From Actinobacteria bacterium IMCC19121 (GTDB lineage Bacteria; Actinomycetota; Actinomycetes; Nanopelagicales; Nanopelagicaceae): 64,000 bases of DNA. Under the pieces are notes generated by a model. It was not told where the DNA came from. It saw only the letters and a program-made list of their open reading frames with translations, and ran no database searches. Each line of letters starts with the position of its first letter. The first letter of the stretch is position 1. Both the position numbers and the translations under genes were made by a program. The DNA lies in the NCBI GenBank assembly GCA_002284895.1, contig CP015605.1:930001-994000 (forward strand), read 5' to 3'. Positions 1-64,000 of the stretch are shown here, in pieces.

Positions 1-232
1 CTTAATTGAAGCTGCACTTATTAAGTATTGCCCCAATGTCCCACGTGTTCTCATTGATGGAAATTCATCACAAGAGCTCATGGAAAAAGTTGTCAGCGCC
101 GCCAAGGGCTTTGCTCAATCGGGGGATACCGTTCTTTTGGCACCGGCTTGCGCCTCAATGGATCAATTTGTCTCTTATGCCGATCGCGGCGATCGTTTCG
201 CTGCTGCAGTGAAGAAAGGTGTGAGTAAATGA
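1..232 (+). CDS. murD: UDP-N-acetylmuramoylalanine--D-glutamate ligase, C-terminal part
   Basis: This is the 3' end of an open frame that enters from before the window (first full codon at base 2) and stops with TGA at 230-232. The visible 76 residues contain LLAPACASMDQF followed by YADRGDRF, the typical C-terminal domain ending of MurD, which adds D-glutamate to UDP-MurNAc-L-alanine in the cytoplasm. The stop overlaps the ftsW start as ATGA, which indicates translational coupling. The N-terminal and ATP-binding domains lie outside the window. Identity is also supported by position, since murD directly precedes ftsW-murG-murC in most division and cell-wall clusters. Confidence 0.9.
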   Translation, partial: LIEAALIKYCPNVPRVLIDGNSSQELMEKVVSAAKGFAQSGDTVLLAPACASMDQFVSYADRGDRFAAAVKKGVSK

Positions 233-1404
233 AAACACAGAAGAAGAGCACGCTTTTTTCACGCCCGATTAATCTCTATTACATGTTGGTAGGTAGCACG
301 CTAGCTCTAAGTATTTTTGGTTTGATTATGGTTTTTTCTGCATCATCTATTTACTCCCTTGAAAACAAGGGTGCAACATGGGCAATTCTCTTTCGCCAGC
401 TAATTTTTCTTGTCATCGCCATCCCTATGGCTTGGGCTCTGTCACGTTTCTCACTGGCTAGATGGAAATACTTTGCACGATTTGGTGTTCTAGCCTCAGT
501 TGGCTTGCTCGCTATCGTGCAAGTACCTGGTGTGGGAAAAAGTGTGAACGGTAATCACAACTGGATCTCACTTGGTTTTGTAGATGTTCAGCCCAGTGAA
601 ATCGCCAAATTCCTAATGATTTTATGGGCCGGTTCAATTCTGGCTAAACGTGAGCGCGCAGGTGATATTCAAGCAAATGTGCTCAAACTGATTGCCCCAG
701 CCTTCTTACTATGTATTTTGCTAGTGCTCTTGGGTAGTGACTTGGGAACTGCTTCAGTATTTGCATTTGTATTGGCTGGATTGTTATGGGTATCAGGAGT
801 GCACCTAAAACTTTTTGCCACCATTTCAGCGGTCGGCTTTTTAGGAATCGCTGCGCTAATCATTTCTGCGCCATATCGCGTTGCTCGCTTTTCTGTTTTC
901 TTAAATCCATTTGCCGAAGAACAATACAAATCCGTGGGTTGGCAACCTGCACACAGCCTCCTAGGCCTTGCCAGTGGTGGATTATTTGGTGTGGGACTGG
1001 GTGCTAGCCGCCAGAAGTGGGGAAATCTACCTGAGGCACACACTGACTTTATCTTCTCTGTCATTGGTGAAGAACTAGGACTTTTCGGAACTATTGCAAC
1101 CTTGCTACTTCTCTCAACTCTTTTGTTTTCAATATTCAAAATTGCTCTTCGCACACAAGATCCCATGGTTCGCTATGTGTGTTCAGGCATTGGTTGCTGG
1201 ATTGGAATTCAAACAGTTCTCAATATTGGCTCTGCAATAAGCGTTCTTCCGGTGGTGGGTGTAACTTTGCCATTACTTTCCTACGGAGGTTCGGCGTTGA
1301 TTGCAACTTATATGGGAATCGCATTTGTTATAGGTGCTGCCCGTAGAGATCCAGCGATTTACCAAGAACTGCAAAAAACAGGATTGCCAAAATGGCTTCA
1401 ATAG
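229..1404 (+). CDS. ftsW: FtsW, septal peptidoglycan polymerase (SEDS family)
   Basis: A 391-residue polytopic membrane protein of the SEDS family, which polymerises lipid II into septal glycan strands together with a class B PBP. Family hallmarks are WISLGFVDVQPSEIAKF near residue 110 and PEAHTDFIFSVIGEELG near residue 267; the latter carries the acidic residue regarded as catalytic in SEDS enzymes. The C-terminus has LPLLSYGGSALI. The ATG overlaps the murD stop (ATGA) and the gene overlaps murG by 13 bases. FtsW is preferred over RodA because of the murD/murG context; sequence alone would not fully separate the two. Confidence 0.93.
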   Translation: MKTQKKSTLFSRPINLYYMLVGSTLALSIFGLIMVFSASSIYSLENKGATWAILFRQLIFLVIAIPMAWALSRFSLARWKYFARFGVLASVGLLAIVQVPGVGKSVNGNHNWISLGFVDVQPSEIAKFLMILWAGSILAKRERAGDIQANVLKLIAPAFLLCILLVLLGSDLGTASVFAFVLAGLLWVSGVHLKLFATISAVGFLGIAALIISAPYRVARFSVFLNPFAEEQYKSVGWQPAHSLLGLASGGLFGVGLGASRQKWGNLPEAHTDFIFSVIGEELGLFGTIATLLLLSTLLFSIFKIALRTQDPMVRYVCSGIGCWIGIQTVLNIGSAISVLPVVGVTLPLLSYGGSALIATYMGIAFVIGAARRDPAIYQELQKTGLPKWLQ

Positions 1405-2471
1405 TCCTTGCTGGGGGTGGCACGGCTGGCCATATAGAACCAGCGTTGGCTGTGGCACGTGTGTGGAAAAGTAGCAATCCAAGTGATGCACTTACCTTTT
1501 TAGGAACTGCGCAAGGTTTAGAAAATACTTTAATTCCAGCTGCAGGATTTAGTGTTAACAATATTCCAAAGGTGAGAATCTCTAGAAAGCCTTCACCTTC
1601 TTGGTTAGGCATTCCCGTTGATTTAGTTGCATCTGTTAAAGCCTGTCATTCTCTCTTGAAGGATGCTGATTTACTTATTGGCTTTGGTGGTTATGTCAGC
1701 GCACCTGCCTATATCGCTGCTCGTATTCTTGGTGTGCCCACAATTATTCATGAGGCCAATGCAAAGCCTGGCTGGGCAAATCGATTAGGCGCCCTTTTCA
1801 CTCCGTATCTAGCAGTTGCACATGGCGTTAACACTGGCATGTTTAGCGATGCATTAATTACTGGCTTACCTCTTCGAAGTGATGTTGCAGTTGCGCTCAA
1901 AGGCGCTGGAGCTGATTGGCACAAAGCCAGAGCAGAGGCAAAGCTTCGTTTGGGCTTTAGCCCTTCTGCGCCACTTGTATTTGTCATGGGTGGCTCACAA
2001 GGTTCGGTTGCAATAAACAAGGTGATCGAACAAAGCGTGTCTATGTTTTCAACTAAAGGTATTGCCGTGATGCATTCAGTGGGTCGCACAAATGTCTTGC
2101 CGCCTTCAACTGATCTTTATCGTCCAGTGGCATATGTGGACCAGATGGCAGATGCCTATTTAGCTGCAGATTTGATTATTGCGCGCAGTGGGGCGGTGAC
2201 TTGTGCTGAATTTAGAGCCCTTGGCCGTTACGCTCTTTTTGTGCCACTGCCAATTGGAAACGGAGAACAGTTCCATAATGCACGTGGGTTAGTTGCAGAT
2301 GGGCGAGCACAAGTAATTGATCAAAAAGAATTTACACCGGCTTATGTGCACTCACATATTGATGGTCTTCTTGCTTCCAGTGGCTGTGCACCCATTGAAG
2401 GTTCAACCCTTGATGCAGATGCCGCGCTAAAGATTGCAGCTTTGGGACAACATGCGCTGGAATCTCGATGA
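1392..2471 (+). CDS. murG: MurG, lipid II synthase (UDP-GlcNAc transferase)
   Basis: A 359-residue GT28-family glycosyltransferase that transfers GlcNAc to lipid I on the inner face of the membrane. The N-terminus MASIVLAGGGTAGHIEPALA contains the GGTAGH lipid-binding loop. FVMGGSQGSVAIN near residue 195 and IARSGAVTCAEF near residue 260 are the UDP-GlcNAc binding elements of the C-terminal Rossmann domain. The start lies inside the end of ftsW, and the stop overlaps the murC ATG (ATGA), so all four mur/fts genes are translationally coupled. Length is normal for the family. Confidence 0.95.
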   Translation: MASIVLAGGGTAGHIEPALAVARVWKSSNPSDALTFLGTAQGLENTLIPAAGFSVNNIPKVRISRKPSPSWLGIPVDLVASVKACHSLLKDADLLIGFGGYVSAPAYIAARILGVPTIIHEANAKPGWANRLGALFTPYLAVAHGVNTGMFSDALITGLPLRSDVAVALKGAGADWHKARAEAKLRLGFSPSAPLVFVMGGSQGSVAINKVIEQSVSMFSTKGIAVMHSVGRTNVLPPSTDLYRPVAYVDQMADAYLAADLIIARSGAVTCAEFRALGRYALFVPLPIGNGEQFHNARGLVADGRAQVIDQKEFTPAYVHSHIDGLLASSGCAPIEGSTLDADAALKIAALGQHALESR

Positions 2472-3856
2472 CTAGACCAACGTTGCACTCTCTGATCGGA
2501 AAGCGCGTTCACTTTATTGGTATTGGTGGCGCAGGCATGAGTGGCTTGGCTCGCATTTCACTCTCTCATGGAATAACTGTTAGTGGTTCAGATGCTAAAG
2601 ATTCTTCCGTCGTTAAAGCGTTGCAGGCCCTGGGTGCAACTATTTCAACGCAGCATGTGGCCGGTAATGTGGATGGGGCAGATTTAGTCGTTTACTCAAC
2701 TGCGATTTCATCTTCTAACCCAGAACTCATGCGAGCTCAAGAGTTAAAACTTGCGACTCTCACACGCGCGGCAGCACTGTCAATATTGATGTCTGATTCA
2801 AAAAGTATTGCCGTAGCTGGCACGCATGGAAAGACGACAACTTCGTCCATGATGGCAGTTGCGCTACAAGCTTGTGGAGCCGACCCATCCTTTGCAATCG
2901 GTGGCACCATTACTGCATCTGGCTCTAATGCACATCGTGGAACAGGTGAAATCTTTGTCGCAGAAGCCGATGAATCTGATGGTTCATTTATTGAATACCA
3001 CCCATATGCAGCGATAGTGACAAATGTTGAACACGATCACGTTGACTTCTTTGCAACCCCACAAGATGTGGCATCTGCCTTCAAAGATTTCGCGGCAACT
3101 ATTAAGCCAGAAGGATTTCTAACATTTTGCGCAGATGATGAAGGCGCTAAAGCTTTAGCCGCAACGATTACTACGTGTGCTCTGCTTTCCTATGGAATCG
3201 GTGAAGAGTGCGATTTACGGTTAGATTCCATTGAGTTAGAGGCAATGGGCTCACGTGCTCGCGCAATTTGGCGGGGCAAAGTCGTTGGTTTTATTGAACT
3301 TCAAGTACCAGGCCATCACAACTTACTTAATGCCGCTGCAGTACTTGCAACAGGATTAAATCTTGGCTTTGCCGCCCCTGAATTACTCACGGGATTAGCT
3401 GTTTTTAGGGGCACAGGACGACGTTTTGAACTCAAAGGCACTGTTCATGGAATCAGAGTTATTGATGATTATGGGCATCACCCCACAGAGATTGATGTGA
3501 CATTAAAGGCTGCACGTCGTTTTGCTGGTGATGGACGCTTAATTGTTATCTTCCAACCACATCGCTACTCACGAACTAAAGCTTTTTCTTCCCAATTCGC
3601 CAAAGTCCTAGATATGGCAGATCGCGCAATTGTTCTAGAGGTCTATGCCGCGAGTGAAAAGCCAATTGCTGGTGTCACATCTCGATTGATCACAGATGCC
3701 ATGAGCCATGGGGAATACATTCCCAATTTTATTGAAGTGACAGATTCAGTTATTGATTCGGCAGAACCACAAGATGTGATCATCACGCTCGGCGCAGGAG
3801 ATGTCAGCTCATTGGCGCCAATCATCGTTGACGGTCTGAGCCGTCGTTTCGGATAA
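2468..3856 (+). CDS. murC: MurC, UDP-N-acetylmuramate--L-alanine ligase
   Basis: A 462-residue Mur ligase that adds L-alanine to UDP-MurNAc. The N-terminal dinucleotide-like fold shows GIGGAGMSGLARI at about residues 17-29. The ATP P-loop AGTHGKTTTSSMM lies near residue 117, and DDYGHHPTEI near residue 331 is characteristic of MurC. Start ATG overlaps the murG stop; the stop TAA is followed directly by the ftsQ ATG with no spacer. Nothing essential appears to be missing. Confidence 0.95.
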   Translation: MTRPTLHSLIGKRVHFIGIGGAGMSGLARISLSHGITVSGSDAKDSSVVKALQALGATISTQHVAGNVDGADLVVYSTAISSSNPELMRAQELKLATLTRAAALSILMSDSKSIAVAGTHGKTTTSSMMAVALQACGADPSFAIGGTITASGSNAHRGTGEIFVAEADESDGSFIEYHPYAAIVTNVEHDHVDFFATPQDVASAFKDFAATIKPEGFLTFCADDEGAKALAATITTCALLSYGIGEECDLRLDSIELEAMGSRARAIWRGKVVGFIELQVPGHHNLLNAAAVLATGLNLGFAAPELLTGLAVFRGTGRRFELKGTVHGIRVIDDYGHHPTEIDVTLKAARRFAGDGRLIVIFQPHRYSRTKAFSSQFAKVLDMADRAIVLEVYAASEKPIAGVTSRLITDAMSHGEYIPNFIEVTDSVIDSAEPQDVIITLGAGDVSSLAPIIVDGLSRRFG

Positions 3857-4498
3857 ATGAAAAACAAACGCCTCATAGCACTGGCTGCTGCAATAATTTT
3901 AGCTCTTACTTCATATGCTCTTGGTTGGTCCACTCTATTTACTGTCAGCTCTGTTGAGGTAAAAGGCACTGATCAATTCTTGCCGCAAAGTGTGAAAGTG
4001 GGAGAGAAGCTTGCACGTGTAGAACCTCGAGCAGTTGCAGCTACTTATGAAAAATTTGCCTTTGTAAAAGATGCACAAGTGAGTAGAAATTGGATTTCGG
4101 GCAAAGTGACGATTTCAATTACTTCACGAACTCCGGTTGCCATCTTTAATAATCAAGCGATAGATGATTCAGGAAAAGCTTTTGTGGTGAAGGGTCAGCT
4201 GCCAGCAGATTTGCCACAGATTCAGGCTGGAACAGTTGATATTGCGGTGACGGCTGTGGGGTTTATGACCTCATTGCCAGATGAGATTAGGTCGAACCTG
4301 AAAGTTCTCAAGGTTCGAAGCACCGGTGCCTATGTCATGGACGTTGATGTTCAGGGCCGGAAGGTGGAAGTTCGCTGGGGATTTGCAACTGATAATGAGT
4401 TAAAAGCAAAGGTTTATAAGGCTTTATTGGAACAACCAGAAAATGCAAAGTTAAAGAGGATGGATCTCTCTGCACCACATGCACCAATCGTTAAATAA
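3857..4498 (+). CDS. ftsQ: FtsQ/DivIB cell-division protein
   Basis: A 213-residue bitopic protein with a short cytoplasmic start (MKNKR), one membrane helix at about residues 6-26, then a POTRA-type segment beginning FTVSSVEVKGTDQF. The middle part follows the FtsQ pattern (FVKDAQVSRNWISGKVTISITSRTPVAIF). FtsQ links FtsL/FtsB to the divisome outside the membrane. It is short compared with many actinobacterial FtsQ proteins, mainly because the cytoplasmic N-terminal tail is nearly absent. The ATG directly abuts the murC stop. The position between murC and ftsZ supports the call. Confidence 0.88.
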   Translation: MKNKRLIALAAAIILALTSYALGWSTLFTVSSVEVKGTDQFLPQSVKVGEKLARVEPRAVAATYEKFAFVKDAQVSRNWISGKVTISITSRTPVAIFNNQAIDDSGKAFVVKGQLPADLPQIQAGTVDIAVTAVGFMTSLPDEIRSNLKVLKVRSTGAYVMDVDVQGRKVEVRWGFATDNELKAKVYKALLEQPENAKLKRMDLSAPHAPIVK

Positions 4499-4566
4499 AG
4501 TTTTTACACGACACAATAAATAAATCATGTCGGTGTTTGATTAAGAGCCTTGCGCACTTTACGTTC

Positions 4567-4595
4567 GCCTTATAGAAAACGTTGAATTATAAGGC
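4567..4595. promoter_or_regulatory. Inverted repeat in the ftsZ leader or promoter region
   Basis: GCCTTATA at 4567-4574 and TATAAGGC at 4588-4595 form a perfect 8-bp inverted repeat with a 13-bp centre; the half-site centres are 21 bp apart, about two helical turns. It sits in the 133-bp ftsQ-ftsZ gap, 36 bp before the ftsZ start codon. It could be a protein operator or an RNA hairpin in the ftsZ leader. No T-tract follows, so it is not a standard terminator. A stronger promoter assignment was not possible. Confidence 0.45.
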
Positions 4596-4631
4596 TCAAG
4601 TAGAGGTTTATGGTTCCCAAGGAGGATACAA

Positions 4632-5765
4632 GTGGCTTCACCGCAGAATTATTTAGCAGTCATCAAAGTTGTTGGTATTGGTGGCGGTGGAGTAAATGCA
4701 ATTAATCGCATGATTGATGTTGGACTCAAAGGCGTTGAGTTCATTGCTATTAACACAGATGCACAACATTTGTTAATGAGTGATGCAGATGTGAAATTAG
4801 ATATTGGTAGAAAAACAACACGTGGTCTTGGCGCCGGTATGGATCCAGATAAGGGACGTGAAGCAGCACTTGATCACGCAGATGACATTGAAGAAATCTT
4901 GCGCGGTGCTGACATGGTTTTTGTTACAGCAGGTGAAGGTGGCGGAACTGGAACAGGTGCAGCACCAGTTGTTGCAAAGATTGCAAAAGACATTGGTGCA
5001 TTAACTATTGGTGTTGTTACACGCCCATTCTCATTTGAAGCAAAACTTCGCTCAGCTCAAGCCGATGTTGGAATTGAAGCCCTCCGCGCAGAAGTTGATA
5101 CTTTAATTGTTATTCCTAACGATCGTCTTCTAGCTATTTCAGATCGCACCATCACATTGGCTGATGCTTTTAAGAGTGCAGACCAAGTTCTACTCTCAGG
5201 TGTTCAAGGAATTACAGAGATCATTACTCAGCCAGGATTAATCAACCTTGACTTTGCAGATGTGAAAGCAGTTATGTCAGGAGCAGGTTCTGCGCTTATG
5301 GGAATCGGTTCTGCCAGAGGAGAAAATCGCGCACTGCGCGCAGCTGAGTTAGCTATCTCTTCACCTCTTCTTGAAGCATCTATAGATGGTGCAATGGGAG
5401 TCTTGCTCTCAGTTTCTGGTGGATCAGATCTTGGTTTGTTTGAAGTTAATGAGGCATGTGAGCTCGTTCAATCTGCAGTTCACCCAAATGCCAAGTTCAT
5501 CTTTGGAACAACTATTGATGATGCTCTCGGTGATGAAGTTCGCATTACCGTTGTTGCTGCTGGCTTTGAAGGCGGAGAGCCTCGCAAGGTTGTGACTCCA
5601 GTTATTGATGCAGCCACATTGGGAGGCGTTGCTAATCCAATTCCTAGCAATGACCCAATCTCAGTTGCGCTGGATTTAGATGCTGAATCAACTCCACGTC
5701 GCCGAGTTACTTTTGAAGAACTCGTGTCCGAGGATGAGATCGACGTTCCAGACTTTATGAAGTAA
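4632..5765 (+). CDS. ftsZ: FtsZ, tubulin-like division GTPase
   Basis: A 377-residue FtsZ that polymerises into the cytokinetic ring. GTP-binding elements are [15 protein letters not shown] near the N-terminus and the tubulin signature [15 protein letters not shown] near residue 98. The C-terminus [10 protein letters not shown] is the conserved tail peptide that in actinobacteria contacts SepF and other partners. The GTG start is fixed by AAGGAGG at 4619-4625, six bases upstream. It has its own 133-bp upstream region holding an inverted repeat. The stop is followed six bases later by pgeF. Confidence 0.98.
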
Positions 5766-5771
5766 GGGCAA

Positions 5772-6431
5772 TTGCCTAGCGTTTTTACTACTAGGCGCAA
5801 TGGCGCAAGCCTTGCGCCCTATGAGTCATTGAACCTGGCTCAACACGTTGGCGATAACGCTGAAACTGTTGCCCGCAATCGCGAACTTCTATCAAAGATG
5901 ACAGGCCCTATTCAGTTCATGAATCAGGTTCATGGTGATGAAGTTGTTGAAGTGAAATCACTCATTGATGATCCAACATGTGATGCACTCATTACTACTG
6001 TGCCAGGAATTGCCTTAGCGGTAATGGTTGCTGACTGCATTCCGCTTCTACTCTCATCATCAACTGTTGTCGCAGCAGTGCATGTTGGCAGGCGTGGGTT
6101 GATGAATTCAATTGCACTTAAAGCAGTGGAAGCTATGAGAGCGCTGGGGGCAGAACAAATTCATGCCCAATTAGGAGCATCAATTTGTGGGCGGTGTTAT
6201 GAAGTTCCACAAGAGTTAGCCGATGAAGTGGTTGCCAAGCATCCTTCGGCATCATCTCTGACTAATAACTTAACTCCGGCGCTAGATTTGCCCAGAGCCC
6301 TAATTGCAGATTTAGTAGCACATGGTGTTACCTATGAAGCTTCAACAATCTGTACTTTGGAAAATGATGAGTATTTCTCCTATCGTCGCCATAACATCAC
6401 GGGAAGAAATGCAGGTGTGGTGTGGCTATAG
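5772..6431 (+). CDS. pgeF: PgeF/YlmD-type peptidoglycan editing factor (laccase-domain protein)
   Basis: A 219-residue member of the multicopper-polyphenol-oxidase-like family (PF02578), proteins that hydrolyse misincorporated muropeptide precursors or purine nucleosides. The three metal-site positions look intact: His in NQVHGDEV, Cys in VADCIPLLL and His in HVGRRGLMN. The last motif is usually HAGWRG, so the Trp-to-Arg replacement is slightly unusual. Start is TTG at 5772, preceded by TAAGGG that overlaps the ftsZ stop. The next gene overlaps by ten bases. The place between ftsZ and yggS is the classic ylmD position. Confidence 0.85.
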   Translation: MPSVFTTRRNGASLAPYESLNLAQHVGDNAETVARNRELLSKMTGPIQFMNQVHGDEVVEVKSLIDDPTCDALITTVPGIALAVMVADCIPLLLSSSTVVAAVHVGRRGLMNSIALKAVEAMRALGAEQIHAQLGASICGRCYEVPQELADEVVAKHPSASSLTNNLTPALDLPRALIADLVAHGVTYEASTICTLENDEYFSYRRHNITGRNAGVVWL

Positions 6432-7090
6432 ATCGCAGAAGTGAGATTGCAGGCAACTTAGAGGCAGTCAGTGAGCAGATATCAAAGGCTGCCGAAAGCG
6501 CGGGCAGGTCAGTCAATGAGATAACACTTATTGCAGTGACCAAGACTTTTCCAGCAAGTGATGTTGAGATTTTGAAAGACCTCGGTGTGAGTAATTTTGG
6601 TGAAAATAGAGATGCAGATGCAGCGCCAAAGGCGGCTGCAATCTCGGGGACGTGGCATTTTCAAGGTCAGATACAAAGCAATAAGTTGAAATCAATTACT
6701 GCCTGGGCCAATGTGATTCATTCTTTGGATGAGCTTCGTCATTTTGAAGTAATTGAGAAAAACGCCCCGCATGCTTTGGATATTTTCTGTCAGGTTTCAC
6801 TCGATGGTTCAGAGGGGCGCGGGGGAGTCAGTGAGCAAAAGCTCTATGAACTGGCCAAGGAGATTGAAAAATCGCCCACCCACAGACTTCAAGGTCTGAT
6901 GGCAGTTGCCCCATTAGGTGTTGATCCAGCAACTGCGTTTTCAAAATTATCAGCGATACATAAGGCTTTTATGGCCGATTTTCCTAAGGCAAATAAACTA
7001 TCTGCTGGCATGAGTGGGGACTTTAAAGAGGCTATTGCCCATGGTGCGACACATATTCGGATAGGTAGCCAAATCCTGGGTTCGCGCTAG
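6422..7090 (+). CDS. yggS: YggS/YlmE family PLP-binding homeostasis protein
   Basis: A 222-residue single-domain alanine-racemase-fold protein that binds and buffers pyridoxal phosphate. The motif TLIAVTKTFPASDVEIL carries the PLP lysine (AVTK), followed by NFGENRDADAAPKA and a C-terminal phosphate-binding stretch MSGDFKEAIAHGATHIRIGSQILG. The GTG start at 6422 lies ten bases inside pgeF. It is the ylmE position of the ftsZ-ylmD-ylmE-sepF-ylmG order. No enzymatic reaction is established for the family. Confidence 0.92.
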   Translation: MAIDRRSEIAGNLEAVSEQISKAAESAGRSVNEITLIAVTKTFPASDVEILKDLGVSNFGENRDADAAPKAAAISGTWHFQGQIQSNKLKSITAWANVIHSLDELRHFEVIEKNAPHALDIFCQVSLDGSEGRGGVSEQKLYELAKEIEKSPTHRLQGLMAVAPLGVDPATAFSKLSAIHKAFMADFPKANKLSAGMSGDFKEAIAHGATHIRIGSQILGSR

Positions 7091-7099
7091 GGCTACAGG

Positions 7100-7111
7100 T
7101 ACCGTTTACCT
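7100..7111 (+). promoter_or_regulatory. Candidate leaderless promoter for sepF
   Basis: TACCGT at 7100-7105 fits the actinobacterial -10 pattern TANNNT and ends six bases before the sepF ATG, so transcription would begin at the start codon. No convincing Shine-Dalgarno precedes sepF and there is a 21-bp gap after yggS, which fits an internal start. No -35 was recognised. Confidence 0.35.
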
Positions 7112-7588
7112 ATGGCTAATGCACTCAAGCGCGTCGCGAACTACTTAGGTTTGATGGACGACCCAGAATTCGATACACCAATTGCAACTTCAACTTCTGC
7201 AATACCGACATCAAGTGATGTGCGAATCAAACCGCGCTCACCACGTCCGGTCTCTTCAGTAGTGACACATTCTTCTGTAGAAGTTGCACCGCAATTAGAT
7301 TTACCAGTCCTAGATCGCATCGTTACTTTGCACCCACGTTTTTATAACGAGGCCCGCACAATTGGCGAGCACTTTCGCCTAGGCAATCCAGTCATCATTA
7401 ATTTGACTGATATGGATGAGTCAGAGCACAAGCGTTTAGTTGACTTTGCAAGTGGACTTGCATTTGGTTTGCACGGAACAATTGAGCGAGTGACAAAGAA
7501 GGTTTTCCTTCTGTCTCCAGCAAATGTTTCAATTGATGTTGAAGACAAATCAGCTGCAGCTCAAGCAAGTTTCTTTAACCAAAGCTGA
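7112..7588 (+). CDS. sepF: SepF, FtsZ membrane anchor
   Basis: A 158-residue SepF. The N-terminal amphipathic membrane-targeting stretch MANALKRVANYLGLMDD is followed by a Ser/Thr/Pro-rich linker (about residues 20-65), then the conserved globular domain with DRIVTLHPRFYNEARTIGEHFR, PVIINLTDMDESEHKRLVDFASGL and FLLSPANV. In actinobacteria SepF ties the FtsZ tail to the membrane. It is followed five bases later by yggT. Length and architecture are typical. Confidence 0.95.
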   Translation: MANALKRVANYLGLMDDPEFDTPIATSTSAIPTSSDVRIKPRSPRPVSSVVTHSSVEVAPQLDLPVLDRIVTLHPRFYNEARTIGEHFRLGNPVIINLTDMDESEHKRLVDFASGLAFGLHGTIERVTKKVFLLSPANVSIDVEDKSAAAQASFFNQS

Positions 7589-7593
7589 TCTAA

Positions 7594-7875
7594 GTGAGTA
7601 TCGGAACGTTACTTGCTAACGTCCTGCAGTTATTTCTTTTTGCCTTACTTGCTCGCTTAATCCTTGACTATGTTCGTATGTTTGCGCGCAACTGGCGACC
7701 TAAAGGTATTGGTCTCCTACTCGTTGAACTTGTTTACAGCATCACCGATAAGCCAATGGCTTTTGTCGGACGCTACATTCCGCCACTTCGCCTTGGAGCA
7801 GTGAGCCTAGATTTATCTTTTATTGTGCTCTTTTTTGGAGTGCAATTACTTATGGGGTTAGTTCGCTCGCTTTAG
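7594..7875 (+). CDS. yggT: YggT/YlmG family membrane protein
   Basis: A 93-residue protein with two hydrophobic helices (about residues 5-25 and 70-92) and the YggT signature ARLILDYVRMFARNW with DKPMAFVGRYIPPLRLGAVSLDLSFIVLFF. Its role is poorly defined; it is consistently linked to sepF and division. Start is GTG, five bases after sepF. Its last 26 bases overlap the 3' end of ileS on the other strand, so the two genes are convergent. In many actinobacteria divIVA/wag31 follows here; it does not in this window. Confidence 0.9.
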   Translation: MSIGTLLANVLQLFLFALLARLILDYVRMFARNWRPKGIGLLLVELVYSITDKPMAFVGRYIPPLRLGAVSLDLSFIVLFFGVQLLMGLVRSL

Positions 7876-10800
7876 TAAGTAAGACTGCAATTCCAAGTTC
7901 ATTATCTTCAACTGCGAGTGTTGAATCTTGAACCATAGAAAGTGCTAGTACTTCATCCATAATATGAGCTTCATCGCTGGCAATGGCTGCAGCTATTTGG
8001 GCACTGGCATTGAATTTCACAGCAATGCGATCTGAGATTTCAAAGCCATCACTCTTTCTGCGCTCTTGAATAAAGCGAATCACTTCGCGCACGTGACCAG
8101 CAGCAATAAGTGCTGGAGTGAGCTCTAGATCAAGTGCCACGCTTTCACCCTCATGAGAGGCCACCATCCAGCCAGATTTTGGAACTTCTGTAATAACTAG
8201 ATCGTCCAGAGCGATTTCCCAACTACCTAGCTGGGTTGTGCCAGAGGCACGCAAAGTTTTCACAAGGGCAGTTGCATCACTGGACGCGAGTGCTTTTGCA
8301 ATCTCTTGGACTGCACCACCAAATTTTGCACCTAGTGATTTGAAGTTAGCTTTAATCGAGATATCTACTAAATCTCCATCAGCGCTAGCGATGTCTTGGA
8401 GATCAATGACGTTGAGCTCATCGGCAATCTGTTCACGCATTTGTTCAGGCAAAGATGCCCAACCACTTGCTGCAATCAGGGCACGGCCCAAAGGTTGACG
8501 AATCTTGATGCCAGATTCAGCGCGTGATGCACGACCAAGTTCTACGATGCGACGGGTGAGTGCAACTTGCTTTCCTAGTTCGCGATCAATGACAGCTGCA
8601 TCTGCAACTGGGAAGTTAGAAAGGTGAACTGAAGCAACTGCAGAAGAATCGGCAGGTATTACTAACTCTTGCCAGACTTGTTCTGTAATAAAGGGAACCA
8701 TAGGAGAGAGAAGTTGAGTCAGAGTTACTAGGCACTCGTGAAGAGTGGAAAGTGCGCTGACATCTCCATCCCAGAACCTGCGTCGTGAACGGCGCACATA
8801 CCAGTTTGAAAGATCATCAATAAATCTTGCCAGTGCACGTCCTGCAACCTGTGAATCAAAATCACTGAGTGCGGCATCTACTTCCTCAATCAAGAGATTG
8901 AGTTCAGAGATAATCCAGCGATCCATGAGTGGTCGATCTGCAATCTTTGTTCGCTGACTTAAATCAAAGTTAGAAGCATTGGCATAAAGGGCGTGGAAAG
9001 AAACGGTGTTCCAGTAAGTGAGAAGAGTCTTTCGAACAACTTCATTGATTGCATCATGGCCAACACGACGCGCTGCCCAAGGTGAGCCTGCAGCCAACAT
9101 GTACCAACGAACAGCATCTGCGCCATGTTGATCCATAAGGGCCATTGGCTCTAGGACGTTACCCACGTGCTTACTCATCTTGCGACCATCTTTATCCAAG
9201 ATATGTCCAAGACAAAGGACCGTCTTATATGAAGATTTATCAAAGACCAAAGTGCCAATAGTCATGAGTGTGTAGAACCAGCCACGTGTTTGATCGATAG
9301 CTTCACAGATAAAGTCAGCAGGATAAGACTCTTTAAACTTTTCAATAGAGCCTTCCTTGTGCGGATATCCCCATTGGGCAAATGGCATTGCCCCAGAGTC
9401 ATACCAACAATCGATAACTTCTGGCACGCGCACCATTGTGGAATCACAATCAGCACAAGCAAAAGTAATGTCATCAACAAATGGGCGGTGTGGATCAAGA
9501 TTTGAGAGCTCTTGGCCAGCAAGTGCGCCTAACTCAGCGAGTGAATCAACGCAGATTTCATGCTTGTTTTCACAGCGCCAAATAGGAAGGGGAGTGCCCC
9601 AATAACGATTACGTGAAAGAGCCCAGTCAATGTTGTTATTGAGCCAATCACCGTATCGGCCTTCTTTAATAGTTTCTGGGTGCCAATCAGTTGCTGCGTT
9701 TTCACGCAGAAGAGCATCTTTAATTGACGTGGTGCGGATATACCAGGAAGGTTGTGCGTAATACATCAACGGTGTGTGACAGCGCCAGCAATGCGGATAT
9801 GTGTGCTCGTATGGTTGGTGCTTATAGAGAACACCACGGGCCTTTAACTCTTTGACTAATAACTTGTCTGCCTCTTTAAAGAAGATTCCGCCAACAACGT
9901 CGACTTCCTTTAAGAAGTGTCCATCAGGTGCGATGGGATTAACAACCGGCAATCCATAAGCACGGCACACCGCTAAGTCATCAGCGCCAAATGCTGGAGA
10001 TTGGTGAACGAGTCCAGTTCCATCTTCAGTTGTCACATACGTTGCAAGAACAACGTAGTGAGCATCTGGAATCTCTACGAAATCAAGAGGGCGCTTATAT
10101 GTTGTGCGCTCTAGCTCTTTTCCAAGCATTTTCTTGAGAATCTTCTTCTCACCCTTAACACTTTCAAGCAGCGCTTCGGCAACGACTAGAACTTCACTGA
10201 CTTCATCGACAGTAACTTCAACAGCCACATAATCCACTTCTGGATGCACTGCAATTGCAGTGTTTGAAACTAAGGTCCATGGCGTCGTAGTCCACACTAG
10301 GAAACTGGCATTGAGTGCAACCAGATCACCAGAAGTAATGGGAAAGCGAACATAGACCGAAGGATCTGTGACAGTTTCATAGCCCTGTGCTAATTCATGA
10401 TCCGAGAGTCCAGTTCCACAGCGCGGACAATATGGTGCAACGCGATGATCTTGAACCAGTAATCCCTTTTTCCAGATCTCTTTGAGAGACCACCACACAC
10501 TCTCCACATATTCAGGAGACATAGTCCAATACGCTTCATCGAAATCAACCCAGAAGCCCATGCGATGTGTCATGTCTGCAAATGCACCAACATGGCGTTG
10601 GACTGACTCACGGCACTTGTCATTAAAAGCTGCGATTCCATACTTTTCGATATCGCCTTTACCGGCAAAGCCCAGTTCTTTTTCAACAGCAATTTCAACT
10701 GGCAAACCATGACAATCCCAACCAGCTTTGCGGATTACATGTTTCCCCTTCATTGTGTGAAAGCGGGGGAATACATCTTTAAATACACGCGCTTCAATAT

Positions 10801-10975
10801 GGTGGGCGCCTGGCATTCCATTTGCAGTTGGTGGACCTTCATAAAACATCCATGCAGGTGCACCTTCACGGGCCGCAAGTGTTTTTTCAAAAATCTCGTT
10901 TTCGCGCCAGAACTTTAAAATCTCGTGCTCGACGGCAGGCAGATCAACGGCTGCTGGGATTGCGCGAAACGACAT
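7850..10975 (-). CDS. ileS: Isoleucyl-tRNA synthetase
   Basis: A 1,041-residue class I aminoacyl-tRNA synthetase. The HIGH-type site reads PGAHHIEARVFKD near residue 54, preceded by YEGPPTANGM, and the KMSK loop is at about residues 599-602 (DGRKMSKHVGN). Between them is the editing domain (LVWTTTPWTLVSNTAIAVHP). CPRCGTG and CWRCHTP are zinc-type pairs. The GPPTANG plus HHIEAR form resembles the IleS2, eukaryote-like subgroup rather than the HIGH form of E. coli IleS. The gene runs opposite to its neighbours, overlaps yggT at its 3' end, and is preceded by a T-box leader with SD GGAGGA six bases from ATG. Confidence 0.97.
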   Translation of the reverse strand: MSFRAIPAAVDLPAVEHEILKFWRENEIFEKTLAAREGAPAWMFYEGPPTANGMPGAHHIEARVFKDVFPRFHTMKGKHVIRKAGWDCHGLPVEIAVEKELGFAGKGDIEKYGIAAFNDKCRESVQRHVGAFADMTHRMGFWVDFDEAYWTMSPEYVESVWWSLKEIWKKGLLVQDHRVAPYCPRCGTGLSDHELAQGYETVTDPSVYVRFPITSGDLVALNASFLVWTTTPWTLVSNTAIAVHPEVDYVAVEVTVDEVSEVLVVAEALLESVKGEKKILKKMLGKELERTTYKRPLDFVEIPDAHYVVLATYVTTEDGTGLVHQSPAFGADDLAVCRAYGLPVVNPIAPDGHFLKEVDVVGGIFFKEADKLLVKELKARGVLYKHQPYEHTYPHCWRCHTPLMYYAQPSWYIRTTSIKDALLRENAATDWHPETIKEGRYGDWLNNNIDWALSRNRYWGTPLPIWRCENKHEICVDSLAELGALAGQELSNLDPHRPFVDDITFACADCDSTMVRVPEVIDCWYDSGAMPFAQWGYPHKEGSIEKFKESYPADFICEAIDQTRGWFYTLMTIGTLVFDKSSYKTVLCLGHILDKDGRKMSKHVGNVLEPMALMDQHGADAVRWYMLAAGSPWAARRVGHDAINEVVRKTLLTYWNTVSFHALYANASNFDLSQRTKIADRPLMDRWIISELNLLIEEVDAALSDFDSQVAGRALARFIDDLSNWYVRRSRRRFWDGDVSALSTLHECLVTLTQLLSPMVPFITEQVWQELVIPADSSAVASVHLSNFPVADAAVIDRELGKQVALTRRIVELGRASRAESGIKIRQPLGRALIAASGWASLPEQMREQIADELNVIDLQDIASADGDLVDISIKANFKSLGAKFGGAVQEIAKALASSDATALVKTLRASGTTQLGSWEIALDDLVITEVPKSGWMVASHEGESVALDLELTPALIAAGHVREVIRFIQERRKSDGFEISDRIAVKFNASAQIAAAIASDEAHIMDEVLALSMVQDSTLAVEDNELGIAVLLTKASELTP

Positions 10976-11180
10976 AAAAAATCCTCCACGAGTAGGAAAG
11001 AACTCTGGAGGGACGTGACCTGCTGGCGCAGATCTCGCGGTACCACCCGCCTTGCGTGAAATTCACGCCACTTCACTTTTCTATCCGCGGCTAGTTCTAG
11101 ATGGTTTGCACCATTTCTTCTAGCAAGCTCGTGAGGTGATGGCCCCGTCAATGCTCATTTGCGGTAGTGGCTCAATACTA
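10976..11180 (-). promoter_or_regulatory. Isoleucine T-box riboswitch (translational) in the ileS leader
   Basis: Read on the minus strand, 11047-11036 gives the T-box core GGTGGTACCGCG, which pairs with an uncharged tRNA 3' end. The likely specifier AUC (isoleucine) is at 11140-11138 inside GGCCATCACCTC. Downstream, CCTCCA (11011-11006) is complementary to TGGAGG (10988-10983), which contains the ileS Shine-Dalgarno. Folding therefore hides or frees the ribosome site, the translational mode known for actinobacterial ileS T-boxes. A -10-like TAGTAT at 11180-11175 may mark the promoter. The exact 5' end is uncertain. Confidence 0.9.
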
Positions 11181-11214
11181 TCGCCTAGTTAAGCCAAAAA
11201 ATGCCCGTGGCTAA

Positions 11215-11251
11215 TTGGTAACAGCCCCTGAAGAGCATTAAGGTTCGCGAC
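11215..11251 (+). promoter_or_regulatory. Promoter of the DksA-like gene, probably leaderless
   Basis: TTGGTA at 11215-11220, an 18-bp spacer, then TAAGGT at 11239-11244, which ends seven bases before the ATG at 11252. Transcription should start at or beside the start codon. No Shine-Dalgarno is present. It diverges from the ileS T-box promoter. Confidence 0.6.
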
Positions 11252-12043
11252 ATGCCTAAGAAGCCGGTTAAGAAAGCAGCAGCCAAGAAGGCTCCTGCTA
11301 AAAAGGCTGCCGTAAAGAAGAAGGTAGCTAAAAAGGCTCCAGCGAAAAAAGCACCAGCCAAGAAAGCAGTGGCTAAGAAAGCCGTAGCTAAGAAGGCACC
11401 TGCTAAGAAGGCACCGGCTAAAAAAGCGGCAGTCAAGAGCATTCCAGTAAAAAAGGCACCAGGTAAGCCATTTCCATCAAAGACAACTCTGACTGTGGAT
11501 GAAAAATCTCAAACAGTTTCAGTCTCAACAATTTCTGCGCCCGTTGCAGCCCCTGTTGTAGAAGAGCGCCGATTGGTAATGCCACCACCACCACGTCCAG
11601 CTAAGAGCGGTAAGAAAGTTGCACCACTTAAGCCAATCAAAGTGGCTCCAACGCCAATTGTTGTCAGTGAGAGTGAATCACCATGGACTGCAGCTGAACT
11701 AAAGAGCATTCGCACCGAGATTTCTAAAGAGTTAGCACGTCTTCGCGTTGAACTGGAAAAAGTTGAAGTAGAGATGGATTCTCTCATTCAAGAATCTGGT
11801 GAAGGCACCGGAGATGACCAGGCTGATGCTGGAACTAAAACTTTTGAACGCGAACATGAAATGTCGCTAGTGATCAATGCCCGTGACATGGTTTTGCAAA
11901 CAGAGCGCGCCTTAGATCGAATTGACTCTAAGACTTATGGAAACTGCGAAGAATGCGGAAGTGCAATTGGTAAGGCCCGTTTACAAGTATTTCCTCGGGC
12001 CACTTTGTGCATGCTCTGCAAGCAGAAGGAAGAACGGCGCTAG
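11252..12043 (+). CDS. DksA/TraR-type zinc-finger protein with a lysine-rich histone-H1-like N-terminal tail
   Basis: A 263-residue protein with three parts. Residues 1-73 are a low-complexity tail of AKKAP/AKKAV repeats. Residues about 75-140 are a Pro/Val-rich linker. Residues about 144-263 are a DksA-like module: a long coiled coil (ELKSIRTEISKELARLRVEL), an acidic tip (DDQADAG, where E. coli DksA has DxxDxA), and a C4 zinc finger with C232, C235, C253 and C256. DksA-type proteins reach into the RNA polymerase secondary channel. The basic tail is expected to bind nucleic acid; that is inference. Genes of this type sit beside lspA in other actinobacteria. Confidence 0.85.
   Translation: MPKKPVKKAAAKKAPAKKAAVKKKVAKKAPAKKAPAKKAVAKKAVAKKAPAKKAPAKKAAVKSIPVKKAPGKPFPSKTTLTVDEKSQTVSVSTISAPVAAPVVEERRLVMPPPPRPAKSGKKVAPLKPIKVAPTPIVVSESESPWTAAELKSIRTEISKELARLRVELEKVEVEMDSLIQESGEGTGDDQADAGTKTFEREHEMSLVINARDMVLQTERALDRIDSKTYGNCEECGSAIGKARLQVFPRATLCMLCKQKEERR
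11258..11470 (+). repeat. Degenerate 15-bp tandem repeats encoding A-K-K-A-P/V units
   Basis: The first 210 bases of the DksA-like gene consist of imperfect tandem units of about 15 bp built on GCTAAGAAGGCACC-like sequence, each encoding a five-residue unit with two lysines. Synonymous differences (AAA/AAG, GCT/GCC/GCA) are scattered through the units. Such repeats may vary in copy number between strains by slippage or unequal exchange. Confidence 0.7.
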
Positions 12044-12045
12044 CA

Positions 12046-12528
12046 GTGCGCGTGTGGCGCACACTTTTAGGTGTTGCCTGGCTTATCTGGCTTGCAGATT
12101 TTGCAACCAAAATCTGGGCAGTGGAGTATTTATCTCATCGCGGTCCAGTAAAAATCATTGGCTCGCTCTTTCAACTTAACTTCATTAGAAATTCTGGTGC
12201 TGCCTTTTCATTTGCTCCGGGTGCCACTCTTCTTCTCTCCTTCTTTGGAATTGCCGTATTGATTGCAATCACTTATTACGCACCTTTATTAACCTCCAAA
12301 GGTTGGGCGCTTGTTTTAGGCCTAGTAATGGGTGGAGTTTTGGGCAATATGACTGATCGCATTTTTAGAGAGCCAGGATTACTGCGTGGCCACGTTATCG
12401 ATTGGATGCAACTGCCTCATTGGCCTATATTCAATATTGCAGACACGGCAATCGTGGTTGCTGCCTTTATTTCTGTGGTTTTAACTGCGCGCAACATTCC
12501 ACCTATTAAAAAAGAAGAGTTGATATGA
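12046..12528 (+). CDS. lspA: LspA, lipoprotein signal peptidase II
   Basis: A 160-residue membrane aspartyl protease that removes prolipoprotein signal peptides. Four hydrophobic helices are visible, with the family motifs FIRNSGAAFSF, GNMTDRIF, HVIDW and FNIADTAI; the Asp residues in the last two are the expected catalytic pair. I chose the GTG at 12046, three bases after the DksA-like stop, because the in-frame ATG at 12007 would add 13 non-homologous residues (MHALQAEGRTALA) lying inside the upstream gene. The 3' end overlaps the next gene as ATGA. Confidence 0.93.
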   Translation: MRVWRTLLGVAWLIWLADFATKIWAVEYLSHRGPVKIIGSLFQLNFIRNSGAAFSFAPGATLLLSFFGIAVLIAITYYAPLLTSKGWALVLGLVMGGVLGNMTDRIFREPGLLRGHVIDWMQLPHWPIFNIADTAIVVAAFISVVLTARNIPPIKKEELI

Positions 12529-13466
12529 GCAATCGAGAACAACGCACACTCTCCGTGCCAGAAGGCGTTGCTGGGGAGCGAATCGATAGTGCTCTCACCC
12601 GTGTGCTTGGCTTATCGCGCACAGCAGTAGTTAAGTTGCTCGAAGATGGCGATATCACCACCTCTGGAAAAGCAATGGCTAAATCTGACCGCGTGAGCGC
12701 ACACCAAGTAATTGATGTGTTGATGCCAGCTGCCATTAATCAAGACCCGATCCCGCTCACACCACTAGAAGGTCTTTCAATTGTTTATGACGATGACGCA
12801 ATCGTTGTTATTGATAAGCCCGTGGGTTGTGCTGCCCACCCAAGTCCTGGATGGATGGGACCAACTGTTGTTGGCGCACTTATGGCTGCCGGTTATTCAA
12901 TTTCAACAAGTGGTGCTGCAGAGCGACAGGGGATTGTTCATCGCCTCGATGTTGGTACTAGCGGGTTAATGATTGTTGCTAAGAGTGATCGCGCATTTAC
13001 CGTATTAAAGGATGCTTTTAGAAATCGCACAGTGGACAAGATTTATCATGCACTTATTCAAGGTCATATGGATCCAACCACTGGAATCATTGATGCACCA
13101 ATTGATCGACATCCAAAAGAAGATCATCGTTTCGCTGTAGTTGCAACAGGCAAAGACTCCATTACCCATTATGAAGTCATTGAGTTTTACCGCGGAGTCT
13201 CACTCGTTAAAGTTGAACTAGAAACCGGTCGCACACACCAAATCCGTGTCCACTTCTCTGCACTTAACCATCCACTTGTTGGCGACACTACTTATGGGGC
13301 AGATCCTGTCTTGGCTAAATCTCTAGAGATGAGACGACCATGGCTACACGCCAAGGAGCTCAACTTTGACCACCCAATCACTGGTGAACATCTGAGTTTT
13401 CAGGCTCCATATCCAGCCGATCTCACACGCTCATTGGCGTTGCTATCTGATGCCGTTCTGCCGTAA
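12525..13466 (+). CDS. rluD: RluD-type 23S rRNA pseudouridine synthase
   Basis: A 313-residue RluA/RluD-family protein. An S4 RNA-binding domain occupies about residues 10-75 (AGERIDSALTRVLGLSRTAV). The catalytic domain carries HRLDVGTSGLMIVAKSDRAF near residue 140, with the nucleophilic Asp, and TGRTHQIRVHFSALNHPLVGD near residue 235. The enzyme isomerises uridines in 23S rRNA. The exact target positions cannot be read from sequence, so rluD is a family-level symbol. It is translationally coupled to lspA through ATGA, a common actinobacterial pairing. Confidence 0.9.
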   Translation: MSNREQRTLSVPEGVAGERIDSALTRVLGLSRTAVVKLLEDGDITTSGKAMAKSDRVSAHQVIDVLMPAAINQDPIPLTPLEGLSIVYDDDAIVVIDKPVGCAAHPSPGWMGPTVVGALMAAGYSISTSGAAERQGIVHRLDVGTSGLMIVAKSDRAFTVLKDAFRNRTVDKIYHALIQGHMDPTTGIIDAPIDRHPKEDHRFAVVATGKDSITHYEVIEFYRGVSLVKVELETGRTHQIRVHFSALNHPLVGDTTYGADPVLAKSLEMRRPWLHAKELNFDHPITGEHLSFQAPYPADLTRSLALLSDAVLP

Positions 13467-13470
13467 GCAA

Positions 13471-13485
13471 TAATCTACGACCACC
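13471..13485 (+). promoter_or_regulatory. Candidate promoter -10 for dnaE
   Basis: TAATCT at 13471-13476 fits a -10 hexamer and ends nine bases before the dnaE ATG, leaving a leader of only a few bases or none. The 19-bp gap after rluD has no clear Shine-Dalgarno. No -35 was recognised. Confidence 0.35.
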
Positions 13486-16400
13486 ATGACTTCTGAGAAT
13501 TTCGTACATCTGCACGTCCATACCGAGTATTCAATGCTCGATGGTGCAGCACGTGTTCCCGATCTAATGCAAGAAGTTGCCAGACAAGGCATGCCGGCAA
13601 TTGCAATGACAGATCATGGAAATGTTTTTGGAGCTTATGAGTTTTATAAGCAAGCGAAAAAAGCTGGTGTTAAGCCAATTATTGGAATTGAAGCTTACGT
13701 CGCCCCTGAATCTCGCTTTGATAAAAAAAGAGTGCAATGGGCAAGCGGCGGTGAAGACGATGTTTCTGGTGGCGGTGCTTATACGCACATGACAATTTTG
13801 GCTGAGAACAATGTTGGCCTCGGCAATCTCTTTCGTCTTTCATCACTTGCATCTCTTGAGGGTTACTACTACAAGCCCCGCATGGATAGAGAACTTCTAG
13901 CTCAATATTCCAAGGGTTTAATTGCAACAACTGGTTGCCCAGGTGGAGAGATTCAAACTCGCTTGCGCATGGGCGCATATAAAGAGGCAGTCAAAGCAGC
14001 TAGTGATTACCGAGATATTTTTGGTGAAGGCAATTTCTTTTTAGAGGTTATGAATCATGGAATTGATATTGAAACTCGCGTCAAAGCTGACTTGCTCAAG
14101 CTTGGAAAAGAGTTAGGTCTTCCACTTCTTGCAACTAATGATCTGCACTACACATTACAGGCAGATTCTGGAGCACATGAGGCTCTGCTTTGCGTTCAAT
14201 CTGGTTCTACATTGGCAGATCCCAAGAGATTTAAATTCGATAACGACTCTTTCTATGTAAAGACTCCGGCGCAGATGCGAGAGCTCTTTAAAGATATTCC
14301 AGAGAGTTGTGATAACACATTACTTATTGCCGAGCGCTGTGATGTGACTATGCGAGAAGGTGAAAACCTTCTTCCGCAATTTAGTGTCCCAGCTGGAGAA
14401 ACTGAAGATTCATGGCTTAAAAAGGAAGCTGTTCGCGGCATGAAAGAGCGCTTAGGGGACAAGCTCACTCCTGCACATGAGTCTCGCCTTGATTATGAAC
14501 TCGGCGTGATGGAGAAGATGGGTTTTCCTGGTTACTTCCTTGTTGTTGCCGACTTAGTTGGGCATGCAAAGAAAGTTGGTATTCGAGTTGGACCAGGTCG
14601 AGGATCAGCCCCAGGTTCACTGGTTGCTTATTCACTTGGTATTACTGGATTAGATCCACTAGAACACGGACTTTTGTTCGAGCGCTTTCTTAATCCAGAA
14701 CGTATTTCTATGCCTGATATCGACTTGGACTTTGATGAGCGTCGTCGTAGCGAGATGATTCGTTATGCAACTAATAAATATGGTGAAGACCGCGTTGCTC
14801 AGATCATCACTTATGGAACCATCAAATCTAAGCAAGCGATTAAGGACTCAACACGCGTTCTAGGTTATCCATACGTCATTGGTGAGAAGTTAACCAAGGC
14901 TTTGCCGCCATCGGTTATGGGTAAAGATATTTCCCTTGGTGGAATCTTTGATTCTAAAGATGATCGCTACGGTGAAGCGGGGGAGTTCCGCTCACTGTAT
15001 GAATCAGATCCAGATTCAAAGCGCGTTGTTGATACAGCACGTGGTCTTGAAGGGTTAAAGCGCCAGTGGGGTGTTCACGCAGCTGGAGTTATTCTCTCTC
15101 GCGAACCATTACTCGATGTTATTCCTATTCATCGCCGCGAAGCAGACGGCGCAATCATTACTCAGTTTGATATGGGTGCATGTGAATCTATTGGCTTACT
15201 CAAGATGGACTTCTTGGGCCTTCGAAACCTCTCTGTTTTAGATGATGCGCTGCTCAACATTAAAGAGAACCAAAACATTGATGTGGTGTTAGAGGATTTA
15301 AAGCTCGATGATAAAAAGACATATGAATTGCTCTCTCGCGGTGACACTCTGGGTGTGTTCCAGCTCGATGGTGGACCAATGCGTGCGTTGCTTAAATCCA
15401 TGTCTCCGGATTCTTTCGAAGATATTTCGGCTGTCATCGCTCTCTATCGACCAGGGCCTATGGGTGAGAATGCACATAACAACTACGCTGATCGCAAAAA
15501 CAAGCGAAAGCCAGTTGAACCTATTCACCAGGAGCTATCAGAACCATTACAAGAAATTCTTGGTGACACATATGGCCTGATTGTTTATCAGGAACAAGTT
15601 ATGGCGATTGCCCAAAAGGTTGCCGGTTTCTCACTAGGACGTGCGGATCTTTTGCGTAAGGCGATGGGTAAGAAGAACAAAGATATTTTGGATAAGGAAT
15701 ACATTCCTTTTGAAGCAGGCATGAAGGCCAATGGTTTCTCAACTGCTGCTATCAAGCGCTTGTGGGACGTTCTTATTCCATTCTCTGATTACGCATTTAA
15801 CCGAGCACACTCTGCCGGATATGGTGTTGTGTCATATTGGACGGCTTATCTAAAGACGAACTACCCAACTGAATACATGGCCGCGCTTTTAACTAGCGTT
15901 CGAGATGATAAAGATAAATCCGCCTTGTATTTGAGTGAGTGTCGCCGAATGGGAATCAACGTGTTGCCACCTGATGTTAATGAATCCAATGGTGAATACA
16001 CCCCTCGTGGAAAAGATATTCGCTTTGGCCTTGCAGCCATTAGAAATGTTGGTGAAGGAGTTGTCGCATCCATTAAGGCAGCGCGTGAGAGTAAAGGTCG
16101 TTTCACATCCTTTGGTGATTTCTTAGCAAAGGTTGATGCCCAAGTGTGTAACAAAAAGACAATTGAATCTTTGATTAAGGCTGGAGCTTTTGGATCTCTT
16201 GGGGCCACACGTAAGGGCTTGATTGCAGTTCACTTGGAGGCAATTGATTCAGTCATTGAGAGCAAGCGCGCTGAGGCCATTGGCCAGTTTGATCTATTTG
16301 GCGGAGAAGCAATCACTGAAGTATCAGGATTAGATATTGAGATCCCAACAGGTGAGTGGGATAAGGCAATGTTGCTTAGCTATGAGCGCGAGATGCTGGG

Positions 16401-16983
16401 TCTCTATGTTTCCGATCATCCACTTTTAGGTGTTGAACACGTGCTTCGAGCGAACACAGATATGTCAATCAGTGAATTAGTTGACGAGGGTGCACAGCAT
16501 GAATCTGTTGTCACTATCGGAGGCTTAATCACAAGTGTTACACGTAAAGTTTCAAGACAAGGTGCATCATGGGCCGTTGTGACAATCGAAGACCTCGAGG
16601 GATCTTTGGAAGTTCTCTTCTTCTCAAATACTTACAATCAATATTCAATGTCTCTGACTGAAGATCGAATTGTGACTGTTCGTGGTCGCGTTGATCGCCG
16701 TGAAGAGAATCTGCGCTTTACTGCTCTTGAAATGTCCATGCCAGATATTTCTGCAGGTCCAACTGGGCCATTGGTAATTTCAATTCCAATGTCTCAATGC
16801 ACGCCACCAGTAGTTGATCGCATTAAGGAGATTTTGCGTTCACATCCAGGTAAGCGAGAAGTGCATCTTTCATTGAGTGAAAACGGAAGCAGTACGGTTA
16901 TGAAGATTGATGCATCGGTCACAGCTTCTCCATCATTGAGCGCAGATCTCAAATCTATTCTTGGGCCTAACTGCCTGGTTTAA
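13486..16983 (+). CDS. dnaE: DNA polymerase III alpha subunit
   Basis: A 1,165-residue replicative polymerase of the DnaE1 type. The N-terminal PHP domain begins FVHLHVHTEYSMLDGAARV. The Pol3 catalytic site is PDIDLDFDERRRSEMIRYA near residue 410, preceded by RVGPGRGSAPGSLVAY. Further on are the DYAFNRAHSAGYG segment, a helix-hairpin-helix region and an OB-fold near residues 1005-1080 (VTIGGLITSVTRKV). Length is normal for actinobacterial DnaE1. The 42-bp gap to hisD contains only the hisD promoter. Confidence 0.98.
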   Translation: MTSENFVHLHVHTEYSMLDGAARVPDLMQEVARQGMPAIAMTDHGNVFGAYEFYKQAKKAGVKPIIGIEAYVAPESRFDKKRVQWASGGEDDVSGGGAYTHMTILAENNVGLGNLFRLSSLASLEGYYYKPRMDRELLAQYSKGLIATTGCPGGEIQTRLRMGAYKEAVKAASDYRDIFGEGNFFLEVMNHGIDIETRVKADLLKLGKELGLPLLATNDLHYTLQADSGAHEALLCVQSGSTLADPKRFKFDNDSFYVKTPAQMRELFKDIPESCDNTLLIAERCDVTMREGENLLPQFSVPAGETEDSWLKKEAVRGMKERLGDKLTPAHESRLDYELGVMEKMGFPGYFLVVADLVGHAKKVGIRVGPGRGSAPGSLVAYSLGITGLDPLEHGLLFERFLNPERISMPDIDLDFDERRRSEMIRYATNKYGEDRVAQIITYGTIKSKQAIKDSTRVLGYPYVIGEKLTKALPPSVMGKDISLGGIFDSKDDRYGEAGEFRSLYESDPDSKRVVDTARGLEGLKRQWGVHAAGVILSREPLLDVIPIHRREADGAIITQFDMGACESIGLLKMDFLGLRNLSVLDDALLNIKENQNIDVVLEDLKLDDKKTYELLSRGDTLGVFQLDGGPMRALLKSMSPDSFEDISAVIALYRPGPMGENAHNNYADRKNKRKPVEPIHQELSEPLQEILGDTYGLIVYQEQVMAIAQKVAGFSLGRADLLRKAMGKKNKDILDKEYIPFEAGMKANGFSTAAIKRLWDVLIPFSDYAFNRAHSAGYGVVSYWTAYLKTNYPTEYMAALLTSVRDDKDKSALYLSECRRMGINVLPPDVNESNGEYTPRGKDIRFGLAAIRNVGEGVVASIKAARESKGRFTSFGDFLAKVDAQVCNKKTIESLIKAGAFGSLGATRKGLIAVHLEAIDSVIESKRAEAIGQFDLFGGEAITEVSGLDIEIPTGEWDKAMLLSYEREMLGLYVSDHPLLGVEHVLRANTDMSISELVDEGAQHESVVTIGGLITSVTRKVSRQGASWAVVTIEDLEGSLEVLFFSNTYNQYSMSLTEDRIVTVRGRVDRREENLRFTALEMSMPDISAGPTGPLVISIPMSQCTPPVVDRIKEILRSHPGKREVHLSLSENGSSTVMKIDASVTASPSLSADLKSILGPNCLV

Positions 16984-17013
16984 ATTCAAGTCCGCCGTGT
17001 TGGGCTCAGCCGT

Positions 17014-17025
17014 TACAATTAGCAT
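17014..17025 (+). promoter_or_regulatory. Leaderless promoter of the his-trp run
   Basis: TACAAT at 17014-17019 is a near-consensus -10; it ends six bases before the hisD GTG, so transcription would begin at the start codon. No ribosome-binding site precedes hisD. No -35 with normal spacing was found. No attenuator or histidine-rich leader peptide is present. Confidence 0.55.
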
Positions 17026-18333
17026 GTGATTCGCACCGTTGATCTTCGTGGCAAAGCCTTAAACAAGGCTGGATATAACGCCGAACTTCCGCGTGCTGCT
17101 TTAGATGTTGCCCAAGCTATGGCTCTGATTGAGCCAATTCTGCACCGTGTGAAAACCGGTGGAGAAAGCGAACTCATAAAATTGGCACAAGAATTCGATG
17201 GAGTGACACCAGCTTCAATACGTGTTCCACAGCAGGCTTTAGATTCAGCATTAGCTTCCCTAGATCCAGCAATTCGAGCAGCGCTAGAGCTTTCAATTGA
17301 ACGAGTGAGAAAAGTTCATAATGATCAGGTAAGAGCAGATAAGACCACAAACGTTGTTGATGGTGGCACAGTTACTGAAAAGTGGATCCCAGTAGATCGC
17401 GTGGGTCTTTACGTTCCAGGTGGACGAGCGGTATATCCAAGCAGTGTTGTTATGAATGTCGTGCCTGCACAAATTGCAAAGGTTTCATCCATTGCTGTTG
17501 CTTCACCACCACAAAAAGAATTCGCAGGTCTGCCTCACCCAACTATTTTGGCAACGTGCGCGCTACTTGGTGTAACTGAGGTCTTTGCTGTTGGGGGAGC
17601 CCAGGCTGTTGCCATGTTTGCTTACGGCGTTGAAGGTTTGTGTGAGAAGAGTGATTTGGTTACAGGTCCAGGCAATATCTATGTGGCTGCTGCTAAACGC
17701 GCTTTGCGTGGTGTGATTGGAATTGATTCAGAAGCTGGTCCCACTGAAATTGCAATCCTGGCTGACTCTTCTGCTCGAGCAAGTGATGTTGCAGCAGATT
17801 TAATTAGCCAAGCTGAGCACGATGTAATAGCTGCAGCTATTTTGGTTACCGACTCAATTGATTTAGCCAACAGCGTGGAAGCCGAACTTAAAATTCAGGT
17901 AGGAAAGACTAAACACAAAGAACGAATCACAGCTGCCCTTTCAGGCGTTCAGTCAGCAATTGTCTTAGTTGATGACATGAAGCAGGGAATTGACGTTGTT
18001 AATGCTTATGCTGCAGAACATTTAGAAATTCAGACTAAGAACGCACGCGAAGATGCCGCGCAGATTAGAAACGCTGGAGCAGTCTTTATCGGACGTTTCT
18101 CACCAGTCTCACTTGGAGATTACTCAGCAGGCTCTAATCACGTCCTGCCTACAGGCGGATGTGCTTGTCACTCAAGTGGATTATCTGTTCAGACATTTCT
18201 GCGTGGTCTTCATTTCATTGAATATGGCGAAAAAGCATTCACTGATTTAGTTCCAACAGTTGTGACGTTAGCTAATTCAGAAGACTTACCAGCACATGGA
18301 CAAGCAATGACGATTAGATTGGAAAATTCGTAA
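17026..18333 (+). CDS. hisD: HisD, histidinol dehydrogenase
   Basis: A 435-residue zinc enzyme that oxidises L-histidinol to L-histidine in two NAD-dependent steps. Typical segments are [51 protein letters not shown], and [14 protein letters not shown], which carries zinc and catalytic residues. The C-terminus has [21 protein letters not shown]. Start is GTG at 17026 because the ATG at 17024 is followed at once by a stop. It heads the long biosynthetic run and is followed without spacer by hisC. Confidence 0.97.
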
Positions 18334-19419
18334 ATGAATTGGCCAACGTGGTTGCCATTGCGCAAGGACTTGACTCCACTTACTCCTTATGGCGCACCGC
18401 AGGTTCCTGCCCAAGCTTCACTGAACAAGAATGAGAATCCCTATTCATCATCGCCTGCTCTGCAGAAAGCGATTGCTGATGCTGTGAGGGTTGCGGCTGC
18501 GAATTTGAATCGCTATCCCGATCGTGATGCCAATGAACTGCGAACTAAGTTGGCCGGCTATATCAATTCAACGGCTAAGGTAAATCTCACGATAGATAAC
18601 ATTTGGGCAGCTAATGGCAGTAATGAGATTATTCAATCAATTTTTCTAGCTTTTGGTCAGGGGAGTGCACTTGGCTTCACGCCTTCTTATTCAATGCACC
18701 CCTTGATTGCCAAAGTGTGTGGCACAAATTGGGTGGATGGAAAGCGAAATTCTGATTTCTCACTCAACGTCGAACTTGCTATTGAACAAATTGTGCAGGT
18801 TAGGCCAGTATTAACTTTTATCACAACGCCTAATAATCCAACAGGTGGATCTGTTTCAATTTCACAAATTAATTCACTTGCTGATGCTGTGGCAAAGGTT
18901 AATGGTCTACTGATTGTGGATGAGGCATACGCTGAGTTTTCAACTGAAGAATCTGCAGTAACGCTGATTGCGAAGAATCCTCATGTTGTTGTTATTCGGA
19001 CCATGAGTAAAGCATTTGCATTTGCAGGAGCTCGAGTGGGATACATGGTCTGTGATAGTTCGGTAAAAGATGCCATGTTGCTTGTGAGATTGCCGTATCA
19101 CTTAAGTGCATTGACTCAAGCTGCAGCATCGGTTGCACTTGATTTCAAAGATGAACTACTGGGATATGTCTCTGAGTTGATTAGGGCTCGGGAGGCAATG
19201 TCTGCCCAGCTACTCGCACTCGGACTTACGGTTGTCCCGAGCAGCGCCAACTTCATCTTGTTTACGGGATTTAGCACCGAAGCCCCTAAACTTTGGAGTG
19301 AACTACTGGGTAAAGGCGTCCTAATTCGAGATGTCGGACTACCAGGGTATTTGCGAGTAACTGTCGGCAATGAAGCCGAAAACACATTATTTATAACTGC
19401 ATTAAAAGAACTCATCTAA
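18334..19419 (+). CDS. hisC: HisC, histidinol-phosphate aminotransferase
   Basis: A 361-residue fold-type I PLP aminotransferase. SLNKNENPYSSSP at the N-terminus, FITTPNNPTGGSV, IVDEAYAEFS and RTMSKAFAFAGARVGYM (PLP lysine in SKAF) are the HisC motifs. It converts imidazole acetol-phosphate and glutamate to histidinol phosphate. The ATG directly follows the hisD stop. The last residues match the usual HisC C-terminus (LRVTVGNEAENTLFI). Confidence 0.96.
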   Translation: MNWPTWLPLRKDLTPLTPYGAPQVPAQASLNKNENPYSSSPALQKAIADAVRVAAANLNRYPDRDANELRTKLAGYINSTAKVNLTIDNIWAANGSNEIIQSIFLAFGQGSALGFTPSYSMHPLIAKVCGTNWVDGKRNSDFSLNVELAIEQIVQVRPVLTFITTPNNPTGGSVSISQINSLADAVAKVNGLLIVDEAYAEFSTEESAVTLIAKNPHVVVIRTMSKAFAFAGARVGYMVCDSSVKDAMLLVRLPYHLSALTQAAASVALDFKDELLGYVSELIRAREAMSAQLLALGLTVVPSSANFILFTGFSTEAPKLWSELLGKGVLIRDVGLPGYLRVTVGNEAENTLFITALKELI

Positions 19420-19431
19420 AGAGAGGCCGCC

Positions 19432-20016
19432 ATGAGAACTGCACGAGTCGAAAGAGCAACTAAAGAGTCACATGTTTTAGTTGAACTCAACCTAGATGGG
19501 CAAGGCGTTATCGATGTTTCTACCGGTGTGCCGTTTTTCGATCACATGATGTCTCAGCTCGGTAAGCACTCAGGCTTTGATCTCACGATTAAAACAAGCG
19601 GTGATGTTGAAGTTGATTCTCACCACAGTGTTGAAGACACATCATTGGCATTTGGCCAAGCCCTACGTGAAGCGTTGGGGGACAAGGCAGGCATTCGCCG
19701 CTTCGGTGATTCCATGGTTCCACTTGATGAAGTTTTAGTTCAAGCCGCAGTTGATCTCTCTGGCCGTCCATATTTGGTTCACCGCCAGCCAGAGATTGTT
19801 GAGCTCATTGGAACTTTTGATACAACACTTGGAAAACATATTTGGGAATCAATAGTTGCAGAAGCTCATATTGCCCTGCATATCCGTGTGCTTGAAGGTA
19901 GAAATGCACACCATGTTTTTGAAGCTCAGTTCAAAGCAGTTGCACGCGCACTGCGCGACGCAGTTTCACTCGATGGCAGAGTTGCAGGTATTCCTTCAAC
20001 TAAAGGCTCTCTTTGA
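19432..20016 (+). CDS. hisB: HisB, imidazoleglycerol-phosphate dehydratase
   Basis: A 194-residue monofunctional IGP dehydratase without the N-terminal phosphatase domain of enterobacterial HisB. Metal-binding histidine clusters appear in FFDHMMSQLGKHSGFDL, SHHSVEDTSLAFG and GRNAHHVFEAQFKA. A GAGAGG-type ribosome site lies just before the ATG, 12 bases after hisC. The stop TGA overlaps the hisH TTG start. Confidence 0.97.
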   Translation: MRTARVERATKESHVLVELNLDGQGVIDVSTGVPFFDHMMSQLGKHSGFDLTIKTSGDVEVDSHHSVEDTSLAFGQALREALGDKAGIRRFGDSMVPLDEVLVQAAVDLSGRPYLVHRQPEIVELIGTFDTTLGKHIWESIVAEAHIALHIRVLEGRNAHHVFEAQFKAVARALRDAVSLDGRVAGIPSTKGSL

Positions 20017-20615
20017 TCGCAATTCTTGATTATGGTTCGGGCAACTTACGTTCGGCACAAAGAGCTTTTGCTACTTCTGGTGTCGATGTAGTTGTCACGG
20101 CTGATCGCGCTATTGCACTTGAAGCCGATGGTTTAGTGGTTCCAGGTGTTGGTGCCTTTGCCGCATGTATGCAGGGGTTGAAATCTGTTGATGGAGAAGC
20201 AATCATCCGCGAACGAATAGCCAAAGAAAGACCTGTATTAGGAATTTGTATTGGCATGCAAATACTTTTTCAAGAAGGTAGCGAGCATGCTGAAAATGCA
20301 AACCATCAAGGCGTTGGAGTTTGGGAGGGAGAAGTCTCACGTCTGAACGCTCCAATTCTTCCGCATATGGGTTGGAATAGTGTTGAAAGTGATCCGAACT
20401 CCACCTTGTTAAAAGGAGTTGCAGGTGAGTCATTCTATTTTGTTCACTCATATGCAGCCAAGAAAGCAGTTGGAAAAATGCAGGGATGGAGCTTTCATGG
20501 TGAAAAGTTTTTAGCAGTAGTTGAAGATAGTTATGTTGCTGCTACACAGTTTCATCCAGAAAAGTCTGGGGATGCAGGATTAGCTTTGATTAAGAATTGG
20601 GTGAAATCACTATGA
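20013..20615 (+). CDS. hisH: HisH, glutaminase subunit of IGP synthase
   Basis: A 200-residue class I glutamine amidotransferase that feeds ammonia to HisF. The nucleophile is C79 in [14 protein letters not shown], and the His/Glu pair is in [10 protein letters not shown] near residue 183. TTG is the start because hisB ends within the same TTGA overlap and the next residues [14 protein letters not shown] match the family N-terminus. It overlaps the priA ATG as ATGA. Confidence 0.96.
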
Positions 20616-21337
20616 GTTACTTGGAGCTTCTGCCTGCAGTTGATGTTAAAGATGGACGTGCTGTGCGCTTGGTGCAAGGTGAACTAGCCCAAGAAAGTGT
20701 GTATGGCGCACCACTTGAAGTTGCACTTGAATTTCAAGCAGCAGGGGCTGAGTGGTTACACCTTGTTGATTTAGATGCCGCTTTTGGCCGCGGAAGTAAT
20801 GCCGAACTCTTGTCACAAGTTGTTGGCGCACTTGATATTAAGGTCGAACTCTCTGGCGGAATTAGAGATGATGAATCCTTGCGCAGAGCATTAGCAACTG
20901 GTTGCGCGCGAGTAAATCTTGGAACTGCAGCCCTAGAGGATCCTGAATGGACTGCTCGAGTCATTGGTGAATTCGGCGATCGCATCGCTGTTGGTCTTGA
21001 TGTGCGCGGGCACGTGCTTGCTGCGCGTGGATGGACAAAAGAAGGTGGAGATCTTTTCGAAACACTTACACGATTAGATAAAGATGGTTGTGCTCGCTAC
21101 GTGGTAACTGATGTGACAAAAGATGGAACTCTTGGTGGTCCAAATCTAGAACTACTCAAATCTGTCTGCGCAGCAACTACTAAACCAGTAGTTGCTAGTG
21201 GTGGAATCTCATCTTTAGCCGATATTCAAGCTTTGTGTGAGCTCAATTCAACAGGTGTTGAAGGTGCCATCGTTGGTAAAGCTTTATATGCCGGCGCATT
21301 TACTTTGCAAGAAGCGCTGAAAGTTACAGGACGATGA
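20612..21337 (+). CDS. priA: PriA, bifunctional HisA/TrpF phosphoribosyl isomerase
   Basis: A 241-residue TIM-barrel protein. The sequence has the actinobacterial PriA form, including [65 protein letters not shown] and [16 protein letters not shown]. PriA isomerises both ProFAR (histidine) and PRA (tryptophan). No trpF is present in the adjoining trp genes, which fits a dual role. I chose ATG 20612, overlapping the hisH stop, over an in-frame TTG at 20597 that would add five residues. Dual activity is inferred from family type, not shown. Confidence 0.92.
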
Positions 21338-22107
21338 CTCTTTCTGTTCGCATCATTCCTTGCTTAGATGTCACCAACGGGCGTGTGGTGAAGGGCGTTA
21401 ATTTCACAAACCTTGTTGATGCAGGAGATCCAGTTGAGATGGCCGCCCTCTATGGAGCAGAAGGTGCTGATGAGTTAACTTTTCTAGATATCTCGGCAAC
21501 TGTTGATGGACGAGAGACAACGTTAGATGTTGTCCGCCGCACAGCTGAACAAGTCTTTATTCCACTCACTGTCGGTGGGGGAATTAGAAATGTTTCTGAT
21601 GTGGATCGCTTACTACGAGCCGGCGCAGACAAAGTTTCGATTAATACCGCAGCGATAGCCCGTCCGGAATTAATTGCAGAGATTGCAGATCGATTTGGTT
21701 CACAAGTCCTTGTTCTCTCTGTCGATGCTCGCCGTGCGCGAACTGAATCAGGTTTTGAAGTTACAACTCATGGTGGTCGAGAAGGAACAGATATCGATGC
21801 AGTTCAATGGATTGAAAAAGCTTGCGCATTAGGTGTTGGTGAGATTCTTTTGAACTCTATGGATGCCGATGGAACTCGTGCCGGTTATGACATTGGAATG
21901 ATTACGGCGATGCGTTCAGTTTCAAAGGTGCCATTGATTGCTAGCGGTGGTGCTGGAACTTTGGCTGATTTTGCAGCAGCCCTAGATGCTGGAGCCGATG
22001 CACTTCTTGCTGCCAGCGTGTTCCACTTTGGAATACACCGCATAGGGGATGTGAAGTCTTACCTAGATTCACACAATTATCCCGTGCGCGCCGTGGCTAC
22101 AAGGTAA
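21334..22107 (+). CDS. hisF: HisF, cyclase subunit of IGP synthase
   Basis: A 257-residue TIM barrel that uses PRFAR and HisH-derived ammonia to make IGP and AICAR. The catalytic Asp near residue 12 is in [19 protein letters not shown], and the second is in [15 protein letters not shown]. Phosphate-binding glycine loops are LTVGGGIRN and IASGGAG. Translationally coupled to priA by ATGA. Length and motifs are standard. Confidence 0.97.
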
Positions 22108-22121
22108 GGCAGAATTACTCC

Positions 22122-22463
22122 ATGAGCTCACTTGATCCAGCAGTTGCTGCGTTGCTTAAAGATGCAACAACGCTCATTGCTGCCGTGGTGCAAGACTCAA
22201 CAACGAATGAAGTTTTAATGCTGGCCTATATGAACTCGCAATCTCTTGCGCTGACTCTTAGCACAGGAAAAGCAACGTATTGGTCACGCTCTCGAAATGA
22301 ACTCTGGGTTAAAGGTGCAACCTCAGGACACGTGCAAAAAGTAATCTCTGTGGCATTGGATTGTGACGGAGATGCATTACTCATTCGCGTGGAGCAAACA
22401 GGTGTTGCTTGCCATACCGGTGAAAGAACCTGCTTCCACACCCCATTGGCATTGGGTGAGTAA
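22122..22463 (+). CDS. hisI: HisI, phosphoribosyl-AMP cyclohydrolase
   Basis: A 113-residue metal-dependent hydrolase opening the adenine ring of PR-AMP. Motifs are [39 protein letters not shown], and the metal ligands in [27 protein letters not shown]. It lacks a fused HisE domain, and hisE and hisG are not in this window. It starts 14 bases after hisF and stops two bases before trpE. Confidence 0.96.
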
Positions 22464-22465
22464 TA

Positions 22466-23950
22466 ATGAATATTGAAGAATTTCGTGCCTATGCAAAGAT
22501 TTCAAATGTAATTCCAGTTTCAAGACGTCTGCTTGCAGATGGGGAAACACCATTGGGTGTGTATAGAAAATTAGCTAAGAACGCCGCTAACACCTTTTTA
22601 TTGGAATCTGCCGAGCATGGTGGAGCGTGGTCACGATATTCATTTATCGGTGTGCGAAGTGAAGCAACGTTGAGTGAAAAAGATGGAAAGGCTTACTGGC
22701 AGGGCACTGCGCCAGCTGGTGCACCAACTGGGATTGATCCACTTGAAGCACTACGTCTTTCTGCCGCACATTTGAAATCACCAACAATTGCAGGACTGCC
22801 TCCTTTAACTGGGGGACTAGTTGGCTTTATGGGTTATGACGTTGTGCGGAGGTTGGAAAAACTACCAAGCCTTTCTAAAAAGGATTTGCCACTTCCAGAG
22901 TTGAGTTTTATGTTGACAAGTGATTTGGCAGTTTTAGATCACAGTGATGGAACTATTACCTTAATTGCTAATGCAATTAACTGGGATGGAAGCGATGATC
23001 GAATTGATGAAGCTTTCAATGCTTGTAATGAGCGTTTAGATCGAATGCAAGCAGATTTGGCAGCACCCCTTGATGGTGAAATTGCTCAGATAGATTCACA
23101 TGCTTCACCAACTTTTGATGCCAACATGAGCCCTGATGAGTTCAAGGCAAAGATTGCAATCGCAAAAGAGGAGATTTTGGCAGGAGAGGCTTTCCAGATT
23201 GTTCTCTCTCAACGTTTTTCAATGCCATGTTCTGCCGATGCAATCGATGTTTATCGCATGCTGCGCCTTAACAACCCAAGTCCATATATGTATTTGTTCC
23301 GATTCAATGAGGGAATCACAATTGTTGGTTCAAGTCCTGAAGCGTTGGTGAAAGTAAATGCGCGCGAAGTAATGATTCATCCGATTGCCGGAACGAGAAA
23401 GCGCTCATCATCTCCTGAGGAAGATCACCGCTTAGGTGAGGAACTTTTGGCAGATCCAAAAGAGCGAGCAGAGCATCTCATGTTGGTTGATTTAGGGCGA
23501 AATGATTTAGGGCGAGTATGTGCTCCAGGTACTGTGGAAGTTATTGATTTTATGCACATCGAGAGATATTCACATGTCATGCATATTGTTTCTACTGTTA
23601 CTGGCAGATTAGGTGAGAAATCAACTCCTGTAGATGCACTCTTTGCAGTATTTCCTGCCGGAACATTATCTGGTGCACCAAAGCCTCGCGCGATGGAGAT
23701 TATTGAAGAGCTCGAGCCAACTCGTCGCGGAGTTTATGGAGGCATTGTTGGTTATATAGATTTCACAGGAAACATCGACACATGTATCGCGATTAGAACA
23801 GCGCTCATTCATGATGGCGTTGCTTATGTGCAAGCTGGTGCAGGAATTGTTGCAGACTCTGATGCAGAGTCAGAAAATCAAGAATGCAGAAATAAGGCAG
23901 CGGCTGTATTGATGGCAGTTGATTCGGCCAATAGATTGCGAAAGAGCTAA
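22466..23950 (+). CDS. trpE: TrpE, anthranilate synthase component I
   Basis: A 494-residue chorismate-binding enzyme. The N-terminal feedback region has LLESAEHGGAWSRYSFIG. The catalytic domain shows FQIVLSQRFSMP, IAGTRKRSSSPEEDHRLGEELLADPKERAEH and FPAGTLSGAPKPRAMEIIEELEPTRRGVYGG. The glutaminase partner TrpG is not nearby. Only two bases separate it from hisI, so there is no room for a trp attenuator. The stop TAA overlaps the next small ORF as TAATG. Confidence 0.95.
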   Translation: MNIEEFRAYAKISNVIPVSRRLLADGETPLGVYRKLAKNAANTFLLESAEHGGAWSRYSFIGVRSEATLSEKDGKAYWQGTAPAGAPTGIDPLEALRLSAAHLKSPTIAGLPPLTGGLVGFMGYDVVRRLEKLPSLSKKDLPLPELSFMLTSDLAVLDHSDGTITLIANAINWDGSDDRIDEAFNACNERLDRMQADLAAPLDGEIAQIDSHASPTFDANMSPDEFKAKIAIAKEEILAGEAFQIVLSQRFSMPCSADAIDVYRMLRLNNPSPYMYLFRFNEGITIVGSSPEALVKVNAREVMIHPIAGTRKRSSSPEEDHRLGEELLADPKERAEHLMLVDLGRNDLGRVCAPGTVEVIDFMHIERYSHVMHIVSTVTGRLGEKSTPVDALFAVFPAGTLSGAPKPRAMEIIEELEPTRRGVYGGIVGYIDFTGNIDTCIAIRTALIHDGVAYVQAGAGIVADSDAESENQECRNKAAAVLMAVDSANRLRKS

Positions 23951-24120
23951 TGGAACAATCAATCGCTATCGGTCTCAGTATTCTTGTTGTTTACTCCTTA
24001 GTTCTACTCATTGGCAAGAAGTTCAAGCTTTCTTCACGCTATGAGAGAAAGCCTCGTGTGCTAAACACATGGAGTGCACTTGATGAAGGAATTGACCCAA
24101 CTGTGCAGGATAAAAAATGA
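23950..24120 (+). CDS. 56-residue single-span membrane protein in the trp operon
   Basis: A small ORF filling the whole trpE-trpC interval. Its ATG overlaps the trpE stop (TAATG) and its TGA overlaps the trpC ATG (ATGA), a layout strongly suggesting translation. Residues 5-22 form one hydrophobic helix (IAIGLSILVVYSLVLLIG), followed by a basic stretch (KKFKLSSRYERKPR) and a C-terminal WSALDEGIDPT motif. The W-x-A-L-D-x-G-x-D-P-T pattern resembles, from memory, the C-termini of actinobacterial trp-operon-associated membrane proteins, but this one is much shorter. Function unknown. Confidence 0.75.
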   Translation: MEQSIAIGLSILVVYSLVLLIGKKFKLSSRYERKPRVLNTWSALDEGIDPTVQDKK

Positions 24121-24902
24121 GTGTCCTAGATTCAATCGTTGAAGGTGTTCGTGAAGATTTAGCTGCTCGCAGAAAACCTTTAGCTCAATTACAAGAGGCA
24201 ATGGATACAGCGGCCCCGGTTCGAGATCCACTCGAAACTTTATTGCGAAATGAACTCTCAGTGATTGCTGAAGTTAAGCGCTCTTCTCCTAGCAAAGGTG
24301 CATTAGCCACAATTGCAGATCCAGCAAGTTTGGCAGAACAGTATGAGCGCGCTGGAGCAAGCATTATCAGTGTTTTAACTGAAGCAAGGCGCTTTGGCGG
24401 TTCACTTGCAGACCTGGATGCTGTTCGCTCAAGAGTCAACATTCCTATCCTTCGCAAAGATTTCATGGTTGATGAGTATCAATTCTTCGAAGCGCGTGCT
24501 CATAGCGCCGATGTTGTACTTCTTATTGTTGCTGCATTGAGTAAATCACAACTAAACGACTTTCATCAATTGGCAGAAGGTTTAGGAATGCGAGCACTTG
24601 TTGAAGTGCACACACATGATGAGCTTGAGAGAGCACTAGAGATCTCACCACGTATTGTTGGTGTTAACTCCCGCAACTTAAAGAATCTAGATGTTGATGC
24701 GAGTGCATTTGCGCAGCTCTTGCCACTCGTTCCAAAAGATGTGGTGTGCGTTGCGGAGTCTGGAATTTCAAAGCGATCTGAAGTCGAATTCGCGCAAAAT
24801 AATGGTGCTACAGCAATTTTGGTGGGAGAGGCTTTAGTGCGCTCTGCCGACCCAATGTTGGCGATGCGCGAACTTCTGGGCGAGGATAGGATTAGTTCAT
24901 GA
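24117..24902 (+). CDS. trpC: TrpC, indole-3-glycerol-phosphate synthase
   Basis: A 261-residue TIM-barrel enzyme that closes the indole ring. Conserved elements include [16 protein letters not shown] (catalytic Glu and Lys), [56 protein letters not shown] and [12 protein letters not shown]. It is monofunctional, with no TrpF fusion, consistent with PriA supplying TrpF activity. It overlaps the small upstream ORF and trpB by four bases each. Confidence 0.97.
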
Positions 24903-26095
24903 CAATCCAAGCAAGTGATGTTCTTGGTCATTTTGGCCAATACGGTGGGCGCTTTGTGCCCGAAGCACTTATTGGAGCATTAGATGAGTTAGAGGCAGCA
25001 CACAATGCTGCAAAAACAGATCCCGTTTTTCAGGCAGAGCTTGCCGAACTTCACCGCACTTACACCGGACGCCCCAGCATCATTACAGAAGCAAAGAGAT
25101 TTGCAGAACATGCTGGCGGTGCACGTATTTTGCTCAAGCGCGAAGATCTCAACCACACTGGCAGCCACAAGATCAATAATGTTTTAGGTCAAGCCTTACT
25201 TACCAAGAAGATGGGTAAGAAACGCATCATCGCTGAAACTGGTGCCGGACAACACGGTGTTGCTTCAGCAACTGCTGCAGCGCTCATGGGACTTGAATGT
25301 GTTGTTTACATGGGCGAAGAAGACACACGCCGCCAAGCACTTAATGTTGCTCGAATGAAGTTGTTAGGGGCTGAAGTTGTTCCAGTAACTTCAGGCTCTC
25401 GCACTCTTAAAGATGCTATTAATGAAGCGATGCGCGACTGGGTAACAAATGTTGCAACCACGCACTACATGCTCGGCACCGTTGCTGGTCCTCATCCCTT
25501 TCCAACAATGGTGCGCGATTTCCATAAAATAATTGGTGAAGAAGCCCGTGAACAAGTTCTAGCCTTGACCGGAAAATTACCTGATGCTGTTCTTGCGTGT
25601 GTTGGGGGAGGATCTAATGCCATTGGAATTTTCCATGCGTTTATCCCGGATGCAGGAGTGCGTTTGATTGGTCTAGAAGCAGGAGGCGATGGAATTGAAA
25701 CTGGTCGCCATGCCGCAACAATTAGCGGAGGGTCTGCGGGAGTTTTACACGGTACGCGTTCTTATGTCTTGCAAGATGAAAATGGGCAAACTATTGAGTC
25801 GCATTCAATTTCAGCTGGCTTAGATTATCCGGGTGTTGGTCCAGAGCACGCTTATCTACATGATGTGGGACGCGCTGAGTATCGTGCCGTCAATGATGAT
25901 GCAGCAATGGCTGCGTTTTCACTACTTTGCCGAACTGAGGGAATTATCCCTGCAATTGAAACAGCCCATGCATTAGCTGGTGCACTTGTAATCGGAAATG
26001 AATTAGGCCCAGATGCAACACTACTTATTAACCTCTCAGGCCGTGGAGATAAAGATGTGCAAACTGCAGCAGATTACTTTGGTATTCCATTGTGA
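24899..26095 (+). CDS. trpB: TrpB, tryptophan synthase beta subunit
   Basis: A 398-residue PLP enzyme of the TrpB1 type. The PLP lysine is in [17 protein letters not shown], and [21 protein letters not shown] and [15 protein letters not shown] are the substrate and phosphate loops. The N-terminus [19 protein letters not shown] is typical. ATG overlaps the trpC stop as ATGA, and the stop overlaps the trpA GTG as GTGA. It pairs with TrpA to condense indole and serine. Confidence 0.98.
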
Positions 26096-26895
26096 GTACT
26101 GCTTTAGATCTAGTTTTTGAGAAAACTCGTGCAGAAAATAGAGCAGCATTAATTGCATATATTCCAGCAGGATTTCCTTCAAAAGCAGGTTGTGAAAAAG
26201 CGATCAAAGCTTTAGCAGAAGCTGGAGTGGATGCAATAGAAATCGGCTATCCCTACAGCGATCCGGTTATGGATGGTCCGACTATTCAAGAGGCAGCAGA
26301 GATTTCACTTAAAGGTGGAACGAATGCTGCTGATGTTTTTTCTGCACTCAAGGTGGCTAGTGCTACGGGAGTTGCAGCGGTAGTGATGACGTATTGGAAT
26401 CCCATCGAAAAATATGGTGTCAGTGAATTTGCACAATCCATTGCAGATAATGGAGGTTCTGGAGTAATCACTCCGGATCTCACAATTGAAGAATCTGGTC
26501 GCTGGTTAGAGGCTGTTGGTAAGTCTGGGATTAACCCGATTTATGTAGTTGCGCCAAGTACATCAGATGCTCGTTTGGCTCAAGTAACTTCTAAAACAGG
26601 TGGATTTGTCTATGCAGCATCTGTCATGGGTGTTACAGGAGCTAGAACTAATGTCTCAGTTGATGCAAGTGCACTTGTAGCTCGAGTAAAAAACACAACA
26701 GGACTTCCTGTCTCAGTTGGTTTAGGTGTTTCTACACGTGAACAGGCAAAACAAGTTGCAGCATATGCAGATGGTGTCATTGTTGGCTCTGCATTCATTA
26801 AACTACTTTTAAATGCTAAATCTGAGCAAGAGGGGCTAGATGCGATTTCAGCCCTTGCTAAAGAGTTAGCGCTAGGAGTGCGAGAGGGCCGATGA
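26092..26895 (+). CDS. trpA: TrpA, tryptophan synthase alpha subunit
   Basis: A 267-residue TIM barrel that cleaves indole-glycerol phosphate. The catalytic Glu and Asp lie in [22 protein letters not shown], followed by [26 protein letters not shown] and [15 protein letters not shown] start overlaps trpB; the stop overlaps mauE (ATGA). This is the last tryptophan gene, but the coupled run continues into redox and lipoprotein genes. Confidence 0.97.
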
Positions 26896-27389
26896 AAAAC
26901 TTTAATGCGAAGTACCAACCCGTTATCACTTTGCTTTGCCGTCTACTTCTTGGCTCAGTTTTATTAGTGGCTGGAGCTTTGAAGGCCTTCAAACCAGATG
27001 AGTCAGCTGGCGCAGTTGCGGCTTATAAGATTTTGCCAACAAACCTTGCACATCTCATTGGCTATGCATTGCCATGGTTAGAGATCGCAATTGGAATCCT
27101 GCTAATAATTGGCTTGTCCACTCGTTTTGCTGCAATTGTTGGAACAGCCGTAATGATTATCTTTATCGCAGCAATTGTCTCTGTCTGGGCCCGTGGCATT
27201 CTCATTGACTGTGGATGTTTTGGTGGGGGAGGCGAAGTTGATCCAAGTAAAGCGTCTGAGGCACATAGGGCCTATCTCATGGAGATTCTGCGCGATTTAG
27301 GTTTGGCTTTGACCGGGGCTTATCTATACTTTTTCCCATACGGGCGTTTAAGCATTGAAAAACCACTTCAAAATATCGAGGAGCAGTAA
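26892..27389 (+). CDS. MauE/DoxX-type redox-associated membrane protein
   Basis: A 165-residue protein with about four hydrophobic helices (starting near residues 12, 52, 73 and 125). The N-terminal LLCRLLLGSVLLVAGALKAF and the later DCGCFGG (C107, C109) match the MauE/DoxX-like family, several members of which work with extracytoplasmic thioredoxin-like proteins. It overlaps trpA and is coupled to the DsbA-like gene that follows. Joint function in disulfide handling is inference from this pairing. Confidence 0.8.
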   Translation: MKNFNAKYQPVITLLCRLLLGSVLLVAGALKAFKPDESAGAVAAYKILPTNLAHLIGYALPWLEIAIGILLIIGLSTRFAAIVGTAVMIIFIAAIVSVWARGILIDCGCFGGGGEVDPSKASEAHRAYLMEILRDLGLALTGAYLYFFPYGRLSIEKPLQNIEEQ

Positions 27390-28108
27390 TGGCAAAGCAG
27401 GCGAAGGCAACTAAATCATCTGGCGGAGATAACTTCACACGGTGGTTAGTTATAGGAATGGTCACACTAGTTGTTGCAACTGGAGCCATTTTTAGCGTTG
27501 TCGGTCAGAAGAGCAAAGCCAATGAGTCATTTTCTATTTTGAAGGACTTCAAAGTAGGTCCAACCGTTGCATCTACAGTCGATGATGCAAATGGTGCTGG
27601 AATAACATTTAGCAATGGTGCTGCAAAGACCATTGATCTTTGGGAAGATCCACAGTGCCCGGTCTGTAATACCTTTGAACAGGCCAACGGTGAGTTTATT
27701 GATGATTTAGTGCGCACTAAAAAAGCTAACGTCGTTTATCACGTTGTTTCTTTCCTTGGTAACGAATCTGTTGCTGCAGCAAATGCTGCTTATTGCGCAG
27801 CAGATGAAGGTCGATATTTAGATTTTCATAAGGCTATGTATTTGGTGCAACCAGTACTTGAAAACTCTGGCTTCTATTCAACTGAGAACTTAATCAAAAT
27901 TGGAAGCTATGCCGGTCTTACAACATCAACCTTTAGCGATTGCGTGACCAAGGGCTCAAAGCTAGATAAAGTACGAGCTGCTTATGAATCAATGACTAAG
28001 TACAAGGTTCAGGGAACTCCTACCGTGTTCTTCAACGGTAAGTTGTGGGAGCGCAAGAACAACGCCTTCCTACTCGAAGAGTTCACTGCAGCGTTCGAAG
28101 CTAGCTAA
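27389..28108 (+). CDS. DsbA-family thiol-disulfide oxidoreductase, membrane-anchored
   Basis: A 239-residue protein with a cytoplasmic start, one membrane helix at about residues 19-39 and an extracytoplasmic thioredoxin-fold domain. The active site is C90-P-V-C93 in LWEDPQCPVCNTFEQ. The cis-proline loop is VQGTPTVFFNGKLWE, and the helical insert has YCAADEGRYLDFHKAMY, as in DsbA_4/BdbD-like proteins. It probably oxidises or isomerises exported cysteines. TAATG overlap with the MauE-like gene suggests a shared pathway. Confidence 0.88.
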   Translation: MAKQAKATKSSGGDNFTRWLVIGMVTLVVATGAIFSVVGQKSKANESFSILKDFKVGPTVASTVDDANGAGITFSNGAAKTIDLWEDPQCPVCNTFEQANGEFIDDLVRTKKANVVYHVVSFLGNESVAAANAAYCAADEGRYLDFHKAMYLVQPVLENSGFYSTENLIKIGSYAGLTTSTFSDCVTKGSKLDKVRAAYESMTKYKVQGTPTVFFNGKLWERKNNAFLLEEFTAAFEAS

Positions 28109-28111
28109 ATC

Positions 28112-28918
28112 TTGTTTCGCTCAATTCCTTCACCAACAGTTTCAACTGTGGAGTTGGGCCCGTTTACCTTTCATCTTTACGCCTTATGCATAATTGCTGG
28201 TATTGCAATTGCAATTTGGTTAGGAGATAAACGCTTTCGCGCACATGCTCCTGACACTAAATCTGTAGTTTCAGAAGTTGCTATAACAGCCGTTCCTGCA
28301 GGAATTATTGGTGGACGCATCTATCACGTGATTACTTCACCTGATGCCTATTTTGGTTCTGGTGGAATTCCACTTGATGCACTCAAGATCTGGGAAGGTG
28401 GCTTGGGTATTTGGGGTGCAATCTCTCTTGGCGCCGTAGGTGCCTGGATGCGATATCGCCAATTAGCCAAGCGCATGGCGTTGCCAAATTTTGCTTACTT
28501 TTTGGATGCACTAGCTCCGGGGATTTTATTTGCGCAAGCAATTGGAAGATTTGGCAATTGGTTTAATATCGAGTTGTTTGGCAAGCCGTTGCAAGCACCG
28601 TGGGCATTAGAAGTTCCCGTGCAATATCGACCTTCCGGTTACTCAGCTTTTGAAACCTTTCACCCCACTTTTCTCTATGAATCATTGTGGTGTGTGCTAC
28701 TAGCATTTGCCTTAATGAGAATTGGAAAGCGCCCTGCACCAGGGCAGATCTTTTCCCTCTATGTCATGGTGTATTCAATAGGCAGACTTGTGATTGAGTC
28801 CATACGTATTGATTCTGCTCACACTATTGCTGGACTGCGCCTGAATATTTGGGTCAGCGTGCTTGTTGCAATAGCGGCCGCAGTGACACTTCGCACACAA
28901 TCACGCAAAGGGCAATAA
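28112..28918 (+). CDS. lgt: Lgt, prolipoprotein diacylglyceryl transferase
   Basis: A 268-residue polytopic membrane enzyme transferring diacylglycerol from phosphatidylglycerol to the lipobox cysteine. The Lgt signature GRFGNWFNIELFGKPL is near residue 148, with GGRIYHVITSPDAYFGSGG, WEGGLGIWGA and FHPTFLYESLW. Start is TTG three bases after the dsbA-like stop; downstream ATG codons would delete family-conserved sequence. It is the last gene of the his-trp-lgt run. Confidence 0.95.
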   Translation: MFRSIPSPTVSTVELGPFTFHLYALCIIAGIAIAIWLGDKRFRAHAPDTKSVVSEVAITAVPAGIIGGRIYHVITSPDAYFGSGGIPLDALKIWEGGLGIWGAISLGAVGAWMRYRQLAKRMALPNFAYFLDALAPGILFAQAIGRFGNWFNIELFGKPLQAPWALEVPVQYRPSGYSAFETFHPTFLYESLWCVLLAFALMRIGKRPAPGQIFSLYVMVYSIGRLVIESIRIDSAHTIAGLRLNIWVSVLVAIAAAVTLRTQSRKGQ

Positions 28919-28926
28919 CTTTCAGG

Positions 28927-28939
28927 TAGGCTCATTTAT
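28927..28939 (+). promoter_or_regulatory. Leaderless promoter of the VIT-type transporter gene
   Basis: TAGGCT at 28927-28932 fits TANNNT and ends seven bases before the ATG at 28940. The 21-bp gap after lgt has no usable Shine-Dalgarno. This marks the likely end of the his-trp-lgt transcription unit. Confidence 0.4.
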
Positions 28940-29647
28940 ATGGCACTAGAGGATGTATACCAGCGCAATCTTCACCACCGCACTCACCGTGCAGGTTGGT
29001 TGCGTGCAGCTGTTCTTGGTGCAAACGATGGTTTAGTTTCTACGGCATCACTCATGATTGGTGTTGCAGCAGCAGGAAAAACTGATTTCCTTGTTACTGC
29101 TGGCCTTGCTGGAATTTCAGCTGGTGCTATGTCGATGGCTGTTGGCGAATATGTATCCGTTCGTTCTCAAAACGATGTTGAAGAATCAGATCGATTGCTA
29201 GAAATTGAACATCTTGCTGCCGATCCAGAAGGTGAACTTTTAGAGTTACAACATATTTATATTGCACGTGGTCTATCACCTGAGCTTGCGTTAACGGTTG
29301 CACAAGAGATGCACAAAAAAGATCCACTTGCTGCGCACTTGCGTGATGAGTTGGGTCAACATCCACACACCAAAGCTCGTCCGGTTCAAGCAGCAGTTGC
29401 ATCTGCTCTGAGTTTTACTGCAGGAGGATTCGTTCCATTCCTTGGTGCATTTGCACCAACACTTGGCGCTAAAGCCTGGAGCATTGTTGCCTTCACATTG
29501 GTGGGCTTAGTGATGACGGGCATTCTCAGCGCCAGAACCGCAGGCTCAAAGGTATTGGTTCCGACTCTTCGTGTGATTATCGGGGGAGCTCTCGGCATGC
29601 TCATCACCGCAGTAATTGGAAAGATTGCCCATCTCTCAGGGATTTAA
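28940..29647 (+). CDS. VIT1/CCC1-family metal transporter
   Basis: A 235-residue membrane protein. The N-terminal helix pair has [25 protein letters not shown] followed by [24 protein letters not shown], the hallmark of the VIT1/CCC1 iron/manganese transporter family. A cytoplasmic metal-binding segment rich in Glu and His (residues about 78-140) precedes three C-terminal helices. The usual role is export or sequestration of Fe2+/Mn2+. The metal cannot be decided from sequence. It stands alone between lgt and gltB. Confidence 0.88.
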
Positions 29648-29703
29648 CCGCTGTAGAAATCTGCTCATTTGTTGATACTCTTTACCAGCATTACAGGGCC
29701 AAG

Positions 29704-29735
29704 GTTGTCCCACTTTTCATTTTCGACAACAGGAG
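29704..29735 (+). promoter_or_regulatory. gltB leader: short inverted repeat and ribosome-binding site
   Basis: GTTGTC (29704-29709) and GACAAC (29725-29730) form a 6-bp inverted repeat immediately before the AGGAG site at 29731-29735, which lies ten bases before the gltB GTG. It may be an operator or a weak leader hairpin. The 98-bp gap contains no other recognisable element; TTGATA near 29672 may be part of a promoter. Confidence 0.3.
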
Positions 29736-29745
29736 CTCTGACGCC

Positions 29746-32700
29746 GTGGCTTTGCCTTCCAATTACCCGCACGCACAAGGTCTCTACGACCCTGCGCAAG
29801 AACATGATGCCTGCGGTGTGGCAATGGTGGCAACGCTTAACAAAGTAGCAACACATGAAATTGTTGAAAAGGCGCTCACTGCACTTCGTAATTTAGAACA
29901 CCGAGGTGCATCTGGAGCTGAACCAGATAGCGGTGATGGTGCAGGAATTCTTATTCGAATTCCAGATAAGTTTTATCAAGAAGTAACCACATTTGATTTA
30001 CCAGCAGCTGGCTCTTACGCATCCGGAATTGCTTTTGTTGAGCAGGGTGTCGATGTTAAAGCTGCGATTGAGAAGATTGCAGTAGAAGAAGGTTTAAAAG
30101 TCTTAGGTTGGCGCGAGCTGCCTATTAATTCGAGCTCATTGGGTAAGACTGCACTTTCTGTTATGCCTAACTTCCAGCAGATCTTTATTGCAGGTGTGAA
30201 CGGGGAATCTGGATTAGTTCTAGATCGCATGGCTTTTTGTTTGCGCAAACGTTCAGAGCTTGGATTGAAAGTCTATTTCCCTTCACTTTCATCTCAAACA
30301 ATTGTTTATAAGGGCATGCTTACAACTGGACAACTAGAAGAGTTTTTCCCAGATCTCTCTGATGAGCGCGTGGTTTCACCTCTTGCACTCGTCCACTCAC
30401 GTTTTTCAACAAATACGTTTCCGTCTTGGCCTCTGGCACACCCTTACCGCTTCATTGCTCACAACGGTGAAATCAATACTGTTAAGGGAAACCGAAACTG
30501 GATGCGTGCACGAGAGTCCTTACTTGCAAGTGATCTCATTCCAGGTGATCTCAAGCGCTTATTTCCAATTGTCGAGATGTCAGGAAGTGATTCGGCCTCC
30601 TTTGATGAGGTTTTAGAACTTCTTTATTTGGGCGGTCGTTCCTTGCCACATGCAGTTTTGATGATGATTCCTGAAGCGTGGGAAAATCACGAAACAATGC
30701 CGCAAAATCGTCGAGATTTTTATGCATTCCATGCATCACTGATGGAGCCATGGGATGGACCTGCGTGCGTGACATTTACTGATGGACATCAAGTTGGCGC
30801 GGTGCTTGATCGCAATGGACTGCGTCCATCTCGTTTTTGGGTAACTAAAGATGGACTTGTTGTGCTTGCATCTGAAGTTGGAGTACTTGATATCCCGGCT
30901 GAAAACATTGCGCGAAAAGGTCGTTTGCAGCCAGGAAAGATGTTCTTGGTTGATATTGAAGCTGGGCGCATTATTGAAGATTCAGAAATCAAGGATCAGT
31001 TAGCTGATTCTGCTCCATACGGTGACTGGATCCATGCGGGAATGGTGAAGTTAAGCGATCTTCCTTCTCGCGAGCACATCATTTATCCGCACTCTTCAGT
31101 GCTTCGACGCCAACGTGCCTTTGGATATACCGAGGAAGAAGTTCGCATTCTTATTACGCCAATGGCAAAGAATGGTTTAGAAGCTCTCGGTTCAATGGGA
31201 ACTGATACTCCTATCGCAGCGCTTTCAGATAAGCCACGCTTAATCTTTGATTACTTCTCTCAGCTCTTTGCGCAAGTTACAAACCCACCTTTAGATGCAA
31301 TTCGCGAAGAGCTGGTGACAAGTCTTGGAACTTCTATGGGTCCAGAACACAATTTGTTGGATCCAGGTCCAAGTAGTTGCCGCCAGATTTCTCTAGCTTT
31401 CCCTGTGATTGATAATGATGAGCTAGCAAAAATTATTCACGTTAACGCAGATGGTGACTATCCAGGTTTAAGTGCTCATGTTATTCGCGGCTTGTTCTTC
31501 GTAGCAGATGGTGGAGATTCTCTGCGCGCACGATTAGAAGAAATTAAGGCCGAAGTTTCGCAAGCTATTGCAGATGGTGCACGAATCATTGTTCTCTCTG
31601 ACCGTGATGCAGATGCTGAAGAAGCACCCATTCCATCTCTGCTATTAACTTCTGCGGTGCACCACCATTTAATTCGTGAAAAGACTAGAACTAAGGTCGG
31701 ACTTGTTGTTGAAGCTGGAGATGTGCGAGAAGTTCACCACGTTGCACTTCTTATCGGTTATGGCGCTGCTGCAGTTAATCCTTACTTGGCTATGGAAACT
31801 GCAGAAGATTTAGTTCTACAGGGAGTAATCACAGGAATTACTCCTGAAAAGGCTGTTCGTAATTTAATTAAGTCTTTAGGTAAAGGTGTTCTCAAAGTCA
31901 TGTCCAAGATGGGCATTAGCACCATCGCTTCATACACCGGAGCTCAAGTTTTTGAAGCAATTGGTTTGAGCCAAGAGTTAGTAGATGAGTATTTTGTTGG
32001 TACAATCTCTCGCCTTGGCGGAGTTAATCTAGATGTCATTGCCCAAGAAACAATTGCTCGCCACCACATTGCATACCCACCAGGGGGAGCAGTTCCTGGA
32101 ACAAAGCGATTGCCTATTGGCGGGGAATATCAGTGGCGCCGTGAAGGTGAACCTCATCTATTTGATCCAGAGACAGTCTTTACATTGCAGCACTCCACTC
32201 GCAATAAGCGATATGACGTCTTTAAGCGCTATACCGATCGAGTCAATGATCAAAGTAAACGGTTAATGACTTTGCGTGGTCTCTTTGGTTTCAATGAGGG
32301 CGTTCGTCCTGCTATTTCTATTGATGAAGTAGAGCCTGCATCAGAAATCATTAAGCGTTTCTCAACTGGTGCAATGTCATACGGCTCTGTTTCGCAAGAG
32401 GTGCACGAGACTTTAGCAATTGCAATGAATCGCCTTGGCGGTAAGTCAAATACGGGTGAAGGTGGTGAAGATCCAGAGCGTTATATAAAGATGGCAAATG
32501 GAGATTCGAAGCGCTCTGCAATAAAGCAGGTTGCATCTGGTCGATTTGGTGTGACAAGTGATTATTTGGTTAACTCAGATGACATTCAAATTAAGATTGC
32601 ACAAGGTGCAAAGCCAGGTGAAGGTGGACAGCTTCCAGGCAACAAGGTCTATCCATGGGTGGCAAAGGTTCGTTATTCAACTCCTGGTGTTGGTCTTATT

Positions 32701-34263
32701 TCACCACCTCCACACCACGATATTTACTCCATTGAAGACTTGGCGCAGTTAATCCATGATTTAAAGAATGCCAATAAGAACGCACGTGTTCACGTCAAGC
32801 TTGTAGCAGAAGTTGGCGTTGGAACTGTTGCGGCTGGAGTTAGCAAGGCTCACGCCGATGTCGTTCTTATCTCCGGCCATGATGGCGGAACTGGTGCATC
32901 ACCACTTACATCACTTAAGCACGCAGGTGCTCCGTGGGAACTTGGATTAGCAGAAACTCAGCAGACTCTTCTTCTCAATAACCTACGCGATCGCATTGTT
33001 GTTCAAACAGATGGTCAGTTAAAGACTGGCCGCGATGTTGTTATCGCAGCGTTGCTTGGCGCTGAAGAGTTTGGCTTTGCTACCGCGCCGCTTGTTGTCT
33101 CTGGTTGCATCATGATGCGTGTGTGTCACTTGGATACATGCCCTGTTGGTGTTGCAACCCAGAACCCAGAACTGCGTAAGCGCTTCACCGGAAAGCCTGA
33201 ATTTGTTGAGACTTTCTTTGAATATATCGCCGAAGAAGTCAGAGAGATTTTGGCCAGCCTTGGCTTCAAGACTTTACTTGAAGCAGTTGGCCATGTTGAG
33301 TATTTAGACACAAAGCGTGCAGTTGATCACTGGAAGGCAAGTGGACTTGATCTTTCGCCGCTTTTGACTCGCCCTGATGTCATTAGCCCGCTTCATAATA
33401 CTTCTAAGCAAGATCATGGCCTAGATGCCGCTCTTGATAATCAATTGATTTCACTTTCACAGCCAGCGTTAACGAAAAAGGAATTAGTGCGCATTGATCT
33501 ACCTGTTCGAAATGTGAATAGAACCGTTGGAACGATGTTAGGTGCTGAAATCACGCGCAATCATGGGGGAGCAGGGTTGCCCGATGACACTATCGATGTG
33601 ACGTTGCATGGTTCTGCAGGACAATCACTCGGTGCATTTATTCCACGTGGTTTAACTATTCGCCTTTATGGTGATTCAAATGACTATGTTGGCAAGGGTA
33701 TTTCTGGCGGTCGCATCATCCTTCGACCAGATGAGAAATCATCATTTAGTTCAAATGAAAACGTAATTGCCGGAAATGTCATTGGTTACGGTGCTACATC
33801 TGGTCAGATCATGATTCGCGGTGTTGTTGGTGAGCGCTTCTGTGTTAGAAACTCAGGTGCCAAGGCAATTGTTGAAGGCATTGGTGATCACGGCTGTGAA
33901 TACATGACTGGGGGAACTGTAGTTGTTCTTGGACGTACTGGTCGTAACTTTGCAGCTGGTATGTCAGGTGGAAGAGCTTTTGTTCTAGATATTGACCCAG
34001 CAAATGTAAATGCAGATATGGTGGATATTCTGGCAGTTCCTGAAGATCTAAAAGAAGTCCTTCGTACTTTAGTTTCTGACTTTGCTCAAGAAACAGGGTC
34101 AATTGTTGCAAGTGAATTGGTAAAGGATTGGGAGAGTGCTATTAAGCGCATCTCACTTGTTATGCCACGCGATTACGCTCGTGTGCTTGATGCAATGGCC
34201 CGTGCAACACGTGAAGGTTTGCCTGTTGATGCTTTGGTGATGGAGGTTGCGGCAAATGGCTGA
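29746..34263 (+). CDS. gltB: GltB, glutamate synthase large subunit
   Basis: A 1,505-residue NADPH-type GOGAT large subunit. The N-terminal glutaminase nucleophile is C23 in [11 protein letters not shown], exposed after removal of a short propeptide. The central domain is followed by the FMN/synthase domain ([19 protein letters not shown]) and the 3Fe-4S cluster segment [19 protein letters not shown] near residue 1120. The C-terminal beta-helix domain has the G-rich repeats ([21 protein letters not shown]). It makes glutamate from glutamine and 2-oxoglutarate. Start is GTG with AGGAG upstream, and gltD overlaps the 3' end. Confidence 0.97.
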
Positions 34264-35710
34264 TCCAAAAGGATTTATGACAACACCTCGTGAAACTCCA
34301 ACACGTAGACCTGTAGATGTGCGCATTCAAGATTGGCACGAAGTTTATGAACCACAAAGCTTTGAACATCTGCAAAAGCAAGCGGGCCGTTGCATGGACT
34401 GCGGAATTCCTTTCTGTCATTCAGGGTGCCCACTCGGAAATCTCATTCCTGAGTGGAATGACTTGATTTGGCGCGGAGATAAGACAGAGGCGATTAATCG
34501 CTTACATGCAACTAATAACTTCCCTGAGTTCACTGGACGTTTGTGTCCAGCCCCATGTGAAACTGCATGCGTAGTTGGAATCAATCGTGATGCCGTGACG
34601 ATTAAGCAAGTGGAACTTCGCACTATTGAAGAAGCTTTCGATGCCGGGGATGTGAAGCCATTAGCCCCAGATCGCATTTCAGGTAAAACTATTGCTGTTA
34701 TTGGCTCCGGTCCTGCAGGTCTGGCTGCAGCCCAACAACTCACGCGCGCTGGTCATACAGTTGCTGTGTATGAGAGAGCCGACAAAATCGGTGGATTACT
34801 GCGTTATGGAATCCCTGAGTTTAAAATGGAAAAACACATTCTTGACCGTCGTTTAGCGCAGATGGAAAAAGAAGGAACACGTTTTCGTGCCGGGGTTGAT
34901 GTTGGAGTTGAATTAACTGGCGCTGATCTTCGTAAAAAATACGACGCAATTGTTCTTGCAGTCGGTGCCACTAAATGGCGCGACTTACCAATTCCAGGCC
35001 GTGAATTCAAAGGCGTATACCAAGCGATGGAGTTTTTACCTTGGGGTAATAAGCAGGCCCTTGGTGAAGTAGAAGTTCCTGAGATCAATGTTGCAGGAAA
35101 ACATGTGGTGATTCTTGGCGGTGGTGACACAGGTGCAGATTGCCTGGGAACATCTATTCGTCAAGGTGCTTCAAGTATTACTCAACTAGAAATTATGCCT
35201 CGCCCAAGTGATGAACGACCTGCTTCACAGCCTTGGCCGACATATCCAATGATTTATCGAGTATCAAGTGCGCATGAAGAAACTGATAACCGCATGTTCT
35301 CAGTGAGCACAGAAGAGTTCCTAGGTGATGCTGATGGCAATCTACGAGCTATTCGTATTGTTGAAACCAAGTTTGAAAATGGAAAGTTCGAACCAGTTCC
35401 TGGTACTGCCAAAGAGATTCCTGCAGATTTTGTATTCCTAGCAATGGGATTCACCGGACCTGAACAATCAGATCTCATTACACAGTTGGAAGTTAAGCTA
35501 GATGATCGTGGCAATATTGCACGCAATGCAGATTTTGAAACAAGCGAAGAAGGTATTTTCGTAGCAGGTGATGCAGGGCGCGGACAGTCACTGATTGTTT
35601 GGGCTATTGCAGAAGGTCGAAGTGCAGCAGCAGCCGTTGATAGATATCTCACTGGGGAGACTCAGCTTCCGTCACCGATTGAACCAACAACTCGTCAATT
35701 AATGGTTTAA
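34256..35710 (+). CDS. gltD: GltD, glutamate synthase small subunit
   Basis: A 484-residue flavoprotein that passes electrons from NADPH to GltB. Iron-sulfur cysteine groups are [17 protein letters not shown] near residue 46 and [12 protein letters not shown] near residue 97. FAD binding is [14 protein letters not shown] and NADPH binding is [14 protein letters not shown] chose ATG 34256 because GGAGG at 34242-34246 is well placed for it and the protein then begins MADPKGF; an in-frame TTG at 34247 would add three residues and leave no ribosome site. It overlaps gltB by eight bases. Confidence 0.96.
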
Positions 35711-35719
35711 GGTAGGCAA

Positions 35720-37159
35720 ATGCGTAGAGCAAAGATCGTGTGCACGATGGGCCCTGCAGTCGAATCTGCTGAGAAGGTTAAAGAGCTCATTGATGCTGGC
35801 ATGAATATGGCGCGCTTGAATCTCTCTCACGGTTCATATGAAGAACACCAAGCACGTCTTGATAGCGTTCGAGATGCCGCCAAAGCCGCGGGTCGCCCCG
35901 TTGCAATTCTTGTCGATCTGCAAGGACCAAAGATTCGCTTGGCTCTCTTTAAGGCAGGACCACATGATTTAGCACGTGGTGACATATTTACAATTACAGT
36001 TGATGAAGTTGAAGGTACAAAAGAACGCGTTGGAACAACGTATAAAGGTTTACCAGGAGATTGCAAAGCTGGAGATCGTATTCTTATCGATGATGGAAAA
36101 GTAACTGTTGAAGTTGTTGAAGTTAAGGGCAATGATGTTGTCACTAAAGTTATCGAACCTGGGGCAGTGAGCAATAACAAGGGAATTAACTTGCCAGGTG
36201 TTGCAGTCTCTGTTCCTGCCCTATCTGAAAAAGATATTGACGACCTTCGCTGGGGCTTGCGAGCAGGAGCTGATTTCATCGCTCTCTCATTTGTTAGAAG
36301 CGCAGAAGATATTAAGGATGTCCATAAAATCATGGATGAAGAAGGTATTCGAGTTCCAGTTATTGCAAAGATTGAAAAGCCACAAGCAGTTGAAAATTTA
36401 GTTGAAATTGTTGATGCCTTCGATGGCATCATGGTTGCACGAGGTGATCTTGGTGTGGAGCTACCTATTGAAGATGTGCCATTGGTGCAAAAACAATGTG
36501 TCGAATTAGCTCGCGATATGGCTAAGCCGGTAATTGTTGCAACTCAGATGCTTGATTCCATGATCACTAATTCGCGCCCCACTCGCGCTGAAGCAACAGA
36601 TTGCGCAAACGCAGTTCTAGATGGCGCAGATGCGCTGATGCTCTCAGGTGAAACGAGTGTCGGTGACTTTGCAATTGAAGCTGTTCAGACAATGGCGCGC
36701 ATTATTCAAAAGACTGAAGAGGGCGGCTTAGACCGAATTCGTCCAATAAAGACAGCTCCACGAACTAAAGGTGGAGCAATAACAAAGGCAGCAACCGAGG
36801 TCGGAGCAATCGTTGGGGCAAAGTATTTGGTGGCCTTTACACAAAGTGGAGATTCAGCACGACGTATGTCGCGATTGCGCTCACCAATTCCTATTCTTGC
36901 CATGACTCCAGAAGTTGGAACATATAACCGTCTCGCACTTTCTTGGGGTGTTGAATCAATGCTTACTCCAATTGTTGTCGCAACCGATGAAATGGTGAAG
37001 TTGGTTGACACAGTCCTAATTGATTCTGGTCGCGCTCAATTAGGTGATCAAGTGATGATTGTTGCCGGATCTCCTCCTGGAATTCCAGGTTCAACGAATG
37101 CGATGCGCGTTCACCGCGTGGGAGATGCTGTTGGTGGGGTAGCTGCGGCTTACCGCTAA
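35720..37159 (+). CDS. pyk: Pyruvate kinase
   Basis: A 479-residue glycolytic enzyme converting PEP and ADP to pyruvate and ATP. The N-terminus RRAKIVCTMGPAVESAEKVKELIDAGMNMARLNLSHG is diagnostic. The active-site segment is PVIAKIEKPQAVENL with MVARGDLGVELP, and the C-terminal domain has VGAKYLVAFTQSGDSARRMSRLR. A GGTAGG-type ribosome site precedes the ATG, nine bases after gltD. The stop is 28 bases before the CAA tRNA. Confidence 0.97.
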   Translation: MRRAKIVCTMGPAVESAEKVKELIDAGMNMARLNLSHGSYEEHQARLDSVRDAAKAAGRPVAILVDLQGPKIRLALFKAGPHDLARGDIFTITVDEVEGTKERVGTTYKGLPGDCKAGDRILIDDGKVTVEVVEVKGNDVVTKVIEPGAVSNNKGINLPGVAVSVPALSEKDIDDLRWGLRAGADFIALSFVRSAEDIKDVHKIMDEEGIRVPVIAKIEKPQAVENLVEIVDAFDGIMVARGDLGVELPIEDVPLVQKQCVELARDMAKPVIVATQMLDSMITNSRPTRAEATDCANAVLDGADALMLSGETSVGDFAIEAVQTMARIIQKTEEGGLDRIRPIKTAPRTKGGAITKAATEVGAIVGAKYLVAFTQSGDSARRMSRLRSPIPILAMTPEVGTYNRLALSWGVESMLTPIVVATDEMVKLVDTVLIDSGRAQLGDQVMIVAGSPPGIPGSTNAMRVHRVGDAVGGVAAAYR

Positions 37160-37187
37160 GATTAAGCCCGTTCGGCAATTACTTAAC

Positions 37188-37260
37188 GCCTCGGTACTCC
37201 AACGGTAGAGAGGGCAGTCTCAAACACTGCACAGTGTCGGTTCAAATCCGACTCGGGGCA
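37188..37260 (+). tRNA. tRNA with anticodon CAA (leucine by codon) and a short, class-I-size variable loop
   Basis: A 73-base cloverleaf. Acceptor GCCTCGG pairs with TCGGGGC (two G-U pairs); D-stem CTC/GAG; anticodon stem GCAGT/ACTGC around loop CTCAAAC with CAA at 37221-37223; variable loop ACAGT of five bases; T-arm GTCGG/CCGAC around TTCAAAT; discriminator A73; no encoded CCA. The three-pair D-stem and GGTAGA D-loop resemble tRNA-Leu, but bacterial tRNA-Leu normally has a long variable arm, which is absent. A possible -10 TAAGAT at 37157-37162 overlaps the end of pyk. The next gene starts one base downstream. Confidence 0.85.
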
Positions 37261-37261
37261 C

Positions 37262-37843
37262 ATGACACAAAAGGTTCGCATCCTCGTTGCCGAAGATGAA
37301 GCGCTTATTCGCATGGACTTAGTTGAGATGTTGCAAGGTGCTGGATATGTGGTTGTAGCAGAGGCAACTAATGGCCAAGAGGCAATTGACTTAGCAAATG
37401 AACATAAACCAGATTTAGCAATTCTTGATGTGAAGATGCCTGTGCTAGATGGAATTTCTGCAGCAGAAAAAATTATTGATCTTGCACCTGTATTAATGTT
37501 GACAGCTTTCTCTCAGAAAGAATTAGTTGATAGAGCCCGTGATGCTGGAGTAATGGCATATGTAGTTAAACCATTCACAGTTGGAGATTTGATTCCTGCA
37601 ATTGAAATCGCAATTAGTCGTCACACTCAGATGCGCTCACTTGCTGCAGAGGTTGCAGATTTACATGATCGATTAGAGACACGAAAGATTATTGATAGGG
37701 CAAAAGGTATTTTGATGAAGGCGCTTAATCTTTCAGAGCCCGAAGCATTTTCTTGGATTCAAAGAGCGGCCATGGACCGCCGATTAACGATGAAACAAGT
37801 TGCCGAAGCCGTCATTAGCCCAGAGGCTGTACCCGAGAGCTAG
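37262..37843 (+). CDS. pdtaR: PdtaR-like ANTAR response regulator
   Basis: A 193-residue cytoplasmic regulator. The receiver domain (1-120) has E11/D12, phosphoacceptor D56 in LAILDVKMPVLDG, T81 and K103 in VVKPF. A coiled linker leads to a C-terminal ANTAR domain (about 130-190) with RKIIDRAKGILMKALNLSEPEAFSWIQRAAMDRRLTMKQVAE, which binds RNA hairpins and acts as antiterminator in the family. The cognate kinase is not in this window. The ATG lies two bases beyond the last base of the tRNA, so there is no Shine-Dalgarno and no ordinary leader. Confidence 0.92.
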   Translation: MTQKVRILVAEDEALIRMDLVEMLQGAGYVVVAEATNGQEAIDLANEHKPDLAILDVKMPVLDGISAAEKIIDLAPVLMLTAFSQKELVDRARDAGVMAYVVKPFTVGDLIPAIEIAISRHTQMRSLAAEVADLHDRLETRKIIDRAKGILMKALNLSEPEAFSWIQRAAMDRRLTMKQVAEAVISPEAVPES

Positions 37844-37911
37844 TAATCGTCCTCCTGCCTAAAACGTTACATAAATGCAACCAAAGCAGGGCTTTTCATG
37901 CTCAATCGGGC

Positions 37912-37964
37912 TTGTGAATAGGTCATCGATGCCATTACCCTAACCACCTCCCTGTCCCGGGACA
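37912..37964 (+). promoter_or_regulatory. livK1 promoter with a 12-bp palindrome
   Basis: TTGTGA (37912-37917), 18-bp spacer, TACCCT (37936-37941), then TGTCCCGGGACA (37953-37964), a perfect 12-bp palindrome located at about +5 to +17. The same elements with identical spacing occur before livK2. The palindrome may be an operator or an RNA element. A ribosome site AGGAAAGG lies at 37972-37979. A 5-bp repeat CCTGT/ACAGG (37951-37955, 37970-37974) could partly cover it. Confidence 0.65.
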
Positions 37965-37985
37965 CAAGAACAGGAAAGGCACTAA

Positions 37986-39134
37986 ATGAACAAGAAAATC
38001 AAGAGTTCACTTGCCGTTGTATCTGCTGCAGCCCTTGCCTTTGGCATTGCATCAGTACCAACAGCTAGTGCAGCTGCTAAGACTTACACAATCGGTTACC
38101 AAGGCCCACTTTCAGGTGGAGAAGCATCAACAGGTATCGATGAGCAAAACGCAGTTAAGTATGCAATCAAACTATTCGAAGCAAAGAACCCAGGTTTCAA
38201 GATCAAGCTCGTTTCAATCGATGACCAGGGAGATCCAGCAGTAGCTGGAACAGTTGCTCCAGGTGTTGCTTCAAACAAGAACGTTCTTGGCGTTGTAGGA
38301 CCTGCTTACTCAGGTGCAACAATTGCTTCACTTCCATATTACAAGTCAGTAAACATGGCGTTGATCTCACCATCAGCAACACGCGTGTCACTAACTGACC
38401 CAACATCACCTGACTTTGGTGGACCAATTTTCCACCGCGTCGTAGGTAAAGATGACCTTCAGGGTCCAGCTTTGGCTAAGTACGCAACAGCAGGCGTTTC
38501 AGCTGCAAAGGTTTTCGTTTTCGATGACCAATCAGCATACGCAGTACCTCTTCGTGGCTTCGTTGAAGCTGGTTTGAAGAAGGTTTCTGGAGCAACACTT
38601 GTTGGCGGAGACTCAGTTCCAAACACAACAACAGACTTCAGCCCAACGATTGCAAAGATCAAGACATCTGGCGCAACTGTTGTTATCTACACTGGTTACT
38701 ACAGCCAAGCTGCTGTATTCATCAAGCAGCTTCGTGACTCAGGTTCAAAGGTTGTATTTGCTGGTGGCGACGGAGTGTTCAACCAGGAGTTCCCAAAGCT
38801 TGCAGGAGCTGCAGCTGAAGGTTCAAAGGTTACTGGCGTTGGCGGACTTGCTGGCGTAGATGCAAAGATGGAAGCTGACTTCAAGAAGAAGATGGGCGTT
38901 TCATCTGGTGTTTACTCAGTTGAGTCATTCGATGCTGCAAACATCTTGCTAGCTGGAATCAAGGCTGGAAAGACAACACGTACAGCGATGCTTGCTTATG
39001 TAAATGCATATAGCGGTAAGAGCATCTCTGGAAACACAATTAAGTTCGATAAGAATGGCGACATTTCATACGGACTATTTGCTGGTTTCACAACTAAGAA
39101 TGGTGTACTAGTTAACACAGGAATCATCAAGTAA
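37986..39134 (+). CDS. livK: LivK-type substrate-binding protein, copy 1
   Basis: A 382-residue type I periplasmic-binding-fold protein (Leu/Ile/Val-binding family). Residues 1-31 are a Sec signal peptide ending in PTASAAA, with Ala-x-Ala-type cleavage and no lipobox cysteine. The mature part begins KTYTIGYQGPLSGGEASTGIDEQNAVKYAI and contains LVSIDDQGDPAVA and VVGPAYSGATIASLPYYKSV. It should capture a branched-chain or related amino acid for the LivHMGF transporter that follows. ACA and TCA codons look favoured, in keeping with high expression. It precedes livH1 by 128 bp containing a long hairpin. Confidence 0.92.
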   Translation: MNKKIKSSLAVVSAAALAFGIASVPTASAAAKTYTIGYQGPLSGGEASTGIDEQNAVKYAIKLFEAKNPGFKIKLVSIDDQGDPAVAGTVAPGVASNKNVLGVVGPAYSGATIASLPYYKSVNMALISPSATRVSLTDPTSPDFGGPIFHRVVGKDDLQGPALAKYATAGVSAAKVFVFDDQSAYAVPLRGFVEAGLKKVSGATLVGGDSVPNTTTDFSPTIAKIKTSGATVVIYTGYYSQAAVFIKQLRDSGSKVVFAGGDGVFNQEFPKLAGAAAEGSKVTGVGGLAGVDAKMEADFKKKMGVSSGVYSVESFDAANILLAGIKAGKTTRTAMLAYVNAYSGKSISGNTIKFDKNGDISYGLFAGFTTKNGVLVNTGIIK

Positions 39135-39160
39135 TTAACTAGGACAAACGCGTAACAAGA

Positions 39161-39209
39161 TGGTGGGTGTTTTGGAAAACTCTTGAAAAAGAGACCGAAA
39201 CACCCACCA
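39161..39209 (+). other. Intercistronic hairpin between livK1 and livH1
   Basis: TGGTGGGTGTTT (39161-39172) and AAACACCCACCA (39198-39209) are perfect inverted repeats, and the stem extends inward through a T-G pair and two G-C pairs. The loop holds a second small hairpin, CTCTT-GAAA-AAGAG. No T-tract follows, so it is not a standard Rho-independent terminator. A likely role is to stabilise the upstream livK mRNA and lower permease expression. Confidence 0.75.
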
Positions 39210-39262
39210 CTTGCGTAACTTCTACCTTTATACTCGCGCAGAGGCATTAGCGAAGGAGAACA

Positions 39263-40213
39263 ATGTTTGCAGTATTAATTGATCAGTTCTGGTCGCTGAC
39301 AATTGCAGGAATCGCCCTTGGATTTATCTATGTTTTGATCTCCCTCGGTTACACCATGGTTTATGGAGTGCTACGCATGATTAACTTTGCGAACTCTGAA
39401 ATCTTTATGTGGGGAACATTTGGAACAGTAATTACTTCTCGCGATATTTTTCATTACACGCAAACTTCAGAACCAGCAAAAGGCGCAAAATTGGTCTTAG
39501 TTTTAGTTACTAGTTTGTTGATGTCAATGTTGGTTGCCGGTCTTACGGCAGTATTTGTTGAATTCGTTGCTTATCGTCGCCTTCGAATGAAGGGCACGAA
39601 TCGTCTTGCAACTCTGATTTCTGCAATCGGTATCTCAATTGCTTTGCAAGAGATTATGCGTCTTCTAACCCATTCACGACCAGTAGGAGCACCACGCATT
39701 CTCGAAAAAATAATCTTAACTGAGGTATGGGGCGCAAACATTCGCCTCGACACAGTAATTACAATTATTGCAGCTGCTCTTATCTTCTTTATTCTTGAGC
39801 GCTTTATTAAGTTATCTCGAATGGGTAAAGCTATTCGCGCTGTATCAATGAATGAAGATGCAGCAAAACTCATGGGTGTAAACCTGAACCGTGTGATCAC
39901 CACAACATTTCTTGTGGGTGGATTAGCAACAGGTGCAGCTGGCTTCTTCTACATCACTGTTTTTGAATACACTAAATTTAATATTGGCTTCACAATGGGT
40001 ATGGCTGCATTTACCGCAGCAGTGCTGGGTGGAATTGGAAATATCAGAGGCGCTTTCTTCGGTGGGCTTAGTCTTGGACTTCTTGAGGTATATGCCTCCG
40101 CAGTGCTTGGCACTCAGTGGAAGGCTGTAACTGTTTTCATCGTCTTAGTTCTTGTTCTTCTCTTCAAGCCAAATGGTCTATTTGGCGAAGCCGTCCAGAC
40201 AACGAGGGCATAA
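39263..40213 (+). CDS. livH: LivH-type ABC permease, copy 1
   Basis: A 316-residue inner-membrane permease of the branched-chain amino acid family. The N-terminus FWSLTIAGIALGFIYVLISLGYTMVYGVLRMINFANSE is the family signature, and VLGGIGNIRGAFFGGLSLGLLE near residue 258 is the EAA-like coupling region. About eight membrane helices are apparent. GAAGGAG precedes the ATG. A short loop around YTQTSEPAKGAK distinguishes it from many LivH proteins but is shared in form by copy 2. Confidence 0.94.
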   Translation: MFAVLIDQFWSLTIAGIALGFIYVLISLGYTMVYGVLRMINFANSEIFMWGTFGTVITSRDIFHYTQTSEPAKGAKLVLVLVTSLLMSMLVAGLTAVFVEFVAYRRLRMKGTNRLATLISAIGISIALQEIMRLLTHSRPVGAPRILEKIILTEVWGANIRLDTVITIIAAALIFFILERFIKLSRMGKAIRAVSMNEDAAKLMGVNLNRVITTTFLVGGLATGAAGFFYITVFEYTKFNIGFTMGMAAFTAAVLGGIGNIRGAFFGGLSLGLLEVYASAVLGTQWKAVTVFIVLVLVLLFKPNGLFGEAVQTTRA

Positions 40214-40216
40214 ATC

Positions 40217-41254
40217 ATGAAAATTAGAAATTACTGGAATCTTCGCGATTGGGGAGCTGGAGTGTGGGAGCGCGCTAATCGCCCACAGCGTGTTGCAATT
40301 GCGATTACCTCAATTATTCTCGTTGGGCTCCTCCCATTTGCTGGGGCTTCATTCTTAGCAACACCTATTGCCTCTTATGATGCAGTTTTGGTTTATCCAG
40401 TAGGTGTATTTGTTTTGATGGCACTTGGATTAAATATTGTGGTTGGTAAGTCAGGAATGCTTGATCTGGGTTACGTTGCATTCTTTGCAATTGGTGCTTA
40501 CACAATGGCGTTGATGGGAACGCATACAGGGCTTAACACCTGGGAAATTATGCCTTTTGGTATTGGTTTTGCGATGTTAGCTGGTGTGCTTTTGGGTCTC
40601 CCAACACTTCGTTTGCGTGGTGACTACCTAGCTATCGTAACTCTTGGCTTCGGTGAAATTGTGCGTCTGGTTGTTCTTAACTCAACTTGGAGTAAAGGGC
40701 CAAATGGAATCGCAAATATTCCAATGCCTCCAGATATTGGGCCATTGAAGTTTAAGTTAGATGACCAGAAAGTATTTTTTTGGGTCGTAGTTATCATGAT
40801 CTTGCTTACTATTTGGATGATTCGTCGACTTAGCGTTCGTCGTCCAGGGCGGGCATGGGAGGCAATTCGCCAAGATGAAGATGCTGCAGAACTTATGGGA
40901 GTTCCAACTCTTAAGTACAAGATTTGGTCATTTACATTAGGCGCAGCAGTTGGTGGCGCTGCAGGTGTTTTGTATGGTTCAAAGAACTTGTTCATCGCAC
41001 CTGAAATGTTCACTCTTAACGTTTCAATTTTGATTCTTTCTTGCGTGGTATTTGGTGGAATTGGAAATATCTGGGGAGTCATTGTTGGTGCAACAATCCT
41101 TGGTTACCTTCCAGATCGCATCCGTTTTATCTCTGATGCACGTCTTTTGGTTTTTGGAACTGTCCTTGTAGTTGTAATGAACTTCCGCCCAGATGGATTG
41201 CTGCCACGTAAAAAACGTGAGAAAGCGATTGTTAAGAAGGGGGTAAATGCATAA
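40217..41254 (+). CDS. livM: LivM-type ABC permease, copy 1
   Basis: A 345-residue permease. A soluble N-terminal stretch ([25 protein letters not shown]) precedes the first helix. Family motifs are [66 protein letters not shown] and [17 protein letters not shown], and the C-terminus is [11 protein letters not shown]. It starts three bases after livH1 and overlaps livG1 as TAATG. It pairs with LivH to form the channel. Confidence 0.94.
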
Positions 41255-42030
41255 TGTCCGAGACACTTCTTTCACTTGAAAATGTCACTATGAAATTTGG
41301 TGGCGTAACAGCACTCGGCGAAGTTAACCTTGAAGTAAAAAAGGGTGAAATTCTAGCTTTGATAGGCCCTAACGGTGCTGGTAAGACAACGGTATTCAAT
41401 GTTGTAACTGGTGTTTATACTCCAACAAGCGGCACGATTACATTTGCTGGAACTAGGATTAAAAAGCAAAAACGCTTTGAGATTACACAGATGGGTATCG
41501 CGCGTACTTTCCAAAATATTCGCTTATGGGGCGATATGACAACCCTAGAAAATGTTATTACAGCTACTGATGCTCACAAGAAGAGTGGCCTAGTTGGAGC
41601 ATTGTTTGGCACTCCACGTGCTCGCCGTGAAGAGCGAGAAAACCGTGAGCGAGCACATGAAATCTTGAAATTCATTGGTATTGATGAATATTCGGATCGT
41701 CTTGCAAAGAATTTGCCTTACGGTGTACAGCGCCGGCTTGAAATTGCTCGTGCAATGGGAACTAACCCACAACTTCTTCTTCTGGATGAACCAGCTGCTG
41801 GTTTTAATCCGGCAGAAAAGGTTGAACTTGCAGCACTTATTAAGCGCATCCGCGATGCCGGTTACACCGTCCTTCTTATCGAACATGACATGTCGTTGAT
41901 TATGGGAATCTCAGATCGCGTTGCAGTCCTTGATTTCGGTGTCAAAATCGCAGATGACCTACCAAGTAAAGTTCAAAATGATCCCAAGGTTATTGAGGCC
42001 TATTTAGGAGTGCCAGCTGATGCGTCTTGA
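41254..42030 (+). CDS. livG: LivG-type ABC ATPase, copy 1
   Basis: A 258-residue cytoplasmic ATPase. Walker A is [16 protein letters not shown] near residue 37, the signature region reads [16 protein letters not shown] near residue 154, Walker B is [13 protein letters not shown], and the switch His is in [11 protein letters not shown]. From codon 159 onward the DNA is identical to livG copy 2, while the first 158 codons differ. It overlaps livF1 by 11 bases. Confidence 0.95.
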
Positions 42031-42743
42031 AATTAAAGATCTCCACGTCCACTACGGCAAGATCGAGGCGATTAAGGGGATCTCAGTAGTTGTTAACGAA
42101 GGTGAAATCGTCACCTTAATCGGTGCTAACGGTGCTGGAAAGACAACAACACTTAAGACAATCTCAGGTCTTCGCAAAGTCTCATCTGGTGCAATCATCT
42201 TTGACGGTCAAGATATTTCAAATGTTGCCGCCCACGAGCGAGTCGACCTTGGTATCTCACAAGCTCCTGAGGGACGCGGAATCTTTCCTGGAATGACAGT
42301 TCTTGAGAATTTAGAGATGGGAAAGTTTCATCGCAAAAACCGCAAAGCTGAGATGGATGAGGATCTCGATAAGGTCTACACACTCTTTCCACGTTTGAAA
42401 GAACGCGTTTCACAAGCTGGCGGAACCCTCTCTGGTGGAGAGCAGCAGATGTTGGCTATTGGTCGCGCCCTGATGTCTCGTCCTAAGGTTCTACTTCTAG
42501 ATGAGCCATCAATGGGACTTGCACCTCAAATGATTGCCAATATCTTCCGCATCATTACTGAGATCAATAAGCAGGGCGTGACAATCTTGCTCGTTGAGCA
42601 AAATGCACAGCAAGCACTCCAGCGAGCACATCGTGCTTATATTCTCGAAACAGGAAATGTGGTCAAAGAGGCTAAAGCTTCAGACTTACTCAATGATCCT
42701 GCAGTGCGCGAGGCATACCTGGGCACTGGAGCCCATTCTTAAC
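41728..42743 (+). repeat. 1,016-bp perfect direct repeat, copy 1 (end of livG1 plus livF1)
   Basis: By line-by-line reading this block matches 46538-47553 with no difference found. It begins at codon 159 of livG, inside the ABC signature, and ends one base past the livF stop. Sequence on both sides is clearly diverged between the copies. The offset is 4,810 bp. Confidence 0.95.
42020..42742 (+). CDS. livF: LivF-type ABC ATPase, copy 1
   Basis: A 240-residue ATPase with Walker A GANGAGKTTTLKTISG, the LivF-typical SQAPEGRGIFPGMTVLENL, signature TLSGGEQQMLAIGRALM, Walker B LLLDEPSMGLAPQM and switch His-position segment LLVEQNAQQAL. It partners LivG beneath LivHM. The nucleotide sequence is identical to livF copy 2. 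It ends about 108 bp before the livK2 start codon. Confidence 0.95.
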   Translation: MRLEIKDLHVHYGKIEAIKGISVVVNEGEIVTLIGANGAGKTTTLKTISGLRKVSSGAIIFDGQDISNVAAHERVDLGISQAPEGRGIFPGMTVLENLEMGKFHRKNRKAEMDEDLDKVYTLFPRLKERVSQAGGTLSGGEQQMLAIGRALMSRPKVLLLDEPSMGLAPQMIANIFRIITEINKQGVTILLVEQNAQQALQRAHRAYILETGNVVKEAKASDLLNDPAVREAYLGTGAHS

Positions 42744-42773
42744 CTAAAAGTTACGGCCACGCTCATCAATGAG

Positions 42774-42826
42774 TTGTGTCCTTTCCAGAGTTACCCCTAC
42801 CCTTGAGCCTTCCCCATCCCGGGACA
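42774..42826 (+). promoter_or_regulatory. livK2 promoter with the same layout as livK1
   Basis: TTGTGT (42774-42779), 18-bp spacer, TACCCT (42798-42803), 13 bp, then TCCCGGGACA (42817-42826). Element identity and all spacings equal those of livK1 (TTGTGA, TACCCT, TCCCGGGACA), although the spacer sequences differ. The palindrome here is 8 bp (TCCCGGGA) rather than 12. Confidence 0.65.
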
Positions 42827-42847
42827 GCTATATCTAATGGAAGGCTC
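42805..42847 (+). promoter_or_regulatory. Inverted repeat that could hide the livK2 ribosome-binding site
   Basis: GAGCCTTCC (42805-42813) is perfectly complementary to GGAAGGCTC (42839-42847), which contains the GGAAGG ribosome site before ATG 42851. The nested TCCCGGGA lies in the loop. If the transcript starts at or before 42806, the leader could fold so as to block initiation; a later start would shorten the stem. Confidence 0.45.
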
Positions 42848-42850
42848 TAC

Positions 42851-44002
42851 ATGAATAAGAAGATCCAACGGTCCCTCGCCGTTGCTTCTGCAGCTACGCT
42901 GATTTTCGGCGTTTCAGCAGTTTCATCAGCAGGCGCTGCACAAAAGACAGTTTATTTAGCATTTCAGGCACCACTGACTGGTCCTAATGCGCTAACAGGT
43001 CAAGATGAACTTACAGGTGCGAAGTTTGCACTCTCTGAGTACAACGCAACAAACCCAACAGTAAAGGTTGAGCTTGTTCTTGCAGATGACCAAGGAGATC
43101 CAACTGTTGCAGGTTCACTTGCTCCAGGAATTGCCTCAAATAAGACAATCATTGGCTTGATTGGACCTGCATACTCAGGCGCAACTCAGGCATCACTTCC
43201 AGCTTACAAAGCTGGCGGACTTGCAATGATCTCAATGTCAGCTACTCGCGTGTCACTAACTGATAAGAAGGCACCAGTAAATGGTTTCCCAATTTTCAAG
43301 CGCGTTGTTGCTAATGACAAGTTCCAAGGTCCCGCACTAGTTCGCTATGCAACAAAGGGTGTTACATCTCCAAAGGTTTACCTTGTTGATGACATCAGTG
43401 CATACGGTGCAGGTCTTGCAGACTATGCAAAGAAGACAATCACTGCAGCAATGAGCGCTGGAAAAGATTCAGTTCCAGTTAACACAAGCGATTACACATC
43501 TGTGGTTGCAAAGGTTAAGGCTTCAGGCGCAAACGTAGTCATTTACTGCGGTTATGCTCCAGATGCAGCTAAGTTTGTTAAGGCGCTACGCGATGGTGGT
43601 TACACCGGCGTATTTGCATCAGGTGATGGCACACTTAAGGCTGACTTCCCAGTTAACGCTGGTAAGGCTGCAGCAGAAGGTGCACGTCTCACAGCAGCAG
43701 ATGTTCCATTTGAAAACTTGGCAACAGCGGCTCAGATGGTTGCATACACAAAGCTAACTGGAATCAAGGTTCCAGGAACTTATGTAACTTCTACATATAA
43801 CGCTACAAATATCTTCCTTACTTGCATCAAGCAGGGTTCAATTACACGTCCAGGTATTCAGAACTGCATTACCAACGGTACGTTTAAGGGAATTGCTGGA
43901 GACACAATCAAGTTCGACCGTTATGGTGACATCATCGGTGGAGCAGCAGTTGGTGCCTTCACAATTAAGGATGGAAAAATCGTCTATGGAGGCGTTGCTT
44001 AA
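42851..44002 (+). CDS. livK: LivK-type substrate-binding protein, copy 2
   Basis: A 383-residue paralogue of LivK1. The signal peptide MNKKIQRSLAVASAATLIFG ends in SSAGAA, again without a lipobox cysteine. The mature domain has YLAFQAPLTGPNALTGQDELTGAKFAL, LVLADDQGDPTVAGSLAPGIASN and LIGPAYSGATQASLPAYKAG. Ligand-pocket regions differ from copy 1, so ligand preference may differ. I chose ATG 42851 because GGAAGG lies upstream and the signal peptide aligns with LivK1; an upstream in-frame start would include promoter sequence. livH2 follows after a 79-bp gap with a hairpin. Confidence 0.92.
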   Translation: MNKKIQRSLAVASAATLIFGVSAVSSAGAAQKTVYLAFQAPLTGPNALTGQDELTGAKFALSEYNATNPTVKVELVLADDQGDPTVAGSLAPGIASNKTIIGLIGPAYSGATQASLPAYKAGGLAMISMSATRVSLTDKKAPVNGFPIFKRVVANDKFQGPALVRYATKGVTSPKVYLVDDISAYGAGLADYAKKTITAAMSAGKDSVPVNTSDYTSVVAKVKASGANVVIYCGYAPDAAKFVKALRDGGYTGVFASGDGTLKADFPVNAGKAAAEGARLTAADVPFENLATAAQMVAYTKLTGIKVPGTYVTSTYNATNIFLTCIKQGSITRPGIQNCITNGTFKGIAGDTIKFDRYGDIIGGAAVGAFTIKDGKIVYGGVA

Positions 44003-44022
44003 TCTAGAAAATCGTTGAACGA

Positions 44023-44062
44023 TAGGTACAGCCGCTTCATCAATTTGAAGCGGCTGTACCTA
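44023..44062 (+). other. Intercistronic hairpin between livK2 and livH2
   Basis: TAGGTACAGCCGCTTCA (44023-44039) and TGAAGCGGCTGTACCTA (44046-44062) form a perfect 17-bp stem with loop TCAATT. There is no T-tract. It occupies the same position as the unrelated hairpin after livK1, 20 bases before the livH2 ATG. Confidence 0.8.
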
Positions 44063-44081
44063 CAACTATGAAGTGGGACTA

Positions 44082-45035
44082 ATGAATTTCTCTGTTTTAA
44101 CTACTCAATTTTGGTCACTGTGCATCCAAGGCATAGCTCTTGGTTTTATCTATGTCTTGATTTCATTGGGATATACCATGGTTTATGGCGTGCTTCGCTT
44201 AATTAACTTCGCTAACTCAGAAGTTGTAATGGTGGGAACTTTTGCAACTGTCGTGGCTCAAGTAGCGATCTTGAAAAATCCTGCAACCTCGGATCCATTG
44301 CACGGCACACGTTTAGTCCTAACCCTATTTTTCGCCTTAGTTTTTTCCGCACTTGCGTGTGGACTTTTAGGTGTATTAGTCGAGCTGGTCGCCTACCGTC
44401 GCTTGCGTGCACTTGGCACAAACCGTTTGGCCTCACTTATTTCAGCGATCGCAGTTTCAATCGTTCTTTCCGAGGCAGTGCGTATTTATACGCACTCGGC
44501 ACCAGTTACTTCACCACGGTTGTTAGAAAAATGGAGTTTTGGCGAAGTTGCCGGTGCTAATTTTCGCGTTGACACCGTGATGATCATTGTTTCCGGTGGA
44601 ATCATCTTTTTTGCACTAGACCGATTCGTAAATAAATCTCGCCTAGGTAAGGCGATTCGAGCCGTATCAATGAGTGAAGAGAACTCGAAGTTGATGGGAA
44701 TCAATCTCAATCGGGTGGTTTCACTTACATTCTTTATTGGTGGGTTAACAACCGGCGCCGCAGCTTTCTTTTACACAACTGTGTATGAAACAACTCAATT
44801 TAATGTGGGCTTTAATTTAGGGCTTGCAGCTTTTACTGCTGCAGTTCTTGGCGGCATCGGCAATCTTCGCGGTGCTTTCTACGGGGGACTATTCCTAGGA
44901 GTTCTTGAACAGTTCTCATCTGCAATTCTGGGTTCACAATGGAAATCGGTAACGGTTTTCTTAGTCTTAGTTCTTGTACTTCTCATTAAACCAAGTGGCA
45001 TCTTCGGTGAAGCTGTCCAGCAAACGAGGACATGA
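44082..45035 (+). CDS. livH: LivH-type ABC permease, copy 2
   Basis: A 317-residue permease paralogous to livH1, with FWSLCIQGIALGFIYVLISLGYTMVYGVLRLINFANSE at the N-terminus and VLGGIGNLRGAFYGGLFLGVLE near the C-terminus. I chose ATG 44082 because MNFSVLTTQFWS then aligns with MFAVLIDQFWS of copy 1; GTG at 44073 would add three residues. The stop overlaps livM2 (ATGA). Confidence 0.92.
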   Translation: MNFSVLTTQFWSLCIQGIALGFIYVLISLGYTMVYGVLRLINFANSEVVMVGTFATVVAQVAILKNPATSDPLHGTRLVLTLFFALVFSALACGLLGVLVELVAYRRLRALGTNRLASLISAIAVSIVLSEAVRIYTHSAPVTSPRLLEKWSFGEVAGANFRVDTVMIIVSGGIIFFALDRFVNKSRLGKAIRAVSMSEENSKLMGINLNRVVSLTFFIGGLTTGAAAFFYTTVYETTQFNVGFNLGLAAFTAAVLGGIGNLRGAFYGGLFLGVLEQFSSAILGSQWKSVTVFLVLVLVLLIKPSGIFGEAVQQTRT

Positions 45036-46063
45036 TGCTAAATATTCGCGATAAAGGTGCAGCAATTTGGGAGAAATGGAATCGTCCACAACGTGTGACT
45101 TTTGCTCTTGTCTTGATTTTCTTTGTGGCTTTACTGCCATATGCAGGTGAGTTCCCACTTACTAGTTTTCTAAACACACCAATCACTTCTTATCAGGCTA
45201 CTTTGGTTTATCCAGTTGCAATGTTTGTCCTAATGGCACTTGGCTTAAATATTGTGGTTGGTAAGAGTGGGTTATTGGATTTAGGTTACGTTGCTTTCTT
45301 TGCAATCGGTGCTTACACGATGGGAATCCTGGGAACTACAACTGGACTTAATACGTGGGAGATCCTCCCAATTGGTATCGGTTTAGCAATGCTCTCGGGT
45401 TTGATCTTAGGTTTACCAGCACTTCGCCTTCGTGGTGACTACCTAGCTATCGTTACTTTGGGCTTTGGTGAGATTGTTCGAATTATTGCACTTAATCTCA
45501 AGCAAACAGGTGGACCTAATGGTGTTGTTGGTATTCCTAACCCTCCTGCGATATTCGGACAGAAGTTTTCACTCGATGACCACGCTGCCTATTTTTGGGT
45601 AATTTTTCTAATGATCATGCTTGTGATCTGGATGGTTCGCCGCTTTACAGTTCGCCGTCCAGGCCGTGCATGGGAAGCTATTCGCCAAGATGAGGATGTC
45701 GCAGCTCTCATGGGAGTCAATCTTCTTGTCTATAAACTGTGGTCGTTTAGCATCGGTGCAGCAATTGGTGGTGCAGCAGGTGTTATTTATGCTTCGAAAG
45801 TCATGTTTATTGCACCGGATATGTTCACTTTTAACGTCTCAGTATTGATCTTGGCTTGTGTAGTTTTCGGTGGAATGGGAAATATGTGGGGCGTTATTCT
45901 AGGCGCTTCAATTCTGGCTTATCTGCCCGAGCGCATTCGCTTTATAAGTAATTCACGTCAATTAGTTTTTGGCATGGTGCTATTAGTGATTATGAATGTT
46001 CGACCTGATGGATTACTGCCTCGCAAGAAACGCGAAAAGATTAAGCAGAAGGAGGCCAAGTAA
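45032..46063 (+). CDS. livM: LivM-type ABC permease, copy 2
   Basis: A 343-residue permease paralogous to livM1. Shared motifs are [69 protein letters not shown] and CVVFGGMGNMWGVILGAS, with the C-terminus [13 protein letters not shown]. Two consecutive ATG codons occur at 45032 and 45035; the first is coupled to livH2. livG2 starts immediately after the stop. Confidence 0.93.
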   Translation: MMLNIRDKGAAIWEKWNRPQRVTFALVLIFFVALLPYAGEFPLTSFLNTPITSYQATLVYPVAMFVLMALGLNIVVGKSGLLDLGYVAFFAIGAYTMGILGTTTGLNTWEILPIGIGLAMLSGLILGLPALRLRGDYLAIVTLGFGEIVRIIALNLKQTGGPNGVVGIPNPPAIFGQKFSLDDHAAYFWVIFLMIMLVIWMVRRFTVRRPGRAWEAIRQDEDVAALMGVNLLVYKLWSFSIGAAIGGAAGVIYASKVMFIAPDMFTFNVSVLILACVVFGGMGNMWGVILGASILAYLPERIRFISNSRQLVFGMVLLVIMNVRPDGLLPRKKREKIKQKEAK

Positions 46064-46840
46064 GTGAGAGAAAAGATTCTTGAGCTAAAAGATTTAACAA
46101 TGAAATTCGGTGGTGTGACTGCACTTGATTCAGTAAATCTTGACGTCTATAAGGGCGAAATTCTTGCTTTGATCGGCCCTAACGGTGCTGGTAAAACAAC
46201 TGTCTTCAATGTGATTACCGGTGTTTATCAGGCAACTTCTGGAGACATTGTCTTTAATGGTGAAAGTATCTTGGGCCGTAAGCGACATAAGATTACAAAG
46301 ATTGGACTAGCTCGCACATTCCAGAACGTTCGCCTCTGGGGTGAAATGACTGCTCTTGAAAATGTCATCACTGCAACTGATGTACATAAGCGTTCTGGAC
46401 TCTTAGGTGCGCTACTTGGTTTACCCCGCATGCGTCGTGAAGAAAAAGCTGATCGTGCACGTGCACAAGAGTTATTAGATTTTATGGGAATAGGACACCG
46501 CTCAGATCAGATGGGAAAGAATCTTCCTTATGGTGATCAGCGCCGGCTTGAAATTGCTCGTGCAATGGGAACTAACCCACAACTTCTTCTTCTGGATGAA
46601 CCAGCTGCTGGTTTTAATCCGGCAGAAAAGGTTGAACTTGCAGCACTTATTAAGCGCATCCGCGATGCCGGTTACACCGTCCTTCTTATCGAACATGACA
46701 TGTCGTTGATTATGGGAATCTCAGATCGCGTTGCAGTCCTTGATTTCGGTGTCAAAATCGCAGATGACCTACCAAGTAAAGTTCAAAATGATCCCAAGGT
46801 TATTGAGGCCTATTTAGGAGTGCCAGCTGATGCGTCTTGA
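46064..46840 (+). CDS. livG: LivG-type ABC ATPase, copy 2
   Basis: A 258-residue ATPase with Walker [17 protein letters not shown], signature [16 protein letters not shown] and Walker [14 protein letters not shown]. Start is GTG directly after the livM2 stop with GGAGG just upstream. Codons 1-158 differ from livG1 throughout, while codons 159 onward are identical at the DNA level, so the gene is a mosaic of diverged and homogenised parts. Confidence 0.95.
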   Translation: MREKILELKDLTMKFGGVTALDSVNLDVYKGEILALIGPNGAGKTTVFNVITGVYQATSGDIVFNGESILGRKRHKITKIGLARTFQNVRLWGEMTALENVITATDVHKRSGLLGALLGLPRMRREEKADRARAQELLDFMGIGHRSDQMGKNLPYGDQRRLEIARAMGTNPQLLLLDEPAAGFNPAEKVELAALIKRIRDAGYTVLLIEHDMSLIMGISDRVAVLDFGVKIADDLPSKVQNDPKVIEAYLGVPADAS

Positions 46841-47553
46841 AATTAAAGATCTCCACGTCCACTACGGCAAGATCGAGGCGATTAAGGGGATCTCAGTAGT
46901 TGTTAACGAAGGTGAAATCGTCACCTTAATCGGTGCTAACGGTGCTGGAAAGACAACAACACTTAAGACAATCTCAGGTCTTCGCAAAGTCTCATCTGGT
47001 GCAATCATCTTTGACGGTCAAGATATTTCAAATGTTGCCGCCCACGAGCGAGTCGACCTTGGTATCTCACAAGCTCCTGAGGGACGCGGAATCTTTCCTG
47101 GAATGACAGTTCTTGAGAATTTAGAGATGGGAAAGTTTCATCGCAAAAACCGCAAAGCTGAGATGGATGAGGATCTCGATAAGGTCTACACACTCTTTCC
47201 ACGTTTGAAAGAACGCGTTTCACAAGCTGGCGGAACCCTCTCTGGTGGAGAGCAGCAGATGTTGGCTATTGGTCGCGCCCTGATGTCTCGTCCTAAGGTT
47301 CTACTTCTAGATGAGCCATCAATGGGACTTGCACCTCAAATGATTGCCAATATCTTCCGCATCATTACTGAGATCAATAAGCAGGGCGTGACAATCTTGC
47401 TCGTTGAGCAAAATGCACAGCAAGCACTCCAGCGAGCACATCGTGCTTATATTCTCGAAACAGGAAATGTGGTCAAAGAGGCTAAAGCTTCAGACTTACT
47501 CAATGATCCTGCAGTGCGCGAGGCATACCTGGGCACTGGAGCCCATTCTTAAC
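46538..47553 (+). repeat. 1,016-bp perfect direct repeat, copy 2 (end of livG2 plus livF2)
   Basis: Identical to 41728-42743 as read line by line. The repeat pair brackets livK2-livH2-livM2 and the 5' part of livG2. Recombination between copies would remove exactly 4,810 bp and leave one intact livKHMGF operon. Confidence 0.95.
46830..47552 (+). CDS. livF: LivF-type ABC ATPase, copy 2
   Basis: A 240-residue ATPase, nucleotide-identical to livF1, with all ATPase motifs intact (GANGAGKTTTLK, LSGGEQQMLAIG, LLLDEPSMG). It overlaps livG2 by 11 bases, and its stop overlaps the end of the convergent thioesterase gene by four bases. Because both LivF copies are the same protein, either could serve both transporters. 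Confidence 0.95.
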   Translation: MRLEIKDLHVHYGKIEAIKGISVVVNEGEIVTLIGANGAGKTTTLKTISGLRKVSSGAIIFDGQDISNVAAHERVDLGISQAPEGRGIFPGMTVLENLEMGKFHRKNRKAEMDEDLDKVYTLFPRLKERVSQAGGTLSGGEQQMLAIGRALMSRPKVLLLDEPSMGLAPQMIANIFRIITEINKQGVTILLVEQNAQQALQRAHRAYILETGNVVKEAKASDLLNDPAVREAYLGTGAHS

Positions 47554-47959
47554 GATCTGCCAGGATTAAACAGGTAATACGCGCCGTACAAGTACGCTCG
47601 CCTGCTTCATTAGTAATAACGATTTCCCAACTGCATAAGGTCTTGCCCAAAGAGATTGCTGTTGCAACACCTGTAACTAATCCTGTTGTTGCAGATTTGT
47701 GATGGGTTGCATTGATGTCAACACCGACAATTTTGCGATTTGGCCCGGCATGCAAAGACGTTCCGATAGATCCAAGACTTTCCGCCAACACAACGTTTGC
47801 TCCACCATGCAATAGACCCATGGGTTGGGTATTTCCTTCAACAGGCATTGTGCCAACGAGGCGGCCTTGCTCGGCTTCAAGAATCTTGATGCCCATCTTT
47901 TGATCGAGTGCGCCGCTGCCACGTTCTTTATAAAATTTCAGAAACTCTTCGTTGACCAT
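47549..47959 (-). CDS. PaaI-type hotdog-fold thioesterase
   Basis: A 136-residue hotdog-domain protein. The PaaI-like active-site helix is MGLLHGGANVVLAESLGSIGTSL, followed by VGVDINATHHKSATTGLVTGVATAISLGKT. Such enzymes hydrolyse acyl-CoA or aryl-CoA thioesters; the substrate is not evident, and menaquinone-pathway DHNA-CoA is one possibility. I chose ATG 47959 (MVNEEF) over an in-frame start at 47980 because a -10 TAGAAT lies seven bases before it. It is convergent with livF2 and divergent from polA. Confidence 0.85.
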   Translation of the reverse strand: MVNEEFLKFYKERGSGALDQKMGIKILEAEQGRLVGTMPVEGNTQPMGLLHGGANVVLAESLGSIGTSLHAGPNRKIVGVDINATHHKSATTGLVTGVATAISLGKTLCSWEIVITNEAGERTCTARITCLILADR

Positions 47960-47966
47960 GAGAAGT

Positions 47967-47988
47967 ATTCTAGTGCGCAACCTAAGAT
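47967..47988. promoter_or_regulatory. Back-to-back leaderless promoters for the thioesterase gene and polA
   Basis: On the minus strand TAGAAT (47972-47967) ends seven bases before the thioesterase ATG. On the plus strand TAAGAT (47983-47988) ends six bases before the polA ATG 47995. The two -10 elements are only ten bases apart, so the polymerase footprints must overlap. Confidence 0.5.
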
Positions 47989-47994
47989 GTGCCC

Positions 47995-50580
47995 ATGAGC
48001 AAACGCCTATTACTTATCGATGGGCACTCAATGGCGTATCGAGCTTTTTATGCCCTTCCTGCTGAGAATTTCACTACGCCATCTGGCCAGCACACTAATG
48101 CCATTTATGGCTTTGCCACCATGCTGCTATCGCTACTGACGAGCGAAAAACCTACCCACGTTGCTGTGGCCTTTGATGTTTCTCGAAAGACTTTTCGTTC
48201 CGAGATTTTTCCAGAGTATAAAGCCAACCGCGCTAAAACCCCGGATGAGTTCCGTTCACAGATGTCCTATCTACACGAGCTGGTAAACGCATTCGGTATT
48301 ACTCAGTTTGAAGTTGAGGGATACGAAGCTGATGACATTCTGGCCACAATTACTAAACGTGCTGAAAAGGAAGGCGCAGAGGTATTCATATGCACTGGCG
48401 ATCGTGACTCATTTCAGTTAGTAAATGATAAAACTACAGTTCTTTATCCAAAACGTGGCGTGAGTGATTTAGCTCGAATGACACCAGAGGCTGTGCAGGA
48501 AAAGTATGGAATGTCGCCTGCGCAGTATCCAGATTTCGCAGCACTTCGCGGAGACCCCAGTGATAACTTGCCATCGATTCCAGGTGTTGGTGAAAAGACA
48601 GCAGCCAAATGGGTTGTTGAATACGGATCACTCCAAGAACTTCTATCGAATGTAGATAAAGTGGGAGGCAAAGTAGGTCAAGCACTTCGCGATTCAATCG
48701 ATAATGTCATTCGTAACCGAGAACTCACACAACTAGTTGCAGAAGTTCCATTGGATTTGAGCATTGATGCACTGGCATGGTCAGGTGTGGATGAAGCTTT
48801 GACCAATCCACTTTTTGATCGCCTTGAGTTCAAAACTCTTAAAGATCGAATGAAGCCGATACTTCTTAAAGGAACTGGTAAGTCTGTTGAACCAGAGTTT
48901 GCCCTCTTTGCCGATGAAATGAGTGAGGGAGTCTTAACCCCAACAGAGCTAGATGAAAAAATAGCTAAGCACAAAGGAGAGATTGCAATTGCATTCTCTT
49001 TGCAAGAAGAGAAATTGCATCGTTATGCCGTGGCTTTTTCGAATGAAGACACTTTCCTCGTTCATTCATCAGCAATGGGGGATTGGGCAACTGATGCATC
49101 TATTCCAAAGATTGCCCATGATGCCAAGTCACTAGCAAGAAGTAATGGATTAGATGGCGTTTCCTTTGATACATCGCTAGCGGCTTATCTTGTGAACCCT
49201 GGAGTAAGAGCTCAAGAGCTCAAAGACTTACAAGAGCGATGGGGAGATGGCAGTGCTATTAACTTTTCATCCCCGGAGCAGGAACTTCTAACTTCGGCTC
49301 GCGCACTCTTTACTCTGAAGGATTCTTTGACGCGAGAACTTAATGAGCGCGGCTTGTGGGATCTATTTAATGACATGGAACTACCTATTGCCGCTCTTCT
49401 AGCCAAGATGGAGTCACTTGGAATAGCTGTTGATAAAAAGGAGTTAGACAAGCTTGCTGCCTACTTTGAGGGTGAAGTGAGCAGAGAAACAAAAGCTGCC
49501 CATGATGCTGTTGGCCATGAATTCAATGTGGCATCACCTAAGCAGCTACAAGTTGTTCTATTTGATGAACTCAAACTACCTAGAACTAAAAAGATTAAGA
49601 CTGGGTATACAACCGATGCTGAAAGTTTGGATTGGCTGCACCAGAAGAGCGGTCACCCAGTATTGACGTCTTTATTGCGTATTCGTGAGACAAAGAAGTT
49701 AGGAACAACTGTTGAGGGATTGATCGCAGAAATTGCTAAGGATGGTCGTATTCATACACACTTCCAACAGACAGTTGCATCTACCGGACGCTTATCGTCC
49801 ACGGGTCCAAATCTGCAGAATATTCCAGTGCGCACAGAAGAAGGTCGCACGATTCGTAACTGTTTCATCGCCGGTAAAGGTTATGTTGGCCTGCTAACTG
49901 CTGATTACAGCCAGATCGAAATGCGCATCATGGCTCACTTATCCAATGATGAAAAACTCCTCAAAGCCTTTGAATCCGGTGAAGATCTACACGCAACTAT
50001 TGCCGGCGAGATATTTGGCGTTAAAGCACATGATGTTGACCCTGAAATGCGCAGGCAGATTAAGGCAATGTCATATGGATTGGCTTATGGACTCTCGTCA
50101 TATGGACTATCTGCTCAGTTAGATATTTCTCCTCCAGCGGCGCAAGATCTAATGGATAAGTACTTCGAGCGCTTTGGTGGAATTCGCGATTACTTGAAAG
50201 TGGTTGTCGAGGATGCACGCAAGGTCGGTTACACCGAAACAATCATGGGGCGCCGAAGGTATTTGCCAGATCTCATGCACGATAATCGCCAACGCCGTGA
50301 AGTGGCAGAGCGCATGGCACTTAACGCTCCTATCCAGGGATCAGCTGCCGACATCATTAAGCTGGCCATGCTCAAGGTTCAGGCTGGAATTGAAAAGGAG
50401 AAACTTTCTTCAAGGTTGTTATTGCAGATTCACGATGAATTAATTGTTGAAGTTGTTAAGGGTGAAGAAGAGAAGATAACTGCATTAGTGAAGCGGGAGA
50501 TGGGTGCTGCTTATCCTCTGCGGGCTCCACTAGATGTTAGCGCTGGCTTGGGTCTTACTTGGCACGAAGCTGCGCACTAA
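47995..50580 (+). CDS. polA: DNA polymerase I
   Basis: An 861-residue family A polymerase. The N-terminal 5'-3' exonuclease (about 1-290) has LLIDGHSMAYRAFYALP and FEVEGYEADDILATITKRA. The middle domain, about 310-470, lacks the DxE proofreading motif (AIAFSLQEEKLHRYAV), as in other actinobacterial Pol I. Polymerase motifs are ADYSQIEMRIMAHLS (A), RRQIKAMSYGLAYGLSSYGL (B) and LQIHDELIVE (C). Tyr stands at the O-helix position that is Phe762 in E. coli. ATG 47995 is preferred to GTG 47989 because of the -10 six bases upstream. Confidence 0.96.
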   Translation: MSKRLLLIDGHSMAYRAFYALPAENFTTPSGQHTNAIYGFATMLLSLLTSEKPTHVAVAFDVSRKTFRSEIFPEYKANRAKTPDEFRSQMSYLHELVNAFGITQFEVEGYEADDILATITKRAEKEGAEVFICTGDRDSFQLVNDKTTVLYPKRGVSDLARMTPEAVQEKYGMSPAQYPDFAALRGDPSDNLPSIPGVGEKTAAKWVVEYGSLQELLSNVDKVGGKVGQALRDSIDNVIRNRELTQLVAEVPLDLSIDALAWSGVDEALTNPLFDRLEFKTLKDRMKPILLKGTGKSVEPEFALFADEMSEGVLTPTELDEKIAKHKGEIAIAFSLQEEKLHRYAVAFSNEDTFLVHSSAMGDWATDASIPKIAHDAKSLARSNGLDGVSFDTSLAAYLVNPGVRAQELKDLQERWGDGSAINFSSPEQELLTSARALFTLKDSLTRELNERGLWDLFNDMELPIAALLAKMESLGIAVDKKELDKLAAYFEGEVSRETKAAHDAVGHEFNVASPKQLQVVLFDELKLPRTKKIKTGYTTDAESLDWLHQKSGHPVLTSLLRIRETKKLGTTVEGLIAEIAKDGRIHTHFQQTVASTGRLSSTGPNLQNIPVRTEEGRTIRNCFIAGKGYVGLLTADYSQIEMRIMAHLSNDEKLLKAFESGEDLHATIAGEIFGVKAHDVDPEMRRQIKAMSYGLAYGLSSYGLSAQLDISPPAAQDLMDKYFERFGGIRDYLKVVVEDARKVGYTETIMGRRRYLPDLMHDNRQRREVAERMALNAPIQGSAADIIKLAMLKVQAGIEKEKLSSRLLLQIHDELIVEVVKGEEEKITALVKREMGAAYPLRAPLDVSAGLGLTWHEAAH

Positions 50581-51807
50581 CTACTTAACTTCATTAGAAA
50601 TATCCTTAATAGCTTGCAAATCTTCTTCTTCAGTTGGAACATCATTAGCTGCATGCAAACGCTTTTTTCCAAGTGTCAGAATAATTAAGCCACAGAAGAG
50701 CATTGTCGGTAGCAAGGCCAATCCAATTTGTGGAGAGTTATGCTCTGAAATCCAGCCACCAGTTGCTGCGCCAACTGCCATGAAAGATCCTTCAACACTC
50801 CAGATCCAACCAAGGGATGAAGTTTGTGAGCCCTGTGGTCGCACTGCCTCTAAAACTTCAAAGTAGAAGACTTGAACTGCTCCACCGATGAGGCCAATAA
50901 AAGTTCCAACCAGAGCCATAGTCCAATCCGGATAAGTAAAGGCGATTGGAATACAAGTAATAAACCAAACTAAGTAGGCATTACGCAGGGCGGAAAGTGG
51001 CGCTAACTTCTTAGAGACTAAACCTCCAAGGAGGCCGCCAATCACTGTGGCAACACCAAATGCTGCAAAGATCCAAGCAACTCGTTGTGCTACTCCCTCT
51101 TGTGTTGCATATGCTGGAACGGCAACATCAAAGACTCCCCAACCAAAGCCAATAAAACATCCCTCAAACATCAGTAGTTGAATTGCTCTATCTCTCCAAA
51201 GCTTCTGTTGGCCTTTGGCTTTCTTCTCTGGAACCCAATTGCGGGATACTGAAGTCAGGGCTAATGAGGTGCCACCGATCAGCATGAGTGCTGATGTCAC
51301 AATTAACCCCGAAGCTGGATGTGCTGAAAGTGCTAAAGAAGTGATGACAACGGGACCAAATACAGAAGTTGTACTCATCATTGAAGAATCGAGAGCATAA
51401 GCAGTTCGTAGGAAATTTTCAGGAACTATGTCTTTCCACAAAGGTCTCACAGATAAATTAATTGGCGGAGCAGAGATACCCAATACAAAGGCCGTGATCA
51501 AGATTGACTCTTTGGTGTGCATTGAATTCAAAGCCAAAATCAAAGTTGCATAGCTAGGAACAAAAATACGCAGTGGCCATTTCTGACCCCATTTGTCCAT
51601 CAATGAGCCACGAATTCCGGCAGTAAAGGAACCGGCCAATGAGTTCAGGCCAATCGCCAACCCAGCAACAGCAACCGATCTTGTTTCTTGTTCTGCCTTA
51701 AAAAAGATTCCTAAACCAATCATCGAATAAGCAAGACGAGCCGGAAATGCCGCTAATGCCAAAGTCACAACATGCGGAAAGGCTAGAAGCTCTTTATATC
51801 TTTTCAT
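50581..51807 (-). CDS. Major facilitator superfamily transporter
   Basis: A 408-residue membrane protein with about twelve hydrophobic helices and MFS-type loops (GIRGSLMDKWGQKWPLRI after helix 2, GLLGGLVSKKLAPLSALRN in the second half). It resembles drug-efflux-like actinobacterial MFS proteins, but the substrate is unknown. The start is uncertain: ATG 51807 (MKRYKELLAFPHV) lies ten bases after a -10-like TAGGAT, whereas ATG 51843 would add twelve residues. It ends directly against the polA stop with no intergenic base. Confidence 0.8.
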   Translation of the reverse strand: MKRYKELLAFPHVVTLALAAFPARLAYSMIGLGIFFKAEQETRSVAVAGLAIGLNSLAGSFTAGIRGSLMDKWGQKWPLRIFVPSYATLILALNSMHTKESILITAFVLGISAPPINLSVRPLWKDIVPENFLRTAYALDSSMMSTTSVFGPVVITSLALSAHPASGLIVTSALMLIGGTSLALTSVSRNWVPEKKAKGQQKLWRDRAIQLLMFEGCFIGFGWGVFDVAVPAYATQEGVAQRVAWIFAAFGVATVIGGLLGGLVSKKLAPLSALRNAYLVWFITCIPIAFTYPDWTMALVGTFIGLIGGAVQVFYFEVLEAVRPQGSQTSSLGWIWSVEGSFMAVGAATGGWISEHNSPQIGLALLPTMLFCGLIILTLGKKRLHAANDVPTEEEDLQAIKDISNEVK

Positions 51808-51851
51808 CGTTGTCCAAATCCTATCTGTGAGCATGATATTCACGCATGGAT

Positions 51852-51935
51852 TTGCTCAAATAGACGCGTAAACCGTACCCTTACCCTCCAGCCGCGAAAG
51901 CGGGAACTACTACTCATCTATCCCTACGGAGCAAC
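51852..51935 (+). promoter_or_regulatory. rpsA promoter and leader with a GAAA-tetraloop hairpin
   Basis: TTGCTC (51852-51857), 18-bp spacer and TACCCT (51876-51881; a second TACCCT follows at 51882-51887). The leader then contains CCGC-GAAA-GCGG (51892-51903), a short stem with a GNRA tetraloop, and ACGGAGC before the TTG start. The promoter geometry equals that of the livK genes, but the CCCGGG palindrome is absent. Confidence 0.55.
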
Positions 51936-53291
51936 TTGACTACAGCACCAGTAATTGCAGTAAATGACATTGGATCAGCTGCCGACTTTCTAGCAGCAAT
52001 CGAAGGCACAATCAGAAATTTTAATGACGGAGATCTAGTAACAGGAACAATCGTCCAGGTTGGACGCGAGGAAGTTCTTGTCGACATCGGATACAAAACT
52101 GAAGGTGTTATTCCTTCACGCGAGCTTTCAATTCGCCACGATGTAGATCCAAACTCACTCGTCAAGGTTGGCGAGACTATTGAAGCTCTTGTTCTTCAAA
52201 AAGAAGACAAAGAAGGTCGTTTGATTCTTTCTAAGAAGCGCGCACAGTACGAGCGTGCCTGGGGAGACATCGAAGGCAAGAAAGAGCGCGACGAAGTTGT
52301 TATTGGAACAGTTATTGAAGTTGTTAAGGGTGGACTTATCGTCGATATCGGACTACGTGGCTTCTTGCCAGCATCTCTTGTTGAAATGCGCCGTGTTCGC
52401 GATCTCACACCTTACATTGGTAAGCAGGTTGAAGCTCGAATCATCGAACTAGATAAGAACCGTAACAATGTTGTTCTTTCACGTCGCGCATTCCTAGAGC
52501 AGACACAATCTGAATCACGCACAACTTTCCTTAACCAGCTACAAAAGGGTCAAGTTCGAACAGGTGTTGTTTCTTCAATCGTTAACTTTGGTGCATTCGT
52601 TGACCTTGGTGGCGTAGACGGACTAGTTCACGTTTCAGAGCTTTCATGGAAGCACATCGATCACCCAGGCGAAGTTGTTGAAGTGGGCGATGAAGTAACT
52701 GTTGAAGTTCTTGAAGTTGATTTCGAGCGTGAGCGCGTCTCGCTTTCACTTAAGGCAACACAAGAAGATCCATGGCAGGCATTTGCTCGCACTCACACAA
52801 TCAATCAGGTTGTTCCAGGTGTGGTTACAAAGCTTGTTCCATTCGGAGCATTCATTCGTGTTCACGAAGGCATTGAAGGCCTAGTTCACATTTCAGAGTT
52901 GGCAGAACGCCACGTAGAAATTCCTGAGCAGGTTGTTCAAGTTGATGATGAGCTATTCGTGAAGATCATCGATATTGACCTAGAGCGTCGTCGTATTTCA
53001 CTTTCTCTCAAGCAAGCCAACGAAGGACATGAGATTGAGATCGAAGCATTTGATCCAACTCAATACGGAATGGCTGCTCGTTATGACGCTGAAGGAAACT
53101 TCATCTATCCAGAAGGTTTCGATTCTGATTCACAAGAGTGGAAGCCTGGCTATGAAACACAGCGCGAAGAATGGGAAAAGCAATACGCCCAAGCGCAAGA
53201 GCGTTTCATGGCACATAAGAAGCAAAAGGCAGAAGCTAAAGCTGCCGATGCTGCTGCAACTCCAGCCGAAGAAACTCCTGCTGCTGAGTAA
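51936..53291 (+). CDS. rpsA: 30S ribosomal protein S1
   Basis: A 451-residue protein with four S1 RNA-binding domains at about residues 33-105, 120-186, 207-276 and 292-362. Each shows the G-x-V-x2-V pattern (LVTGTIVQVGREEVLVDIGYKTEG; VRTGVVSSIVNFGAFVDLGGVDGLVHVSEL). The C-terminus is acidic and alanine-rich (AAATPAEETPAAE). Start is TTG with GGAG upstream. It is followed by the clearest terminator in the window. Confidence 0.96.
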   Translation: MTTAPVIAVNDIGSAADFLAAIEGTIRNFNDGDLVTGTIVQVGREEVLVDIGYKTEGVIPSRELSIRHDVDPNSLVKVGETIEALVLQKEDKEGRLILSKKRAQYERAWGDIEGKKERDEVVIGTVIEVVKGGLIVDIGLRGFLPASLVEMRRVRDLTPYIGKQVEARIIELDKNRNNVVLSRRAFLEQTQSESRTTFLNQLQKGQVRTGVVSSIVNFGAFVDLGGVDGLVHVSELSWKHIDHPGEVVEVGDEVTVEVLEVDFERERVSLSLKATQEDPWQAFARTHTINQVVPGVVTKLVPFGAFIRVHEGIEGLVHISELAERHVEIPEQVVQVDDELFVKIIDIDLERRRISLSLKQANEGHEIEIEAFDPTQYGMAARYDAEGNFIYPEGFDSDSQEWKPGYETQREEWEKQYAQAQERFMAHKKQKAEAKAADAAATPAEETPAAE

Positions 53292-53304
53292 TAACAATTA
53301 AAGG

Positions 53305-53342
53305 AAAGGGACTCGACGTAATTGTCGGGTCCTTTTTCTTTT
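53305..53342 (+). terminator. Rho-independent terminator after rpsA
   Basis: AAAGGGACTCGAC (53305-53317), loop GTAATT, and GTCGGGTCCTTTT (53324-53336) form a 13-pair stem with two G-T pairs, followed by TCTTTTC. This is the only textbook terminator I found. It separates rpsA from coaE. Confidence 0.85.
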
Positions 53343-53352
53343 CTAATCGGGT

Positions 53353-53364
53353 TATCCTTATTCC
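53353..53364 (+). promoter_or_regulatory. Leaderless promoter of coaE
   Basis: TATCCT (53353-53358) ends six bases before the coaE ATG at 53365, immediately after the rpsA terminator, so coaE needs its own promoter. No Shine-Dalgarno is present. No -35 with normal spacing was found. Confidence 0.5.
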
Positions 53365-53961
53365 ATGCGCGTAATTGGTTTAACCGGTGGCATTGGCTGT
53401 GGGAAGTCACTTGCGGCCGAATACTTTGCTGACCTTGGCGCAATTGTTATCGATGCTGATCAGTTAGCGCGCGCGGCAATAGAGCGAGGTTCAACTGGTT
53501 TTGATGAAGTAGTGAGCACCTTTGGTGACTCCATATTAAAAGATGGAGATATAGATCGACGAGCCTTGGGGGAGTTAATATTTAAAGACCCCACACTAAA
53601 AGTGAAGTTAGAGGGAATTATTCATCCTTGGATTCGCCATCAGTTTGAAGAAGCCGTTGCCTCACTTAAAGCTGGCCAAACTCTTGTCTATGAAATACCA
53701 CTTCTCTTTGAAACAGGAGGACAAGATCGATTCGACATAGTGATTTCCGTTGAATCATTGATGGAGAATCGAGTTTCACGGTTGCGAGCAAGGGGCTTGC
53801 ACATCTCTGAAATTGAAGCACGTGTAGCTGCCCAGGCAACGAGAGAGCAGCGTGAATCAATAGCTGATTTCTTGATAGAAAATGATGGCAGTGAAGATGA
53901 TTTACTGCGTAAAGTTGAAAATATCTGGGAAGAACTCGCGGATAAGGATGTTAAAAAGTAG
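53365..53961 (+). CDS. coaE: Dephospho-CoA kinase
   Basis: A 198-residue P-loop kinase catalysing the last step of CoA synthesis. GLTGGIGCGKSLAAEYF contains the Walker A loop at about residues 5-15; DADQLAR, HPWIRHQFE and YEIPLLFETGGQDRFD are the substrate and lid motifs. It lacks the C-terminal GrpB-like extension of mycobacterial CoaE. It follows rpsA as in many actinobacteria and precedes uvrB by nine bases. Confidence 0.94.
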   Translation: MRVIGLTGGIGCGKSLAAEYFADLGAIVIDADQLARAAIERGSTGFDEVVSTFGDSILKDGDIDRRALGELIFKDPTLKVKLEGIIHPWIRHQFEEAVASLKAGQTLVYEIPLLFETGGQDRFDIVISVESLMENRVSRLRARGLHISEIEARVAAQATREQRESIADFLIENDGSEDDLLRKVENIWEELADKDVKK

Positions 53962-53970
53962 GCTTAGCAA

Positions 53971-56052
53971 ATGCGCCCGATATCTGAACTCCAACGAAGA
54001 GTCGAGCCCTTTCAGGTAATTAGTGATTATGTTCCGGCCGGTGATCAGCCTGAAGCTATTGAAGAGATTGCGCGTCGCCTTAATGCTGGTGAACAGGATG
54101 TGGTTCTACTTGGTGCCACCGGTACTGGAAAGTCAGCAACCACTGCGTGGTTGATTGAAAAGCTTCAGCGCCCAACTTTGGTCCTAGCTCCCAACAAAAC
54201 TCTGGCTGCGCAGCTAGCAAATGAATTTAGAGAACTTCTACCCAATAACGCTGTTGAATACTTTGTCTCCTACTACGACTACTACCAACCAGAGGCATAC
54301 GTACCACAGACAGATACCTTCATTGAGAAGGATTCAAGTGTTAATGATGAGGTTGAGCGCTTGCGCCACTCTGCAACGAACTCATTATTGACTCGACGAG
54401 ATGTGATTGTGGTTGCAACCGTTTCTTGTATTTATGGTCTTGGAACGCCGCAAGAGTATGTGGATCGGATGATCAAACTGCGTGTGGGTGATGAGATTGA
54501 ACGTAATGCGCTTTTGCGCAAATTCGTTGATGTGCAATACAAGCGCAACGATGTTGCCTTTGAACGGGGGACTTTCCGAGTGCGTGGAGACACCATCGAA
54601 ATCATCCCTATGTATGAAGAGTTAGCAATTCGTATTGAGATGTTTGGTGATGAGATTGAAAAGATCACTACGTTGCATCCATTGACGGGTGAAATCATGC
54701 GTGATGAAACTGAGATGTATATATTCCCTGCCACTCACTACGCAGCTGGGCCTGAAACGATGAAGCGGGCAATCGGTGATATTCAAGATGAATTGCAAAT
54801 CCAACTCAATCTCTTTGAAAAGCAAGGCAAACTTTTAGAGGCACAACGCCTTCGAATGAGAACCACATTTGATATTGAAATGATGGAGCAGATTGGTTTC
54901 TGTAGTGGAATTGAAAACTACTCACGGCATTTAGATGATCGTGCCGCGGGTTCTGCGCCTAATTGCTTGTTGGATTATTTCCCAGAGGATTTTCTTGTTG
55001 TTATCGATGAGAGCCACGTGACCGTTCCGCAGTTAGGTGCAATGTTTGAAGGCGATGCTTCACGCAAACGCACTTTGGTCGAACACGGCTTTAGATTGCC
55101 TAGTGCGCTAGATAACCGACCTTTGAAGTTTCCTGAATTTATTGAGCGCACAGGGCAAAAGCTTTATCTCTCTGCAACGCCAGGAAAGTACGAGATGGCA
55201 AAGGTGGATGGCGATGTGGTTGAGCAAGTAATTCGCCCAACTGGTTTAGTGGATCCACAGATTGTTATTAAACCTATTAAGGGTCAGATTGATGATTTGC
55301 TCAATGAAATCACTATTCGCGCCGAGAAGAATGAGCGTGTCCTTGTTACGACATTGACGAAAAAGATGAGTGAAGATCTGACTGATTACTTGCAAGAAAA
55401 GGGAGTGAGGGTTCGTTATCTGCACTCTGAAGTAGACACTCTGCGCCGTGTTGAACTTTTGCGCGAACTTCGAACCGGCGAATACGACGTCTTGATTGGT
55501 ATTAACTTACTTCGCGAAGGTCTGGATCTTCCTGAAGTCTCCTTAGTTGCAATTCTGGATACCGATAAAGAAGGCTTCCTTCGATCTGCGACGTCCCTGA
55601 TTCAGACCATTGGCCGTGCTGCTCGAAATGTTTCAGGTGAAGTGCATATGTATGCCGATAACATCACAGCCTCTATGGAGAAGGCAATTGATGAGACGAA
55701 TCGACGTCGCGCCAAGCAAGTTGCATACAACCTTGAAAAGGGTGTTGATCCACAACCATTGCGTAAGAAGATTGCAGATATCACTGATCTGATTAATCGT
55801 GAATCTGAGGACACCGAAGAGCTCATGGCATCAAATAAACGGGCAAATCAAAAGAGCGCAGCAACTGCTGGCCTTTACGTGAAATCTCTAACCTCCTTGC
55901 CGCGCCAAGATTTAATGGCATTGATAGGCTCGCTCACTGATCAGATGCGCGCTGCTGCAGGAGACCTTCAATTTGAAGTCGCTGCACGTTTGCGCGATGA
56001 GATTAAGATTTTGAAGAAGGAACTACGTTCAATGGAAGAGGCTGGGGTTTAG
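53971..56052 (+). CDS. uvrB: UvrABC excinuclease subunit B
   Basis: A 693-residue DNA-damage recognition helicase. Walker A is [15 protein letters not shown] near residue 45. The damage-probing beta-hairpin region [21 protein letters not shown] is near residue 95, helicase motif II is [12 protein letters not shown], and motifs V-VI are [20 protein letters not shown] and QTIGRAARN. The C-terminal UVR domain ([20 protein letters not shown]) binds UvrC. The stop shares one base with the uvrA GTG (TAGTG). Confidence 0.97.
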
Positions 56053-58910
56053 TGACTATCGATAAACTTATTGTTCGCGGTGCTCGCGAGCATAACCTCA
56101 AGAATGTCTCCATTGAGCTGCCACGTAATGCACTCATTGTTTTTACGGGTCTATCTGGCTCAGGTAAATCATCTTTAGCTTTTGACACCATTTTCGCTGA
56201 AGGCCAGCGCCGCTATGTCGAATCTCTATCTGCTTATGCCCGTCAATTTTTAGGGCAGATGGATAAGCCTGATGTGGATTTTATTGAGGGACTTTCACCA
56301 GCAGTTTCAATTGACCAAAAATCAACGAACCGAAATCCACGCTCTACTGTTGGAACAATCACTGAAGTTTATGATTACTTACGTTTGCTCTTTGCACGTG
56401 CTGGTCGTCCACACTGTCCAACGTGCGGCAAAGCAGTAACGAGACAATCACCACAGCAGATTGTGGACCAAATTCTGACAATGCCAGCAACGACAAAGTT
56501 TCAAGTTTTAGCTCCCATTGTTCGCTCACGCAAAGGTGAGTTTGTGGATCTATTTGCTGATTTGATTACTCAGGGATTCTCGCGCGCTCGTGTGGATGGC
56601 GAAGTTATTCAACTCACCGATGTTCCAAAGTTAAAAAAACAGGAAAAGCACACCATTGAAGTAGTTGTCGATCGCTTGACTGCAAAAGAGGAGTCAAAGA
56701 CGCGACTCACAGACTCTATTGAGACTGCGCTTCGTCTTGCATCTGGAATTGTTCTACTTGATTTTGTCGATGCAAAAGGGGCTGAGAAAGAGCGCACATA
56801 TAGCGAGCACTTAGCGTGCCATGATTGCAACCTTTCCTTTGAGGAGTTAGAGCCACGTTCATTCTCATTTAACTCTCCATTTGGTGCATGCCCTGAGTGT
56901 TCTGGAATTGGAACCAAGTTAGAAGTCGATAATGATTTGATTATTCCTGATGACTCAATCTCGATTAATGAGGGTGCTATTGCGCCTTGGTCAGGTGGGC
57001 AATCATCTGACTACTTCCTTCGACTGCTTGAGGCGTTAGCAAAGGATGTTTCCTTCTCACTTGATACTCCATGGAAAAAGATCTCTGTGAAAGCGCGCGA
57101 TGCCATCATTAATGGCTATGAGTATGAAATTAAGATGAAGTACAAGGGTCGCTACGGCACCAAGAACTACACAACTGGTTTTGAAGGAGTAGTTCCATTT
57201 ATTCACCGCCGCCACAGTGAAACAGATAGTGATTACAGCCGTGATAAGTACGAGGCGTATATGCGCGAGACGCCATGTGATGTTTGTAAGGGTGCACGCC
57301 TAAAGCCTGAAGTATTAGCGGTCACCTTGGGTGATAAGAACATCAGTGAAATTACCGAGCTTTCCATTATGGAGTGCGCGGAGTTTCTCAAGGCGATCAA
57401 GCTCAATAAGCGTGAAGCTCAAATCGCTGAACGAGTCATGAAGGAAGTGCATGCACGACTTGGCTTCTTGCTCGATGTTGGTTTGGACTATTTATCTCTC
57501 GCTCGTCCAGCGGGAACACTATCTGGTGGTGAGGCACAGAGAATTCGCCTTGCTACACAGATTGGTAGTGGATTAGTTGGCGTGCTCTATGTTTTGGATG
57601 AGCCAAGTATTGGATTACACCAACGCGATAACCGTCGTCTCATTGATACATTGACTCGACTTCGCAATTTAGGCAACACACTTATTGTTGTTGAACACGA
57701 TGAAGAGACGATTAGAACTGCAGACTGGGTTGTTGATATTGGTCCAGGTGCCGGTGAGCATGGTGGAAAAGTTGTTGTTTCAGGTAGCTATGACGATCTC
57801 ATTGCCTCCAAGGAATCTATTACAGGTGCTTATCTCTCTGGCCGTAAATCAATTGCTATTCCGGCTAAGCGACGCAAAGTGGATCCAAAGCGCCAACTAG
57901 TTGTGAAAGGTGCAAAGGAGAACAACCTACAAAATATTGATGTTGAGGTTCCGCTAGGAGTCTTTGTTTCAGTTACGGGTGTGAGCGGTTCAGGCAAATC
58001 GACTCTGGTCAACGATATTTTGTATACAACTCTTGCCAATAAACTCAATGGAGCACGATTAGTTCCTGGACGACATCGCACAGTTACGGGAATTGATTTA
58101 CTGGACAAGGTAGTTCACGTTGATCAATCACCTATTGGTCGCACACCTCGCTCTAATCCTGCAACCTATACGGGTGTGTTCGACAAGGTGCGAGCTTTAT
58201 TTGCCGAAACTTCAGAGGCCAAAATTCGTGGCTATCAGCAGGGGCGCTTCTCATTTAACGTCAAAGGTGGACGCTGTGAGAACTGTTCAGGTGATGGCAC
58301 GATCACTATTGAGATGAACTTCTTACCTGATGTGTATGTTCCGTGCGAGGTCTGTCATGGCGCCAGATATAACCGTGAAACTCTGGAAGTTCATTACAAG
58401 GGTAAAACTATTGCAGATGTTTTGGATATGCCGATAGAACAGGCAGCAGATTTCTTTGAATCTGTGCCAGCAATTGCCCGCTATTTAAAGACTCTCAATG
58501 ACGTTGGTTTGGGATATGTGCGCTTAGGTCAATCAGCACCAACACTTTCCGGTGGTGAGGCTCAGCGCGTGAAGCTAGCTACAGAGTTACAACGTCGCTC
58601 AACAGGCCGCACGATCTATGTATTGGATGAACCAACGACTGGTCTGCACTTTGAAGATGTGAGCAAATTGCTCGGTGTTCTCAATCGCTTGGTTGATACA
58701 GGAAATACTGTTGTAGTTATCGAACATAACTTAGATGTCATTAAATCCTCCGACTGGGTAATTGATATGGGACCAGAAGGCGGATTCCGAGGGGGACTAG
58801 TAGTTGCCCAAGGAACTCCTGAAGATGTAGCCAAAGTAAAGGCCAGTTACACCGGACAGTTCTTGGGTGAAATTTTGGCTAGTAATCGCAAAGTAGCGAC
58901 TAAGAAGTAA
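56052..58910 (+). CDS. uvrA: UvrABC excinuclease subunit A
   Basis: A 952-residue tandem ABC ATPase that locates DNA lesions and loads UvrB. Walker A motifs are [13 protein letters not shown] near residue 32 and [13 protein letters not shown] near residue 640; signatures are [12 protein letters not shown] and [12 protein letters not shown]. Zinc modules are [20 protein letters not shown]...CPECSG and [16 protein letters not shown]...CEVCHG. The GTG start overlaps uvrB by one base. Adjacent uvrB and uvrC complete the nucleotide-excision set. Confidence 0.98.
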
Positions 58911-58915
58911 TCGAT

Positions 58916-60838
58916 ATGGCAGATCCCCAGAGCTATCGGCCATCGGATATTCCTAAACTTCCTGGGGTCTATCGATTTTATGATGCAACGGATACGGTCA
59001 TTTATGTTGGCAAGGCAATTAATCTAAAGAATCGCTTGAGTAATTACTTTCAGGGTAATTTGGCTGAGAAGACTTACCGCATGGTGCATCAAGCCGTGCG
59101 AGTTGATTGGACGATAGTTGATACAGAAGTTGAAGCTCTGCAGCTAGAGTTTTCATGGATTAAGCAATATACACCGCAATACAACGTGCAATTTAGAGAT
59201 GATAAGTCTTACCCGTATCTTGCTATTACAAACAAAGAAGAGTTCCCAAGGGTATTTATCACTCGTAAATCTAAACGTCCTGGAATTTCATACTTTGGGC
59301 CCTTCACACATACCTGGGCACTGCGCAGTACCTTCGATGTTGTTCTAAAGACTTTTCCTATCCGCTCCTGTACGACAAGTAACTTTGAACGAGCTAAGCG
59401 AACTAAACGGCAATGTTTGCTCGGAGATATCGGCAAGTGTGCCGCACCTTGTGTTGAGTGGATTAGTAAAGAAGATCACAAAGCCCTCTCTGATCGCTTA
59501 GTAAATTTCATGTCCAATGGAAATACCGACATCGTTCCCACGCTGCGCGCCGAAATGGAGCTGGCATCTAGTCGAGAAGAGTTTGAGCGGGCTAGCAAGA
59601 TTCGAGATTCTATTGATGCAATTGAGCGGGCGCAGGAGTCTGCAGAGGCAGCACTGCCGGAGAATTTAACGGCAGACATAGTTGCCATTCACCATGACGG
59701 AGCACATGCCGCTGGGTCGATATTTATTGTTAGAGGCGGCGCCATCAAGGGCTCACGTTCATGGATTGTGGATCAAAGCAAATCCCTAGAAGGCGATGAT
59801 GAGATGGGTGCGCTTTTCTACTCGATCTATAGTCAGAGTGCACCGAGTGATATTCCTGCAGAGATTCTTATCAATGAACTTCCGCTAGATGCAACTGCTC
59901 TTGAGAGTTGGCTCAGTGGTTTGCGTGGTGCACCGGTTTCATTGAAGGTTCCACAGCGCGGGGAGAAGGTTGAGATTCTGGCAACTGTTAAACGAAATGC
60001 CCAGTACTCACTGATTCAGTTCTTAAGTAAGCGCGCCAATGACGCCGCAGTAAGTGGCAAGGCACTGCTTGAGATAGAAGAGGCACTGGATCTAAGCCGC
60101 ACACCACTTCGCATTGAATGCTTTGATATTTCAAATATCTCGGGCACATCAGTGGTTGCGTCAATGGTGGTTTTCGAAGATGGATTAGCCAAAAAGAGTG
60201 AATACCGCAGATTCATCATCAATACTGATGAGGGCTTCGATGACACCAGGGCCATGCATCAAGTGATAACTCGTCGATTAAAGCGTTTGCTTGATGATAG
60301 ATCTGTAGATGAGGCTGAAGTGGCAGAACTGGGTGGAAAGTTGAGCAAGTTCTCATATCCACCACAACTCATTGTTGTTGATGGTGGGCAGCCACAGGTA
60401 AATGCAGCAGCACGTGCTCTGGCTGAATTAGGTATTACAGATATCGCACTGTGTGGGTTGGCTAAGAGATTAGAAGAAGTGTGGGTTCCAGGTTCATCTG
60501 ATCCACTGATTCTGCCTCGCTCAAGTGAAGGTCTTTATCTATTACAACGCATTCGTGATGAGGCACATAGATTTGCTATTACATTCCACCGCTCACGCAG
60601 ATCCAAAGTCATGTTGGAATCAGTTCTAGATGAGATTCCACAACTTGGTCAGGCACGCAGAAAAGCCCTACTGGAGCGCTTCGGTTCAGTAGCTGCGATT
60701 CGTAAGGCAACGGTGGAAGATATCGCTGCAACTCCAGGCATCGGTAGCAAGATCGCAGCTGTAATTGGTGAGCAACTTGCGGCGATGAGCTCACAGCAAG
60801 TTAATACATCTACAGGTGAGATTGTGGAGAGTAAGTAA
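58916..60838 (+). CDS. uvrC: UvrABC excinuclease subunit C
   Basis: A 640-residue dual nuclease. The N-terminal GIY-YIG domain reads PGVYRFYDATDTVIYVGKAINLKNRLSNYF; the UVR domain is EEFERASKIRDSIDAIERAQE; the RNase-H-like nuclease has IECFDISNISGTSVVASMVVFEDG and LIVVDGGQPQVNAA; a C-terminal helix-hairpin-helix pair is near residue 590. It makes the 3' and 5' incisions. It starts five bases after uvrA and overlaps the kinase gene (TAATG). Confidence 0.97.
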   Translation: MADPQSYRPSDIPKLPGVYRFYDATDTVIYVGKAINLKNRLSNYFQGNLAEKTYRMVHQAVRVDWTIVDTEVEALQLEFSWIKQYTPQYNVQFRDDKSYPYLAITNKEEFPRVFITRKSKRPGISYFGPFTHTWALRSTFDVVLKTFPIRSCTTSNFERAKRTKRQCLLGDIGKCAAPCVEWISKEDHKALSDRLVNFMSNGNTDIVPTLRAEMELASSREEFERASKIRDSIDAIERAQESAEAALPENLTADIVAIHHDGAHAAGSIFIVRGGAIKGSRSWIVDQSKSLEGDDEMGALFYSIYSQSAPSDIPAEILINELPLDATALESWLSGLRGAPVSLKVPQRGEKVEILATVKRNAQYSLIQFLSKRANDAAVSGKALLEIEEALDLSRTPLRIECFDISNISGTSVVASMVVFEDGLAKKSEYRRFIINTDEGFDDTRAMHQVITRRLKRLLDDRSVDEAEVAELGGKLSKFSYPPQLIVVDGGQPQVNAAARALAELGITDIALCGLAKRLEEVWVPGSSDPLILPRSSEGLYLLQRIRDEAHRFAITFHRSRRSKVMLESVLDEIPQLGQARRKALLERFGSVAAIRKATVEDIAATPGIGSKIAAVIGEQLAAMSSQQVNTSTGEIVESK

Positions 60839-61818
60839 TGAGTGCGGACTTCTTTGATTCTACGAGCGAGCAACAAATAGAATCTTTTAGCAAGAGCGCA
60901 AGAGAAATGCTAGCTGGCTATGGTCTCAATGATGTTGAAGTGAAGTGCATCAACTACGAATTCAATGCCACCTTTTCGGTAGTCACAGGCAGTGGTGATA
61001 AATACGCTTTGCGGATCAATGTGAATTCAACTCGCACTGTGGGCAATATTGCAGGTGAAATTGAGTTTGTTAACTTTGTATCCAGAATCCCGGGGATTAA
61101 AGTGGCAAGACCGGTTGCCAATAGCAAAGATAGTTACATTTCCTCCGTTGTTCATCCTGAATCTGGGCGCACGCTTCATGGAATTCTCTATACATGGCTT
61201 GAAGGTGAAGAGATTGGTGATGAACCAACTCATGAGCAATTGGTCAGACTTGGTGCTGCAATGGCACGGATGCATCAAAGCTCACGTGAGTTTAAGCTTT
61301 CTGAAAAAGCCCAGCTTCCAACCTTTAGTGATTGGTTGTGGGGGACTGAGGATTACTTGCTTAGTTCTAAGAGCTTGCTCACCAAGGAGCAATTCACCGC
61401 TATTAAATCGGCAATCGCCGTTATAGAAGCTGATACACAAGATCTATTTGCCGCCAATCCCACACAAGTCATTCACGGCGATATGCATGGCTGGAACTTG
61501 ATGTGGCATGAAGGTGAGCTCTTCATCTTTGATTTTGATGATTGTGGCTACGGAATCCCACATCAAGATTTAGCGATAACTATGTATTACTTGGATACTC
61601 CCGAGCAGGAAGCGGCAGTATTGGAGGGGTATAGAACAGTCTGCGAGCTACCTAGCTATACCAAGGCTCAAATGAACTCCCTGCTACTACAGCGTCGACT
61701 GGTTCTACTGAACTATCTGTATGAGACTAAAAACCCTGAACACAAAGAGATGCTGCCGGCCTATTTGGAGAAGAGCATGGAGCGTGTGAATGGGTTCTTG
61801 ACAGGTGTAAGAGGATAA
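60838..61818 (+). CDS. Aminoglycoside-phosphotransferase-fold small-molecule kinase
   Basis: A 326-residue protein of the APH/choline kinase fold (PF01636-like). The catalytic loop is VIHGDMHGWNLMWHEGE near residue 210 and the metal-binding Asp segment is FIFDFDDCGYGIPHQDLAI near residue 230. The ATP-side strand reads YALRINVNS, with Arg rather than the usual Lys. The substrate is unknown; homoserine-kinase-like or SrkA-like roles are possible. It is coupled to uvrC (TAATG) and sits four bases before rapZ, an uncommon insertion in the uvrC-rapZ-yvcK-whiA order. Confidence 0.85.
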   Translation: MSADFFDSTSEQQIESFSKSAREMLAGYGLNDVEVKCINYEFNATFSVVTGSGDKYALRINVNSTRTVGNIAGEIEFVNFVSRIPGIKVARPVANSKDSYISSVVHPESGRTLHGILYTWLEGEEIGDEPTHEQLVRLGAAMARMHQSSREFKLSEKAQLPTFSDWLWGTEDYLLSSKSLLTKEQFTAIKSAIAVIEADTQDLFAANPTQVIHGDMHGWNLMWHEGELFIFDFDDCGYGIPHQDLAITMYYLDTPEQEAAVLEGYRTVCELPSYTKAQMNSLLLQRRLVLLNYLYETKNPEHKEMLPAYLEKSMERVNGFLTGVRG

Positions 61819-61822
61819 AGCC

Positions 61823-62680
61823 ATGACGAGCAATGAGACTTTAGTCCTGACGGGGATGTCTGGAGCCGGACGTTCAACGGTGGCGCATGCTCTTGAAGAT
61901 TTAGGTTGGTATGTAGTTGATAACTTACCGCCAGCGTTACTGCCAGCTTTAGTTGGTAAGGGCACAGGTTCTCAAGGCAAAGAGTATGCAGTTGTGGTGG
62001 ATGTCCGCGGAGGGCATTTCTTTGATGAGTTAACTGCAGCTTTAGCGGAGTTAAAGAAGAATGGTTCGGCATTTCGATTAGTTTTCTTAGATGCTACTGA
62101 TCAAGCTTTAGTGCAACGCTTTGAATCCACTCGTAGACCACATCCATTACAAGGTGGCGATCGCATTATGGATGGAATAGCGCGCGAGCGGGCCAAACTC
62201 GAGGAAGTTCGTGCTGAGTGCGATATTGCAATTGATACGACAAATTTGAATGTGCACCAACTAGAAAAGAGAATTGGTGAGATTTTTGGTGGCGGAAAAA
62301 TTCAAGGGATTCGCATCAATGTTCTCTCCTTTGGCTATAAGTATGGAATCCCAGTTGATTCAGATTTGGTTCTGGATTGTCGCTTTATTCCAAATCCACA
62401 TTGGATACCTGAGCTTCGACCTTTAACCGGATTAACGAGGCAAGTAAGTGAAAAGGTTTTGGGTAGTGAAGGTGTGAGTAAGTTTGTCAAAGATTATGTT
62501 GCTCTCATTAATTCCATGGTTCCTGGATATATGCATGAAGGTAAAAAGTATGTGACTATCTCTGTTGGTTGCACGGGTGGAAAGCACCGAAGCGTTGCAG
62601 TTGCCGAAGAGATTGCACGCCAACTCAGTTCTAATGATCGCTCTGCCTATGCAACCCATCGTGACGTTGGGCGAGAATAG
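61823..62680 (+). CDS. rapZ: RapZ/YvcJ nucleotide-binding protein
   Basis: A 285-residue P-loop protein. Walker A is G11-M-S-G-A-G-R-S-T19 and is followed by ALEDLGWYVVDNLPPALLP, as in all RapZ/YvcJ proteins. The C-terminal domain has SFGYKYGIPVDSDLVLDCRFIPNPHW and SVGCTGGKHRSVAVAEEIARQL. In E. coli RapZ is an RNA-binding adaptor for GlmZ; in Gram-positives the role is less clear. Gene order rapZ-yvcK-whiA is strongly conserved. Confidence 0.95.
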   Translation: MTSNETLVLTGMSGAGRSTVAHALEDLGWYVVDNLPPALLPALVGKGTGSQGKEYAVVVDVRGGHFFDELTAALAELKKNGSAFRLVFLDATDQALVQRFESTRRPHPLQGGDRIMDGIARERAKLEEVRAECDIAIDTTNLNVHQLEKRIGEIFGGGKIQGIRINVLSFGYKYGIPVDSDLVLDCRFIPNPHWIPELRPLTGLTRQVSEKVLGSEGVSKFVKDYVALINSMVPGYMHEGKKYVTISVGCTGGKHRSVAVAEEIARQLSSNDRSAYATHRDVGRE

Positions 62681-62683
62681 ATA

Positions 62684-63628
62684 GTGCAAAAAGTAGTTGC
62701 ACTTGGGGGAGGCCATGGCCTTGCCGCAACTTTGTCTGCCCTTCGCCAACTTACAAATGAAATAACTGCCGTAGTCACTGTTGCAGATAATGGTGGCTCT
62801 AGTGGTCGACTGCGAGAAGAGTTTCCAATTTTGCCTCCAGGTGATTTACGTATGGCCTTAGCTGCATTATGTGCAGATGATGAGTGGGGTCGCACATGGG
62901 CCAACATCATGCAACATCGCTTTGAAAGTGATGGACCGCTCAACGGCCATGCAATGGGCAATCTCTTGTTGGCATCGCTATGGAATGAGAATGAAGATCC
63001 AGTTATTGGTTTAGATCGCGTTGGTCAGTTACTAAAAGTTATTGGTCGAGTTCTTCCTATGGCTGAAACTGCATTAGATATTGAAGGAACTTTTAATACC
63101 TCAACGGGCAGAATCGTTGTGAGAGGACAAAAGGAAGTTGCCACAGCTAAGGGACGCATTGAATCTTTGCGCGTAATTCCGGAAAATCCGCAGGCGAGAT
63201 TAGAGGCACTGACTGCTATTCGCGTTGCCGATTGGATAACCATGGGTCCAGGATCTTGGTTCTCTTCAGTCATGCCACACCTGATGGTTCCGATGCAGCA
63301 GGATGCGTTGCTTCGCACAAAAGCTAAAAAGATATTGATTCTCAATCTAGATGCCACTAATTCAACTACAGGAGAAGAGTTCGCAGGGTCCACACCGGAA
63401 GAACATCTAGAGTTTTTCCACTCATATGCCCCCGAATTAAAGATTGATTACTGCCTGGTGGATTCATCCGTAGTCCGAAATTCAGTCGCCCTCGATGAAG
63501 CTGCAGCAAAAATGGGCGGAAGAGTGATTGCAGCCGATATTCGTAAGGCACCAGGCAGTGTTCATCATGATGTTTCAAAATTAACTCTCCATTTGGGCCA
63601 CATCATGGGTCCAAAACTGGTTGGATAA
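62684..63628 (+). CDS. yvcK: YvcK/CofD-like gluconeogenesis and morphogenesis factor
   Basis: A 314-residue protein of the CofD/YvcK family. [20 protein letters not shown] opens the UDP-sugar-binding Rossmann-like domain, followed by [30 protein letters not shown] and [12 protein letters not shown]. In B. subtilis and mycobacteria the family supports cell-wall synthesis under some carbon sources. GTG start lies three bases after rapZ. No unusual changes were noticed. Confidence 0.94.
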
Positions 63629-63632
63629 CCCC

Positions 63633-64000
63633 ATGGCAATGACAGCATCAGTTAAGGACGAACTCAGTCGCATTTCTGTGACTAAGCCATGCTGTCGCAA
63701 AGCCGAAGTTTCCTCACTTCTTCGCTTTGCTGGGGGATTACACATAGCTGCAGGCAAGATTTTGATTGAAGTTGAATTAGATACTTCTCAAAGTGCTCGC
63801 AGACTTCGCAAAGACATTGCAGATATTTATGGACATGGATCTGACTTGGCAGTGCTTTCATCGAGTGGATTGCGAAAAGGTTCACGCTATGTTGTTCGCG
63901 TGATCGAAGCAGGAGATGCCCTTGCTAGACAAACAGGTTTAGTAGATGCCAATGGTCGTCCAGTAAGAGGGCTACCGCCACAAGTTGTTTCAGCTGCCAT
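63633..64000 (+). CDS. whiA: WhiA sporulation/division regulator, N-terminal part
   Basis: The first 122 codons of a gene that runs past the window end. The N-terminus [14 protein letters not shown] followed by [21 protein letters not shown] matches WhiA, whose N-terminal LAGLIDADG-like domain precedes a C-terminal DNA-binding helix-turn-helix (not visible). WhiA activates division genes such as ftsZ in Streptomyces. Start is the first of two in-frame ATGs (63633 and 63639), five bases after yvcK. Confidence 0.93.

Follow-up and report, generated by a model that had tools for sequence, protein, structure and literature searches.

In mitochondrial tRNA punctuation, mRNAs are released by the action of RNase P and ELAC2/RNase Z. 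This is the nearest known kind of system to the bacterial locus described here, where a tRNA likewise abuts a start codon, its excision would make the 5' end of the mRNA, and little or no leader would remain. Unlike the mitochondrial case, the host is a free-living freshwater actinobacterium, a minority of genes is concerned, no RNase Z is recognised, the proposed cut leaves C74 on the tRNA, and the release of the mRNA is predicted from sequence. The leaderless mRNAs of actinobacteria (mycobacteria, P. acnes, S. coelicolor) also carry an RTG at or beside the 5' end without a Shine-Dalgarno (SD) sequence, although here the acceptor stem of the tRNA-Leu scores as a weak one, and a matching -10 is found at outgroup regulators; their 5' end, however, is set by transcription initiation, and here it is probably set by tRNA processing. 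In mycobacteria, an RTG at the 5' end is reported to suffice for translation (PMC4633059). CCA-encoding tRNAs of P. acnes (PMC3848588) and S. coelicolor (PMC4681348) are described as cut between C74 and C75, and a cut at that site would here start the RNA at RTG itself; the available parts of the two reports link no downstream coding gene to these cuts. Leaderless mRNAs are likewise generated by an endonuclease in the case of MazF, described as a stress toxin that cuts mRNA leaders with no tRNA involved, unlike here (PMC3848588). Among the open-access titles and abstract openings listed, no bacterial leaderless mRNA of the tRNA-punctuation type is described, which is weak evidence of absence.

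The window, that is, the whole stretch of 64,000 nucleotides that was analysed, covers positions 930001-994000 of a single-contig genome of 1,506,415 bases. The sequence-only reading had placed a tRNA discriminator base at 37260, a single C at 37261 and the ATG of an ANTAR regulator at 37262-37264. This geometry is confirmed by the bases themselves (G37188 to C37259, followed by the discriminator A37260, the C and the ATG), by ARAGORN, which calls the tRNA-Leu(CAA) at 37188-37261, and by the Rfam RF00005 match, with 50.2 bits against a gathering score of 29 (Table 1). All other Rfam matches at the locus fall far below their own gathering scores. The downstream ORF encodes a receiver domain (PF00072, 1.2e-25) and then an ANTAR domain (PF03861, 5.5e-23), which fits a PdtaR-like ANTAR response regulator. 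The gap between tRNA and regulator leaves no space for a terminator, and a simple scan for sigma-70 promoters and terminators returned none of either in 36900-38100. Since that scan found no promoter, the TAAGAT motif, which overlaps the stop codon of the pyruvate kinase gene, is given as a putative -10. Folding of the precursor yields an uninformative result, a non-cloverleaf minimum with a z-score of 0.47. On the 3' side of the regulator, positions 37986-40213 hold a periplasmic binding protein gene (Peripla_BP_6) and a permease-like ORF; the position of a leucine tRNA next to what may be genes for a branched-chain amino-acid transporter may not be a coincidence.

Table 1. Features at the tRNA-regulator junction (positions in the window).
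Feature	Position	Strand	Basis
Pyruvate kinase gene	35720..37159	+	PF00224, 3.6e-119; ORF end 37159
TAAGAT, putative -10 of the tRNA-regulator transcript	37157..37162	+	sequence; putative
tRNA-Leu(CAA), short variable loop	37188..37260	+	ARAGORN, Rfam RF00005; position 73 = A37260
Encoded C74, sole base separating tRNA and start codon	37261..37261	+	sequence; cut proposed on one side of it
PdtaR-like response regulator (receiver plus ANTAR, 193 aa); message proposed to be leaderless	37262..37843	+	ORF list, Pfam

The choice of ATG 37262 as the start of the regulator, made from the sequence of this locus, holds up. No in-frame ATG/GTG/TTG lies between the preceding stop codon and this ATG, which is the sole one ahead of the receiver core; the next, Met18, falls within the receiver domain. 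In the relatives, the RTG is in frame at 122/122 scorable family junctions, that is, those paired with a regulator match (3/125 junctions could not be paired and are outside this count). In 49 of the 59 distinct one-base contexts the RTG is the only in-frame ATG/GTG/TTG ahead of the core; the other 10 have one more. ATG is swapped for GTG in a good number of family genomes, and the RTG stays beside the tRNA while its distance from the first aligned residue ranges between 0 and 29 codons.

A search pattern combining a tRNA 3' end, C and RTG finds the A73-C-RTG junction in 123/151 family genomes, 75/84 high-quality ones and 13/17 genera, and the same pattern read backwards gives no match across the 151 genomes. 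Comparison of the tRNA-regulator spacing in related genomes, a check proposed with the sequence-only reading, thus finds the single base kept in most of them. Seventeen family genomes have a listed regulator and no pattern match. Ten of these have a divergent tRNA (genera g6, g13 and g15; nine by ARAGORN, and L077 read from a cut sequence), five have a longer spacer (all in genus g1: L036, L040-L042, L055), and two are of other kinds. In genome G149 the one-base junction is present and was missed owing to a T-loop variant; in G048 the sequence stops at a contig edge. The remaining pattern-negative genomes are without a full-length regulator match in the regulator list. A second sample, which overlaps the first and comprises 52 loci with upstream sequence assigned to the family by similarity, shows a codirectional tRNA at 52/52 nearest loci, at offset 1 in 42 and with longer spacers in 10. 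At one longer-spacer locus (L142) the C-ATG is retained, yet it begins an ORF of just seven codons whose end lies a short way upstream of the regulator's GTG, possibly a leaderless upstream ORF or a sequencing error. Some record titles look wrong, with Nanopelagicaceae-like regulator loci on contigs titled Bifidobacterium breve and an actinobacterial one on a contig titled Vibrio cholerae 35D (L118, L120, L134, L135, L148, L163, L164, L190). Because the genomes share ancestry, these counts are not independent events, so that recurrence of the junction with different tRNAs and genes is the stronger argument.

We consider it probable that the tRNA and the regulator form one unit, in which an endonuclease frees the tRNA 3' end, likely after C74, and the downstream RNA is translated leaderless. 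Transcription of the unit would start upstream of the tRNA, and RNase P would free the tRNA 5' end. The endonuclease would cut most likely just after the encoded C74, leaving a downstream RNA that begins exactly with AUG or GUG, or one base earlier if the cut precedes C74. The released RNA would be translated as a leaderless mRNA, which is a normal mode in actinobacteria, and a nucleotidyltransferase would complete the CCA of the tRNA. The idea that tRNA maturation releases the regulator mRNA, as in punctuation, is retained in part: an abutting junction precedes a leaderless-type gene, is conserved and recurrent, and has no leaderless-type -10 within the tRNA. The assignment of the cut to RNase Z is doubtful, and the cut may follow C74 and leave no leader.

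The tRNA itself is predicted to have 73 nt and a five-base variable loop, without the class II long variable arm of canonical bacterial tRNA-Leu. A pseudo-tRNA was considered and rejected: of the 38 tRNAs identified in this genome it alone has the anticodon CAA, it adjoins the same gene in most outgroup loci, and its anticodon stem varies in paired fashion among relatives. Short-arm and long-arm forms at this locus among actinobacteria number 14 and 14 of 28 in one set and 7 and 18 of 25 in another. One genus even has both forms, long in L084 and short in L085, and the tRNA-Leu(UAA) elsewhere in the present genome is likewise without a long variable arm. C74 is encoded by 38/38 tRNA genes of this genome, C75 by 12/38 and the full CCA by 9/38, which points to a need for C74 in 3' processing or in recognition by RNase P. 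The base is also present in 208/208 contexts examined, many of them related, in 28/28 and 25/25 tRNAs of two outgroup sets that consist almost wholly of tRNA-Leu(CAA), and in 8/8 from g6, g13 and g15. C74 may, however, be kept for pairing with RNase P RNA, which counts against the reading that we prefer.

RNase Z is the standard route for tRNAs without CCA in many bacteria, and the geometry would suit a cut after A73; both count for the original model, in which RNase Z would cleave directly behind the discriminator, so that one base remains as a leader. We regard this as unlikely. A TIGR02651 profile search of the genome gives only ComEC, at 24.9 bits, a PF12706 search gives only RNase J, ComEC and a small Lactamase_B (metallo-beta-lactamase) protein, and in seven other family genomes the best RNase Z match has an E-value of 8.0e-6 or is missing. 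Full-length matches above 240 bits occur in six other families of the class; a divergent RNase Z could be missed, since 0/118 class genomes reach the curated cut-off of the model. As far as the available text of the reports goes, P. acnes is said to be without an obvious tRNase Z (PMC3848588) and S. coelicolor possesses a tRNase Z homologue (PMC4681348). The S. coelicolor tRNAs without CCA are described as cut within a few nucleotides downstream of their end (PMC4681348), which counts against a cut at C74, and a cut before C74 is favoured by M. smegmatis, where over 90% of mapped cuts are reported to have C at +1 (PMC6448022). On balance, we judge a cut after C74 somewhat more probable than one before it.

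The arrangement extends to other tRNA-gene pairs. In this genome, an ORF starts at offset 1 after 2/38 tRNAs, Leu-pdtaR and Arg(TCT)-orn, and at offset 4 or less after 5/38, the others being Ala(GGC)-leuS and Glu(CTC)-LysE-type gene at offset 3 and Ala(TGC)-cyclophilin gene ppiA at offset 4. The orn gene (G000:C1:724667-725397; L004 / L211) lies between the tRNA-Arg(TCT), one base upstream, and a downstream tRNA-His, forming a tRNA-mRNA-tRNA array. Among relatives, offset 1 is found at 3/30 orn loci, the only three where tRNA-Arg adjoined orn, at 7/30 Ala(GGC) loci (three of them before leuS, four before an SDR gene) and at 7/30 Ala(TGC)-ppiA loci; the genes at the Ala junctions were identified by Pfam for L257, L260 and L273 and by likeness for the rest. 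Within the family, the pattern set further includes Leu(GAG)-apt, Lys-EamA, Met-S-methyltransferase, Pro-CDP-alcohol transferase and Asn-ACT protein, each in one genome among those read. Outside the family, Val(TAC)-C-RTG-Nif3 occurs in two families, with four genomes in all, and Gln(TTG)-C-RTG-glmU in three genomes that belong to a single family, in a pattern set selected for C and RTG and with L303 and L340 assigned by likeness. Several genes in one genome thus appear to be served by abutting tRNAs, as tRNA punctuation demands.

Across the class, the pattern matches in 106/148 genomes, and a tally of rows gives about 199 matches, compared with about 32 when the pattern is read backwards; it is preselected for C and RTG and also matches non-genes. 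Among 50 loci examined (30 tool-given, 20 hand-picked), 12/35 tRNA-C-RTG junctions open ORFs of fewer than 70 codons, and some of the longer ORFs in GC-rich genomes may be chance, so our argument uses those that recur or have a family match. The distribution of offsets was taken from the protein-fetched loci and the tRNAs of the genome itself, using the first in-frame ATG/GTG of ORFs of at least 120 codons. Such an ORF starts within 70 bases in 154/208 distinct contexts, those with less than 400 bases downstream having been dropped. The first starts lie at offsets 1 (76), 3 (3), 4 (4), 8 (1), 10 (1) and at least 16 (69), and none of the 154 lies at 0, 2 or 5-7; offsets 8 and 10 (L124, L163) are spurious starts, and L274, at 16, probably is too. 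The in-frame family junctions (122/122), together with the offsets in this genome, are more than chance.

These data bear on the idea that the one-base gap arose by chance as genomes became compact and was inherited from a single event, with no special mechanism. The genomes are small and compact, and most of the 123 may descend from one event, yet the same offset recurs with several other tRNA-gene pairs, in other families too, and offsets pile up at 1, with none at 0, 2 or 5-7; an accident of this kind is improbable. Since the one-base junction recurs with other tRNAs and genes, tRNA trimming probably makes the start of the message.

The claim that no SD sequence is possible at this junction was too strong. 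The 3' strand of the Leu acceptor stem reads GGGG here and GAGG in most relatives, three bases before the ATG, and as a result all 59 Leu one-base junctions score between -4.5 and -5.3 kcal/mol against the anti-SD. Starts at offset 16 or more have a mean of -6.1 kcal/mol, with 51/69 at -4.5 or lower, compared to a mean of -2.7 kcal/mol and 21% at -4.5 or lower for background 17-mers. The Leu scores speak for a second mechanism, in which an uncut transcript is translated from the acceptor GAGG/GGGG as SD in an unfolded tRNA, so that tRNA and message would be alternative fates of the transcript; in addition, without RNase Z, exonucleases might make the 3' end and destroy the message. The spacing to the RTG is just three bases, however, the strand is paired in the folded tRNA, and the other one-base junctions are without such a site (0 for Ala(GGC), 0 to -2.7 for Ala(TGC) and -2.5 kcal/mol for Arg), which makes this mechanism very unlikely.

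In the outgroup families, tRNA-Leu(CAA) adjoins the same regulator gene but is divergent in 50/57 loci; two loci are without a tRNA call, and the five codirectional ones (L082, L180, L184, L187, L189) all have long-arm tRNAs and none lies at one base, the scripted offset of 1 for L189 being a spurious start. A TANNNT at the -10 distance of a leaderless start precedes the regulator in 47/64 loci, where shuffles predict 2.8; this set joins g6, g13 and g15 to the outgroups and omits three cut loci. At the same distance, TANNNT is found at 0/76 one-base junctions and at 2/69 starts with spacers of at least 16 bases. Upstream of the tRNA, TANNNT occurs within 45 bases in 74/75 related contexts against 41.7 expected from shuffles. 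A promoter within the tRNA, giving a primary leaderless message whose first bases are the start codon of the regulator, would agree with the frequency of such transcripts in actinobacteria, as described in the available parts of four reports (PMC3848588, PMC4681348, PMC4633059, PMC6448022), and with the primary-leaderless look of the outgroup regulators, but is highly improbable because the motif is found at none of the 76 junctions, in a region, T-arm plus acceptor, that is constrained by the tRNA.

Given the -10 at 47/64 outgroup-type loci and at 0/76 one-base junctions, the tRNA seems to have taken the place of the promoter before the regulator. The simplest reading would be a rearrangement, perhaps an inversion, by which the tRNA came to separate the regulator from its promoter. 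Ancestrally, the regulator probably had a promoter of its own that gave a leaderless message, next to a divergent tRNA; within this clade, the tRNA would have turned codirectional, displaced the promoter and taken over the making of the 5' end.

A wider proposal, which we put forward tentatively, is that actinomycetes in general cut tRNA 3' ends after an encoded C74 by an endonuclease and that genes have repeatedly settled at this site, so that each maturation may release an mRNA that begins precisely at its start codon. The result would be tRNA punctuation in bacteria, linking the genes for the regulator, for an RNase and for a tRNA synthetase, among others, to the supply and processing of tRNAs. 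If tRNA maturation does act at these junctions as we propose, a free-living bacterium would make mRNA 5' ends at genes that need no promoter and no ribosome binding site of their own. The encoded C74 and the C74-RTG junctions would then offer a genomic handle on the actinobacterial tRNA 3' endonuclease seen in RNA maps, and the regulator, together with translation genes, would be coupled to tRNA processing.
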